A stretch of 64,000 bases of DNA from Eudorina sp. 2006-703-Eu-15 (taxonomy: Eukaryota; Chlorophyta; Chlorophyceae; Chlamydomonadales; Volvocaceae), in assembly GCA_003117195.1 (NCBI GenBank), contig BDSI01000007.1, forward strand, positions 1,550,001-1,614,000, read 5' to 3'. The first letter of the stretch is position 1. Each line of letters begins with the position of its first letter. Both the position numbers and the translations under genes were made by a program. The notes under the pieces were generated by a model. It had not been told where the DNA came from, did no database searches, and was given only the letters and a program-made list of their open reading frames with translations. Shown here piece after piece: positions 1 through 64,000 of this stretch.

Positions 1-3000
1 CACGTGGCGCCGGCGCCGTACAACGCCATGAAATGCGGCTCCGCAGCAGTGCCCTTGGCCGATTCGTAAATGGGCAGTGACGCCAGCAGCTGCAGCAAAA
101 TGCGCGCCTCCGCCTGTTGCGGCGCCGGCCTGGCGGCGCCGGCCTTGGCCTGCCCCGCCGCCGCCGCAGCCAGGGCCGTTAGGCACTGCTCCGTCAGCAG
201 CACGCTCCGGAGTAGCAGCTTGTCCGCCGCCGCCAGCGCAGCGACGCGCGCCGCCAGGCCGGCGGACAGTACCGCCCGACCGCGTCCGGCGGCCCCGTCG
301 CCGCCGGCTGCGACGGCCGGATAGTCGTCCTCAGCACCCGGTACCGCCAGTGCCGCAGCGCGGCCATGCTGCGGGTGGTGAGTCGCCTCAGAGAGGCGCA
401 GCAGTGCCGCCAGGATGCCGGGACCGTCGCAGCTGTGCACCTGGCCACCGCGAACCAGCTCCGAAACCGGCAGGTCCGGAAACGAGACCATGTCGACGAC
501 CTGCAGTCCCAGCTGCGTCAGCATCTCCGACAGCTGCTCTGTCGGAGTGCCGCCTTCGACGCCGCTGGCTGCTGCTGCGGCGGACGCGGCGGCGGGCCCG
601 CCGCTGGCGCCGGTCCCCGCTGTTCCGCCGGCGCCCGCGGCTGAGGTCCGAAGGACCCCCTCCGACGGCGGCAAGACAGCGGTGCAGCTGGCGGCGTTGG
701 CGAGAGGCGCAAGGCGGCCGCCGAGGATGGGCAGCAGCGGCAGCCCAAGGAAACTGGACAGCGGCCCGTGAGTCGCCAGCCAGCTCCACAGCAACCGCAG
801 CCAGTCCCTGCCACGATCATTGCATGGACGCAATAGAAACCACCTTTCACCGCGGTTACCAAATGGCGCAGTCGGTGCAAGTTTTACACCGCCATGAGAT
901 GTTCATGATGCGGCTTAGCGTGGCTCAGACATACATGTAAGCGCACTACCCCATGTCCCACATGCGAAGCCGTTAGCCATATACAAGTCACGTTGGTGCC
1001 CATTCCGCACCTGTCCACGCCGGCCGCGGCGGCCGCTGGGTCTGTCTGCCAGTCCACCACCAGCAAGCCCGGGGCCGCTCCGGAACCAGCGGCCCGCGGT
1101 GCCAGCCACGCCGGGGGGAGCAACCTCGGCAGCACCGCAGTCGCCATCGCAGGCGCGTCCAAGTGAGCCACGTTCAGCAGGCGGGCGGACGCCAGCGCCG
1201 CAAGCTTGGACCGACCCGCGGGACTGAGCCCGCTCGTGTCCACCAATAGCCCGCCTGTCCGCGAGCACAACGAATGGTCCAGGCGACATCGCCGCCTCGA
1301 GCACAGTGAAATGCGTGTCACCCAGAAAAAACATGCTGGGAGGAGTTCCATCCATACGGGTCACATGTGCAAGTCGGCGCAACTGTCGCGCGCGTACAGA
1401 GAAGTCTCAGTTACAGGGAACCCCCACGTGGAACCCGTGTAACCACCCCAAAAGCGCATGCACATGCACATGCGCATGCTGCATGCTGTAGCGTGACCCC
1501 CGGCGCAGTCTCACCTCCCCGCGCCAGCAGCACGCACTCCTCTTGCGTGGGCACGAAGAAGCTGGACGGCGGCGGGGTGCGCCGTTCCGAGGGCGACTGC
1601 GGCGGCGGCTGCAGCTGCTGCCTGTTGGCGCCCAGGGCCTGCAGCGTGGCGGTGGTGCCGTCCAGCAGCGGGAGCAGCCTGAGGCCCACCAGCTGGGCCG
1701 CTGCGGGGCGGCATCATCACCAGGGACGGGGCAGAACGCAGAAATGACGCGCGCTGGACCCAACACTCAACCGTCCGAGTGCCCGCGCTTGAACCTTGTG
1801 CACCATAGGATGCGCCGCGGAGTATGCTCAGCACGCAAGGCGGGCATTGCAGACGTAAAGGCGGGCGGGGAGGGCCTGTCCTAAGCTGCGCACACTCCAT
1901 TCCATTGTTCGTAATATAATGTAATATAATGTAATATAATGTAATGCAATGTAATGTAACATCACCATTATAGAGGTGAATATTAAAGCGGAGCCTTGAG
2001 CACATATGCACATGTTACTTCACTCACCGGCCTGCGTGAGGTGCTGTGCGCCAGCGGGCCCTGCCGGCCCCGGCGCCTGCCCCGCCGGCGATCCGGAGGA
2101 TGCCGCCACATGGGGCAGCAGGTCGCCCAGGCAGTAATCCAGGAGCAGGGGCGCGTGCGCACGCAGAGATGCGTCGGGCGATGGCTCCGCCGCGCGCGCA
2201 GGCGCCGCCGCCGCCCGTGGTGATGCCGCCGATGACGCTGACGAACTGGATGCTTCCCCAAGCAGGGCTTGGCGCGCGAGCGCGGGCGCGCAGACGCGCG
2301 GCTTGGTGACCTGTTCGGCGAGCGGGGTGAGTCCGGACGGCCAAAGAGTGATTTTGGGGAGTGCTGTGCATATACCTACCACGTTTCGCCACCTCTCTGG
2401 TATGTATCTTGCAGATTGACAGGTAAGCACGGTATCTTGTTTCACTCGGGAGAAGTGAACTAGCAGCTCAACCACATGGCACGCGGTACACCTAACAGCG
2501 ACTTGCGAGTTCCCTGCCTCTGGGTGCTTTTCTAGCGGCTGCTGCGACACCGCCACCGCTGCCCTGAAACCCTGCAACACCGCCAAAACGTTTTTCCCAG
2601 TTCGCTTCTGGGTTTGGCATTATCCAGTTGACCCTCCCAGACACACGCACCATGTGACGCAGCATCAGCTCGCCCACGCCCCGCGGCAGCTCCAGCAGCG
2701 GCAGCCCCCCCGCCTCCACCAGCGCGGCCGCCAGCGGCGGGCTGGCCGCCACCGCCTGGTCAGGCAGGACGCCCGCTCGGGGCGCCACCCAGCCGCCCCC
2801 ACGCGCCGGGCTCCAGCACACCGCCGCATCCTCCAAGAGGCGATACCTACGACGCATACCCCATGGGTTCGTTTCTGGGTTAGGCATTTTCTGAACCCAC
2901 AATGTCTCTTGCACCCAACTGCCATATGTCCACCACCAGCAGCAGGACAGTACATGCTGTGTGTACTCTTTAGCAGGCCAGGCGGGAGTGCGTGACATGC

Positions 3001-6000
3001 TAGGGGCAGCGCAGCGCCCGACATGCAGTGCATGTGCGCGGTGCCTGTGTGTTTCTCCAGGTGGCGAACACGGCAAACCCCAAACAATCACCCCAGGAGC
3101 CTTCGGCAGCAACTCACAGCGCAATGAGCAACGATTGCCACGGCTGCGCAACGTCCGTCGGCGGCCATAGCCTGTCGTACGCCTCCCCGTGCCCCAGCGC
3201 CGACGCTGCCGCCCGCAGGGCCGCCGCGTAGGCGGGCGCGATGACCCGCAGCAGCAGCTGCATGTTCCACTGGGCGCGCCGCGCGCCGCTACCAGTCATG
3301 TCCTCGCCGTACCTATGTACGAGCGGGGGCGCGTCAAGGGGACGACAAAGTGAAATTCTCCCAAAGGTTGCTTCTAGGAATGCGAATGGAAGCGAATGCA
3401 TGACGGCCAAGCCAGGAGAAAGACAGTAGAAGAAAGAGCCAAGTCAAGAGTGACAAGGGACTTGCCGTTGCAGATCATGAACGATACTCCTTCCTGTCCA
3501 TGCAACGGCGCGCAGAACCACATGTTTGAATCAGGGCAACCAACTCAGGAAAAGATTTCGCTCCAAAGCGCCGTGCAATGGATCATAAGCATCACGATGA
3601 GTCGGCAGGATCCCCAGTTCCTCACGCACCAAATGTCCCTTCGGTTGCTGGACAGCTCGAAGTAGCCGTTGACGTGCACCGGCAGGCCCGTGCGGATGGG
3701 CAGCGGCAGGAAGCAGAACGCGCGGCCGTCCTCCGGCGGCCCCGCCGCCTCCGCCGTCCCCTGCTCCCCTCCGCCGACGGTCGTCGTCACATCCGCCGCC
3801 ACCGCACCCCAAGCGACGACCGCCCCGAACTGCTTCGAGAGCTGCTCCGCCAGCTCCGCCACCTCGCCGCCGCCGCGGATCTGCGACACGATGTACGACC
3901 GGCGCTGCGGCCGCGGCATGGCGTCGCCGTACCACTCTCGGCGCAGCTCAAGACGGTAGGTGGAGGACACCTCGGGCAGCGACGGCCGTAGGTTGGCACC
4001 GGCGCTGGGCATCTGGGAGGGCCGGTCGCCGCTGACACGCGCGAAGAGCCCGCGCTCATAGGCGACCTCCTTGGAGAGGTTGCTGACTTGGCACGAGAAG
4101 AGCAGCGTCGGCGCGGTGGCGTCTGCATGCCATTCGTGGACCTGGTGTGCAGGGCAAGCGTGCATCGGGAGCGACAAGGTGGTTGGCCTTGAGCAGCGCG
4201 CAGACGGGCACGACCGCAGCGAAGCCGCCTGTGTCGTCCGCGGCTTATCAAAATATCCGTTTCCTCAACCGAAGCCACCAGTGCCAAAATATCCGTTTCC
4301 TCAACCGAAGCCACCAGTGCTCAACGTGCCAGGCCATGTGCGCACTGGTGGTCTGTGTAGGCTAATCAGTAGGTTGCGCAGAGGGTTGTGCAGTAGGTTG
4401 TGCAGTGGGGCCCCGGGATGCCAGTTGGGAAAGTTCTACACGGCTGCACGGCTGTGCAGCCGCGGGCGGCCTCTGCTGTCACGAGGGGGCTAACGCCAGG
4501 GAGGGCAGGGTCTCCATGTGGACGCGCGGCGCCGCACCTCCACTCTGGAGATGTGCTTCAGGAAGAGCAGGATCTGGAAGGACTCCCCGGCCAGCTGCTC
4601 CAGCAGCGAGCGGATGGACTCGATGGTGTACACCTGGGGTGATGCGTCAGCACACAGCCGGGGAATCATCAGCGCGGAGGGGGCAGCTCGATAGGACGGG
4701 GTTGAGGGCCCCTCCCCTGGACGACCGCGAAAGCGTTGCCGTTGCTCCATGGTTTCAAGTAGTCGCAACTCTCATGTCGACAGGTCCGCACGACCGTACC
4801 TGCTTGGAGATCGTGCTGGCCTCCGCAAGCTCCGCTGAGCGTAGCGGAAACCGAAACAGCGTGCCCGGCCAGGGGCCGCTGACCGCCCCGGCGCCCAGTG
4901 TGCAGCCGAAAGCCCTGGCGTATGGTGCCACCTGATCCCTGTACTGCGCCGCGACATCCCCGTACTGCACGAAGTCGATGCGCTTTCCTGCAGCCAAACA
5001 ACGTTGCATCCGATTCGAGGCGTCATATAACGCTCGGTGCTGACACACCACTAGGCCTCCGCCATGCATCGGGCGCGCGCGGCAAGCCACGGGCTGTGTG
5101 GATGGAGCGCCCTGGAGATGACTCTCAGCACTCAAGCCCACCCCACTGCACCCTACTGCCCGTCCTTACCGGGATTTGTAGATGAGATATTCGGTAGGTG
5201 CCTGCGGAACAACGAGACCAGCACCTTCTGAGTCGAACTTACACTTCAATTTATATACGAATGCCCCTCTATGAGCAGGGCCGCAGGGGTGAACACGCGG
5301 TATGCTGCATCGTGGCCGCGGGTCAATGCTAGCGCACGCCACGAAGCGCCGCCGCTGGATTTGACAGCACCGGCGTGCACACTGGCAACCAATGCAACCG
5401 GCCCGGGTCGAACTCGCCGCAACCGCGCAGAATCGATGCCATGTCTGATCGTACACCAGGCGAACCCAATTGCTTTTGTGGTTTGTATACGTACGCAATC
5501 ATTTGCCCACGACCCAGGGCCCAGGGCGCAATGGACATAATGTTGCGCCCAGGAAAGCAACCCCAACCCTCGCCGTTACTGCCCAAGGCGTTTCGCCCTC
5601 TGCCCCGCCGCGCCTGCAGTGCGGGTCAAAGATGACCAGGTGCCGTCCGGAAACGAAGCTGGGTACGTCCGTCAGGTGGTAGCAGGAGTTGAAGCCCACG
5701 CTGTGGGACAGTCGCGCGCAAGGAAGGCGGGAGGCTCGGTTCAGAAGGCCCCGACCAGAAATGAACAGTTGTCTTGCATACCGTGCGCATCAAGCAGGAG
5801 CCTACAATTGGCGAGACAGGCGAGAAACCTACACTTTTACCATGAGAGATGGAAAAAAGAGAAACCCAAATGACTTTCTTAACAATTTGTTCCGTAAGTG
5901 ATCTGACCCAGATAGGTCTCCAGAACCAGTGCCAAGGCCAGCGCTGCAAACGGCGGCCGGAACCAGCGCTGGGAACGGCGACCGGAGGGCGCATGGGCAG

Positions 6001-7388
6001 GATAAGGCCCACGAGCCTCACCCGAATCGGCCCGTCTTGCCCTCCTCCTCCTTCTTCTTGCTGTCCCCGATCCGACTGATCGATTCCAAGTCCCGGTCGC
6101 TGAAAACCCCGTCGTTGAAGGCCAACAGCGCCGGACCCTGGAAGGCTGCCATGGCCGGCGATAACAGGGTGCCTGCGCCACCCCGGGTCGGAAAAGGGAC
6201 GGCGACCAATATGTAGGTGTTGAGACGGCAACACGCAGAAGCTTCTGTGTGGTCGGCGACGCGCAGAAGCTGGGCATAGGGTCGGCGTAATTTCTTGCTT
6301 TCACACAATGCTCAGTCCGGTTCGAGTCCCTGCCCCCGTGCAGGATCAAGTCCAACGAGAAAGCCCTGTGGCAGCCGCGTCGGCTGCTGGACACGCCCGC
6401 AGCTGATGCAGGCGGCTTCCCGTGGTCACACGCCCACAGTGTGTGACGTCTTACAGCCCACCTGTGCCATGTTGCCGGCAGTCCAGACAGAACTTGATGC
6501 AGGAGGCCCGGGCATCGTCCGCGTTCTGGGCTCGGGGGTAGGGGCCGGCAGGCAAGGATGAAAGGGTGGGAGGGGAGACAACGTGGGATAGACGGTACGG
6601 CAGCTGAGCACAGGCGGAGTTGCGTGTTACGCAGGTTTGAATCGGGCAGATGACGGCCTGAGGCCCGGTACGAGACAGCGTCCCGCCGAAATAACATTCG
6701 CTGTTGGCCGCCCCTCTCGTGTTTGACTAGCACGCACGGGATGCGGTCTCGCCTGACTGAAAGCTGTACGGTTGCCTTGCCTCGACACCAGAGCGGCTGA
6801 CCCAGATGGTATCCTCGTGCTGCCAACGTCATATGCAGCATGCGTTGTGGCACAAAGCCAACAACGCGAGCAACCTGACGAACCTAACCCAGATGAAAGG
6901 AAAGACTGCCTTGGCGCAGCGGGCTACGGGGCGATACCTCAAGCAGCGAGGAAGACCGGGTAAGGTTACGCTTTACCTGAAGTCAGGCTGCGGTCCCCTG
7001 CATCCCCTAGTGTTCATTTGATCACTGTTTGCGTGCGGTCACTCATCAGCGCGCCTTTCAGGGGTGTTGCGACACCAACAGGGGGAAATTCAGGCCCATT
7101 CTGTATGATAACCGTAGCCCATGGCAGACGGGGACTTAGGGAGAAGCAGTTTTGCGATCCAAGCTGTGCAGCATTAGCGGGATGATCCTCTGGGCGAGTG
7201 ACAACGTGAAGCACCCGCTGTCCAACGTAAGCACCGAAACCCCTCATACAAGCAGGCTGATTCTGCCTTCGCACCTGCACAAGCTCCTTCAAAATGGAGG
7301 TCCCCTCGGGATAATTAAGAAGAATCTCACGGATTCGTGCCGTAAGGTCGACCTTCTGGCCGAAGTCCTGCCACGCTTCCGTTGCCAT
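1..7388 (-). CDS. Sacsin-like protein, 5' part (14 exons, continues past the window start)
   Basis: Sacsin-family proteins are very large chaperone-like proteins with repeats built on a GHKL (HSP90-type) ATPase fold. Exons read here: 7388-7275, 6525-6462, 6172-6022, 5700-5614, 5201-5170, 4987-4800, 4633-4538, 4141-3630, 3312-3118, 2846-2651, 2310-2028, 1700-1515, 1254-1011, 807-1; all phases join, giving about 1050 codons. The start is the ATG at 7388, because the family's FGQ-opening and YPEGTSILKELVQ follow at once. GHKL motifs in order: ELVQNADDA (residues 35-43, across the exon 1/2 junction), FNDGVFS (78-84), TGRFGVGFNS (106-115). Further on are FVSGRHLVIFDPHC, GTLFRFPLR and GYFELSSNRRDIW, all sacsin hallmarks. 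Residue 44 is Arg where most relatives have Gly. Intron 4 has a GC donor. The C-terminus lies outside the window. Confidence 0.93.
4250..4321. repeat. 36-bp tandem duplication in a sacsin-like gene intron
   Basis: Two adjacent near-identical 36-bp copies (at 4250 and 4286) lie inside intron 7 of the sacsin-like gene, about 110 bp before the acceptor at 4142. No coding effect is expected. Confidence 0.8.
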
Positions 7389-8934
7389 TTTACTTAATGC
7401 TGCTACTCAAGGTAGCATTACCAGCTTAAAATTCATTGGGGTATTCGGTCATCTCCTCAAAAATTGCGCTCCGAGGTATAACCTTTAGGGATCTACCGCG
7501 CGTTCCGGGCAATACCGCCCGAGGCCACAAGAAAACAACTATCGCAGAATAGCAAAAAAGCAGTACAACTGTCGAAGTGTGAAGCTTATTTTGCTGAGTA
7601 CGTTGGCAAGTACGGACAAATGTCCGGTAGTCAGTTGTGCCCGTAACAGTCCTGAATTTACACAGGGGAGACGAGCACTGTAGTCACTGACACACTACTT
7701 GTAATGATGCGACATTTGCTTGGGCTTCGTAACTGGTCGATTGCGGCTGCTGTATAGTAATCATTAGTGCGAGCGGAGAACTGGCGGCAACGCGCGGAGT
7801 TAATAATTGATCTGCAACATGGGCTGCGCATCGAGGACAGGAGATTGTTTCTGTTTGCAGTAGTGTGATGTCGGTGTCGATGCAGGTCCTGCTGTGGTTG
7901 CGCGTCATAGGCTCCGAATTAGCTCATAATGTAAAGTGTAGGACAAAAGAACGTCGTTAAGTATGTGGGCTCGCGTATAGGAACTCAGTGCAGGCCAACG
8001 TCGATGCCAACGGTCAATCACGGTCAATCACGATAGTGTGCAACGCATGCAAGACCTTTCCGTCATAAAATTCGGACCTTGTGGCAGATTCCTACTGCGC
8101 TAAAGCGACAGGGCATGAATGAATGAAGCCCTCGTCTCCGCCATATGCAGCACGTGCAGCTCGCCGGTCCGTAGGCCACCCCAGCAAGCAGCAGAGTTGT
8201 CAATGTGCGTCAAGGAGGTGTTTGGGGTATACCGTAGCTCCATGGCTGTCAGCGACCCTTAACCTCTCGGTTCTCGTGGTATTCACTTTAGGCCAGGTTA
8301 GGCTCACAGCGAGCGTGTCAGATCCACCTTCGCGACGCATGGTGGGAGGCATCTACCACAGGGCAATGCAAGACCCAATGTGCTGGCAAGCCGGGAGCTG
8401 GAGCGACAGCGGCTGCCCGTAACCGAGGGTATGAAGGCGACAGAGCTGCCTGCAGCAGACTCAGCCGCGGCCCAGCGGCTCGGAGACCGTCAGCCGCACT
8501 GGTGGCACTAGCGGCAGCAATAATGTCCCCTGTACAACCGGCATGGTCGACCCTGACGGCAGCATAGGCACTCCCGCCAGCCCCAGCACCGGCAGCTCTG
8601 GCAACGGCAAAGGCGCCCACAATACACCGGGCACGAGCTCCTGTCACGACTCAGGACGTGCTTGACACAGCACGCTCCAGACACGGGCCACAGCCACTGG
8701 TGGCCCTGGCGGATGGCAGTATGGCGGCTCTGGCGGCCGGCGGCACAGCATCTCGCCCCGGCGTCTCAGTTCCCGCGAGAGCACCACGGCAGGAGCAGTA
8801 CAGCCCACAGGAGTACATCAGGCGGCAGAACGGCCAAATCCCCATTTTGGGCATGCCTTTGCAGCTCGGTACGGCGGGTCGTATGTCGATCAGGAGATCA
8901 CGGCGATCATGCAGTGCGGCGTGACATTCCCCTA
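7389..8934. other. Intergenic region upstream of the sacsin-like gene
   Basis: This lower-GC stretch holds the presumptive promoter of the sacsin-like gene. I see no convincing exon. Short ORFs around 8123-8854 on both strands show no recognisable motif and no splice-consistent extension. Confidence 0.4.
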
Positions 8935-9235
8935 ATGGGGTCGTCTAATGGGAACGACACTGGCATTCTGTACAGAGATCGGCGGTACGAATCCCCGACC
9001 CCTCACCGCCGTGTGATTAGGCGGGTCTGGTGCGGATTCCAGGAGAGGCAATCCTGGCGCGCTGGTAACCTGGTGTAGTGGCCGGTATGGCTGCGTGACC
9101 CCGCCGCGGGTGATGGAGGATGGGTGCGCAGTCCTTGGTAGGGGTTGATGAGACGAGGCACCTATATATGAGCTATCTGGGCCCGTTGGAACACCCGGTC
9201 GGGATACGGGTCCGCCTTGTAACGGTTACATTACA
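8935..9235 (+). mobile_element. tRNA-derived SINE, near complete
   Basis: This is an approximately 300-bp element. Its head contains a pol III B-box-like motif (GGTACGAATCC at 8984-8994; consensus GGTTCGAATCC). A body follows, then a conserved 3' segment beginning CCCGTTGGAACACCCGGTC and ending in TTGTAACGGTTACATTACA. The same sequence occurs in reverse orientation at 41910-42215, where the B box is perfect and flanked by complementary GACGGGG/CCCCGTC arms like a tRNA acceptor stem. Element limits are taken from alignment of the two copies by eye. Target-site duplications were not established. Confidence 0.72.
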
Positions 9236-11249
9236 TTCCCCTGACGTTGACCAGCGAACCATCAACCGTGCTCTGGATACGGCACTATACGGCATCATCT
9301 GGTCGCGAGGCTGTGTGTCACAGGCCAGGAGCTTACACAAAAGCTGACAGTCCCAATTGTGCCCCATATTTCGGGGCACCCTCATCCGTTCTTCCATGCC
9401 GACTGCTCCTAAACCGGCGTTCAGCACCAACCACCGTGCACCTGACTCTGCCGAATCAGTTTAGGCGTCAACTCCGCTCCGGGTCAGCTCTGAGGTCATT
9501 ATATTTGGGATCTTATCTGTCTGTCGGGATGGGGGCAAAGCGCTCTCCAGTGCCCCCTGATGGTGGAGACTCGAGGGTCTCCCGTTCTGAAATTGGGATT
9601 TAAACACCCAGGATTGCAAGGGCCGGACCTCCAGGACATGTCCCCAGGTTTCCGCCTTGTGTCAACGTTATTTGCCTGCATTTCGCTGGCATAGCCGTCG
9701 CCATTTTTGGTAGATTCCGAGGTCGGTCGATCCAAAGAGATGTCCCGTTTCCGTACTGGGCGCAAATAGAACTGCACAGCGAGCACGGGCCCCCACCACG
9801 ACCTGCACTGTATCAACACCCTGTCAAAGTGAATCAACAAATTCGCCAAGCTGACGATGAACTTTGTCTTGCGTTGCTTTGAATGGATCCCGTTCAAATT
9901 TGAGATCGCGGCGCAACTGGCGACCTGGGGATACGTGACGTTCAGGTTTAATCTGTTTTTTTTCTGGAATAAAAATAAAGAACGGTATGAGAACTGGTGC
10001 TTGCCAGCCACTGCAAGCCAAAGCAGCTTCCATGCGGCCCGTCATGAAGTGCCGTTGAAGGTCGCGAGAGTTCCCTAACCCTTGACATACAACTCGACTC
10101 CAATAGTCGCATATGGCTTCGCTGTGAAGTTCAAATTAAGGGTTTTTGTGTACGTTGAATCACCAAAGATATGGGAAGCACTCATCAGTGGATGAATCGG
10201 GCGTTAGTCAAATTTCGCTGTAACCTTGTATTATAAATAATGACGAATGATCATATCATTAGGCAAGATCAGTCAGAACATGAATCCCCATTCTACCGAA
10301 AGGAAGGGGAAGGGTCCGTAAACTAGCGCATATCTCATGCGAAACGTGACACGAAACAAATAATTATAATGTTTAAGAATATCTGTAATATTCCGTTTCT
10401 TCTTGAACCTGCTGTGGCCCTTGGGAAGGATTGGGTATCACAGCAAATGGAGCAACGAGCAGCGGCAAATGCGATCATTAAGGGCATTGATGTAACATAT
10501 CTTAATAAATTATAAATCACATTTCATCCAAAGTGTTGACAGTATCATACACATAAAAGAAATCCCTGCAGCTGGCGCGTTACGGGGTGGGCGCGCAGTG
10601 GGCGTTACAGTTATTCGTTGGTGCGGTTGATGCTACTCGGCGAGGAAGCTGTTGCGAAGCATCACAATAATCCATGCCCTTATTACAGCGCTGGCATTGA
10701 GAACGAAGGCATCGCAATGCACCGACCTGGAGCATGCGTTGCATGGGCTTTTTGACGACATAACAATTTGACCCACATGCGTCCATCACGCGCGCTAATA
10801 ATTGATGCTTTTAAACATTTCCAGGGATTTCTACAGTGACAACATCAGGCAAGGTATGATTGGGGTGCGGTATAGCGTAGGCAGCGAGCTGCTTAGGTAG
10901 CTCCACGGATACCGTTCTGGACCATTCCGCGTCCATGCAGTCTGTAGCCTGCGAACCCATCCGCATCCGCGCGGCCCAGGGCTGCTTCTGTGCATGATTT
11001 GCAATTTGCCATGACCCGTTCAGGTAACGCGTGTCTTCCTCGGCATGCACATAGCGCGGAGGAGCTTTGTGCGTGCCGAGGAAGACGCGCACAACTGACA
11101 CACTACTGCGTCGTCTCATGCATGCGGGCGGCGAGTTGAGACACATCCTGGACTATCTCCCGCAAACCACTCCGGCGCCGAGATGTCCCTTGCAGGGGCC
11201 TTCAGTGCTGAACGACGCAGACTGGTAACGGCGTAAGCCAACGCAAGCC
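9236..11249. other. Intergenic region, no gene seen
   Basis: AT-richer sequence without a supportable gene, apart from the hairpin at 11029-11090. It includes the presumptive promoter of the secreted-protein gene starting at 11250. Confidence 0.35.
11029..11090 (+). repeat. 23-bp-stem inverted repeat (possible hairpin RNA)
   Basis: The arms 11029-11051 and 11068-11090 are reverse complements at 21 of 23 positions. In a plus-strand transcript both exceptions are G.U wobbles, so all 23 positions pair around a 16-nt loop. This may be a small-RNA precursor or a remnant of an inverted duplication. There is no direct evidence of transcription. Confidence 0.6.
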
Positions 11250-12107
11250 ATGAAGGTGTACCTGGTCCTTTTGCTCGTCGCGGCCAGCCCATGCCTGCTG
11301 GCGCGGGCCGCATCTCTGAGGGGACACCGCATGGCGCAGATCGCGCGGGGCGCAGGCAAGTGGACCGCCAGGCCGCGCGCAGGGTATCTTTGGCAATCAA
11401 AGGATGTTGTGACTGACCGTGGCCTCACCCGGCTCTCCTCATCCTGTGCGAGCAGTCTGGCGTCGTGTTCCGTGATACAGCTCGCTGATAATGGCGTCCT
11501 TGTCTAAACAGTCTCAATAGATTGTCACACGATGTGTATGAAGGCAGCAGCGGATCCTGCTTCCTGTACCTGGGCGAAAGGATGTCACTTGCTTGATCGG
11601 CAGCATTGGGGGTTGGGGTGCACCGCCCAGCCAGCCTCGCAGTCCTTCAGCACAGAGATCCCCTGCGCGGTACCGAGGAGCCTTGACCCCTTCCGTGACC
11701 TGCTTTGAGCTCCTGCAGGTGAAGTCACCGGAGACGCAGCAGCAGATGCCGAAGATCCCACGCAGCGGGCGGCAAGGTCGGTCGTCAGGCGCGAGGCAGT
11801 CGCCGTGGGCGTACGACCGCCTCCGCCGCCGTGCTGGATCCGGATCCTGCCAGATCTTCGGATCAACAACATTCCCACTGCATGGATCCCCTGCCCTAAG
11901 CCGCCGCCGCCGCCCAAGAAGCTGCCACCGCCACCGCCGGCCAAGGCCACGCCATACCCGCCGCCGCCGCCGCCGCGCAAACCTCCTCCTCCTCCTCCAA
12001 TGCCGCAGCCACGGCCGTCGCCGCCGCGACCCCGAATAATCAAAGCGCCGCCCTGCAATGAGGTGATCATGCCCAACGGGCAGGTTAGGTATCTTCCTTG
12101 CCCTTAA
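11250..12107 (+). CDS. Secreted proline-rich protein with two Cys-bounded modules (array member 1)
   Basis: A two-exon gene, 11250-11355 and 11719-12107, encoding 164 aa. Exon 1 is a signal peptide (Met-Lys, then a Val/Leu/Ala core, cleavage probably near ARAAS) and ends in phase 1 at CAG|GCAAGT, the classical GC-donor sequence; a GT donor at 11384 would put exon 2 in the wrong frame. Exon 2 has a short acidic/basic linker, PPPPP, then a C-x19-C segment (11832-11894: CWIRIL...AWIPC), about 40 residues of polyproline with Lys/Arg, and a second module CNEVIMPNGQVRYLPC (12054-12101), then Pro-stop. The polyproline suggests a hydroxyproline-rich wall or matrix glycoprotein. The modules match those of the next two genes. 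Function of the family is unknown. Confidence 0.75.
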
Positions 12108-15100
12108 GGGCAGATGGCAGCAGGTGAATTCGCTGTACGGAAATAAAACGCCCATCGCCAGGACTAGATTTGCGATCTATGGGCGGAGGCACCCCGCCCT
12201 GTGCCGACGTCATCACTTTCCAGCAAGCTTCAGCTTTCGTATGATTATTACCCCTACCACGTGCTCAAGCCCGGTGCTCACCACCACCGGAGGACGGTGC
12301 GCCCCTGGGGACTTGGTGGTGCCCCTGCTGGCGACTTTAATCGGGTGCGCACACCTGCAGCTGTTGCACCTGACTAAGCACGATGTTCTTGTTCGTGTAC
12401 GGTAGCCTACTGGTGACATTTCTTCGTAAGAGTATTGTCGGGGATTGCCATTTGCCATGGGTGCCGGTCTGTCGTGGCTCATGGCAGGCCAAGGGCAGCG
12501 TTGCAGTAATGCATCGAAGGACACCTTGCTAGATACGTCGTTATAATGTCGTGGGTTTACGGCCGCGGAGCGCCGAGGATCCAAAAGCAGATGGGCCGTA
12601 GGTGCTTACAGGCCCCAGAGCAAGTATTTACAGGAAGCAGTTTGTACATGTGATCATTTGTGACCGTATTTGCATTAACACGTCTCCAGCTGTATGTCCT
12701 GGTATATCCAACTGGGATTGGCATGCCACAGTCAGCTGTGTGGATGGATCGCTGCCTCCACTTCCCACAAACCACTTTCAAATTTTCAAGTTATCAGGGA
12801 CTCTCCAACTGCGTAGTCGTGTTAGTGATGTCTTTATTTGTCCAATGGGCCCTGCGCGGGCATGTGAGTGTACGTGTAGTGGATTGCTGGTGGTGGGTGT
12901 AGATCGCCTGCAGGTGGTCCATCCGCGTCGTACGGGGGGGAGGGGGATCACGCGCCACCGCCACCCACCGTGCAAGGTCTCAATCGCTCTGCAGAAGGGC
13001 GTGTGAGCGTGGGCTCGTGCAGGCGTGCACTCTGCAACCGCCGCGCGTCGCAGGGCTTGATTGTCCTGCCTGTTACCGTCCAGTAAGATTGGGCGACCGC
13101 TGAAAGCATGCATGCGCGCGGGAAATTATAGGATATACTGCATGAAGTAATTGCGTTTGCCGATCTCCCAGCTGTTGCTAGCACTTGCGCGCGACAGTTG
13201 TGATTGTTGTGATGCAGTACGGTACATGGTAACAATGGATCGCACAAGAGTGCGTGTGTACGACATGTCGTGCGCGAATGGCAGCTTTATTTGTCACGCG
13301 GGGGTTCGGGACCGGGCCGGTGATCCGTAGCGTGGGTTCACTTGAACTTCATTCTTTGCGGCTATGCTATAATAACAATTATGATGCAGTGGACACCGCC
13401 CGCGGCTATGCTTCGCAAGCGATGGCGTGAGACGCATTCATGCGCCTCGGCAACGCTGGCTTCGGTGCGACGGTGCCTCGATGGGCAGCGGTTGAGACCC
13501 CCCCTGGATAGACTCGTCCGAGTTCCGACTGGTAGGTACGTTCTGGTGCCCCTTTAGCTCTGGTGTGGAAGGTGTGAGCTGGCAAAGGCTTCTCGAGATG
13601 CTGGGACAGTGCTTCGAACCGTATTGAGGTGTAGGGCCGTCCAGTCTACAACACGTCAGGGGTTCTCCGCTGTAACATGTACTAGTTATCAATCTCCTGC
13701 GTGCCTCCACCCCATGCTCATCCCATGTGCCATGTAACATCATTAACAATAGTGTCGGCTGCAACATCCTTAATAATCAAGCAAGATGGCGGAACCTATC
13801 TATGACGAACCGACGATGTGCGGCGCGCCTCCGTAAACTCTGTGGGTCGGTCCTCTACAACGTCCGTCTCCCATCCCCGCGCGGCCCCAGCTGATGAGGG
13901 GCGCGGTTGGCGACCGAGTTAGGGGTCAGACCAAAGCGACCGTGCATGACGTGGGATGCCGTACGAACCACAGTTACGCAGCGGGTTAACTTGCTCCGGT
14001 CAATCAGGACTGCTGACTGTCAGTCCTTTCCTGCCGCCGGAATAAACCTGCCGCGGATGGGCGCAAGGCTGTGAGGTTGCTGTCCCGGAGAAATGTGTAC
14101 GGCCGCCGCAGGTCCGTTGGCACCACCGCACACCACCACACCGCACGCACAGCAGCACAGCAGCATTATGCAGCAGCGTATATCCTCACCGATCCTCACC
14201 GCCCCTGCCACCTTAAACCACGCTAGAGTTTGCCCAGCGGATTGTTATTGTTACGGTCGCAGGCGCTCGACGCGCTCCGTCACTGTGCTCTGCTGCACGA
14301 CCGTAGGCGGGGCCGAGAAGGCTCATCAGCGTGCAGCAGTACGCAAAATGGATTACATGTTTACATCGGTGTATTCACAATGGCAGGCAGGGGCACGCAT
14401 TTGGGGCAGGGGCACGCATTTGGAGGTGTCCTGCCGCCATGGCGGTGGGGCCTGCTGGGGCTTGCCCTGGTATACACCGGTGATCCCGTTGGGGTCCGCT
14501 GTAACGTTCATTCATTCATTCATTTGCCAGAGCACGTATTTGCTCGCCGTGAGTGAGTGAAGTTTCCCGACGTACAGACGGCGAACTTCATCGCAGTACC
14601 GTCGGCTCGCTGGGCAGTACAGGTGGTTGCGTTGCGGCGCGGCAGGGCGCGGCCAGCAGTTCATACAAGCAACCTTGCTCATGCAGTAGTGCTTATCAGT
14701 AGGAAACATTACTGAGAGGGCCGGATCTCAATGGCTTCTACATGCAGAGTATTGTGGGGTTGTTGCAGGTTGGAACTATATTTTGGAAGCCTTGGGAACT
14801 AGACTTCCTAATCGAGGCCGTCGCTGTCTGGCAGGACAGACACAGAAGCGATATGATCTTATATATGTGGCACCATTATGTTTAATTTTTTTGTCCCACT
14901 CTGAGGTTGCACCGTGCCTGGGTGCGCATTTGATTACCCTTGGTGCGCATGCTCGTTGTGCGCGCAGTGCACACGTACCAAAATTTCCCGCTCGCCTGTG
15001 CGGACGCACTCTGCAAAGCAAACTAATGATATTACTCCCACCGAAATCAGATCGACATTTGGTTCAAACACACACGCACATCACACGCTGAACGAAATAG

Positions 15101-15375
15101 CAAGCAGTACAGGGCGCGACGACAGGGCGCGACGTGGAGCTGCTGACCCACTTGCTCTTCCGTTCTGCCAACATCCTCTGGGATCCTCAAGGTGCGAAAC
15201 GCGGTAACCACTGTTGAAACGTCTCCGCCGCAAGGGACGAACGAGTAAGACCGCCCAATACAGCCATTCTCCGGAAATACGGCGATCGTGCACCTTGGAA
15301 TCCTGACGCGTCTTCCGTTGCTTGCCGCTCCTGCGGCGTGTCCCCATCTATCCATCCCCACTTCCCCAGGCATAC
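12108..15375. other. Intergenic stretch with repeat remnants
   Basis: No full gene is seen. It contains a proline/Cys fragment reading PPCKVSIALQKGV-stop (about 12979-13006) that resembles the start of a Cys-bounded module, a dispersed-repeat copy at 13571-13660, and a LINE 3'-tail scrap (CAACATCCTTAATAATCA) near 13760-13785. A short direct duplication of GGGGCACGCATTTGG lies near 14390-14420. Confidence 0.4.
13571..13660 (+). repeat. Unclassified dispersed repeat, copy 1
   Basis: This segment shares the core GATGCTGGGACAGTGCTTCG and flanking similarity with 27693-27780 in the same orientation. There is no coding potential and no terminal repeats were found. Confidence 0.55.
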
Positions 15376-17831
15376 ATGAAGTGGCCACAGGTGGGCCATC
15401 GTAGGGCCCCTGGCTTGGTGGGCCTGCTACTCGCGGCGCTCGTGGTCACTGCGACGCGCCAGGGTGTGCGGGCGCGGCGCACTGCAAGCGGGCTGCCTGT
15501 GGGGGTGCAGCATCCCCAGGAGCGGCGGGACGTCGCAGGTAAGCGCCCGATGCGATGCAGCAGCACCCTTGCAGTCAGCAGTGCAGTGTGGCCCTTCCAT
15601 CTGTCAGCTTCAAGCGAAGTACAGTCTTGGAGTGCTGATCAGGAAGCTCACTGGTGCCTCAGGAATCCATCATAGCAGCGGTGTGCACGTACGGCAGCTG
15701 GTACACGTCAGGCGTGCTTGCAAGCCGCCCCCACATTAGTCGCACTGGGTTCGTAGGATCGCGAGTGACACGTCGGACCATCCACACCCTTTGACATCTC
15801 GCTGCGGTCCTATCGCCCTGGCCCGGGCGATCCTCCTGCGGTCCGTGATCCTGGTGCTGGCCCCGGCCCTGGCCCTGCAGGATCCGTCACTAGCACCACA
15901 AAACCACACAGCACCACAAATCCCCAAATGACCCCCGTCCGCTTCGACTTGAAGCCCTGGGACCCAATCGGCCCAACCGACGAGAGCACATTCAGCACTA
16001 CGGAGGCCGACGCAGCAGTGGCGCAGAGGCGCCTCAAGTCGGTGATGCCACCGCCGCCGCCGCGCCCCTGTCGAATCACAATCCTGCGAGGCACCGTGCC
16101 TGTGCTCGTGCCCTGCCCGAGACCGCCGTCGCCACCACCGGCCCCATCATCTCCGCCGCGGTCGCCCAGGCGGCCCAGGCCGTCGCCGGCGCCGTTGCCG
16201 CCGCCTCCCAAGCCGCGACCCACGCCGCCGCCACCGAAGCCACCTCTCAAGCCACGGTACCCGCCGCCCTGTTACCGGGCCGTCATCTATTTTGGTCGAC
16301 TCGTTCGGCGGCCCTGCCATGTGAGTGACGATGCCGGTCTGCCACTGCTGTACGGCATTTATCTGCGGGTTTGACCGTTGGCGCTGTGCGGGGCTGGTGC
16401 GAGGTGTCGCTGTGAGGAGATAGAGGAAAAGGATTGAAAGAGGACCCCGTGCCAGGTACATATATACCGGCGCGCGCTTCGGTGCCAGATGCAAGCTGTT
16501 CTCCATGTTATACCAGCAACTCATTCCGTGCATGTGTACGGCACTTGTACGAAATCTACGCGTCTCGCTGATTACAATTCCACATCGCGCAACTCCATTA
16601 CACGTACCTACACAGCCTAAAATGTGAGCCGTCAACGAGACCGCTGCACCATTTGTCGGTGGCTCGGTTCCGTGTACCTTATGGTTGAACGGTCAACTGT
16701 CAACGGCCAACCGCGTGATCTGGCCCTGTGACCCTTCTGCTGCCGGTCGCCCGGCACTGACCTACTGACCTGGCTCTGACCCACCACGGACAACCGCACG
16801 TGGCCACACTGCCCCCACTGGCCAGCAGCCCCCGCCGCCACCGCAACTGCCACCTTATCCGCCCGGCACGGACTGCTCCTTCACCATCTCACCCGAAGGG
16901 CGTCAAGGTACTTCCCCCTGCCCGGTGAGTGGCTGCTGCTGCTACTGCTACGCCGGCGCCGTGCGTCACAGCAAAGGCCACCATGGGGATTCCTTAGAAT
17001 AAGAATTAAAGGACGCATGTGGATATGGGGGCATGGAGCATGGGGGATGTGCGGAGCCTGACAGAGAACTGGCAACGAAAGCGAGAGGTTGACGCGGCGC
17101 GCGGATGCATGCCGCACGGTACCTGTGTGCTGCGCCTCTCCACCTGACCACCATCCAGATTGAAGGTGCTTTTATTCCGCGATTCGCCTGGAGTTGAATG
17201 TTTTACGGATGCGTACTCACGCCCATCGCTGACGTCGCCGCCAACATGGCTGTGTTACTCCATTCCAGTCAAGAATGGCTGTGTGACTCCATTCCAGTCG
17301 GCCCAATGCTGCCGTCGCATGTTACGCATACTGAAAAGGCGGTCCTGTGCGTGCTTGCGCGCATGTCAGGGTGTCTGAGGAAGCCTCTTCATTCTTGGGA
17401 GGAGGAGCATTGCTGTTCCCATCTTGCCACAAAATTGAGGCAATCAACCACTGACGATGCACCTCCCTCAACCTCATCCACCTTTTCCCGGTCCTCCAAT
17501 CCGCATGCTTGACCGCTGCCCGACGACGCACGGAACGGAACGTCATGCGTGTACGGAACGTGCCATCGTCGCACGCATGCCGCCATCCGTATGGACCTCT
17601 TTATTTCATCAACAACTGGCGGGCCTACGGGCGGAATGGATGACCGGCTTCCTCGCTCGGCGTCGCCGCCTTGTCTACCGTGCGCGTGCCTTCATTCGCC
17701 GTTGATCTATCCACGGCCGTACGAGCGAGCATATGCAGCCGTCCTCACCTCCGCCGCCTCCCTGTTTTGTCACCGCGGGGGGCACATCCATCTCGGTACC
17801 TTGTGACGTCGTACAGGTGCAGGACCCTTAA
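15376..17831 (+). CDS. Secreted proline-rich protein with four Cys-bounded modules (array member 2)
   Basis: Four exons, 15376-15538, 15881-16320, 16829-16924 (or from 16826) and 17739-17831, encode about 263 aa. Exon 1 is a signal peptide (Leu/Ala/Val core after MKWPQVGHRRAPG) ending in phase 1. Exon 2 holds a linker, PPPPPRP, module CRITILRGTVPVLVPC (16069-16116), a long proline-rich spacer, and module CYRAVIYFGRLVRRPC (16270-16317). Exons 3 and 4 begin and end in phase 0, and each encodes a polyproline lead plus one module: CSFTISPEGRQGTSPC (16874-16921) and CFVTAGGTSISVPC (17763-17804). The protein ends DVVQVQDP. Introns use GTGAGT-like donors. Without splicing, exon 2 would instead run to a stop at 16374. 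The modular exons suggest growth by exon duplication. No known domain is recognised. Confidence 0.7.
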
Positions 17832-17970
17832 GAGCCCAGGGGCCTTAGCCGTGCATGTACGTGTGCGGCACCCGGGCGATGGCACACAGGCAGTGTACCA
17901 TGGCCACCCATGCGGGAAGTCATGTGGCGTGTGTCCGTCCCCTCGACCTTGCTTGGGTGTCACTCTCGGA

Positions 17971-18477
17971 CAGTGTTGCTATCTTCCAAAACGGGGAAAT
18001 AGAATTCCGCAGGTTTCCGGCCTGTCGCCAGTAGCCAAAAAACCTTTGGCAGGGCAGATTTTGGGGGGCTTCCTAGGTGCCAGGAAATAAAAACCTCCGA
18101 GGCAGGGTGGAAATATTTCTGCGTGTTTCGACAGCAGGGCCACTGTTACCACAGCGACGACAGGGATTCTAAGTCCATGGAGGCCTGAAGCGCGCTTTCC
18201 TTGCGTCGCGGATGCATATGGGAGGGTAACCAGGAGTTGGGGACACGGCATTCGAGTGTGTTTTGGCGGTAGACAGGTGTACGATGCAGGATTTTCCCCT
18301 GCGCCTGCAGATTTCCAGGCCTTTTTGGTAGTCTGGAAAATAGTTGGCAGGGCAGATTTCCGGCTCTCCACAGCGTCAAATAAATGAAATCTCGCAGGTT
18401 TCTTGGGGGTCCGGGAAATAGAAAATTTCCGGTTTTTTTGCCCGTAAATATTCTTTTTATTTAAGATAGCAACACTG
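17971..18477. mobile_element. Non-autonomous hAT-type DNA transposon (MITE)
   Basis: The 507-bp element has perfect 15-bp terminal inverted repeats, CAGTGTTGCTATCTT at 17971-17985 and its complement at 18463-18477. It is flanked by a perfect 8-bp target-site duplication, CTCTCGGA, at 17963-17970 and 18478-18485. An 8-bp duplication together with CAGTG ends fits the hAT superfamily. There is no transposase. Internal sequence has repeated GGGAAATA/TTTCCGG-like motifs. It sits just downstream of array member 2. Confidence 0.88.
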
Positions 18478-18485
18478 CTCTCGGA

Positions 18486-20420
18486 TACCTTGAAAATATT
18501 AGGTTCGCTTACCATTGCAGACTTGATCGTGTGCCTTTGCGCGATTGGAGACCTTGACCCGCAACTTGATGTTGGCACAGCACCCAACAGCAACAGTTCA
18601 GGCCGATGAATGGGCGCCCAACAGTTCAGGCCGATGAATGGGTGCCGGTAACATAACAGGCCCTATGTTGGCAGGTAGGGGGCAGTTCGTGCACGGCATC
18701 CACATGGAGACTGTGTGCTGTTGCTGGTTCGGCGTTGCCGTAGGTCTGGTGGGTTTGGCGGGATGGCAGCCGACAGTTGGGTATCAAATCTAGGCCCAGG
18801 ATAACGATATTTGCTATTGTGTGAACACGCTGACCAGTACTAGCGTGTAACATGGGATCCTATGGGATCAACTATTGTTTTTACCGCGATACTGCAAACC
18901 TGTACGGCACGGCACGGTGTTTCCCCAACCTGACAACGGCTGTCCTGATAGTAACGCACTGGCGCAGTGGGTCTAAACTCTAAAGATGTGTTGTCAGGCA
19001 ACCGGTCAGCTGCGTGTGATGCGTGGGGTAGTTCGAGACGCATGCCGTGCATGCCTGCTTCCACGTAAATGCATCTGTTCGAAAAAGCAGTGGGCATCTA
19101 CAGCAGCTTGTATGGCTCCTGATACCTTAACAAAAGCAACTGGGAAACTCCAACGAATGCAACGAGCGTGGCCGTGGGGCCCGGCGGCCTGAGCGGCCTG
19201 GTACCACCATGGCGTGGTCGTGATTAGCTGCTGATTCTGGCGAAGGGTATTAATACGTATACATGGCCACTCTTATTTCGTAATCTATGCCCATTGTTAA
19301 TTTTCAATCGATACAACTTTGCATTTCTGTACTTACGCACTCTTGCGGAGGATGAACGCTAGCTTGAGTTAGCGCTAGCTCGTCAAACGTGAGCTCTTTA
19401 CCAGGAGATAGCAGCAGTCGCGACGAGCGGCCTTGATACAGATAAATGCAGTGCCGGGCTCCTGATGTAAGGCTCGGCGCTGCGTTTTCAGCGACACCGG
19501 GCACGATATTACGTTTCGGCAATTTCAAAGCGGCCACATATACAAGGTTATTACGCATGCAGCATCCAAGCGTGAAATTGAATAATATATTCCTTCAGCT
19601 GGGTATGCTGCCCCGGAGGGCATGGATTCCCTTCGCTCGACAGTTTCGACTTCGCAGTGTGCAGCTTCCCAACGGACGCGTAGAACGGGTAAGGCGGTGT
19701 GCCGAACGTGCACCGCCTATTGTTGTAAGCAGAATCTCAGTTTAAATTAAACTATTATTTTATTTCATTTACAATTTAAGTTTCTAGGATTGTGGGTTCT
19801 GCCGCGGAACTGCGGTCGGTGCCCGTAACATTCGTTAGGGAGAAACTTCGGAGGTCGTTGGACGATGCAACCGATGACCCTCACACCACTCTAGTGGAAG
19901 AGGTTCTCTAACTAGAACCTATGTGCAGAATAAGATTTAAGACGTCAAAGTGAACTGTTGTACAGGGACGGGCTATCAGAGCGTTGGAAAGAGTTTATAT
20001 GGCCTGAAGCGGTTTGTAATTGCATCTGACGGAACACTCTGTCTCCTACGTTTATGTTTATTCGGACTTGAGCTTCGGCAAATTTACTGGAACCTAAACG
20101 GTTTGCAAACAGGAAGAACCCTCATCAAATCCTCATCAGCAAATTTTCCGTGTCGTAGCAGCGTCGTCTGGACAACTTGCTGACTTGGAGACAACCGTCA
20201 AAGGTAGGGCCATCATAATCCTTATTTTGAACTGCGGGAACCTCGTCTATCTTTCGCCATCGCCGTTTGCCCCGCCGTCAGCCTGACAGTCGCCCACACT
20301 GGTTCTCACACTTTTCTCCGTCAATCTGACTGTACTTCTCGCAGGCCCACTTCCGTAATGCAAAGCGCAATTAACTTAATTGCTCTATGTTTTAATCCTG
20401 GTGTTGCCAGGGTGACCGTC
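18486..20420. other. Intergenic region between array members 2 and 3
   Basis: No convincing gene. It contains a direct duplication of about 27 bp (CAACAGTTCAGGCCGATGAA core) around 18592-18646 and AT-rich DNA near 19740-19790. Confidence 0.35.
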
Positions 20421-23156
20421 ATGGGGAGGCGGCGAGGCATGGTGCTGCTGTCGCTGGTTCTCTTCTCCATCGCCGCCACCACGCCAGGGCTTTGTAGTGG
20501 AAACCGTCGTGCCGTGCAACTGACGGCTTCAAGTCATGGTAGGTGTTCCAAATCATGCCATGTGCTGCGGTGCGCCTCCAGCGGTGTGGCAGCATTGGTA
20601 GTTCGTTGCCCCGTCAGGGTCCCCAGAAAGTCGGAACGCCTACTTCAGAGCTACAAGCAACCAGGACTCAATAATTTTCGTGTTAATTCTGTCACGCTGG
20701 ATTGCATAAGCGAGCGTGGGCAACAGGGTCTTTTGGCGGAATGCGGGCCTGACGAGACGGACGGAAATCCTGTTCGCTCGGTTCCCGGGCGCTAATATGC
20801 GTGCAATTCCAGGTCTCACTACTTCATGCCAGGTCGCCCTATTCCAGGTCTCGCTGTTGCATGTAAGGGAAAGACGCAGCCACGCACATTTCATGCGCAT
20901 TAGTGCGTCGATTTCTGCCCCGTCGCTCGACCGTGTCAGCCTATCACTCATTGTATGCGGTCGTGACCGCAATTTCAATGACCTTCCGCACGTGCCGTTT
21001 GTTCCTTCTGATGGTGTGGTACGTGCCGTAGGTAAGGAGGACGGTGCCGCGTTAGCGAACGCGAACAACAAGGAAGGTGCCGTTCGCCGCCTCTTGCAAG
21101 ACTATGGCGGCGGCGGCGGCGACTATGGCGGCGGCGGCGGCGGCGACTACGGTGGCGGCGGCGACTACGGTGGCGGCGGCGACTACGGTGGCGGCGGTGG
21201 CGATTACAATGGAGGCGGCACCCCGCCGGACTACGGCGGCGGTGGCGATTACAATGGAGGCGGCACCCCGCCAGACTATGGCGGCGGTGGCGACTACAAT
21301 GGTGGCGGCACCCCGCCAGATTACGGTGGCGGCGACGGTGGCTCTCCCCCAGACTACAAGGACTACGGCGGTGGTGCGCCGCCGGGCGGCGGTGGTCGCG
21401 GCGGCGCGCCGCCATTTGGCAGTGGTGGTGCACCCCCTGCTGGCGATGGCGGCGCTCCCCCTGCCGGCGATGGCGGCGCTCCTCCAGGCAATGTCAACGA
21501 GCCGCCCAACGGCGGAGGCGCACCGCCCAACGAAGGGGGCGCACCGCCCTCTGGGGCCGCCCCTCCGGACTCGGGTGCGCCGCCGTCAGGGGGCGGCCCT
21601 CCGGACTCCAATACGCCACCTTCCGGCGAACCGCCCGGTGATCAGCCTCCATCTCAGGAGCCTCCGACGTCGCAGCCCCCGTCAGAGGAGCCGCCTGCGG
21701 CCGAGCCGCCGAATGAGGGGCCGCCACCGGAAGCTGAGCCGCCGGGCAGGGCACCAAGACCGGGCAAGCATCCGGGCAAGCAGCCGGGCAAGAAGCCGTC
21801 AAAACAGCCAGGCAAGAAGCCGTCAAAGCAGCCCGGCAAGAAACCAGGGTCGGGCTCCCACCCGTCCAAGTCACCAGGCAAGCATCCTGGTTCTCACCCA
21901 GCCAAGCAGCCGTCAAAGCAGCCAGGCAAAAAGCCCAGTCCTCACCCCGCCAAGCAGCCTGGTTCCCACCCCGCCAAGCAGCCTGCCAAGCAGCCTGGTT
22001 CTCATCCCGCCAAGCAGCCTGCCAAGCAGCCTGGTTCTCATCCCGCCAAGCAGCCTGCCAAGCAGCCTGGTTCCCACCCCGCCAAGCAGCCTGCCAAGCA
22101 GCCTGGTTCTCATCCCGCCAAGCAGCCTGCCAAGCAGCCTGGTTCTCATCCCGCCAAGCAGCCTGCTAAGCAGCCCGGTCCCCGCCCCGTCCAACTGCCC
22201 GGCAAGCCCTCCAAGCCGGGTAAACAACCAGCCCGCAAGCTGCCGCCTCAGCCGCCCAAGGCGCACCCCCCACCGAACGGTGGAAAGCAGCATCCCCCGC
22301 CGTCGCCGGCTCCCCCTTCACCCCAGCCTCCGTTTCCCAAGCCCCCTTCTCCGCGTCCCCCTTCACCTCAGCCCCCGTCGCCTCGGCCCCCGTCCCCGCT
22401 GCCACCATCACCGCCGTCGCCCGTACGGATCTCTCCGCCACCGCCTCCTCCACCACGCCCGCCGCCACCGCCTTGCTTCATTAATCTTCCCTTCGGCGAC
22501 AAGCCCGTGAGAATCCCATGTGATTTCCTTGCCCTCAAGGTAAGGCCGGTATGCTGAAGTGCGTGGTTGAGATTGTGCGTGCATGTGTTTGTCCTTGAAA
22601 TGGATGGAGTACATACAAGGGCTACAAGGGGCACCGGGTCTTCTAGTCCACAGGAACGCTGTGCGCTGTCTGTAACAAATACTCATTCATTTAGTGGTTC
22701 GAGCACCATGCGACAGAAGTGCAAGAGGCGAGGCAGGCGCTGTGTATGCAGCAGTCTGCTGCACGCGGTGTGGAGTGTTCGTTGTAGGTGGTGGAGCGAC
22801 CCGAAATGCGTTTGTGTTGCACCTTGAATCGTTGACGGCAAGTCACCGAGTGCATGCCTGACGATGTATGAGCCGGCATGACATCGTTGCCGTTACCATA
22901 ACTAACATAACCGCCATACAAGGTCGGTGCTTCCTCGCCGCGAACTAGGAGGTGCTGTGAACAGGCCTCATGCATGTCAACTGCCGCAACTGTTTCAAAT
23001 CGACCGAACGACAACCATGACCCCCCTCGCTTGGACCCCGAACCGCAGAAACCGCCGTCACCGCCACCGCCTTGCTTCTTCACCATCAACATTGGCGGGC
23101 GGCCAGTCCAAATCCCGTGTCTGACAGCTGGTGGCGTTGGCAACGGTCGCCGGTGA
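20421..23156 (+). CDS. Secreted Tyr/Gly-, Lys/Pro-rich matrix-type protein with two Cys-bounded modules (array member 3)
   Basis: Three exons, 20421-20538, 21032-22539 and 23049-23156, encode 577 aa. Exon 1 is a signal peptide (MGRRRG, then a Leu/Val/Ala core) ending in phase 1. Exon 2 encodes in order: a DYGGGG-type block, three GGDYNGGGTPPDYGG repeats, a Gly-Ala-Pro-Pro region, an acidic EPP region, a basic region of PGKKPSKQ and about six PGSHPAKQPAKQ repeats (36 bp each, roughly 21950-22170), a SPPSP extensin-like stretch, and module CFINLPFGDKPVRIPC (22474-22521). Splicing CTCAAG|GTAAGG in phase 0 joins exon 3: KPPSPPPP, module CFFTINIGGRPVQIPC (23073-23120), a short tail and stop. Unspliced, the frame would stop at 22557. 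It is probably an extracellular-matrix glycoprotein; the Tyr may permit oxidative cross-linking (inference). Confidence 0.8.
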
Positions 23157-24839
23157 CCGGCCACCCACCCACCCACCCAGCCGCCCATCCCACCGTTCAA
23201 CTTATGCAGCCAGCTGAGAGACGTGCGTTTCAGGTGACAGTGCGGGTCGGTGCGTGCGCTGCACCGCTAGGCTGTTCAGCTACAACTTATATCTCTCCCG
23301 TGGATGGACGCCTACCAGTTGCTTGGCGGGGAGCTCTACCTCGTGCTGGTCGCGCTTGCAGGGAATCGGGCCGAGCAGTCGTGGGCGTACGGGCATGGGC
23401 GCCACTTTAGTTTTGCCCTTTCCATAAGCTTATTACCTGTTCACTACTGGCATGGCTTGCTAGCCCCAAGCGACCTGGCGGCGGTGTCGGGGCCGTTGGC
23501 CGGCGCATGGGCCGCGGTAGGTCTTGGTGGTGCAGACCCTGAAATGTTTGACTCCATACAAGTATATGCCATGGCGGTGCCAAGAGGTGCCACCCGGCCG
23601 GTCGGCAGCCCTATTGACTTCATATTAAAGATGTTACAGCGGACCCCGCCGGTCATCGGTGACAGCTGAAGCTTCCTCACCTATTGACTGCGGAGCGTGT
23701 GAGCTATGGTTTGATTCGGCCGGGTTTACTTGCCGCACTGCTGGCTACCAATGAACGGCGGGCACCGAAGGCCCCAACCTTCTGGGTGCACGCTCACGCA
23801 CCTGCTGCCGCGCGGTGTCGGCCACGAGTGCCCAGAGTGCCAGCAGAGACACTCCAGCCATCGGACGCGCCCCGTTATGCATGTGTGTGATGATGGCGCA
23901 GTGGAGGACGATACGAATAAAGCGCGCGTTGCATGGTTGTTGTATGTTTGGCGTCCATGATTTGACTAAGGATATGTACATACGTATGTGATATCGAGAT
24001 AATTGGTGTCAGAAAGGTAGGGCGGGCACGTAGATGTCGTAGACGAGCACCGAGGTAAGGCCGGCCGTACCTTGCATGCGCGCCGCATCCATACCATTAA
24101 TGCGTGTGCGTGTTCGGGGGTCGGCTCATCGATCGTATGTCGCTACGAGAATAGGAACCGTGATATCTATAGACTCTTCCGTGCATTGAGGGCTCGGCAC
24201 AGTGCCATCCATCCGTTACGTAGCAAGTCGTGCGTGAACACCTTTGCTTCCAGTTAGTCAGCTGTTCTGGTGTCTGTGTCTCCGACGCGCACTACGGTAT
24301 GTCTTTTAAGCGTCCGCTTAGATTACGAGGTCTAAGGCAGCAGCGTCCCCTGTCAAGTGCCGTACAAGGACGTCTCCCTTTGAATGATCGGAGATGCCTT
24401 GTGTGGCGGGCACGCCTGCGAAGTTGCGGATTATTGTGGCGCGCTATGGATTATTAGTCCTCCGCGGCGTGTCGGCATCTCTCAACACGCAACGCCGGCT
24501 GCTACTGTCGATGATGAAATACGTACCATACCGTTGTATGTATATAAGTAGATACCGCGGAGTTTGTGACGTGTCTTTGCCCGCCGCGAGGCGTTTTGTT
24601 CGAGCATGCGTGCGTTTCCAGCCATCCGGCACGCACGTATACCTCGTCGGTCAAACATTCTCAATCCGGTAACCCGTGCTTGTATATAAGTGCTTCTATC
24701 ATCGCCATTTTAGGCTCGTACATATGTACGGACGTGCCAGAGAGCATGGTGCTTCTGAATGTCACTGTATGTGGCGCTTTTACACAAAGTGTGTATGAAT
24801 GGATGAATGAACGTTACAAAGTGTTTATGTATGCATGTG
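23157..24839. other. Intergenic region with a LINE 3'-end scrap
   Basis: An open frame at 23304-23669 (about 120 codons, unrecognised) runs into a minus-strand LINE 3' end at about 23625-23690 (TGTTACAGCGGACCCCGCC...), so it is probably not a real gene. Nothing else is supportable. Confidence 0.35.
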
Positions 24840-25212
24840 ACGACGGGCGGGGCGTCGGCCGTCCCGGAGGGCGGGAGGCCCCTGCTGTAACACCGATAGA
24901 TAAAGTCGAGTCATGTAACACAGCCTATCATCTCCCCCTGAGAGAGTCTGGGCCAGTGGAACAGCTGATTGAGGCATATGAAGCGCGCCTACCCGAGGCG
25001 AGCCGAAAGGAGCACAGTCACGCTGCATTGAAGGCGCAGCGCAGGGAAAACAAGGTTCACAAACCTCTGAAGCGGGCACAGCCAACCCCACCTGTACGAC
25101 AAGAACAGGAGGCGCATACTGAGCGCCGTTCAAAGAGACTATTGGGGAAACGGAAGGCTGATAACGAGGGTCGTCACAGCTCTCGGGACGTTCGCTTCAG
25201 GGGGGGGGAGAG
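24840..25212 (+). pseudogene. 3' end of a Ty3/gypsy-like element's coding region plus polypurine tract
   Basis: The frame running into 25240 is hydrophilic and basic, ending RRSKRLLGKRKADNEG..., typical of the C-terminal tail of an LTR-retrotransposon polyprotein. It leads directly into a polypurine tract (G-rich, about 25200-25212) abutting the LTR start. No protease, RT or integrase core is present in the window, so the internal region is heavily truncated. Its left limit is uncertain. Confidence 0.45.
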
Positions 25213-25746
25213 TGTAACACCGGGCTCGCGGACTAAGTAATTATGGACGCGAGACCGCCGTTGTTACAATGGGTCGCAAAGCTCTTGGGACAATATAATA
25301 ATTATAAATATAATGAATGCCATAATGGAAGGCATTGGACGGAGGTTTAGTTTCGGCCTTGTCACGAAAGCTAGGCGTTCGTAATCCAAATTACGAACCG
25401 CTCGTGACATGACTTCTGGAACCTACCTCGGGCCCCCAAACCCAAGTGACTTCTGCTGACAGATCTGATGGGATCTCTGGTGATAATGCTTCATGGTTAA
25501 TCACGCCCGTGGGGTGTCACACGGGAAGGTTGTGAATCTCAAGGATGCACAAGATGCCGATACGGTACGGCACTGGGTGATGCGAGGCCCCAGGTGCATA
25601 AAGGCTCGCACGGGTAGGGCATGAGCCATCACTAGACACCTAGTGGTTGTGGGTCGCTCCCACACTACGCCATTTACATCCGTGTTTACTAGCAGTAGGT
25701 CACCCTACGATCCTACGCTTCCGCTCACACCGACTCAGGTGTTACA
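25213..25746 (+). mobile_element. Long terminal repeat (LTR) of a gypsy-like retrotransposon
   Basis: The 534-bp segment begins TGTAACACC and ends GGTGTTACA, a perfect 9-bp terminal inverted repeat with TG...CA ends, and is preceded by a polypurine tract. A shorter diverged copy lies in the opposite orientation at 39373-39623, sharing GGCTCGCGGACTA and GGACGCGAGACCGCC. Confidence 0.75.
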
Positions 25747-25789
25747 GTATGTTTGCTTGTTCACACTGGAGAAAGCATGTACATCGCAA

Positions 25790-25848
25790 ACCCGTTGGAA
25801 CACCCGGTCGGGACACAGGTCCACCTTGTAACGGTTACATTACAACAA
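25790..25848 (+). mobile_element. SINE 3'-tail fragment
   Basis: It matches the last part of the SINE at 8935-9235, from CCCGTTGGAACACCCGGTC to TTGTAACGGTTACATTACA. The remainder of the element is absent. Confidence 0.7.
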
Positions 25849-26707
25849 GTAGGGGTCGGCTTCCTCGAAGCCGGAAAAGGGCGGGGCCCCCTATAATCCG
25901 TACAGGCCGCTTGCTTTAGAACGAAAACTCTATTACCGCGCAACAGTGTGAGAGAGTGAAAGGTTACCATTGGGGGTGTCGTTGATGTTGAAGGTGGATT
26001 GGCGTGCATAGATTCACCAGGCCCAAACACGTCGGCAGCCCCGAAACCATCCTGCAGTACGCGCCGCCGGCGACGGCGGTCACCGTATCGTAACGCTAGA
26101 CACCTCTGCACTATCACATCCGTCTGTCAAGCAGATGATCAAATAGCAAGCTTGAAGCATTCTTGTTTTGCTCTGAAACTGTAGTTGTTTGGTCCGTCGG
26201 CAAGCATGCAGCCCTTCAGTTGCACGCCCGCAGCAGACGTGAACCTCTAAAGTTTGCTGTCAATAGTTACATAGCAAATATGAGGCAAGAACAGGGTGCG
26301 AAAAGAGACCCGGACTTCGGCCATCGGAACTGGAGAACTCGTTGGTACTTGGTATGCTATCCCTTTGCATCTTGAAACTTTGATTCAATACATAATGTCG
26401 AACTGTATTCATCTGGCAAAACAGAAAGGCAAATCTTGGTGTTGGTGGCATCTTGATGTTCAAAGATCAGAACACTATGGAAGTTCAATTTAGCACACGC
26501 CGCCCATTCTTAATCCAAGTATGTATCACGCGGCACCCGTTGAAACAAATAGCAGCGCGAGAGGAGTTGGTTTGACGTTGACCCGGGTCCATGGAGACCG
26601 CAGTTGACCGTTTGTGCGCAAAGAATTTTTTTCAGCCAAACCAAAGTTACCTTGCAATAGAGGACAACCATAGCGAATTAGTTGAGTGGATAATGAACAT
26701 TTTGCCG
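25849..26707. other. Intergenic region, nothing recognised
   Basis: No gene or repeat could be supported in this stretch. Confidence 0.3.
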
Positions 26708-26975
26708 TTACGGACACACGGACACACGGACATGGGCAATCCTAGGGGGCGGGGCCCCCTGAACGCGCTTCGCGTTGGGGCCCCGCCCAAAAATCATGAC
26801 GTGTGATTCCCTGGTAGTGTGGGCCCGGGGAGTGTTTTGGTGCACTTGTGGAGCCTGTCCGGAGCGCCTTGGTGGCGCCAGTTCATTTAGGCAGTGTATG
26901 GTGAGGAAGCCTAGGCTGTCGCCGTTGGCTGTCACCGATGACCCGCGGGGTCCGCTGTAACATCCTTAATAATAA
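26708..26975 (+). mobile_element. LINE 3'-end fragment
   Basis: It matches the 3' untranslated end of the LINE at 52807-56500 in the sense orientation (TTCCCTGGTAGTGTGGGCC..., ending CGCTGTAACATCCTTAATAA). The left boundary is approximate. Confidence 0.75.
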
Positions 26976-28559
26976 TGACGTGTTGCTGCAGTGGTAATAT
27001 TTATATTTTATATTTCAAATATATTTTAAAGCTGTAACGGGATGCGTACCGTGCTCGTGGAAGGTGTGGACCGTGTGGACCATCGAACATATATACCGGT
27101 ACAAATATTCAGGACCCCAAAGTAAAAGTATGTAACAAATAATGCTTTGATATTTTATATATTTTTGGGAGGAACGTCAGTCAGTGATCAGCTGGCTTGG
27201 CTGTCTTACCAGCTATTACAAATCATACCGCCGCCAGCCGCCGCCCGCTTGAAGCCTGTCAGGAAACCATTAGCATAAAGTGTACCGTCTTACGGCGTAA
27301 CCTGATGATATCAACAAACTTAAGATTTACTTCTCGAAGAATAATCTGTTCCAAAGCTGCACCACTTCGCTATGCCGCCCGTGCGTTCCCTCGTTTCATG
27401 ACATATCGCATATACTTACATCCGAGACTGATCTGTCACAGAAGCGAAACAATAATTGTATCATAAATTCCACGGTTTGATAAATTGGGCTCCCACGCAC
27501 GGTAAGACAGGCGAGGACCGCCACAACGACGAAGAGCGAGATTCCACCTTAACCTGCAGGAACCTGCAAAGGTAAGCTGAAAATAGCCTTCAAAGTACTT
27601 TGCCGGTTCTACTGGCCTCGGCCATCGGGAGCTGTCGTATCGTCATGAACCGCGCGTCTGCCCCAACCGGCCCCAACGACTGAATCGGTAGTAGGTGAGA
27701 GCTGGCGAAGGCATCTAGGGATGCTGGGACAGTGCTTCGCACTGTATAAGAGGTGTACGGCAATCCAGTGTACGACGCATACTGCAGACTCGCGGGCTTG
27801 TCAGTCTTGCGACACATCAACTCCAGCAGGACGGCTGCGCATCGGCGGCCCAAGCGTGGCTGGGTTGCGTGGCTCTGTGCTGGTGTTCTGCAGGCAGGCG
27901 TGCGGCATACACGTAAGTACACCTACGTACGGCACGCACGCACGAAAGCAAAGACAGCAAAAAACGTTTTTTTGTTACGGCTGTTGACGAGCAGCAGAGT
28001 CTTCTTGGCTGCAGTCTGGCCTCTGGCGTCAATGGGATGACGGTCGCCTCCACACAAGCAATCCACCTATGTTACCAGTCCCGAGAGAGGTGGCGGGGAG
28101 CCGGGGACTCGGCAACATGGGACGGTTGGTGGAAGGGTGGCCGCGCTGAGATAGTAGCGGTGCCTCGGCGACGTTGGGTTCGTTCGCTGCGGCACCTTGA
28201 CGGCCTCGGGGAGAGACGGCTTGGTGGTGGTGGAGACTACTATATAGGATAGTAGTCGCCTTTTTTCTTCTGCTAGTGCATGGTCATGCGTGTGCTTTGA
28301 GGCGTTTTTGCGTGCCCTTGGGCCAACGGCTCGTACGGGTAGTTGTACAGGTATGGGGTTATGCACCCCCAACCATGTAACACACACACAATATAGGATG
28401 GAGCTGCATTCGTTACCTCCATTTTTATTCCAAAACGGGCGTCGGATATGGTTCGCAGTGGGTGTATGTATGTGGTGGAGGACTCAGTGCGTGGTGTGCT
28501 GATGTCCCGGTGACAGTCGGTGGTCGAACTAAGCTTAGCAGAGTGGTTTTCCCAGTAAT
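26976..28559. other. Intergenic region with one dispersed-repeat copy
   Basis: AT-rich at 27000-27160. The only recognisable piece is the repeat at 27693-27780. Confidence 0.3.
27693..27780 (+). repeat. Unclassified dispersed repeat, copy 2
   Basis: Same orientation as, and similar to, 13571-13660, sharing the core GATGCTGGGACAGTGCTTCG with the following TGTA/GTAT-rich context. Confidence 0.55.
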
Positions 28560-29315
28560 CGAGCTGGCGCAGTGATCGTGCAGATTGAGGCATGGTTAAG
28601 GCTTAGGGGTGAGCATTTAAAGACAGCATGTGTGGTTCACCCAGCCCCCCACAGGAGAACAACAGTGTGCATGGGACACCGTCGTCTTGGCGGCAAACAG
28701 TGCCATGGAAACGGGTCGGCGTGCGATGAGGGCCGCCCGGCCCAGGAACGCGGACGGTACCCCGCGGCCCACGGTGGATGCTGGCCGCCCGGCGGGCGGT
28801 GGCGGAGTTTTGCAGACGGCTCAACGACTTCGCAGAGCTGGGAATACGGAGGAAGGGTTGGTCAGCGGTGGGGGCTACGCACCCGATCTTGTAGGTGCAG
28901 GATGATCGTCTTGTGTGCCGTGACCCTGTTCCGTCAGGCCAGGGATTAGGCGAAGCCCAGCGGGCGCTGAGTCGTGGGTCGCGGGTGGACGGGGCGACTG
29001 TGCGCTCTGTGGACCATTGGCGCCCTTGATGGGATAGGGAGGTTTTTTCGGCCCGGTGGGACGTGAGCTCGCCTTGGATGGGGTGGTGGTTCGCTAATAG
29101 GGGTCCCCTTGAGCGGGCTTTATCCCTGGCTGTGGTTGGTTCTCAGGAACGGGGCGGTTCCCTGGTAGAGTGGGCACGAGGAGTGTTTCGGTGCACTTGT
29201 GGAGCCTGTCCGGTGCGCCATGGTGGCGCAGTTTCGTTTATGCAGTGTATGGTGAGGAAGCTTTGGCTGTCACCGATGACCCGCGGGGTCCGCTGCAACA
29301 TCCTTAAGCTCGATC
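28560..29315 (+). mobile_element. 5'-truncated LINE copy (end of ORF and 3' UTR)
   Basis: The translated pieces correspond to the C-terminus of the LINE ORF at 53259-56468 (VQIEAWLRL, WDTVVLAANSAMETGRRAMRA, then the AELG...GWSAVG...HP region), but they are spread over different frames. The 3' UTR ends CGCTGCAACATCCTTAAG. A dead copy. Confidence 0.78.
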
Positions 29316-30934
29316 AGGCCTGACGATCTGGCGTTTTGACAATTTTCTGTTTCAAGCTTCAAGCTTGTTGGGTCCAGACAAGCCAAGAGGCTCATGAGCA
29401 GACCTTGAGCCCACGAGACCGCGAGTCCATGTACGTCGGAGATCCGTACATTGGGATTGTCGGGAATATAATATGAGGCGGTGACCGGCCCTCGATAAGG
29501 GATCAACGATTTCAGATTTATGACGGCCAACGTTATACTAGACAAGGAAAAAAAGATGTTACTGCAACAGTATCTGTTGCCCCAGGCGTCTAGGATCAAC
29601 CCAAAGTGAACGGAAATGCTTTATCCTTACCCTGCTACATCACTGCCTCATGCAAAGCAGCTTAGTTTCTATAGCATTGAAATGATGTCATGAATGGTTA
29701 CTTTTTTAGTTCACAGTTACCATCGAGGCGAGTCTGCAGCGTCCGCGTCTGTGCGTGTGGGTCACTCAAGCAATCAAAATGCGCGGCATCGTAAACTACC
29801 TTACAGCACTAATTGATCAGTACTTTACAAGAACAGCAGTGGAGCTGTGGACCTGTCGTTGCTGTGTCATGGCTGTCTGGTCTGCAATCTCGACTTGGCG
29901 AGTTCACGCGTGCGGTGTATTGTCGCAAGATGTGAATCGATAGCCCCAAACGCACACTGCTCTAATACTACGGTCGTGTAATGAACGCTGAACGTAATCA
30001 ATTCACAGTACAGAATGACGCTAAAGTAGTATTCATGATATCGATTGGTCCGTATTAAGGGAAATGAATTTTGAGATGGACTGCTTTGGATCAGCCGCCT
30101 ACGTCCCGGCTTCCTTTGCCTCCGATTTTTCGTATATATTCCCTGCAGCTCCGCTGATGTCACGAAGCCCGTGCTCCCGTGCTGCCAAATGTTCGCTCTG
30201 ATGGATTTTTTGACATTCGGAATGGTTTGCAAGGTGGATCCTATGTCCCGATCGGGCGTTCCTAAGGGCCCACACACACCCCTTAACAATGCAAACACAA
30301 CAAGAAAGGTGATTATGCCATACTGGACATCCGAAAAGGTCCTCAAGGACAGCCGCCAACTAACTGCGGGCTGCGCACCCCTGCACAGCCCGCCACCGTC
30401 AACGCAATCAACGCGGCGCTCGGGCAGCACTGCACGGTATATATACACATTAAATATCTGAACCTGCTGGACCGCCCGGCTGTGTAGGTCAGGGTACACC
30501 ATTCAACGTTTACTTCGTAACAATACAGGCAGCCAATCAGCCTTCACATACATGCAAATGAGGCCACATCCTGCCACATGCGCCGCATGCACAAGATCGA
30601 TCGCAATCTTGTGCAGCAGCACACAGCAGCACCAGCACACAGCAGCAGGCCTGACGACAGGGCTACTTCCTAAAACATCGTCTTTGGGTGTCCTACAGAA
30701 TCCCCCTGCGTCATCACCATCGAGCGCCACGGCGGCTGATTCGCGCCAGCAGCCCACACAGCCAGTGCCCCGTGCGGCCCCGGTTTAAGAATCACCTGTC
30801 AGACCTGTGGATCACAGCAATGACAACACCGGACCTGTATTCACGGAGTTTTCTACCCGTGTCCCGATCCTAGGGTTAGTATTATTGTTTTCATTATTGT
30901 TATCATTATTATTAATAATAATCAATTAGTCGTT
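29316..30934. other. Intergenic region, nothing recognised
   Basis: A 211-codon minus-strand frame at 29867-30502 has no recognisable motif, and no splice-consistent partner was found. A TAT/TTA-rich stretch lies near 30880-30925. Confidence 0.3.
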
Positions 30935-30992
30935 ACAAGGTCGACCCGATTCCCGACCTACCGGGTGTTCCAACGGGCCCAGATAGCTGGAC
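30935..30992 (-). mobile_element. SINE 3'-tail fragment
   Basis: Reverse complement of the SINE tail (TACCGGGTGTTCCAACGGGCC). It directly abuts a LINE 3' end in the same orientation. Confidence 0.65.
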
Positions 30993-31350
30993 CCCGCGGG
31001 TCGTCGATGACAGCCGCAGCCTCCTCACCACACACAGCAAAACACGAAACCGCGCCACCGTACAGCGGTACAGCAGGCTCCACAGGTGCACACCGAAACA
31101 CACCACTCATCCACTCTACCAGGGAACCGCCCCGTTCCTGGAGACCATTCTTAGCCGAGGGCAAAGCCCGCTCTTGGGCCTATCGCTGGACCATCACCAC
31201 GGCCAAGATCGGCTCTCGTCTCAAGTGCTGCGTGGTCCGTAGCCTTAGAAGGCGACGGGGGCTCACGAGCTACCATCAGGGGCCTGTCCCGACGGCCTCT
31301 CCGGGCCAAGACCCCCCACCCCGCAAAACAAGCACTATAAGGGCCCAGCC
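30993..31350 (-). mobile_element. LINE 3'-UTR fragment
   Basis: Reverse complement of the LINE 3' UTR also seen at 52807-53258, including the CCACTCTACCAGGGAACC block and a diverged AAAGCCCGCTC/GGCCAAGA segment. It lacks the terminal AACATCC tail, where the SINE scrap begins. Confidence 0.7.
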
Positions 31351-31839
31351 GTCACGCTTACGTCCCGTCCCCCTGCGGCCCACGCTAAGGCCACTAGAAG
31401 TTGACTAGTTACGGTATCCTGTCCTGGCGGCATAGGGTCACGGCATACTAGACGGTTATCTTCCATCTATGATGTCAATGGTGGCTCACTCCGTCAGGGA
31501 AGATAGAAGCCTAACCCCAACCCGGGCGACCGTCAAAACCCAGTCCTTGCGCTCCTTGCCGGCAGAAAAGGACACCTCTGACCCCATATAAGGAACTTAC
31601 ATGCCGTGGACTCTGAGACCGGATCTCACAGCATCTATTTCAGGGCGCTGGTGTATAGTTCTGTGGTCGCACGGGCAACGCCTCTCACCCCTGTCCCTGG
31701 GTCGCTCCCGCGGCGTGCACCAATGCCTGGGCTGGTGTCAAGCACGGAGTGTGCGTGGTGGCAAGGGGAGTGGGCCCTACCGCGGTCAGGTCATGGGAAA
31801 ACCTTTGGGTATGCATGGGAAAACCTTTGGGTATGCACG

Positions 31840-32028
<189 letters not shown>

Positions 32029-32030
32029 GG

Positions 32031-32782
32031 TCAAGCTTAGTGGCCTGACGGTCCGGCTGGCGACACAGCTGCAGATGCAGGAGGTGGCGGCAGCACGGGC
32101 ACGACAGCATGCTGAATACGAGCAGGAGGCCAGGGGACAGCTTGAGACAGACGGAGTGGCTGGGCCCCCGGCATTCAGCATGCCTGCCACTCTACAGTGG
32201 CTTTGGGCCATCAAGTGGGAACGAGAGCACAAAGAAACACTGTGGCGCCTGGCGGTTGACGGGGTCCCGCTGCCTGGCAACAGCCACCTCCACAACGCCC
32301 ACCCCGAGGCGTGCGGGTGTGGCGAGTACGGCGGTGCGGGGCCCCACCCGTGTTCACCACGGGCACACCATTTCTGGGCATGCCCGGTCGCTCAGGCAGT
32401 GATACAGCAGATCGGGGTACACGTTCCGGGCCCCATCACCCGAGCCAACGTGTGGCTGGCTGAGCCGCCACAGGGGGTACAGCAAGGGGTTTGGGACATC
32501 GTTGCCCTGGCGGCGCTGACGGCCATGGAGCGGGCGAGGGTGGGGTTACGTGCAGCGACCCTCCACGGCGGCGCACAGCCCGTGCCGGGGGCGCCGGCTG
32601 CCCCATCGCCGGTTGATGTAGCTAAGGCGCGCGCAGTCATGGAGTTCTGGCAGCGGGTGGCCAGTTTCGCAGAACTGGGCCGACCGCGACGGGGATGGGA
32701 GGGGGTGGGACCGGACCACACAATCCTATCGGTGGTGGACGGCCGGATCCGCTGCGTGCAGCCAGTAGACGTAGACTCGTGA
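32031..32782 (+). pseudogene. LINE ORF C-terminal domain (zinc-finger-like region)
   Basis: About 250 open codons. Shared with the LINE ORF at 53259-54300 are WRLAVDGVPLPGNSH, a CGCGEY...H-H-F-W-A-C metal-binding-like cluster, VAQAVIQQI, VWLAEPPQGVQQGVWD and the AELG...GWEGVG region. Reverse transcriptase is absent, so this is a truncated, probably non-functional copy. The frame is intact to its stop, suggesting a fairly recent insertion. Confidence 0.7.
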
Positions 32783-33430
32783 TGGATAGATAGAAGCGCG
32801 AGACGCTAGGGGGTAGGGATTGGGACTAGGGCACGATGGGGATCCGTGGGTGCCCGAGGAGGGTCGGGCCCGACCAGTGGGAGTTGGCAGCGAGCGGGAC
32901 GTGTAGGCGAGGGCCGCTTGCGACGGGAAGGGGTGTACGACAGGGAAGCTTGCGTGGTGATGTGCTGCCTTGTGCAAACCATAGCCCCATCATGGAGCAC
33001 CCGACTGCATACCCGGACCCAGCAAGGCCTGACGCGTGCGAGACGCCTCGCTCTGGCTCAGCTGGGCAGGCAGGCCTGCCGGAGGGTGCAACCCTAGCTA
33101 TTACGATTAGGTTGGGACGCGGGACCAGGCTAGTTTTACCGCACCAAGCAGGGGCGCGCCTCCGAAACGCGCCCTGGGTGCTGCAAGGACTTGAGGAGGT
33201 TGAACAGCGGACTGCGAGGCGCAGACCGCCCGGGATGGGCCTTCGCCCACTCCCTTGAGGGGGCACAGCGGTCACCGATCCTCGGGGATCGGGCACGCGC
33301 CCTAGGTTGAGAGCGAGGGGACAGAGGCCCCTTACGCCCCTTTCCCCCGTATCCGGGGGAAAGTGCTTCGGCGGTCTCCCGTATGGGGCGGGTTAGCGCC
33401 CCCGGCCAGTGTCGGCCCGGCAGATATGTA

Positions 33431-34605
33431 ACGATACACACACACACACGCATGCATAAACGGAAAACCCAAATCTCGTTTACGACTGTACGAAGCATCC
33501 GACCGAATCCATGCGCACTGGCCTGCCGTTGTTTTGCTGTCCCTTGCCCGATACATCGACCGATGCCGCGTCCTCAGTTGCATGGCAAATGGGTTCGTGC
33601 GGCGAGGCGGCTGCGATGGCTGTTGCTCCTGACATCTTGGCTTGTGCTGTGTCCCACCAGCAAAATAAGCACCGCCGCCGCCGTATCATGCACTCGATCC
33701 AAGCTACCCGGGGAGATTGAATTTACTGGTTGTGATATGGCCTGACATGCCGTGCAGCTTGGTTGACTTGGTAAGACATGCATCGACACGGGAGGTGGGA
33801 AGCTGGGAAGCGGCTTCAATACGGCAACGTGCTGCCAACAGTGTCAACAGCAAAACGTCAGCTTGCATCCTTAGGAGAGCTCGCAACTGATCAAGGAGAA
33901 TTATTATGAATTGGTGTGGGTCCAAGCTAGCACCAGGACAAAGAACCTTCCGGGCCCGTAAGGGTCCGGATACCGAGGCCCGCCATACAAGAAGCTTGCG
34001 AGAAGACCAACAAAGGGAGCGGCGGCGTGAACAATACATTACAAGTGGTGAGCGTCCATTACTTACTTAGGACTGCGCAGTTGGCGCAGTGAATTGGAAG
34101 CCCGAAATTGACGGAATGTCCAGGCAATGCCCGTAATCCCGTACTTTCCCTGCTGACTGTGGAAGTGCCTCTATAAGTTAATTAAGTCTTCAGTTTGAAA
34201 ACATGATATCATAGTTGTCTGCAATGACGCAGGCGGAAAGGTAACAGCTTTCAGTGGAGGTCTCTTTCTTTTAATACCGTAACGCTGTTAAACGCTCGAC
34301 AACCCACCTTCGAAAATTTTGGTAAATTAAATTATAATTACACTAAATTGGTTCTTACCGAGTTGATTGCTGACTTCATGTCGCGGTTATTAGGTGATTA
34401 GTCGAACGATTCTCGAAGTTCCGTGAAGACTTCCAGGTGTCATTGAGGTAAGAAGTATATCTTTGTAACATGATCATTCCACCTGAATGAAACTGGACGT
34501 GTTGAAAGCGGCGCTCGCGGATCCGGTCACTTCCCTTTCCCCGCTTTCCTCGCCGACTACATTGCAGATACGGCCCGCTGTGTCCGTGTTTACAACTCGC
34601 CAAAA
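33431..34605. other. Region upstream of array member 4, with a possible orphan signal-peptide exon
   Basis: A frame at 33563-33745 begins MPRPQLHGKWVRAARRLRW followed by a Leu-rich core, like the first exons of the array genes, but no phase-1 donor or downstream module was found. Otherwise AT-rich promoter-like DNA. Confidence 0.3.
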
Positions 34606-37600
34606 ATGAAGAGTCTGGGACGCCAACGGGGCTCACTGCTGGCGGTGGGCTTTCTGCTGTACCTCGCTGCCGGCTCACTTTCAGCCTGCTGCGCGGCAGC
34701 GCTCGCGACCTCTCGCAACGAGCTCTTAGAGCATGGAGGCTCAGACGCAAATAACAAGATGCATATGTTGAATGATGAAGGTAAGGACGGCGTGACTGAT
34801 ACTGACTGACGATATGAAAGGTCACGGACACTGCGCCGGAGGGCAAAATCCAAGGAGATGCAACGCGACAAATGCACCCTTTGGCCCCAGCCTCCTAGCC
34901 CCGTCGCCACACGCGGTGCCGAATAGATCAATTGTGCGAGCCGTTGATCACACTGATGACGTTGCCACCGTCATCGGAAGAGGTGGTCCCATGCTTTCCG
35001 GACCTGGTTGGAGAAGTAATACCAAACTCGGGACCATGGGCGGATTTGGGCTGTCGACTCCTGCTAGAGAGAGATTGCTGCACGAACGAAATGCTTTGGA
35101 AACGGTCGGGCAACTGTCGGGCATCACTCATCGAGACGCCCTTGGGACGCTGACTATATGTGTGTTGCAGGTGGAAAGAACGAAGACCAATTAACGAGCC
35201 GAACGATGTTGGAGGAAGAACAAACGAAAGACTATGGCGGCGGCGGTGGCGACTATGGCGGCGGCGGTGGCGACTATGGCGGCGGCGGTGGCGACTATGG
35301 CGGCGGCGGTGGCGACTATGGCGGCGGCGGTGGCGACTATGGCGGCGGCGGTGGCGACTATGGCGGCGGCGGTGGCGACTATGGCGGCGGCGGTGGCGAC
35401 TATGGCGGCGGCGGTGGCGACTATGGCGGCGGCGGTGGCGACTATGGCGGCGGCGGTGGCGACTATGGCGGCGGCGGCGGCGGTGGCGGTGGCGGCGGTA
35501 CCCCTCCAGACTATGGCGGTGGCGGTGGTGACTACGGCAACGGTGGCGGTACCCCTCCAGACTATGGCGGTGGCGGTGGCGACTACGGCAACGGTGGCGG
35601 AGCCCCGCCGACAGGTGGAGGCGGTGGCGACTACGGCAACGGTGGCGGTGCCCCGCCGACAGGTGGAGGCGGTGGCGACTACGGCAACGGTGGCGGCGCT
35701 CCGCCGACAGGTGGAGGCGGTGGCGACTACGGCAACGGTGGCGGCGCTCCGCCGACAGGTGGAGGCGGTGGCGACTACGGCAACGGTGGCGGCGCTCCGC
35801 CCGACGGCGGCAACGGCGGCGCTCCGCCCGACGGCGGCAGCGGCGGCGCTCCGCCGACGGCGGCAGCGGCGGCGCTCCGCCTGACGGCGGCAACGGCGGC
35901 GCCCCTCCCGACGGCGGCAACGGCGGCGCTCCGCCCGACGGCNNNNNNNNNNNNNNNNNNNNNNNNNNNNNNNNNNNNNNNNNNNNNNNNNNNNNNNNNN
36001 NNNNNNNNNNNNNNNNNNNNNNNNNNNNNNNNNNNNNNNNNNNNNNNNNNNNNNNNNNNNNNNNNNNNNNNNNNNNNNNNNNNNNNNNNNNNNNNNNNNN
36101 NNNNNNNNNNNNNNNNNNNNNNNNNNNNNNNNNNNNNNNNNNNNNNNNNNNNNNNNNNNNNNNNNNNNNNNNNNNNNNNNNNNNNNNNNNNNNNNNNNNN
36201 NNNNNNNNNNNNNNNNNNNNNNNNNNNNNNNNNNNNNNNNNNNNNNNNNNNNNNNNNNNNNNNNNNNNNNNNNNNNNNNNNNNNNNNNNNNNNNNNNNNN
36301 NNNNNNNNNNNNNNNNNNNNNNNNNNNNNNNNNNNNNNNNNNNNNNNNNNNNNNNNNNNNNNNNNNNNNNNNNNNNNNNNNNNNNNNNNNNNNNNNNNNN
36401 NNNNNNNNNNNNNNNNNNNNNNNNNNNNNNNNNNNNNNNNNNNNNNNNNNNNNNNNNNNNNNNNNNNNNNNNNNNNNNNNNNNNNNNNNNNNNNNNNNNN
36501 NNNNNNNNNNNNNNNNNNNNNNNNNNNNNNNNNNNNNNNNNNNNNNNNNNNNNNNNNNNNNNNNNNNNNNNNNNNNNNNNNNNNNNNNNNNNNNNNNNNN
36601 NNNNNNNNNNNNNNNNNNNNNNNNNNNNNNNNNNNNNNNNNNNNNNNNNNNNNNNNNNNNNNNNNNNNNNNNNNNNNNNNNNNNNNNNNNNNNNNNNNNN
36701 NNNNNNNNNNNNNNNNNNNNNNNNNNNNNNNNNCTCCTCCGCCCAAGGCCGCCAAGGCTCGCCAAGCTCACGCCCAAGGCCCCTTACCCGCCTCCTCCCA
36801 ACGCCCCTGACCCGCCTCCCCCCAACACTCCCAACCCGCCTCCGCCCAACGCCCCCAACCCGCCCCCGCCCAAGGCTGGAAAAGCTCCTCCGCCCAAGGC
36901 CGCCAAAGCTCCTCCCCCCAACGCTTCCAACCCGCCTCGTCCCAAAGCTCCCAACCCGCCCCTTCCCAACGCCCCCAACCCGCCTCCCCCCGATGCACCC
37001 AAGCCACCGCCACCTAATACTCCCAATCCACCTCCAGCGAAATCGGCCAAGCCTCCGCCTCCCAAGGCCGCCAAAGCTCCTCCCCCTACGGCCGCCAAGT
37101 CGCCGCCACCTATTACACCCAGCCCTCCTCCACCCGGCACCCCAAGCAACCCTTCACCCACATACCCTAGCTCTCCTCCTCCGCCCAAGGCCGCCAAGGC
37201 TCCCCCGCCCAAGGCCGCCAAGCCTGCTCCCCCGCCCAAGGCCGGAAAACCTACTCCGCCCACCACGTCTGCCAACCCTCCTCCCCCGCCCAAGGCCGCC
37301 AAGCCTGCTCCCCCGCCCAAGGCCGGAAAACCTACTCCTCCCACCACGTCTGCCAACCCTCCTCCCCCGCCCAAGGCCGCCAAGCCTGCTCCCCCGCCCA
37401 AGGCCGGAAAGCCTACTCCGCCCACCACGTCTGCCAACCCTCCTCCCCCGCCCAAGGCCGCCAAGCCTGCTCCCCCGCCCAAGGCCGGAAAGCCTACTCC
37501 GCCCACCACGTCTGCCAACCCTCCTCCCCCGCCCAAGGCCGCCAAGCCTGCTCCCCCGCCCAAGGCCGGAAAGCCTACTCCGCCCACCACGTCTGCCAAC

Positions 37601-37629
37601 CCTCCTCCCCCGCCCAAGGCCGCCAGATG
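34606..37629 (+). CDS. Secreted Tyr/Gly- and proline-rich repeat protein (array member 4; contains assembly gap and frameshifts)
   Basis: Exon 1, 34606-34780, is a signal peptide (MKSLGRQRGS, then a Leu/Ala/Val core) ending in phase 1 at GAAG|GTAAGG. Exon 2 starts at 35171 after TTGCAG and runs through the gap to TGA at 37627-37629. It encodes an acidic linker, twelve exact DYGGGGG units (21 bp each, from 35230), DYGNGGG(T/A)PP repeats (48-bp period, 35581-35820), a gap of unknown true length, then PPPPNAPN- and PPPKAAK-type repeats and five near-identical 81-bp units (37219-37623). The reading frame changes near 35855 and again near 36760, next to the gap, so assembly error is likelier than decay. 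It resembles member 3 in architecture, but no Cys-bounded module is visible. Probably an extracellular-matrix protein. Confidence 0.72.
35943..36733. other. Assembly gap (791 N)
   Basis: Run of N inside the repetitive exon of array member 4. Flanking sequence is GC-rich tandem repeat, the likely cause of the gap. Confidence 1.
37219..37623 (+). repeat. Five 81-bp tandem repeats (27 codons each)
   Basis: Coding minisatellite in array member 4. Each unit encodes KPAPPPKAGKPTPPTTSANP followed by PPPKAA. Units start at 37219, 37300, 37381, 37462 and 37543 and differ mainly at one AAA/AAG and one CCG/CCT codon. Confidence 0.9.
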
Positions 37630-38794
37630 ATCTTGACGGCAACGGCTGTGGAATGCAGGTGAGAACACCACAGCTGGGTGGTGGAATGCATCGCTCGGTG
37701 CCCACACCGGCCTGGCTCCCGCCTGCTGGCGTCATGCTCCTAGGCTTACCTCCCGTCCGCTCCGCCCTCTATCTGCCCTTCATTCCTCCCGTCCTTGCGC
37801 TGTAGTGCCGATGCTCTGTTGAGGGAGGGCGCGGCGCAAAGCGCACCACGCAGCGGAGGTACGCGGGAGCACCACCCATCGATCTGGCCCAGCAGATGCG
37901 TGGGCGCATCGATGGCGCTTGGCCCGCCGGGTGTCCCAGCTCCCAGGAGATGCACCCAGCCTGCTGGGCGCGTCGAATGGAGCTTTGCTGCCTCCCAAGG
38001 TGTCCTAATCAGCGGGCTGCCGGCGATACAGTCGGTATGTGGTGCCCCGGCGTGGTGCCATTCGCATGGCGGATTATGGAGGTCCAGGGACCGGGGAGTT
38101 GCGCGGTCAATGGCGGTTGTCGGAAGCTCGGAACGGAGCGAGCTGTCCCGCCGTTAGCCGTGCCGTGTGGCGTCTGCGCTGCGCTGCGCTTGCTGGGCAG
38201 GGAGGTTTCCCTGGACCGTTCCGGCAGAGCGGCTCTGTATGACAGCGGCTGCGGTGCCCTTCCTGCAGCGCCGCCTGGTCAAGCCGTGTGTCGTGGGGTG
38301 CGGCAACCGACGCTATAAGCTTATGAGTAGTTTAGATGCGTACAACTCTCGATGGCATGTTGCAGCGCGCCCGAGGAGTCGATTGGCTCAGGTCCAGCAG
38401 ATAGTAAAGTTTGTGTGACTAAGATTTTATTACGGAGATTGCTGTGTCGGCCTTGCTGGTCGTCTGGGGTTGAGGTTGCGTGGGACCAGGCAGAACCTGA
38501 CAGAGGTTGCGCAGGAAAGGGCAGGCCGCGCGCGTGTGTGATACAGCATCACGATTGACCGAAGGATTGGCATCCTCATCATAGCCCGATCGATGCTTCC
38601 GACGAACTACATATTAGGGAAGAATAACAGCAACAGCGGATGGGCGCCACAGATGGGTGCTACGGATGGATGGATGGGTTCTAGTGCCATTGAGTGCTAA
38701 GCGGCAGCGCACGTGCCGCTTAGCACGCCGCTTAGCACGCCGCTGCGCGTACGTGCGCCGAAAGGATCACGTGTGCGTCGTACATTTTCTGGTG

Positions 38795-38916
38795 CCCCAT
38801 TAGTCATCATGTATATAACGTATACGTGGAATGTCCATGATTTGGATGGGGGGAACCCCATTAGTCATCATGTATATAACGTATACGTGGAATGTCCATG
38901 ATTTGGATGGGGGGAA
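38795..38916. repeat. 61-bp exact tandem duplication
   Basis: Two adjacent copies starting at 38795 and 38856, each containing CATGTATATAACGTATACGT. Non-coding. Confidence 0.9.
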
Positions 38917-39372
38917 CAAGTGTGCAGAACGTTGTGCTGCAGACTCAAGATGTGACGGGTAGCAGGCAAGACGCTGCCTGCCGTACTTGCGCATGGTTGC
39001 GCGAACCCTGCGCGTGTGCCTAAACCCAGCAATGCAGGACGGCAGGCGAAGGACCGTGTGTAAAACGAAACTGAGTCGTGTGTGCGTGTGGTGCGTGTAT
39101 TGTACTGTAAACCCGTGATCGCAGCCTTCCCATAAATGATAAACGAAACCGCGCAGCCTAGCACATGGACTTACAGCACAGCCGTGCGCGGCCACGCTCG
39201 TGACAGGACAATTTAGTTCTGTTCGTTGCGGGTATCATACAGACTGCGTGTGACGAAGCAATACAGGGTCGCGCACGCTGCGGGCGGTAGGTAGTCACAG
39301 AAGTCTCTCAGTGCTGCGTTGGTTACGTTGTGTGGTTGAGAGCCCGCAAGTCCGGTCTGGGACCGCTCCCCC

Positions 39373-39623
39373 GTTACACCGCGACGTCGTGTGCGGAAGC
39401 GTATGGGTCGCAGGGGAGGTAACCTGATGTGAGCGCACTCGGACAAGATACCGTGTACCGTGTGGCGTAGTGCGGGAATGGCGCACAACCACTACCTAGG
39501 TGTCCAGACACAACGCTCACAACGGGCGTGATTACCCATTGTAACCGTGATCAACCATTTTAACTTCGTAATGGCGGCGGTCTCGCGTCCATAAGTACTC
39601 TAGTCCGCGAGCCTCGTGTTACA
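39373..39623 (-). mobile_element. Diverged solo LTR
   Basis: Reverse-strand relative of the LTR at 25213-25746. It starts TGTAACACGAGGCTCGCGG at 39623 and keeps the CACTACGCC and TACGCTTCCGC blocks; its end, GGTGTAAC at 39374, is degenerate. No internal element sequence adjoins it. Confidence 0.6.
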
Positions 39624-41526
39624 TTCACGCGCATCGCAGATGGACGATGCCGCCGCATATCTCGGGCACTGACCTCGGGCGCTGAGCTTCGGGTCTGTCT
39701 GGGCCCGCTGCCTTATTATGAATGACCTTAAATGGGCCCCCTGCGTCATCGGTGACAGCTGTAGCCTACCTCCTCACCACACTGGACACCACCTGACACC
39801 ACGACACCGCGCCATCGTGGCGTGCCTGTGTGTGCCGAGTGGCGACCGAGAGGGTGCGGTGTCGTTCCTGTGCTTAGAAGTCACCCCTTCCCCGCCTCCC
39901 ATCCCCCACCACACACAACGTTTGCGACCGTTAGTTTCTTTATTAGTCCATGACAAGCCGGTATCCTTGGACGGACGGGTCCACGCGCTCCGTCGCTGAC
40001 GGCAGTTCCCTTCACACGCTTACACCTACACACACCCTATGGCAAAGCCCCGTCCTGCACCCATTACCTTATTGGCCATCGCGGCGCCCCTCCCCTGCCA
40101 CAGGCACAAGATCGAAATCAGCGCTCCACCGCCCAACGCATTCCTGCCGCACTAAACGCTCGCCGCTCTGGGAGGCGACGAAGTCTTCGGCCCGTTCCTG
40201 AGGCTCCAAAGCTACGACTCTGAATCGGGTGTACTGCAGCTGTCCGCTCTTGTCGTATGCTCCGAGGCAGCTCAGCAGAATCTATCATCGGATCCCGGCG
40301 TCAACTGTTGGGAGGAGCCCGTATCCACTGACAGCGGCACCGGCGGTGTGCACGGCAGCAGCGGCAGAGGCGGCGGCAGCAACGATGGCAGAGGCGGGAC
40401 GCCCATGGCGGCCTCGACGGGGGAGCCACCCTTCCCGTCCGCAACCACCGCGGAGGCTGGACAACTGCTGTACACGTGGCGAAACTGGCGCTTCTGGCGG
40501 TTCCGCTTCCGCGGCACGTGCAGTACAGCGGCGAAGCGGCTCCGATATAAGGCAGGGTCACTCAGGGACATGGGGAGGCGGGTGAAATCCTATCCATTCC
40601 CTGTTTCCCAAGTCAAGCTCATCAAGTTCAGGAAAACACATTGAGAGTCCGAGGGCCCACTCTCGTCCCACCCGTGCATGTGTACGGTAACCTCGTGGAC
40701 CACGCACGCAACTAATGCGCGGGGTCAACCGTAATATCATTTATAATGTCTGACTGACGCGTCCTCACACGCGCCCTCACACGCGTGCCCGTCTCGCGAC
40801 AACGCCACGCGGGGTCGCCGACAGGTGGACTTTGTTCCGGAGCACGTCTTCACAGTAGCGCTGCCCGCGCGCTCCCAGCCCTGGAACTTGGCCTTCTACT
40901 CGTGCAACGGGCTGGACGACCCCGCCAACAGAGACACTACCGGCGGCCTGCAGCCCCTGTGGACCGATGTCATGTCCAGCCACTCGGAGAGGCCGCTTAA
41001 CGTGATGGTGGGAGGTGAGTAGAAACCGGTGTAGGGCGGACGGGTGCAGCGCAGGAGGTCAGGAGGTGGGGGAGAAATGCCAAGGCGGCGGTGGCGGCGG
41101 CACGTAGAGTCGCATGTAGCACGTAGTGCGGCAGAGGTAATTATGCTCCCCTATTTTCCTAATCTTCTTTCGAGTGCTTCCCCGTGTTCTTCGTCATTGG
41201 AACGGAGTGGCATAAGGCACGCGACACCGTCAGCCTTTTCGAATGGGGGACGGCGCTGTTGGTCTGCATCGCTTGTGGCCGGGGCCTCCAGGCTGCAAGG
41301 AGTTTCGGGCCCTGGAAACGCTGGCCCTGGAACCTCTGGCCATTGCACAAGCCCACGACTGTTGCACGACGAGCTGTAGGGCAGAATGTACGACGGGAGC
41401 GATGCTGCTGCAGGCGGCGACCAGCTTTACAACGATTGCGTGTTCGAGGGGCCGCTGCTCCAGGGATGGGACCACACGCTGCGGCAGGCCGACACGGCGG
41501 CGGCGGCGGCGCTGCCTGCGGGGCTC

Positions 41527-41638
41527 GTAGGCGCCTCGTCTCATCAACCCCTACCAAGGACGGCGCACCCATCCTTCATCACCCGCGGGGGGGTCGTGCG
41601 GTCATAACGGCCAACACACCAGGTTACTAGTGCACACT
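41527..41638 (-). mobile_element. SINE internal fragment
   Basis: Reverse-strand match to the SINE body (TTGATGAGACGAGGC... to CCTGGTGTGTTGGCCG). It interrupts the third visible exon of the PhoD-like gene and abuts the (GT)n tract. Confidence 0.72.
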
Positions 41639-41746
<108 letters not shown>

Positions 41747-41909
41747 TTCCCGGAGGGCACTTGTGTGTTCTCATTGGGGCCGCATTCGGTACCGCCCCGA
41801 CCAGACGGCCTGGCAGGGATCCGGGGAATGGCCTGGCGATGCTTGCCAGGCTTCTTCGATCATGCTCTCCGTCAGCAGCCTGCAGCCAGATATCTGCATG
41901 TCTTTTGAG

Positions 41910-42215
41910 ATGAACCGTTACAAGGTGGACCCGTATCCCGACCGGGTGTTCCAACGGGCCCAGATAGCTCGTAGGTGCCTCGTCTCATCAACCCCTACCA
42001 AGGACTGTGCACCCATCCTCCACCACCCGCGGGGGGGGTCACGCAGCCATACCGGCCACTACACCAGGTTACCAGCGCTCCAGGATTGCCTCTCCTGGAA
42101 ACCGCGCCAGACCCGCCTAATCACACGGCGGTGAGGGGACGGGGATTCGAACCGCCGATCTCTGGACAGAATGCCAGTGTCTGTGAAACGACCCCGTCCC
42201 GACCTGACCGTGTGT
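41910..42215 (-). mobile_element. tRNA-derived SINE, near complete, with perfect B box
   Basis: Reverse-strand copy with GGTTCGAATCC (42153-42143) and complementary GACGGGG...CCCCGTC arms around the head, then the same body and tail as at 8935-9235. It lies in the region where the PhoD-like gene should encode its catalytic core. Confidence 0.78.
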
Positions 42216-43393
42216 TGGGGCTACATACGGTGACTGACCCCCTCAGGCCCTGGCGGCGGAGAAGGGCGTGCGGGTGACGCTGCTCAGCGGCGACGTCCAC
42301 TGCGCCGGGTACGGCATGCTGCACAGCCTACCCGCCAACGATTGGCCAGGAGACATACGTCATATGGGCCTGCCGAGTGAGGACGAGCGCGCGGGCGACC
42401 CACCGTTCATCCCGCAGATCGTCAGCTCCGCCATCGTCAACGTCCCCCCGCCGTTCTATGTGCTAGATACCATCGCAGACGCTGGGAAGCACCCCGCGCG
42501 CCTTCTGGAGGTACGGCAGGGGGAACCAGGATTGTGCTGTACAGCACCAGCGTCTTTTGGTTTGTGGAACTAGTGGAAATGGTGCTGGCTTGGGAGTGTC
42601 GCTGCGCGGGGCACTAAGCGGGACCCGACCCGACCCGGCCCTGGGACGCAGCCCCGCCCCTGGGACCCGACCCCACCCCTGGGAACTAACACGATATCTG
42701 GGATTGGGCAAGGCCCCACGTGCTACATCGCATCCAGCCTTGGAGGAACGACACAGTCTGTCGTCCAGCCCGTCCACTGCGCTGCCTCCCCAATCAATGC
42801 CCATATGCAAAGAGGTATTTGTCAGGATTCCCTTGCGGCCATTGCACCCTCCCTCGCGGTGTCGTGCGGCATTACCACTTGTTTACATGGTAACACGCAT
42901 ACATGCGACAATGGACCCACAGCTCGAAGTCGGGCTAAAAGTCACACGCTAGCTGCGGAGTCACGTCCCCAACGGCGTCACCCGAGACCCGACTAATGCA
43001 TCCGCCTGTGCGGATGCTGGCGCATATCCCCTGGTTCCAGCACGTTGCACACCAGGGAGTGTACGTACCTTGCGTGAGCTTTGGCGTGGCATGAAGGCAG
43101 GGCCGACTGTATCGTTGATCTTGCACCTGCAGGACCTCGTGGCCCGCATGGTGCCGCTTCGCCGCCTGTCAGGCATGGGGCCCGGCGACGGCATCGTCCT
43201 GGGGCAGCGCAACTGGCGCCAGGTCTCATCGAAGGAACAGGCGGGCGACGCGGCGGGCGAAGCGGCGGGCGACGCGAAGGAGGGGGACACGGCGGCCAGC
43301 CTGGTGTTCACGCTCAGGTGCGAGAAGCACTTGGGCGGCGGCCATGTGCGGCCGCACAGCTTGGAGGTGCCGCCACTGCGGCGGCGGCCGTGA

Positions 43394-45576
43394 GCCGCCG
43401 AGCCGGCGGTTGGGTGCAGCACGTTCGTGGCAGGGCAGCAAGGGGGCCAACAGACAGGTGTGAACCCAAATCACATTGGAGATTCAACAAATCAATGCGT
43501 AGCTCGGTGACCCTAAGTCTGTAACCCCTAGAGGGCCACAGGGCGCATGGTCGTCCTTCGGAAGATTGGCACGGTGTCAGGATGGATGAAAACATCACTA
43601 GCTACGTGGGAAGCGACCGCTCTGTCAGATGCGACATATGCCGGTTTCACGAAGCCATGGAGGAACTAGCGCATGCAGTGCGGTGAGTGCGGGAGAGCGG
43701 GGCCGTGCCTTTGCTTGTCGGCGGCTGATCACGGGGAACAGTCATCGGGCCCGGTGCCGCGCGCATATCGAACGCCTCAATCCATTCCCTCCTGTCCTGG
43801 GGCGGACACACCCGAGCTCACCCGTGGCTCTTCCTCAAGCGAGCTGGGCTAGACGAGGATTCGCTGCGCACACCATTCACCGAGGCTTGCCAGCTTTCCC
43901 ACCCTTCATGTAGGAGTGCTGGGGCCGCGCGCGCGCCTGTACATGCACGGCCCAATTTGAGTGTACGTTCGTGATTGCTACCGCGCTGCGTCTGTCATGC
44001 CCCGTATCGGAACGATGTAAAACGCTAAATACTGTTGTCAGAACCTTTATTTGTGGGCATCCTGTGGGGCCGCCCCTTAGGGGTCATGAGGCGTGGGGAT
44101 GCTCGGGGGGAGCTGCTGCATGGCACAGGTGGCTGCGTCGTGCATTGCACAGATTATTGCCGTCAGTTGCACGCAGTCAATTGCTGGCACTGTTGATTTC
44201 GTCTGCCTTGGGCGAAGAGTTTCTCGGTTTGCAAGACGCGCTCTGTTGATCCCTGGGCTCGTCAGCGGTGTGCGGTACCCGATGCTGCCCGCAGTCTTGA
44301 ATACCGCCATGATCCAAGTCCTGTGGTCCACACTTGATAAGGCGGGCAGTGAGCGCTTGTTTCCCTGTGTAGCACGCCCGTGATCTTGTTTTGTTTTTCA
44401 AGGAGGGGCCGTCGCGTTGTTGGGCGTGCCGATAGAGTGACGGCCTGATGGGTGCGTCGCTCGGGTGCACGTCCGGAACGGTCCGGAGGCCCCGCGCCGC
44501 TCTTGGGCGCTCCGGACGCTCTGGGCACCCGTCGTGCCTTCCTGCTTTCAGACGTAGTCACGAAGGTCGTTAACTCGCTGCTCACGTTGTTTGCTTGCAT
44601 TCGACGGTTAGTGTGAGTTCGTTACTAAATCACCAACCACCGGTCTGCAAGGCGCGCACACCGCCCACCCCAAGAGCTCTTATTTAGTGCTCATACATTA
44701 CGTGGAGGATTTCGCTTCCATGTATCGGTTCTACACCTGAAAGCAGTACGGACATGGGCTGTTGCCATTGAAACCCAAATCGCGCGATATCATCATGCAT
44801 TCATCTTTGAACGATTGATTTTGTAATCATACCAGCCAATTACTGTGATCTTAATTAGGCACCTCGTCTTCATTGTCTTGCCGTCCGCACTGATAGGCTT
44901 GCAAAGATGCGCAGCGGGAGCGGTGTGTTATGCATTTCCGCAGCTCAGTTAGTTGTGGGCCTGTGCCTACTTGGAGGTGCGGCACGAGTCAGGCTATCCG
45001 CCGACCCATACTGCTAACTTACTGACGGGATGCTTTGACCTTGTCGCCGGTGCTCGTCATGACATCCTGATCATATTCAATCGAGTGTGTAGTATATGAG
45101 GGTTACAAGGTGAGAGCTTATTCGTTCTTCATACGACTCAAAGATCCTTGGATGTTACTTGCGAACCCTCTTCGCCAGCATGTACTTCTTCCTAGATACA
45201 TTCAAATACTGTCGAAGCGCCTTGGGGCGGACATCATAGGATCACTGTTGCCTTGCAACAGGCGACCACGCGACTGGGTACCTAGCAAGCGGCGACCTTG
45301 ATTGGGGAACGGGGTATCCTTGCGGTCGCGTTGAGCGTACCGGCATCATATGGCCACTAAAGCACCTGAATCTCAGGGTAGAGTACGGCGGAATACCCGG
45401 GCACACTGAACGTGTAATGACGAATGGGTTCGGACGCCAGTTGGCGGCATTAGGTTGCATGACGTGTACGCGTTTGTGTACAGACTACTGGGGACACCGC
45501 GCTGCTCACGTGCTGTTGCTTTGCTTGCATGGGTGCTCCATACGGATTACACGACGTGATGCTTGTCGAACATCAG
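43394..45576. other. Intergenic region
   Basis: No gene is supported. The 5' exon(s) of the membrane-protein gene that follows should lie somewhere in the right part, but no start codon could be assigned. Confidence 0.3.
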
Positions 45577-47081
45577 AAACCCAAATATCTACGCCGACAT
45601 TGCTTATTACACGCAGGCATACTACTATGACTCCTTCATTCGGGAAGAGAAGCAGGCTGATACCGACAGCGCCAGCATCGCTACCCGCGTGGCCGGCTTT
45701 GAGTCACCTCTGGACTTCCGCTCGCCGATGGGCTTCTCCTTCTACCTCTCGATCGCCAACAACATGTTCGCCATTTTTGGCCTGGCGGGTGTGATCAACG
45801 CGCAGCGCGAGCTCATTATTGCGTTCTTTGCGTACAACGCGGCGCAGATGGTCATCGCCTTCCACGCGTTCGTGGACCTCTGCACAGGTGTGTGCCGTGT
45901 GGAGACGCACGACGTCTGGGTTTCGTGAGCATGCTGGTCGGCCTGATCTCGTGCATGGGCGAGGCGTGTGCATGCGAAGTTTGCTCATGGCTGTCGAGCA
46001 CGTCCATCAGCATACTGCCTTCAACTGGGTCAACCAATATGAATCAAAGGCATCCGTGAATCACCGCAAGCCGCTCGACGGAGCAAGTTCTGGTTTAGGG
46101 TTTGCCGTCTTCTGCCGGCGTTGCCGCTAGACTGGCCAGCTTGCGCGTATCGGCTCGTGATGTACCGTTACAGTGTGGATGGGCTTCCGGGCCCTGTCTA
46201 AGGGTTTATGTCGCGGTTTTATATGATGCTATAGGACACCTTCAACCATCATCACACCGAACCTACGCCATACGAACCGAGGGTCCAAGGCGGTTGATCC
46301 TGCCAAATAAGGATCCCACCTCATCCATTCACCCGCACATCCGTAGAGACAGAGGGTTCAGCAATCGCCACCGATCTAGCGTGCGAATCTCAATCCATTA
46401 ACTGTGATCTCAACTCCACATCTCAGCAGCTAGCCATAATCTCATGCTCCCGAACAATGTCGGGGGTCACCCTGGGACTCGAATCTAGGTCCTTAAACCG
46501 CCTAACCGCGGTAGTGTCATCTGACCTGACCTGACCTGACCTGACCATGACCTGCTCGTGATGTGAATCTGCCCCGAAACAGATGCTGGCATCAAATATG
46601 AGGGTGAGCCCAAGAAGCTCACTTCCTTCGAGCGGGCAGCTGCTACCTTCATCTTCTTCTGCTTCATGCTAAGCCTACTGGCCACAGTTTTCGCGGTCAA
46701 GGCCATGGATGAGGTGAGGCAAGCAGTGCAGGGGGTGTTGGCCTCATAGCAATGCTCTAGAATGATTTTCTGCAAAGGACGGATCGGCAGAATCAGCGGT
46801 GTGCTGGCTGTGGGTCCGTGTGAGACTGTTGAGGTGTCACATGCGCTCAAGTCGTCACGCTGTGTTGGTAGCTCTGCAAAGCTCCCATGGTGACGATGCG
46901 GCAACGTCTCTGTTGGTCTGGAGCTTCTAGCCCTTCTCATGGACGCGCCGAGGAAAAATCGGCCACGAACTCAAATGACCCCGGGTGCCTGGTGCCGCAG
47001 GTTAAACTTAAGCAGCGCGAAGAGCTGAACCGCATGGCGGTGCTGTCTGACACATTGGACTACCAGCCGGATAATGCTTAA
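45577..47081 (+). CDS. Small membrane protein with three predicted helices, 5' end unresolved
   Basis: Three exons are read: 45577-45887, 46583-46713 and 47001-47081 (TAA). Phases agree (GCACAG|GTGTGT, AACAG|AT, GATGAG|GTGAGG, CCGCAG|GTT). The N-terminal part is Tyr-rich (IYADIAYYTQAYYYDSF). Hydrophobic segments are FYLSIANNMFAIFGLAGVI, IIAFFAYNAAQMVIAFHAF and TFIFFCFMLSLLATVFAV; the hydrophilic C-terminus ends YQPDNA. At least one upstream exon is needed, because the first visible one begins mid-codon after ACATCAG and no ATG precedes it in frame nearby. About 174 residues are visible. I do not recognise the family. The even spacing of charged and hydrophobic parts and perfect phasing argue it is real. 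Confidence 0.68.
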
Positions 47082-49101
47082 AGAGGACGCTGCCTGCGGA
47101 GCAGCGAAGGTGCATTGCGTGTTCGGATAATAGGCCCTGCGCACAGTCGGTTCTGGAGCGCGTGGACGATGTCATCGGCCTGTTGGCCCAATCAGCTTGG
47201 TGAATATCCAAATGGAGACGTAGAACTACCGCCGTTCGAAGTGCAGTGTTGGCCGCGAAATATCGATTGTACCTGCTGCTGTGATTGGCAGCGGTGCAAG
47301 TTTGAAGGAGGGCATGTAGAGGCACGCTGCCTCGGCCCTGTTGAAAGCTGTGGGGAATCCCCATTGGGGATTAATCTCGAAGTTGTCGAAAGCAACGAAC
47401 ATGAAATATGATATGGCGCCTTGTGACTGCGAATATTACGTCACCTATCTGCTGCTGTGATAGTTTTCGATTGTGGGTAGACGAGGCGTAACGGTTAGAT
47501 ATTACCCAATTGTACTTGCAGTGCAATCGCAAGCGAACTAGCATCACTGGAACCATTACATCGGGAATCTGTTCGCCAACATCGGCAGCCAGTCCTTCTT
47601 CCGGACCAAGGGCTTCCGGACCAACGACCATGAAGGTCCATGATGCAAGTCGTCCCCGAAGGTGTAGCTACCATGTCGCCCTGAACCCTAATTCAGGACC
47701 CATGGGTCAGCCTTCGCTACGCTTTAGCTACCGTATGTTCCTGCATCTACACATCCCTCGAGCCATCCTGCCTTAACAACATTTCGCACGCAGACGACTT
47801 CGCAAGCGAACCGTTCAGCAAGACGCCAGAATGGCCGGCGGCCGGCAAGGTTGCTACGTCTGTACGCCGCGTGAGTGATCCAATGCACGGGCACAATGCC
47901 GCCCCCAAACACAAACAGAGACCCGCTGTAACATCCTTAATAATAACACAGAACCCTGTACAAATCCTCAAGTCTCAGCAGGCCGAAAACAATGGCGCCT
48001 CTCGTATTTGGATAACAGCAAACACTACACCAGATAATGTACAGGACGACTCGAATTGAATTCACCTCACAGGCAACTGCGAGCGAGCATCTACTGTGCT
48101 CGCGACCCTGCAAAGAATTCACTCCCGAGGCACGCACGTTATGTCAGACCAGGAACAATCAAACACCCCTCACACGCATGCCGTAGCCCACCCAGCATGG
48201 ACACGAGGCACTCATGATCAGGCCGCTGTCAACGCGACTGCCCTCAAATCCATGGACATGCCAGCTCAGGCAAATTAATGGTCAACCCCGATTGACCGGC
48301 ATGAGACACAGCTTGGGTTGCTGCACGCATTGGCTCCAGCGGTCACACTAAAGACAAGGATACGTCCGATCCGCGCGATGTAACCTTCCAGGTTCTCAGC
48401 CCCACTTCGCGTGCGCAGGAAAGCGTGCGCGAGATCATTCGGATATGGCGTACGGTGCCACTAGGACGATTGGTGTAGCTGTCCTCACCCGACTCTGAAC
48501 GAGCCTCCCAACAGATACACGTGTGGGCGAAGGGTTTCGGCCCCCAAGTGCACGACCGTTTAGCGCGACAGACGCGAGCTAGAACCAACACTCTGGTGCA
48601 CTGGTCCACAGAAAAAACAAAAAATAATGCCCTCCCGTCACAAGGACACCTGAGAACTGTTGAAACAACCCGTTTCTCATACATCAGCGCACCACATTGC
48701 ACCGCATCACCATGCCCAAATAATGCATGTGTCGATGTAAGCTAGCAATCAGTTGCATGTTGCCCTTGCATCGTCCACCTGGCTTGTGATGTGTCCGTGA
48801 TGTGTCCGGAAAGAATGGAAATAAACCTGACCACGTGTTCACACATTGACCCTTGGGCCCTAATGGTATATATGCAGCGGGACTGACGGCCCACCGCAGT
48901 CGAACATGGCAAGAGACCCGTCAATGCTCGACCCAGTCAATGGCCGGCAGCACGATTGCCTGGTCAACAGCAAGACACAAGATGTGTCTGCGTTCCGGTC
49001 CGAATTTCCAGCCTCGAAGCTGCGCAGTGTCCCCCTCTACGAGGCCAGCCACACCCCGTGAACCCTTGGACAAGGTATACGGACCGCATAGGATGATACC
49101 C
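47082..49101. other. Intergenic region
   Basis: Only a LINE 3'-tail scrap is recognised (about 47918-47948, GACCCGCTGTAACATCC then TTAATAATAA, sense orientation). Confidence 0.35.
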
Positions 49102-50046
49102 TCAAACCTCAGCCTCCTCGCAATCTTGAAACATCTCCTCCATCTCCTCCACCTCAGCCAGCCGATCTAGGTCCCGAACCACGCGGCGGACGCGGCGCAG
49201 ACCGCAGCAGCACGTCCGCATCGCGCCGCTGACGCCACACATTGCCGACACGAAGGTAACGGTGACCTCCTCAGATTTCTGCCGCCGTTCTGCAGAGCTG
49301 CTCATGCCGTCGTCAACGCAATAAGAAGAACGATCCTCCAAGATGCCGCGTGGCGCTGAATTAGCCCGCACTGCGCCCAGCCAAACGGCCTGGGACAGCG
49401 GAGTGCAATGCGCACGGTCCTCGTCGTTGCCAGCGTCGTTGGAAGAATCCACAGGACGACGAAAGGCTGCAGCAGGCGACTTGGATGCGCTCACTGCAGG
49501 CTGGTAACTGGCCGAGCTCGCGGACCGACTGCAAGTCGGGGCCTCGGCGAAAGTGCCGGCATGCGAAGATGTGGAGACGAAGCACGAAACGCTTTCATCG
49601 AACTGGTTTTCTGCGTCGTCATCCCAGCTTCCCTGGTTTTCGGTTGCGTCGGTGCTCTGCGAAATTCTGAAGCGGTGCTGCATATTCGTCTTGAGTTCAA
49701 CCGTGTTGTGGCCTCCGTGAGCAACGTCATCCTCGCCCGCGCAGGGCGCGAGAACAGCCGAGCAGTCCCAACCAGTCGCAGAGCTGAACGACGAGGCAGC
49801 CCGCTGGATTTGGATCAGGCTGTTGGATCGAGTTGGAGTCTCCGGCGGGCAAGGTGTGAAGACCAGCGAGGACTGACGGCGGCTGAGGCGGCCGCAATCG
49901 GTCAAGGATGCCGCTGACTGCAAGACGACCGTCGTGATGGCCCCGGAACACATGCCATGAAAGCTGGATTGTACACGCCGCATTTCGCGTGTTGCGAAGA
50001 CGTCCGTTGTGACGGGCAAGGTTCCGCGCTTGTCACCTTCCCGCAC
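49102..50046 (-). CDS. Hypothetical single-exon protein
   Basis: A 314-codon open frame from the ATG at 50046. Composition is Ser/Ala-rich with scattered Cys and no tandem repeats. Its C-terminal 30 residues form an acidic, probably helical segment (LDRLAEVEEMEEMFQ). No signal peptide, membrane segment or known motif is seen. In GC-rich DNA a frame of this length can occur by chance, and a 169-codon frame overlaps it on the other strand; the low-repeat, amphipathic C-terminus favours a real protein. It could also be one exon of a longer gene. Confidence 0.42.
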   Translation of the reverse strand: MREGDKRGTLPVTTDVFATREMRRVQSSFHGMCSGAITTVVLQSAASLTDCGRLSRRQSSLVFTPCPPETPTRSNSLIQIQRAASSFSSATGWDCSAVLAPCAGEDDVAHGGHNTVELKTNMQHRFRISQSTDATENQGSWDDDAENQFDESVSCFVSTSSHAGTFAEAPTCSRSASSASYQPAVSASKSPAAAFRRPVDSSNDAGNDEDRAHCTPLSQAVWLGAVRANSAPRGILEDRSSYCVDDGMSSSAERRQKSEEVTVTFVSAMCGVSGAMRTCCCGLRRVRRVVRDLDRLAEVEEMEEMFQDCEEAEV

Positions 50047-50391
50047 TTTTCACCAAAACTAAAAGAAATTGAGTTTCACTTCGAGCTTGGTATGAATGTT
50101 TGCTTTTACAGCCTTGTAAGTGATAAACGGTGTTTGCGTGTTTGAGAAATGCCCATGAAGTTTTCATTTCGCCGCCCGTATACGACGTACGGTAGGGGAA
50201 ACAGGCGGCAAAATAAATTCATAGAGCTTAATTGCTGTAGGAAGTAAAACGTATTTCACATCATCTAAAGGCCTGCTCTGGACATATCTTAAGGCTTGAG
50301 TGTGACTCTGGCGTACGCCTTGCGACGTTTCGGAAACGCCGTGACGACTTCGGCCAACGGCTGCGTAACGATTTGGGCCGTCGCATTTCGG

Positions 50392-52322
50392 ATGCGTATG
50401 ATGCTTGAGATTGTATCAATTATGCTTTTGCTGTCGTTGGCTTATGGAGATGCGTCAGCTGGCATGTCCTTCGGCGGTCGTCGCGGACTTCGTCAGCAGT
50501 TCTACCAAGATGGCGTCTCTGTAGACCAGGTGATATAAAGAAAATGTTACTGAATCATATCATGGAAGTTTTTTGTTCGTGAAGTTTGTACGCGCAGAGC
50601 TTGAACAGGGCAAAGACCGAGTGTCTCGACTGCGTTTCCATGCCTGCACTGCGCATACATGAACCGATTTCCCCCGACAAGGTCTGAACTAGCTGTGTGC
50701 ATGTTCCCATGTTATTCATGTCGTGCAGGTAGCAGCGCTGACTTCGGTTTCCGACCAACTTGACGCCGCGTTGGGGAAGCCAACCAGCACCAGCACCGAC
50801 AGCACGAGCTACGCGCAAAGTCAGTCAGAACCGCGATTGATAACTTCAGCATATCCTTTCCTTGCATTGATTGGCGCCGAGCCAAATTTCCCGACTTGGC
50901 GCAATTTCATGTTGTCTGCCCGCTCAGTTACCTGTTGTAATGATTGCCCTCCCTGTTACACCCTTGGTCGCATTTGTATGCTATCGAAGACGCGGGCTCC
51001 CAAGAACCTGTTGTCTACCAGGACAACGGCCCGGCCGCGACCTACGGCACTTACAACAGCGGGCAAGGTCCCGAGATTTTGCAGCTGCACAACCAATATC
51101 GCGCTGTGCACCGTGCCCCGCCGCTGGCATGGTCAACCTCTCTGATGGCCTCCGCCCAGACCTGGGCTGATGGCTTGGCGGGCGGATGCACCTTCTACCA
51201 CAGCGGAACGCCGGATGTGGGCGAGAACCTGGCTGCAGGTACTTCACGCGCGGGCACAGTGGGCGCGCGGCCATGCAGTTGCTGTGCGTTAGTATTTTGC
51301 AGCGGCCATATCCCAGGACACTTTCGAAGTAACTAGTAATCTTGTGTTGAGCCGACCCAAATCGAGTTCGGCAGTTTTTCGTGAACCTACGGTAGTGTGC
51401 TCGCAGCCTCGCACCAATGCCGAACATCAACTGCAACCGGTCTGCTGTCCCATGCCTTTTGAATAACAGCCAGATCTGCGCTAAAGTGCTATCGATCTGC
51501 ATCCGTACGGCTGTGTAATGTGCGACCAGGTTACAACTCGTGGGCCGAGGTTGCAAGCGCTTGGTACGAAGAGGTAAGAGTGGAGGCCACGCCGGCAGGC
51601 ACCGTGAGATTTGCAGCGAAGCTCCTCTCAACGTGTGGTGACAGGGCATGTACACATGACGACGATGTCCGCCACGCGCTGGTGTCCGCTGTCGGGCCCA
51701 CTTCATGCCGAATCGCCTGCGCTGTCTCTCATCCATGTACACCGCTCTTTTAGGTCACCGTGGATGTCTTCTCGTGTCCTGTACGCCGCTCTTTTAGGTC
51801 ACCGTGGATGTCTTCTCGTGTCCTGCAGATCAACCAGTACAACTACATGTACCCGGTCTTCAGCGAGGCCACGGGGCACGCGACCCAGATGCTGTGGGAG
51901 AGCACGAGCGAGGTCGGCTGCGCCGCAAGCGTGTCCGCAGCCAGTTGTTGGCAGCGCACAGTCTACGTGTGCCACTACAGTCCTCCTGGTGAGTTGTCGC
52001 TCACTCTCCCGGGGGCTGATGGAATGCCGGGCCGGCTATGCAAAGACAAACAATGGGCGGTGCGGGGGTCCCAGCATGCAACGAGCGCGATGAGGCGCCT
52101 ACCAGCTATCTGGGGCCGTTGGAACACCCGGTCGGGACACGGATCCACCTTGTAATGGTTACATGCAACGAGCGCAACATGCAACGATGTGGGTCAGCGT
52201 CGTACCGTGACGTGACACACCGGCACATGCGCCAATGCGCTGGTTGCTTTGGCGTCCTCACTGCCCCATCAACAGGCAACGTGGAGGGACAGTTCCAAAA
52301 CAACGTCATGCCGCCATCCTGA
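50392..52322 (+). CDS. Secreted CAP-domain (PR-1/SCP-like) protein
   Basis: Six exons with matching phases, 50392-50529, 50729-50819, 50990-51238, 51530-51573, 51829-51988 and 52276-52322, encode 242 aa. Exon 1 is a signal peptide (MRMMLEIVSIMLLLSLAYG). A Ser/Thr-rich linker follows, then the CAP domain: ILQLHNQYRAVHRAPPLAW, AQTWADGLAGGCTFYHSG, VGENLAAG, SWAEVASAWYEE, TGHATQMLWESTSEVGC, VYVCHYSPPGN. The cavity residues (His of LHNQYRAVH, Glu of GEN, Glu of the SWAE region, His of GHATQ) and paired Cys are all present. Family members are extracellular sterol/lipid-binding or defence-related proteins; in algae the role is unknown. Exon 2's donor (CAAA|GTCAGT) is the weakest junction. A TGTAA poly(A)-type motif lies at 52450-52454. 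Intron 5 carries a SINE tail. Confidence 0.92.
51746..51827 (+). repeat. 44-bp tandem duplication just before a splice acceptor
   Basis: Two copies of CTCTTTTAGGTCACCGTGG plus following sequence lie at the end of intron 4 of the CAP gene. Only the second copy continues into TGCAG and exon 5. Confidence 0.85.
52085..52166 (+). mobile_element. SINE 3'-tail fragment in a CAP-gene intron
   Basis: Matches the SINE tail (GAGGCGCCTACCAGCTATCT, CCGTTGGAACACCCGGTCGG, CACCTTGTAATGGTTACAT) within intron 5. Confidence 0.7.
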
Positions 52323-52806
52323 GTTTGCTTGATGATCACTGGGTGTCGTACATATGACGGCCGTACCTCAGCCGATTTCGAGACTCAAAGGCGTACGAGT
52401 ATTCATCCGGGCCTGGCGTGGTGGCGCTGTGACTCTGTGGGCCGCCGCTTGTAAGCTGTCCTTGATCGCAGCGGATGTGAGACTATTGCCTTGGAAGGCG
52501 GGACGCAGCGAGCTGCGTTTCTGGAGCCCAGTGCAGAAAGGGTTACGTGCGAACACGCTGTATAAGTGAGACGCACATATACTGGTATCTCGTAAGGCTG
52601 GACAACAAGGCTGCTGGTACTGTCGAATGCTTATTGCCCTTTCCCTGAGAAACGCGAGATATTCACCTGGACCCAGTTGAATCTTGCTGTACAACTAATA
52701 ACCGCCAACGGGGTGCGAAGGGCAGATAGCGTTTGTTCAAGCCTTCATCTTCCTGCGTACCTCATCAGTGCATTTGCATTCGAAGATTCTCAGACCCTTT
52801 GGTTTT
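52323..52806. other. Short intergenic region behind the CAP gene
   Basis: Contains the TGTAA motif at 52450-52454. Nothing else is recognised. Confidence 0.3.
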
Positions 52807-55800
52807 TATTATTAGGATGTTACAGCGGACCCCGCGGGTCATCGGTGACAGCCCCGGTGACAGCCGAGGCTTCCTCACCATACACTGCCTAAATGAACTA
52901 ACGCCACCATGGCGCTCCGGACAGGCTCCCCAAGTGCACCGAAACACTCCCCGGGCCCACACTACCAGGGAACCACCCCGTTCCTGAGAACCAACCATGG
53001 CAAGGGATAAAGCCCGCTCAGGGGGAGTTAGCCACCATGGCGCCCCTATTAGCGAACCACCACCCCCACCAAGGCGGGGTTACTTCTCCAGCGGTGGCCC
53101 GTAGTCTTGGAAGGCCACGGGGGCTCGCGAGTCACCATTCAGGGGCCTGCCCGTACGGTCCCACCGGGCCGAAAAAACTGCCCACACCTAGCGATAGCTC
53201 CACTGGGCGTCAGTGCCCTGACCACCCGCGGTCTATTACGACAGAGTACCTACAGGGCTTAAGAATCCTGGCCTGACGGAACCGGGCCTCGGCACACAAG
53301 ACGACCGTCCTGCACTTTCAGGATCGGGTGTGTAGTCCCCACCGCTGACCACCCTTTCACTGGGACTCCCAGCTCAGCGAAGTCGTAGAGCCGGCTCCAA
53401 AAGTCTGCCACTGCCCGCCGGGCGGCTAGCCCTTCAGCGTCCCCTAAGGACCCCGGGATCCCGCCCGCGTTCCTGGACCTGTCGGCCCTCAGGGCTCGCC
53501 GGCCCGTTTCCATGGCACTGGTTGCCGCCAAGACGACAACGTCCCAGACACACTGTTGCACACCCACGGGGGGCGTTGCGAGCCACACCTGCTGCCTTTG
53601 AAGGCTCACCCCTAGCCTTGCCTCGATCTGTGCGACAACCGCTTGTGCCACCCCACAGCCCCAAAAATGGTGTTGCCTGGGTGTTGGCCGTATCGCCCCG
53701 GCGCCGGGGTACGTCCCGCATCCACAAGGGGCCACCGCCGCCCCCCTCATGTGGGAGTTACCAAGCATTGGGATGCCATCAACCGCCAGTCGCCAATACG
53801 CCTCCTTATTGGAGTTTTCCCACTTGGTCTCCGTCCACATCCGCTGCATGTTCTCTATTACCTTGGAAACCATCCTCGACACTTCTGGCGCAGTATCCTC
53901 TACCCCAAGCGCTTCGCAAACAAAGCGTGTGTGCGCCGCACGCCTCGCCTCCCCCAGGCTTTGCAGCTGCAGTGTCGTGCCATACCGCACGGTGTACTCG
54001 TGGAGTGCCACCTTGAGGCCGTTTTGCAGCCTCCACCCCATGCGCCTCACCAGCATTTCCGTGACTTCCTCTCTCCCTGGGGTGGTCGCCTCGGTGGGCC
54101 CCAGGGACCCCTCGGCGGCTTCCCACCACCCTGGTGGGATGTCTTGTCGGAGCGCTTCTAGGGCCGCCTCACACTCCCTCCACCGGTCCCACTCCTGCCA
54201 CCCGTCGGCTCCTACCCCCAAGCATTCCCTAACAAACATTGCCCATCCCCGGCGACGCTGGCGCTGTGTGCGGGCGGTCGGGGGTTCGCGTCCAAGTTCC
54301 TCTCCCATCCGTCCGTCGTGTCCCGGAGCCGGGATATCACTCGAACCGCATGCCCAATGGTCCTCAGCGACAGGCATTTGGCAAGGGCGGCATGCCTATG
54401 TTCGAGCCCCGGTCGCTCGCCTAGTTGCAGCCCGTGTGGTAATAGCGGGTTGCCCCACAGCGGTGCATTCCAGCACCAGCCCCCTGGGGTCAGGGGCTCC
54501 GCCTCAACATCGATCACGGGCGGGAGGGCACTCAGTGCCCTTGCTATCCGATTCACTCCCTCCGGTAGTCCGGGGCAGTCCAGCCATGGTCCTGCATGGG
54601 GCGCCGTCAAGGCCATAATGGGTTCGAAGCCCGGTATCGCTCCACGTAGGAACTCAAGCAGAATTCGCCGCCACGGGGCGTCTGCCCCGCCCTTGGGTCC
54701 CTGGACGAAGCGGACCGCCCACCCGGCCCATCTGGCCCGCGCGTGCTCCAGCAGGGGTAGGGCCCCAAACCCTCCTCCCGTCGGGTGCCCTGCCAACAGC
54801 GATTTGGGAACCCCTGTTGCCCTCCGTTCTGTGTCGTCGGGGCCGAGTCCTCTATCGATTAAGCGAGCCGCCAACTTCTCCCAGGCCACACTCTCTCTCT
54901 GGGGCGGTAATCCGCCGTGCTCCATGTGCCACGTCACTCGCTGCAGTCCATATGCTGCCGCTGATGATGCCCTCCCGAATATCGACAGGGATAGCCGCGA
55001 TAGCGCCTGAAGGCGCTCTTTCACCTTGTCCCCGTGCGCCCTCCAGTCCAGTTCAGCGTCCCTTCCCAGGTTCGTGAAAGGGAGGTTAAGCGCAGTGGCG
55101 CGGTGAACAATCCTCAACCCCGCGACGTCCTGACCCTCGCCCAACGCGACTGTGCCCGACTCGTCCGCCGCCCCTACAACCAGAAGCTCCACCTTGTCGA
55201 GATTGAGCTGTTGCCCCGACGCCTTCGCGTATGTGTCCATATATTCCAGGAATGGAGCCACGGCCTGGGTGTTCTCCAGCACTACTTCCGTATCATCCGC
55301 AAATTGCACCGCCGTTGTGAGCTCGCTATCCTGCGGTCCTAACTTGATCCCTACCCCGCATTGCTGCAGCCAGCAAAGCAGCGCCTGTGCTGCAAACAGA
55401 TATAGCAGTGGTGCTAACGGGCACCCCTGCCTGACTCCCGCCGTCATGGGGACTAGCTCCGACTTGTACCCATTCACCACTGCTCTCGCCGCTGTCTCCG
55501 ACAGGATGGTACGGGTCCACTTCATCAGCCCTTCCCCGGCCCCCATCGCGTCCATGCACCCCATGAGGAAGGGCCGGTCTAGAGTATCGTACGCTTTCGC
55601 GATGTCCAGGAAGGCTATGCAGCCTGATCGGCCCTGCTGTGCCAGCAGGTGGGGCAGGTACCGCAGAAACAGCACATTTGCGCCTATCAGTCTCCCCGGG
55701 AGAAACGCCGACTGTTCCAGGGTGACCACCTTGCCTAGGGCTGGGCCCAGGCGGTTGGCTAGCACCTTCGCTAGAATGCGATAGTCCGTGCACAGCAGTG

Positions 55801-56500
55801 TAATCGGCCGATAGCTACCTGGCAGGTACCGATGCCCCCGATTCTTGTACAGAATGGTGATGATCCCGTCAAGGAACCCGTCCGGCGTTCGCCCTAGGGT
55901 TCCAATGGCCGTGTACAGATTCGCCAACACGTCTGCAAACTTCGCCCGGTATCCCTTATACAGCTCGCCCGGGATACCGTCCCATCCTGGCGATTTTCCC
56001 GGGCGCAGCGTTTTCAAGACACTTCCTACCTCCGTGGCGGACACCTCCATCGAGCCGATGTCTGCTGCTTGGTCCTCCGGTATCCTTAGGTTTCGGTGCC
56101 GCAGGGCCTGCAGCACTTGCTCCCTATCCTCCGCTGTCACATTCGCCGGGGATTGGCAAATCGTCCCCCAGTAGTCCGCGACCACTTGTGGCAGTTTCTT
56201 CGCAGTCGTAACCAAGTTCCCGTGCTTGTCCCTAAGCCCAGCTACCACGTTCTGCGCCTGGGGTGGCTTGACCAGGGCCGTCAGGGCTCGGTTCGGCCGT
56301 TCCCCTTCCCGTAGCCATTGCACCCGCAGCCGACGCCGGATGTCGTCCCCTTCCTCTCTAAGAGCGGCCCGTACCTCCGTCTGCGCTTCCACCATTTCTT
56401 GAATCGACGCGGGGTCGCCGGGTGCCTCGGCGGCCTTCAGTTCTGCTTGCTCCGCTCGCTCGATGGCAGTCCGGCTCCGAGCCCCCGGTCGTACACGCGC
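52807..56500 (-). mobile_element. L1-type LINE, 5'-truncated
   Basis: From the 5' side (right) it has the RT region, the C-terminal domain, a 3' UTR of about 450 bp and a tail CGCTGTAACATCCTAATAATAA. The endonuclease domain and 5' UTR are missing; the 5' boundary is approximate. Its 3' end recurs in fragments near 13.8, 23.6, 26.7, 28.6, 31.0, 39.7, 47.9 and 60.8 kb. Confidence 0.88.
53259..56468 (-). pseudogene. LINE reverse transcriptase ORF, one frameshift
   Basis: The first frame (to 54212) covers the RT. Counted from the Met at 56395, it has GKSPGWDGIPGELYK (about 133-147), YRPITLL (195-201), LDIAKAYDTLDR (263-274, motif A), AGVRQGCPLAPLL (319-331, motif B), FADD (365-368, motif C) and NLDK. 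All catalytic Asp are present. Near 54300 the frame shifts; the second frame carries the C-terminal region with an HHFWGC metal-binding-like cluster and stops at 53259. The order RT then zinc-finger-like C-terminus fits L1-type non-LTR elements. Not active because of 5' truncation and the frameshift. Confidence 0.88.
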
Positions 56501-57208
56501 ATGTCTGGCGTGCGTGAGGGACTATGGCTTGCGTGGATCTGGGACCTGGCCAGTGAGGTCAGGGATGCCGTTGCATCCACCCAGAGATTTGCATATGGGT
56601 TCCGATATGCAATTGACTGCAGGCGATTGCGCGCATGCAATGCGAGTAGCGGTATCTCTAGATGCAAATTGAATTGAATGGGTTACAGAGGTAGCGCAGT
56701 AGTCGGGGACCGGCAGTGCGCGCCTGAGGGCCTGGTGGACAAAACCCGCATCCAAATTGTGCATGCACTCCTTACGGCCTAACGTGCTCGATGGATGGCA
56801 TCGTACATGGCCTTTTTGTTACATCGGAAGGTCTTGAATCGACTTACGGTCAAGGTAGGGCCGACCGCAATGAAATGCTTTAAAAAAATCAAACACGCCA
56901 CTCCGCGACCCTGTGCTGCAAGCACGACTCGCACCTCCGCCTCACCACGCGCGCAGCTACAACCTGAGATATCCCAAGCAAGCGAAAAACGCGTGTGTCG
57001 AAATCAGTCGCGCGGAGTCCAGTCACAACCCTATCCGGGATTACAGCCTCACTCCAGCCTCACCTTGGGGTAACACAGCACCGAAAACCATCGCTCCACT
57101 CGACCGACTGGCTAGCCCGTCACGACGCTCCAGGACGTTCCCCAATCTGGCTCAGCAAACGACGCTCTCTCAGCGACAGATATCAGGACCGCGCGTGGGA
57201 GAGTTGCT
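56501..57208. other. Intergenic region between the LINE and the tRNA-binding gene
   Basis: Probably the 3' UTR of the gene at 57209-59353; a TGTAA motif on the minus strand sits at about 56822-56818. Nothing else is recognised. Confidence 0.4.
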
Positions 57209-59353
57209 TTATGCGATGCTGGCTCCCTTGAGCGACGCCGCCCGGACAGGCCCAGCGCTGGTAAGCATCACTGCGTCGCGGAAGCACGCCACCGCCTCCC
57301 CGTCCGTCTTGAGCAGCGGCTGCACGGCCTCCCAAAGCTTCTTCTTCTGGACGCGGTTGGGCTCCGCGGGCGCGGCCTGCAGCAGGGCGGGCGGCATGCG
57401 CGCAAGGCACACGTTGCAGAATTGCGATACACCCGGCAGGCCGTACTCCTGAGCGGGCGTCGGGTGCCTGTTTACCGTCCCCATAGCATATGATGGACAC
57501 TCTGCGCCTCGGAAGATGACAATCTTACGCAACAAGAACGATGCAGGACATTGTTCCCTGATAAAACGATTTCCTCGCATATGAATGATTAACTGGAATT
57601 TGCTGGGATTAGCCATCGTACCACTTTCACGGTGAATTGTGTCACGCCGGATGGGCCACCGAACACCGCAACGCAACTGCCCTCCAGTTGCTCCTATCCT
57701 TGTTGCCGCTGCTCACCTGGTTCTTTCCACCCTCCCCGAAGAACACCCGCTCGCCGACGGGCGCCTCCGCCGGGGGCGCCAGCGGCTCCACCTCAGTGTG
57801 CGCATCGTTGGAGGCGCAGAGGACCTGGCAGACCGAGGGTGCCGAAAGGCCAACCAATGAGGGACAGATACATGGAACCACAAATGAACTGCATGAATGC
57901 ACACCGCACACCGCTGCTGCCCGCGTGGGCAGCTGGGATGAAGCGCGCCTATCAGCGCCGCATTGCAGCGCGTGGAACAGGACAGCAAGCGCATGTCCGC
58001 CACATGCGTCCACGCTGGTCCACGAGAACACCAGTGCACTACTGCTTCCTCCTCCTCTCCTCACCATGCCGTTCGACTTGATGCCACGCATGTTCCGGGG
58101 CTTGAGGTTGCAGAGCACAATCACCTTGCGGTCCTGCGCCCGGAGGAAGCCACAGCAGATTTGCTCTCCACGTTTCGAAAATTCTAAGCCCTCTAGAGAG
58201 CAGTCAGGTCGCGGCAGTCAAGTCAGGCTCACGCTGTACCCGGTTCGACAACTGACGTTCAACGCGCAGAGGCAAAGCGTGCCCGCATCGGATTAGTACA
58301 CAGGCGAAGAGCACGTGATGCGGGGACGGACGGTAAATTTGTAATACATGGCAGGAACCGCCCCGTGGGGAGAACGCTGTGCAAGCCCAATGGGAGAGTG
58401 ACCGGAGGTGCACATTGCCCTCTCATGCATGCCGTTATCGTCGACGCAAGCAAGCCCCCGACCGCAGTTTGATCGCCGCGTCGTGCTGCCGAAATTACTG
58501 CCCCATATGCGACAGATGGCATCAGCAGGGAACCGCACATCAGAAGCATCGCCGCCCACACATGCCGGACGCTTCAGGCTCGATGGCTCTGCAGGGAAAA
58601 ATCAGCCGCCCTGGTCCTGATACCAAACCCCTCCGGCTCCCCCGATTTGAGCAGCAGTCAGTCACCTGCATCGCCTCCAGCGGCATATACTTGACCAACC
58701 CCGACACGATAGTGCGTGGCTCGGGCTCGCCCACATCAATTTGCTCCACGTAGAGGCTGCACCGATCAGGATGACAGGGACGGAGCAGCGCAGTCAATCA
58801 CGAGATGGCATGCCGATGAGTGAGGATGCGGGCCACACGCGGTGAGCAAGGCAGAGGGCATCAACACCGACGTGCTTCATGTCCTGTACGGGGTGTTCCC
58901 CATGCTTATGCAGGCGGTGCACAGTTTCACTGGTGTGCGGGCAGCCCGAACTGGGAAACGCAAGCCAGACATGCCCGCCTGCTCACACCCCGCACGTGGC
59001 TTTTGAGGCTCTGCTGGGCACAAGAATCGCGGTCACCTGTCGGCGTCCGGGTGCTGCTCGCACTTGACGATCTTGCCGACACGGATGTCCATGGCAGCCG
59101 GGTCCGCAGCTGCTGCATCGGTGGCTGTCGTTTCTGGCGCCGCAGCCGTGTCCATCGTCTGCGCTGCTGCGTTGCAGACGCTGCGGTGGATACGCTGCTC
59201 TTGTATGCGCAGAGCGTAGATGGCCTGCGCGTAGGGTGTGGTGCCCGGAGCACGAGCTACGGATGATGGCCGGTAGGGAGTAAAAGGCAGCGCGTCTCGA
59301 CGCGACTGGCGAGCGCCAGCAGTACGCCGAACGGTATTGAGGTGCGAGGCCAT
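57209..59353 (-). CDS. EMAP-II/ARC1-type tRNA-binding domain protein with N-terminal extension
   Basis: Five exons, 59353-59037, 58756-58666, 58133-58065, 57824-57717 and 57376-57209, encode 250 aa with all phases matching. The domain starts MDIRVGKIVKCEQHPDAD and continues LYVEQIDVGEPEPRTIVSGL, VIVLCNLKPRNMRGIKSNGM, LCASNDAHTEVEPLAPP, GERVFFGEG, LWEAVQPLLKT and SAGPVRAASLKGASI. This is the complete OB-fold tRNA-binding module plus the EMAP-II C-terminal extension, as in Arc1p, AIMP1 and the tails of some tyrosyl/methionyl-tRNA synthetases. The approximately 85-residue N-terminus is rich in Arg, Ala and Ser with few acidic residues, compatible with an organelle transit peptide (inference), and has no synthetase domain. 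It would bind tRNA and assist aminoacylation. Divergent from DRC5, 385 bp apart. Confidence 0.92.
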
Positions 59354-59738
59354 GATCCTGTCTGCTCTGCTCCTGTCCGCAACTTGCTATAACTGTATCC
59401 TTACGCGATCGGTGTACTTATACGCTTTGAACACGAGAACCTAAATGGCTTAGATCTCGTTTGGTATTTCCTGTAACATTTGCTGGGCGGAAAAATTAGA
59501 TTTAGACCCTGGTTGAGCTAATCGTACCTGCTTCGGAGCGGCTCGCGACATTCTTCGAAACGCGATGCGCAGATTTCTAGCTCCGGAATGGTATTACTGG
59601 CATCCTTGTACATACTTCGCGTCGGCACTTCGAACAAGTGATTCGCAAACGACAAGCTGCAATGTTTGGTCCTGGAAAGACTGGTGGCATCCGATAACAT
59701 AGATATCTCATAGGTATTAGTGCACGTAAGGCATAACA
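59354..59738. promoter_or_regulatory. Shared divergent intergenic region
   Basis: 385 bp separate the two start codons of the divergent tRNA-binding and DRC5 genes, so both promoters must lie here or in their 5' UTRs. No specific element can be assigned. Confidence 0.55.
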
Positions 59739-62700
59739 ATGTCCGCACCTTTGTTAATTACGCCTCTGAAGGACATCTGCGTGAAGGTTGTGGCAGCAAA
59801 TTTCGAGGCATGCCCCACCTTCGGACCTTTACCAGATAAATATGTCAAACGAATTATTGATATCCTTCCTTTGGACCTGCCCCTGGAACTCGTCGGCACG
59901 GTAGGGGCGCGCACATGCACATAAGGTGCCCCACCCTTCCAAAATGTTTCGGGATGTACAACAGTCGGTTCACACATCATGATCGCAGCTTATCGCCGAT
60001 GAAGACTACTGGAAACGTAGATCTCAGGCGAGGTGGAAGAATTGCGAGGTAGGTTGGGTTTCACATGAACTCGATAACCATCAAACTGTTTCCTTCATCC
60101 TTGTTGCATATACTTAATGTGTTCGTGCACATCGTCCGGTTTCGTTCTCCTCGGTCAAGGGCGGCATCCCCTTCGTCGTCCCGCACCGTCCGTGTACAGT
60201 TAGCCCGCTTCCGGACGGGATGCTTTTGGACCTGAATGCCTGACCTCGTCCATGGCCGACCGACCTCTCCCCTGACGTTCTCTTGTCTGTTAGTGTATCA
60301 CCCCTTGGCACTTGCATCGTGTCCCATGCAAACGCACTGTACGGCCACGGTACTGCAACAGGTCGCTGCCCACGGGTACTCCTGGAAGCAGTTGTTCTTC
60401 GAGAGGAACCTCCAGGAGTTTCTTGAACAGTAAGCGGGCTCATGGAATTTGAATGGAGACCTCAGCGGATGCTCATGATGTCTCACAATACATTGCCGGC
60501 ATGAACATGCGTTGGACGTAATTTATCTTACGTACCGGCCGGGGTCAAGCTGGATACAAACCGTTAGGAATTCTGCGCAACCCCATGCAGAGTCTAGTAA
60601 GTAGTGGGTCCTGGCTCGTACATACTGCAGCACGCCCGCCAAGTGCCTCTCGTCCATTTGTGCTCTTGCTGGGGCGTTGCCTGGGACCTCTGCCAAGGCG
60701 TCTGTGTATCACGCTGGCGGGCACGTCCAATTGCACTGTGCGCCGAAATGGCCTGGGTGTCTGGGGGTGAGGTTACAAGCTCTTAAGAGCAGGTCACCAG
60801 TCTCGCCTCCTCGACAAACCGTCTGAATCATGTTCCGTACCATTATCAGTGATGTTACAGTGAACCTCGTGGTTCATCGGTGATAGCCGTAGCCTCCTCA
60901 CCATACACTGGAGAAACGACCTTGCCTTCTGGACCATGTGCCGAACCTTGCCTTCTGTCTGAACCTGCAGATACGATCCGGCGGTGACGGATCTCAGCAG
61001 CCTGAAACGTCTGCTGACATACTCGCGGCGCTTCGTGCAAACCGTACATATTCGGCAGCTGCCGTCGCATCTGGACCTGCAGATTCTGTTTGACTGCATG
61101 GTCAAGTGAGTGAGCGGGTGGCTACGGTGCGGGCGCATGACCCATCGGGCGGCTGGAACATCATGGGGGCTTCTGCAGCGTGGGGCGGAGCTGAGGCCAT
61201 GCTATTTTGACATTCCTCCGCGTCTGTGCGGGCGCCCATTTTTCTACGAGACATGAACACCGGCATTTTCTCAAGCCAACCCGAAGCGGGCTCTCTGCCC
61301 ACAAGCGCGGGATCCGCCCTAGTTTTCTACAACAAGCGGTCCGCGGGAGCGCGTTCGCAGCCATGCCGTGTCGTCTTACTCCGGTACGGCCGTGGGGCGA
61401 TGATGGCCCAGACCGATGCGGTCATCCAGCATGATGGGCCTTGGGCGCCGCCCACCACGCAGCGACACAGCGGCGCCACGCACGCGCGACATGGCTGTTT
61501 CCTTCATTGGGCTGCTTCACTGGCCCAAACCCGAATATGGGAGACAATACCGAAATCCCGACAAGGCGCGCTGGTGCCCCACCAATGTCCGCGCCTCCTG
61601 GCTGTCCTCCGCCGCCCCCCGTGCCGCAGCACGCCGTCCTCCCTTGCGATATCGTACAACCTGAAGGAGGTGGGCATGGACTACGACCGGTCGCTGTTCG
61701 GCATGAAGCTGTCGGACTGCCGGTCGTTGGCCAAAGCGCTGGAGCACTCGGAGACGCTCACCTACCTGGACCTCTCCAATAACTCCCTAGACGACGACAA
61801 GGCACGTTGAGACGGGGGCTGGAGTGGCTTAGCAGTCGGGAATGCCCAGGATGGCCGTGCGTGACTTGATAACGACACGTCACAGGCCTGTCCTCCCGCA
61901 CATTCTCGGCCCAACCCACCCGCAATCACACCTGCATTGGGTTGAATGCATCCTTGAGTACAAGCGAACACCCCGGACCTGGCGGCTGCTTGCCCAGGTC
62001 GCAGATCCAGCGTCGCCTCCAATGGCCCCTTGCCTCTTTGGGAAGCGCATGCCTAGGGAGCTGCGCGCCGCCACGGCCACAACGCAGCCGTGCCTGTGCG
62101 CAGCCAGGACCTGACTCGATGCACCGCATCTTTGGCCCACCGCTACAGCGCAGCCATGAGCCTCCTGAGCAGCGGCATGTAACTCCGCGTTGAGCCATGT
62201 GCCGGTATGTGCGATCCGCAACCCGCAGGTGCGCATGCTGGCCTCGGGCCTCGTGGAGAACCTCTCCATCACGCACCTCAACCTGTCCCACAACAAGATC
62301 GCCGACCGCGGCGTGCGCGCGCTGGCCAAGCTGCTGGACGGGCACTCCGTCATCAGCATCCTCGAGCTGCACGACAACCAGATCCACACCGAGGGCGCAA
62401 AGTCGCTGGCGCGCGCCTTCAAGAACAACCAGTGCCTGCTGTCCGTGAACCTGCGGCTGAACCGCATGGGCGACGAGGGCTGCAAGGCGGTGGTGGAGAG
62501 CGTGCGCACGGCGCCGACGCTGGAGCGCCTGAACATAAGCGCCAACGCGGCGGGGCCCGGCACCGCTGCAGCGGTGGTGGCGCTGCTGCGGCTGAACAAC
62601 ACCGTCACCGAGCTGGATTTGTCGTGCAATCAGTACGGCGAGGAGGCGTGCGGGGCAGTGCTGCGGGCGCTGGAGCAGAACACCTCAGTGCGGGTGAGTC

Positions 62701-63174
62701 ACAGGACCTTCAAGCGCATAGCGGTACTGGGTGAGGACGTAGTGTGTGGCTGGCGGCGTGGGGCAGGAGACGCCGCCGGGACGAGGGTCGAGGGGACGAG
62801 ACGGAGAAGTTTAAGAGGAGGGTACCGAGCTTGATTCATTTATGTACGGGACTGACTGGTCAAAATATAATCGACTAGTGAATATCAACAGTTGCGCTGT
62901 CGCAACACTGTGAGGAGGGGCCCGCCCAACCCGAACTGCTTCGAAAAGGCATTGTAAGACTGTCTACAGCTCTACATGCCGCTCTTGGCAAGCGCATTGG
63001 TTGCCGCCCTTGTCTGCGGTCATTGGGGCTGTCACCGTGCGCCCGTTGCATGTCCGCCAACAGTTGATGGACATGCGCATGACCGGCATCAACCCGGACG
63101 ACGAGCTGGCCATCATGGAGAACCTGCGCGCGCGGCAAGAGCGGCTGGACAAGGCCAAGGTGCTGGGCAAGTAG
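59739..63174 (+). CDS. DRC5: Nexin-dynein regulatory complex subunit 5 (TCTE1-like LRR protein)
   Basis: Seven exons, 59739-59900, 59989-60048, 60362-60429, 60971-61105, 61630-61801, 62229-62693 and 63064-63174, encode 390 aa with matching phases. DRC5 is an axonemal leucine-rich-repeat subunit of the nexin-dynein regulatory complex that links outer doublets and tunes dynein in motile cilia. Seen: an N-terminal ICVKVVAANFEACPTFGPLP and VKRIIDILPLDLPLELVGT region, WKQLFFERNLQEFLEQYDP, RFVQTVHIRQLPSHLDLQIL, LKEVGMDYDRSLFGMKLSDC, then RNase-inhibitor-type LRRs (LTYLDLSNNSL, ITHLNLSHNKI, ISILELHDNQI, LLSVNLRLNRM, LERLNISAN, VTELDLSCNQY). The end is basic and helical, LDKAKVLGK. Intron 5 has a GC donor (GACAAG|GCACGT); without splicing the frame stops three codons on. 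Intron 3 contains a LINE tail. Family assignment is from memory of TCTE1/DRC5. Confidence 0.88.
60845..60915 (-). mobile_element. LINE 3'-tail fragment in DRC5 intron 3
   Basis: Reverse complement of the LINE end (GATGTTACAGTGAACCTCGT, then ATCGGTGATAGCCGTAGCC and CCTCACCATACACTG), about 55 bp upstream of the exon 4 acceptor. Confidence 0.7.
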
Positions 63175-63258
63175 CGGCAAGAGCGGCTGGACAAGGCCAA
63201 GGTGCTGGGCAAGTAGCGGCAAGAGCGGCTGGACAAGGCCAAGGTGCTGGGCAAGTAG
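63133..63258 (+). repeat. 42-bp tandem triplication of the DRC5 3' end including the stop codon
   Basis: Three perfect copies starting at 63133, 63175 and 63217. Each encodes RQERLDKAKVLGK-stop in frame. Translation ends in the first copy; the other two are 3' UTR. Confidence 0.95.
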
Positions 63259-64000
63259 CGGCGGGCGGCTGCCAGCTGTGGCGAGCTGCGGCCACGCATT
63301 GGCAGGCTGACAGCAGGCCAAAAGCGGACTGCACTGGGTGGCTGACTGGGTGGCCGATGCGTCAGCAGGAGGGTGTGAACGGCTTGACCCTCGCAACCGC
63401 CGGGCTGTCCTCCGAAGAGGCGGAACGCTCGGCGCAGCGGCGCTGCAAGCGCAACCAGTCCTGATGCTCCTGGGTTCGAGCCGGCGTGATGGTCTGCATG
63501 TGCCAGAAATGGGCGGTGTGCCGAGGTGTCTGGTGCGCAGAACTCGGCGGTCACGCCTGCCCCCTGGCGGTGTCTTGGAGCTTTCGTGCGTGGAAGGCCA
63601 CCGTGCGAAGCGCAGCTCAAGCGGAGGTTTATTGCGGGTTGGATTCTTCAGGACCAAGCGGCTATGTGCCCTGTCGCTTGGCCGGTGATGTGGTGTGGAG
63701 GAACACGGACGCCGCAAGGGATGTTGCGGCAGGGCATCCGCAAGCGGCGCCTACGGCGCTTTTGCCTGCGAAGGCTGTCGACCTGTGGCAATAGTACATG
63801 GACGGGTTGAAACGCAACGCATCAAACGCACGTAGCTGGATTCGAACAAGCTAGCGAACAGCTGGGGGTCAGAGCGGTGCTGCGACCCATGTGCCCCAAG
63901 TTGGTACGACGTGTCGCGTGCGTCGAACAGCTGTTGCCGCGTTGGCGGCCAGCCCTGTACGGTGAAGCGGCCAGTTCCACGCACTTAGCACGTCTTTGGG
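63259..64000. other. Region downstream of DRC5
   Basis: Probably the DRC5 3' UTR at the left, then unassigned GC-rich DNA. Several overlapping open frames exist on both strands, none with a recognisable motif. Confidence 0.3.

Follow-up and report, generated by a model that had tools for sequence, protein, structure and literature searches.

Short two-cysteine modules in a candidate family of predicted secreted, proline-rich proteins of the volvocine alga Eudorina

In the genome of Eudorina sp. 2006-703-Eu-15, we identified a family of proline-rich proteins, at least seven in number and predicted to be secreted, with a recurrent ~16-residue two-Cys unit that is predicted to fold as a two-stranded β-hairpin and would likely act as docking or cross-linking nodes between proline-rich rods of the volvocine wall or matrix, a reading to which we assign a probability of about 0.48. 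An undescribed family of proline-rich matrix proteins is the best reading of these genes. The consensus of the modules, their amphipathic register, and the acidic and basic blocks of the longer members can be read in the sequence itself, and the shared exon design is conditional on the splice models; signal peptides, splice sites, and the hairpin fold are predictions. Three of the genes (A, B, and C) lie in the window, by which we mean the whole 64,000-nucleotide stretch of DNA that was analysed. Four further genes were found outside it on three other contigs: one on C51, one on C81, and two (C106a and C106b) on C106. Together, the seven genes hold 21 modules, 20 of them distinct, and all seven joined models, which are predicted from sequence together with their splice sites and signal peptides, are open.

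Genes and modules in the window

The sequence-only reading had described eight Cys-bounded segments in three adjacent genes, and all eight were recovered where it had placed them, within three predicted + strand genes that lie next to one another. The six quoted C-x14-C strings start at 12054, 16069, 16270, 16874, 22474, and 23073 (all +), the C-x19-C segment spans 11832-11894, and the C-x12-C segment spans 17763-17804. Pro directly precedes the last Cys in every one of the eight, and Gly occupies residue 8 or 9, counting the first Cys as 1, in all six x14 segments. The polyproline lead also attributed to them is weak at 12054 (RIIKAPP) and 16874 (PPYPPGTD). Joining the segments gives three open gene models in which the introns are GT-AG, with the sole exception of one GC donor in gene A.

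The predicted first exon of gene A (11250..11355, +) encodes a predicted signal peptide and ends in phase 1 at the GC donor; its second (11719..12107, +) encodes a Pro-rich rod with modules A1 (C-x19-C, 11832..11894, +) and A2 (C-x14-C, 12054..12101, +), then a stop. Gene B has four predicted exons on the + strand. Its signal-peptide exon (15376..15538) again ends in phase 1, and exon 2 (15881..16320) ends in phase 0 and holds the C-x14-C modules B1 (16069..16116, +) and B2 (16270..16317, +). Exon 3 (16826..16924, phase 0-0) carries the C-x14-C module B3 (16874..16921, +), which has a weak lead and, by residue pattern, an atypical second strand, and exon 4 (17739..17831) carries the C-x12-C module B4 (17763..17804, +) and the stop.

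Gene C is built on a larger plan. After a predicted signal-peptide exon with a phase-1 end (20421..20538, +), its predicted exon 2 (21032..22539, +) encodes, in order, an acidic Gly/Tyr-rich block, a basic Lys/Pro block, a Pro rod, and one module. By composition, and with borders set by eye, the acidic block (21097..21756, +) comprises 220 aa with D+E 29, K+R 3, Y 13, and G 79, and the basic block (21757..22266, +) comprises 170 aa with D+E 0, K+R 37, and H 12. Module C1 (C-x14-C, 22474..22521, +), which also figured in the own-genome module searches, is followed by a Lys codon at 22537..22539 (+) that, in the joined model, forms a dibasic KK with the first codon of exon 3, between C1 and C2. 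The predicted exon 3 (23049..23156, +) contains module C2 (C-x14-C, 23073..23120, +) and ends in the C-terminus GNGRR and a stop. The charged blocks, the dibasic site, and the Gly-type C-terminus of gene C went unremarked in the sequence-only reading. Elsewhere in the window, a Pfam search of 20 other open frames gave a single match, to a reverse transcriptase.

Paralogues and a shared predicted gene design

Searches of the same genome with single modules bore out the proposal of a real gene family, with paralogues on other contigs. Module C2 retrieved C51 at E 1.1e-6, and C106 and C81 at 1.1e-3 each; the same peptide reversed retrieved one place only (C167, E 0.17). The second C106 gene was weakly retrieved by modules of other genes (E 0.93) and at 4e-12 by the module of its tandem neighbour. 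A C81 module found gene B at E 0.10, and a second C51 module was found at 0.15; internal modules of B and C51 otherwise retrieved mainly themselves. With A1 as query, C58 was returned at 1.9 besides A1 itself. When 92 residues of gene B were used, seven weak places (E 0.007-0.84) came up in addition to the query, none with a family-type module; one of these, L005, has a single non-conforming C-x10-C. Weak places on C199, C13, C4, C136, C58, and C117 (E 0.17-1.9) were dropped from the family. Scans of L015, L023, L040, and L041 (on C199, C13, C4, and C136) found no family-type module; single segments in L023 and L040 do pass the lax pattern defined below. C58, C117, C167, and three places with the N-terminal motif (C20, C10, and C198) were assessed by pattern counts only. 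This N-terminal motif is weakly shared: a query from one C106 gene retrieved itself and C81 (E 0.08); neither C51 nor its own tandem neighbour was retrieved by it from the genome.

The four genes on other contigs lay beyond the view of the sequence-only reading. With a lax pattern (Pro at three of the eight preceding residues, C-x11-20-C, Pro before the last Cys, and hydrophobic residues at +4 and at -2 or -4), we counted 7 segments in the 64 kb window; 18 unrelated loci (63 kb) gave 5 and 10 pherophorin loci (34 kb) gave 1. The window exceeds the control loci only slightly in this count, and the pattern is by itself little proof. Of the strict form PP-C-x13-P-C, we found 4 occurrences in the window and a single one in these 28 control loci (97 kb together). 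We reject chance alone as the source of the recurrence because the module is common to the paralogues and the reversed query gave no strong match. Paralogy, rather than the pattern counts, is the decisive evidence.

Under the splice models, the intron after the predicted signal-peptide exon is in phase 1 in all seven genes, and the last module has its own phase-0 exon in six. All show features of hydroxyproline-rich glycoproteins, namely a predicted signal peptide and long Pro-rich stretches, as judged by eye and, for C51 and C106a, by hydropathy. In the long members there is also an acidic Gly/Tyr block, followed by a Lys/Pro block free of acidic residues; across these four genes, the first block has D+E 18-33 and K+R 0-3, and the second has D+E 0 and K+R 13-37. 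Genes A and B have neither block.

The exon junction between the last two modules also suggests a different function, in which a convertase would cut a dibasic site there and free the C-terminal hairpin as an amidated signal or antimicrobial peptide. KK or RK stands at this junction in four of the seven genes (C, C51, and both C106 genes), three of which also end in the form required by an amidating enzyme: GNGRR in gene C and Gly in C106a and C106b. C51 thus has the dibasic site alone, and A, B, and C81 have neither feature. Where present, these sites and ends fit a peptide precursor at least as well as they fit a matrix node. In Chlamydomonas, an amidating enzyme has been reported and pherophorins are cleaved in the mating secretome (PMC6313938). 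However, the last two modules of A, B, and C81 are not separated by any dibasic pair, and the C-termini of A, B, C51, and C81 are neither Gly nor Gly-basic. Dibasic pairs are, moreover, frequent throughout these Lys/Arg-rich proteins, even within modules (B2 and C81), nor does such a rule mark off the internal modules in C51 or C81. We regard a family of amidated-peptide precursors as unlikely on balance.

Module pattern, predicted fold, and coding change

The core of the module reads C-x-Φ-x-Φ-...-Φ-x-Φ-P-C, often with a Gly-Gly-Arg turn. Among the 15 x14 modules, I/V/L/M occupies +4 in all 15, and Gly-7, Gly-8, and Arg-9 are found in 10, 10, and 9, respectively. Across the 20 distinct modules, Pro always precedes the last Cys, and hydrophobic residues fill +4 in 20, -2 and -4 in 18 each, and +2 in 15. 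In a test of the two faces, hydrophobic residues made up 64/90 at positions 2, 4, 6, 9, 11, and 13 versus 30/75 at positions 1, 3, 5, 10, and 12, and prolines, excluding position 14, numbered 2 versus 11. Hydrophobic residues and prolines occupy the faces expected for a 2:2 β-hairpin. In 20,000-fold shuffles for the consensus and the face test, 0, 0, and 48 equalled or exceeded the observed values; these counts take related modules to be independent and should not be read as probabilities. B3, A2, and B2 deviate from parts of the pattern.

AlphaFold2 produced a hairpin for two of the three modules modelled, C2 and B2, with strands at module positions 1-6 and 9-14 (model residues 82-87 and 90-95 for B2) and a two-residue turn between them; block pLDDT was 90 over residues 11-20 for C2. 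The disulphide-closed β-hairpin of the sequence-only reading is thus favoured by the residue pattern and by the models of C2 and B2, and B1, modelled as coil at low confidence, speaks against it. In the predicted 2:2 register, the Cys pair falls at a hydrogen-bonded site. Cross-strand disulphides are less usual at such sites.

The modules could instead be spacers, with the Cys pair joining chains or adjacent modules and no need for the intervening sequence to fold. The distance between the cysteines departs from x14 in 5 of the 20 distinct modules, ranging from x10 to x19, and this variability would suit spacers. Between the last two modules, too, the sequence is Cys-bounded with Pro before Cys, which makes other Cys pairings possible. 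Against this, the positional pattern between the cysteines is strong, Pro is mostly found where a hairpin permits it, and the AlphaFold2 hairpins speak against unfolded spacers, and we consider this explanation rather improbable.

Eight GGR-type modules, which were chosen by protein similarity, had pS 0.54 versus pN 0.32. The last exons of the C106 pair had Ka/Ks 0.70 (4 synonymous and 8 non-synonymous changes), which gives no indication of constraint. Elsewhere in this pair, Ka/Ks was 0.41 for the acidic block, 0.38 for the Lys/Pro block, 0.56 for the C-terminal parts together, and 0.20 for the N-terminal part and Gly block, the last from an unreliable repeat alignment. The introns of the pair were 52% identical over 328 aligned bases. 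Exon GC3 (0.66-0.72) was modestly above intron GC (0.55-0.59). A further reading, in which the genes derive from a matrix gene but are decaying or not expressed, with the window members doing nothing, would agree with the value of 0.70, the missing blocks of A and B, the GC donor that A requires, and the atypical B3, but is made very improbable by seven open frames, a common splice design, and module-level similarity over four contigs.

In the matrix-node reading that we prefer, the Cys pair would close each hairpin, the prolines would carry the hydroxylation and glycosylation known from other algal wall proteins, and the exposed hydrophobic face would pair with a second hairpin or a matrix partner. 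The basic Lys/Pro block of the long members may bind acidic sugars of the matrix, and their Gly/Tyr block may form a segment that is elastic or cross-linked through tyrosine. Pherophorin-domain matches number at least 166 in this genome, from which it follows that this lineage builds proline-rod matrices. A bolder version, which we consider possible but doubtful, is that the module is a minimal extracellular domain invented in a volvocine lineage: a self-folding, one-disulphide hairpin of 16 residues, spread along proline rods by duplication of phase-0 exons and combined with acidic Gly/Tyr and basic Lys/Pro blocks of opposite charge, giving the matrix a modular glue separate from the pherophorin system, with some C-terminal hairpins cut loose and amidated as matrix signals.

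Comparison with known systems

Searches against known families and structures placed the module in none of them. Pfam returned no families for genes A and B and, for gene C, only a sub-threshold YxzE line (E 0.022) in the Gly-rich part. The absence of PF12499 from all three genes agrees with the earlier judgement that this is not the pherophorin domain, and we reject membership of the module in that or another Pfam family, since Pfam gave no match to it. The best E was 7.3 for the module profile against the PDB and 1.9 for a fold search with a 35-residue model, a length at which a miss means little. Against 5.8 billion proteins, neither gene B (7987 candidates) nor the masked C81 protein (2381 candidates) had a match at E 10 or better. 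The sequence-only reading had looked to conservation in related volvocine species; no relatives in other species were found with these two queries, though the database includes Volvox proteins. No description of the module was found among the papers listed by literature searches or in passages of PMC11015965, PMC6313938, and PMC6704257.

If the preferred reading is true, a second modular proline-rod family, built on a two-Cys unit, would be a new component of the volvocine matrix. At ~16 residues, the unit is small enough for synthesis and for direct tests of folding, disulphide closure, and pairing, and the dibasic sites and Gly ends of three members would make a link from matrix to signal testable. 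The volvocine matrix is a standard model for the origin of multicellularity and is usually discussed via pherophorins and metalloproteinases. Like the volvocine pherophorins (PF12499/DUF3707), the present proteins are predicted to be secreted and join Cys-bearing units to long proline-rich rods. They differ from them in lacking PF12499, in having a ~16-residue two-Cys unit where the pherophorin model has 148 positions, and in their extra Gly/Tyr and Lys/Pro blocks. Arenicin-type peptides are free animal antimicrobials with a β-hairpin closed by one disulphide. Their length and fold resemble those proposed for the modules, a likeness that would also suit a peptide precursor, whereas the modules sit inside proline-rich proteins. 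The amidated-peptide precursors of Chlamydomonas resemble gene C and the C106 pair in predicted secretion, a dibasic site, and a Gly-type C-terminus, and differ from the family in that four of its seven genes have no such C-terminus. In a 2024 Cell paper (PMC11015965), the Chlamydomonas mastigoneme protein MST1 is shown to have a Cys-bearing region followed by a proline-rich region that forms a hydroxylated, glycosylated polyproline II helix. The family shares this combination of a Cys-bearing part and a proline-rich part; in MST1, however, the former consists of a single large domain of growth-factor-receptor type that contains 26 disulphides (PMC11015965), as opposed to the repeated two-Cys units described here.

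Modules and genes in the window

The genome searched comprises 181 Mb in 3033 contigs, with the window at C7:1550001-1614000. All eight Cys-bounded segments claimed by the sequence-only reading were located in frame with three adjacent predicted genes on the + strand (11250..23156): gene A (164 aa; modules x19 and x14, named by the spacing between cysteines), gene B (264 aa; x14, x14, x14 and x12) and gene C (577 aa; x14 and x14). These models were predicted from splice signals and reading frame, and the intron of gene A requires a GC donor. We also observed a C-x17-C segment inside intron 2 of gene B (16673-16729, +), with an NG turn, hydrophobic residues at +2, +4, -2 and -4, and Pro preceding the last Cys, but without a proline lead; it may be a module exon that has been lost or that the model misses. 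Elsewhere in the window, a long open frame at 54215-56521 (-) with a reverse transcriptase domain (Pfam PF00078, E 1.3e-28) is likely a retroelement. The stretch at 34928-37806, with low GC (0.44) and strong GC skew (-0.40), both values for 36-38 kb, and long open frames on both strands in several frames, is probably repeat sequence.

A lax pattern (three of the eight preceding residues Pro, C-x11-20-C, Pro before the last Cys, hydrophobic at +4 and at -2 or -4) was slightly commoner in the window, with 7 occurrences in 64 kb vs 6 in 97 kb of 28 control loci (the 10 pherophorin loci among them contributing 1 in 34 kb and the other 18 contributing 5 in 63 kb); being barely above the controls, this count alone is weak evidence. 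The strict form PP-C-x13-P-C occurred 4 times in the window vs once in the same 97 kb. Residue shuffles matched the four modules of gene B in 0 of 2000 trials and the two of gene A in 27 of 2000. For gene C, the x13-Pro-Cys rule gave a score of 3, one of which is the stretch between its two modules, and this was attained by 0 of 5000 shuffles.

Family members across the genome

With the last module of gene C (C2) as own-genome query, we retrieved, besides itself, places on contigs C51 (E 1.1e-6, and again at 0.1), C106 (1.1e-3, with a second gene at 0.93) and C81 (1.1e-3 and 0.03), along with one non-family place on C199 (0.27). The reversed peptide, used as a control, matched one place at E 0.17. 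The penultimate module of one C106 gene retrieves that of its neighbour at E 4e-12, and the second gene is clearly a tandem copy. Four further genes were predicted from the DNA surrounding the matches: one on C51 with five modules, one on C81 with four, and the C106 pair (C106a, C106b) with two each. This gives at least 21 modules (20 distinct) in at least 7 genes; more may exist, since scoring in the search is limited to the top candidates. At C106:38000-47900 (L018), the penultimate module is identical in the tandem genes and the Gly blocks are unlike, with DYGGGG repeats in one and FGGDGGDGG in the other.

All seven joined gene models are open, and in each a phase-1 intron comes after the predicted signal-peptide exon. 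The last module stands alone in an exon behind a phase-0 intron in six of the seven; gene B has two consecutive phase-0 module exons, and the last-exon acceptor of C81 is weak. With block borders placed by eye, genes C, C51, C81 and C106b share an order of acidic Gly/Tyr-rich part (D+E 29, 33, 18 and 23; K+R 3, 1, 0 and 0, respectively), Lys/Pro block (no acidic residues; K+R 37, 13, 15 and 24) and proline rod with modules. C106a follows the same order, its Gly block having more Asp and less Tyr, and genes A and B have just the rod with its modules. The N-terminal motif preceding the Gly block is weakly shared: as an own-genome query, the C106b version retrieved C81 (E 0.08) besides itself, and neither C51 nor C106a.

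Among eight GGR-type modules, pooled pS was 0.54 and pN 0.32 (pN > pS in 2 of 28 pairs), an outcome favoured by the selection of these modules for protein similarity. Changes within the C106 pair are too few to judge, both in the last exon (4 synonymous, 8 non-synonymous; Ka/Ks 0.70) and at the end of exon 2 (2 and 1; ratio 0.19).

Consensus, predicted fold and database searches

Position 4 is I, V, L or M and position 14 is Pro in all 15 C-x14-C modules, with Gly at position 7 in 10, Gly at 8 in 10, Arg at 9 in 9, and a hydrophobic residue at 11 in 13 and at 13 in 13. The five modules of other lengths preserve the distances from both ends; across the 20 distinct modules, hydrophobic residues occupy +4 in 20, -2 in 18, -4 in 18 and +2 in 15. 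Assuming a two-residue turn at 7-8, the face formed by positions 2, 4, 6, 9, 11 and 13 is hydrophobic at 64/90 residues vs 30/75 on that of 1, 3, 5, 10 and 12, and prolines other than Pro-14 number 2 vs 11. Certain positions of a two-stranded hairpin lack an inward hydrogen bond, and these counts place the prolines mostly there.

The proposed hairpin was predicted for two of the three modules modelled with AlphaFold2. Strands at 1-6 and 9-14 were predicted for C2 with the eight aligned window modules (mean pLDDT 75.6; 90 over residues 11-20) and for B2, the second module of gene B, from single sequence (block pLDDT 89-90); B1, in one model with B2, was coil (59-60).

Pfam gave 0 families for genes A and B, and for gene C only a sub-threshold YxzE line in its Gly-rich part. 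PDB searches gave best E values of 7.3 by sequence and 1.9 by fold. In the protein database, neither gene B (7987 candidates; proline words dominated this search) nor the masked C81 protein (2381 candidates) found a match at E <=10. A control pherophorin stretch from this genome matched six Volvox proteins (V. reticuliferus and V. africanus) at 53-67% identity, so the database does contain volvocine proteins. Together with the abundance of pherophorin domains, this match marks the genome as probably volvocine. These searches hint at a lineage-restricted family, in a database whose coverage and gene models may be patchy.

Possible roles and relation to known wall proteins

We infer a matrix scaffold role. 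The proline rods are likely hydroxylated and glycosylated, and would keep the hairpins apart; both modifications have been demonstrated in MST1 of Chlamydomonas (PMC11015965). Each hairpin might use its hydrophobic face to pair with a second hairpin or with a partner in the matrix. Acidic sugars of the matrix might be ligands of the basic Lys/Pro block, and an elastic or tyrosine-linked segment could come from the Gly/Tyr block.

The main rival, or a second role of some members, is that they are precursors in which cleavage at a dibasic site would release a short single-hairpin tail whose end could be amidated. Genes C, C51, C106a and C106b have KK or RK at the exon junction that separates the penultimate module from the last (KK in gene C, 22537-22539 + 23049-23051), and gene C ends in GNGRR (23142-23153) and both C106 genes in Gly. 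Outside the window, these features lie in the last exons of loci L018 and L017. Peptide amidation is known from Chlamydomonas, where PAM is reported. However, genes A, B and C81 lack a dibasic site between their last two modules, and C51 lacks the Gly end.

Pherophorins, with at least 166 domain matches in this genome (counted exon by exon, not as genes), differ from the scaffold candidates in their defining domain, which was sought in genes A, B and C and not found; these are thus not pherophorins. The family falls within the broad class of proline-rich wall proteins, probably hydroxyproline-rich ones, and resembles pherophorins in bearing small Cys-containing units on proline rods.
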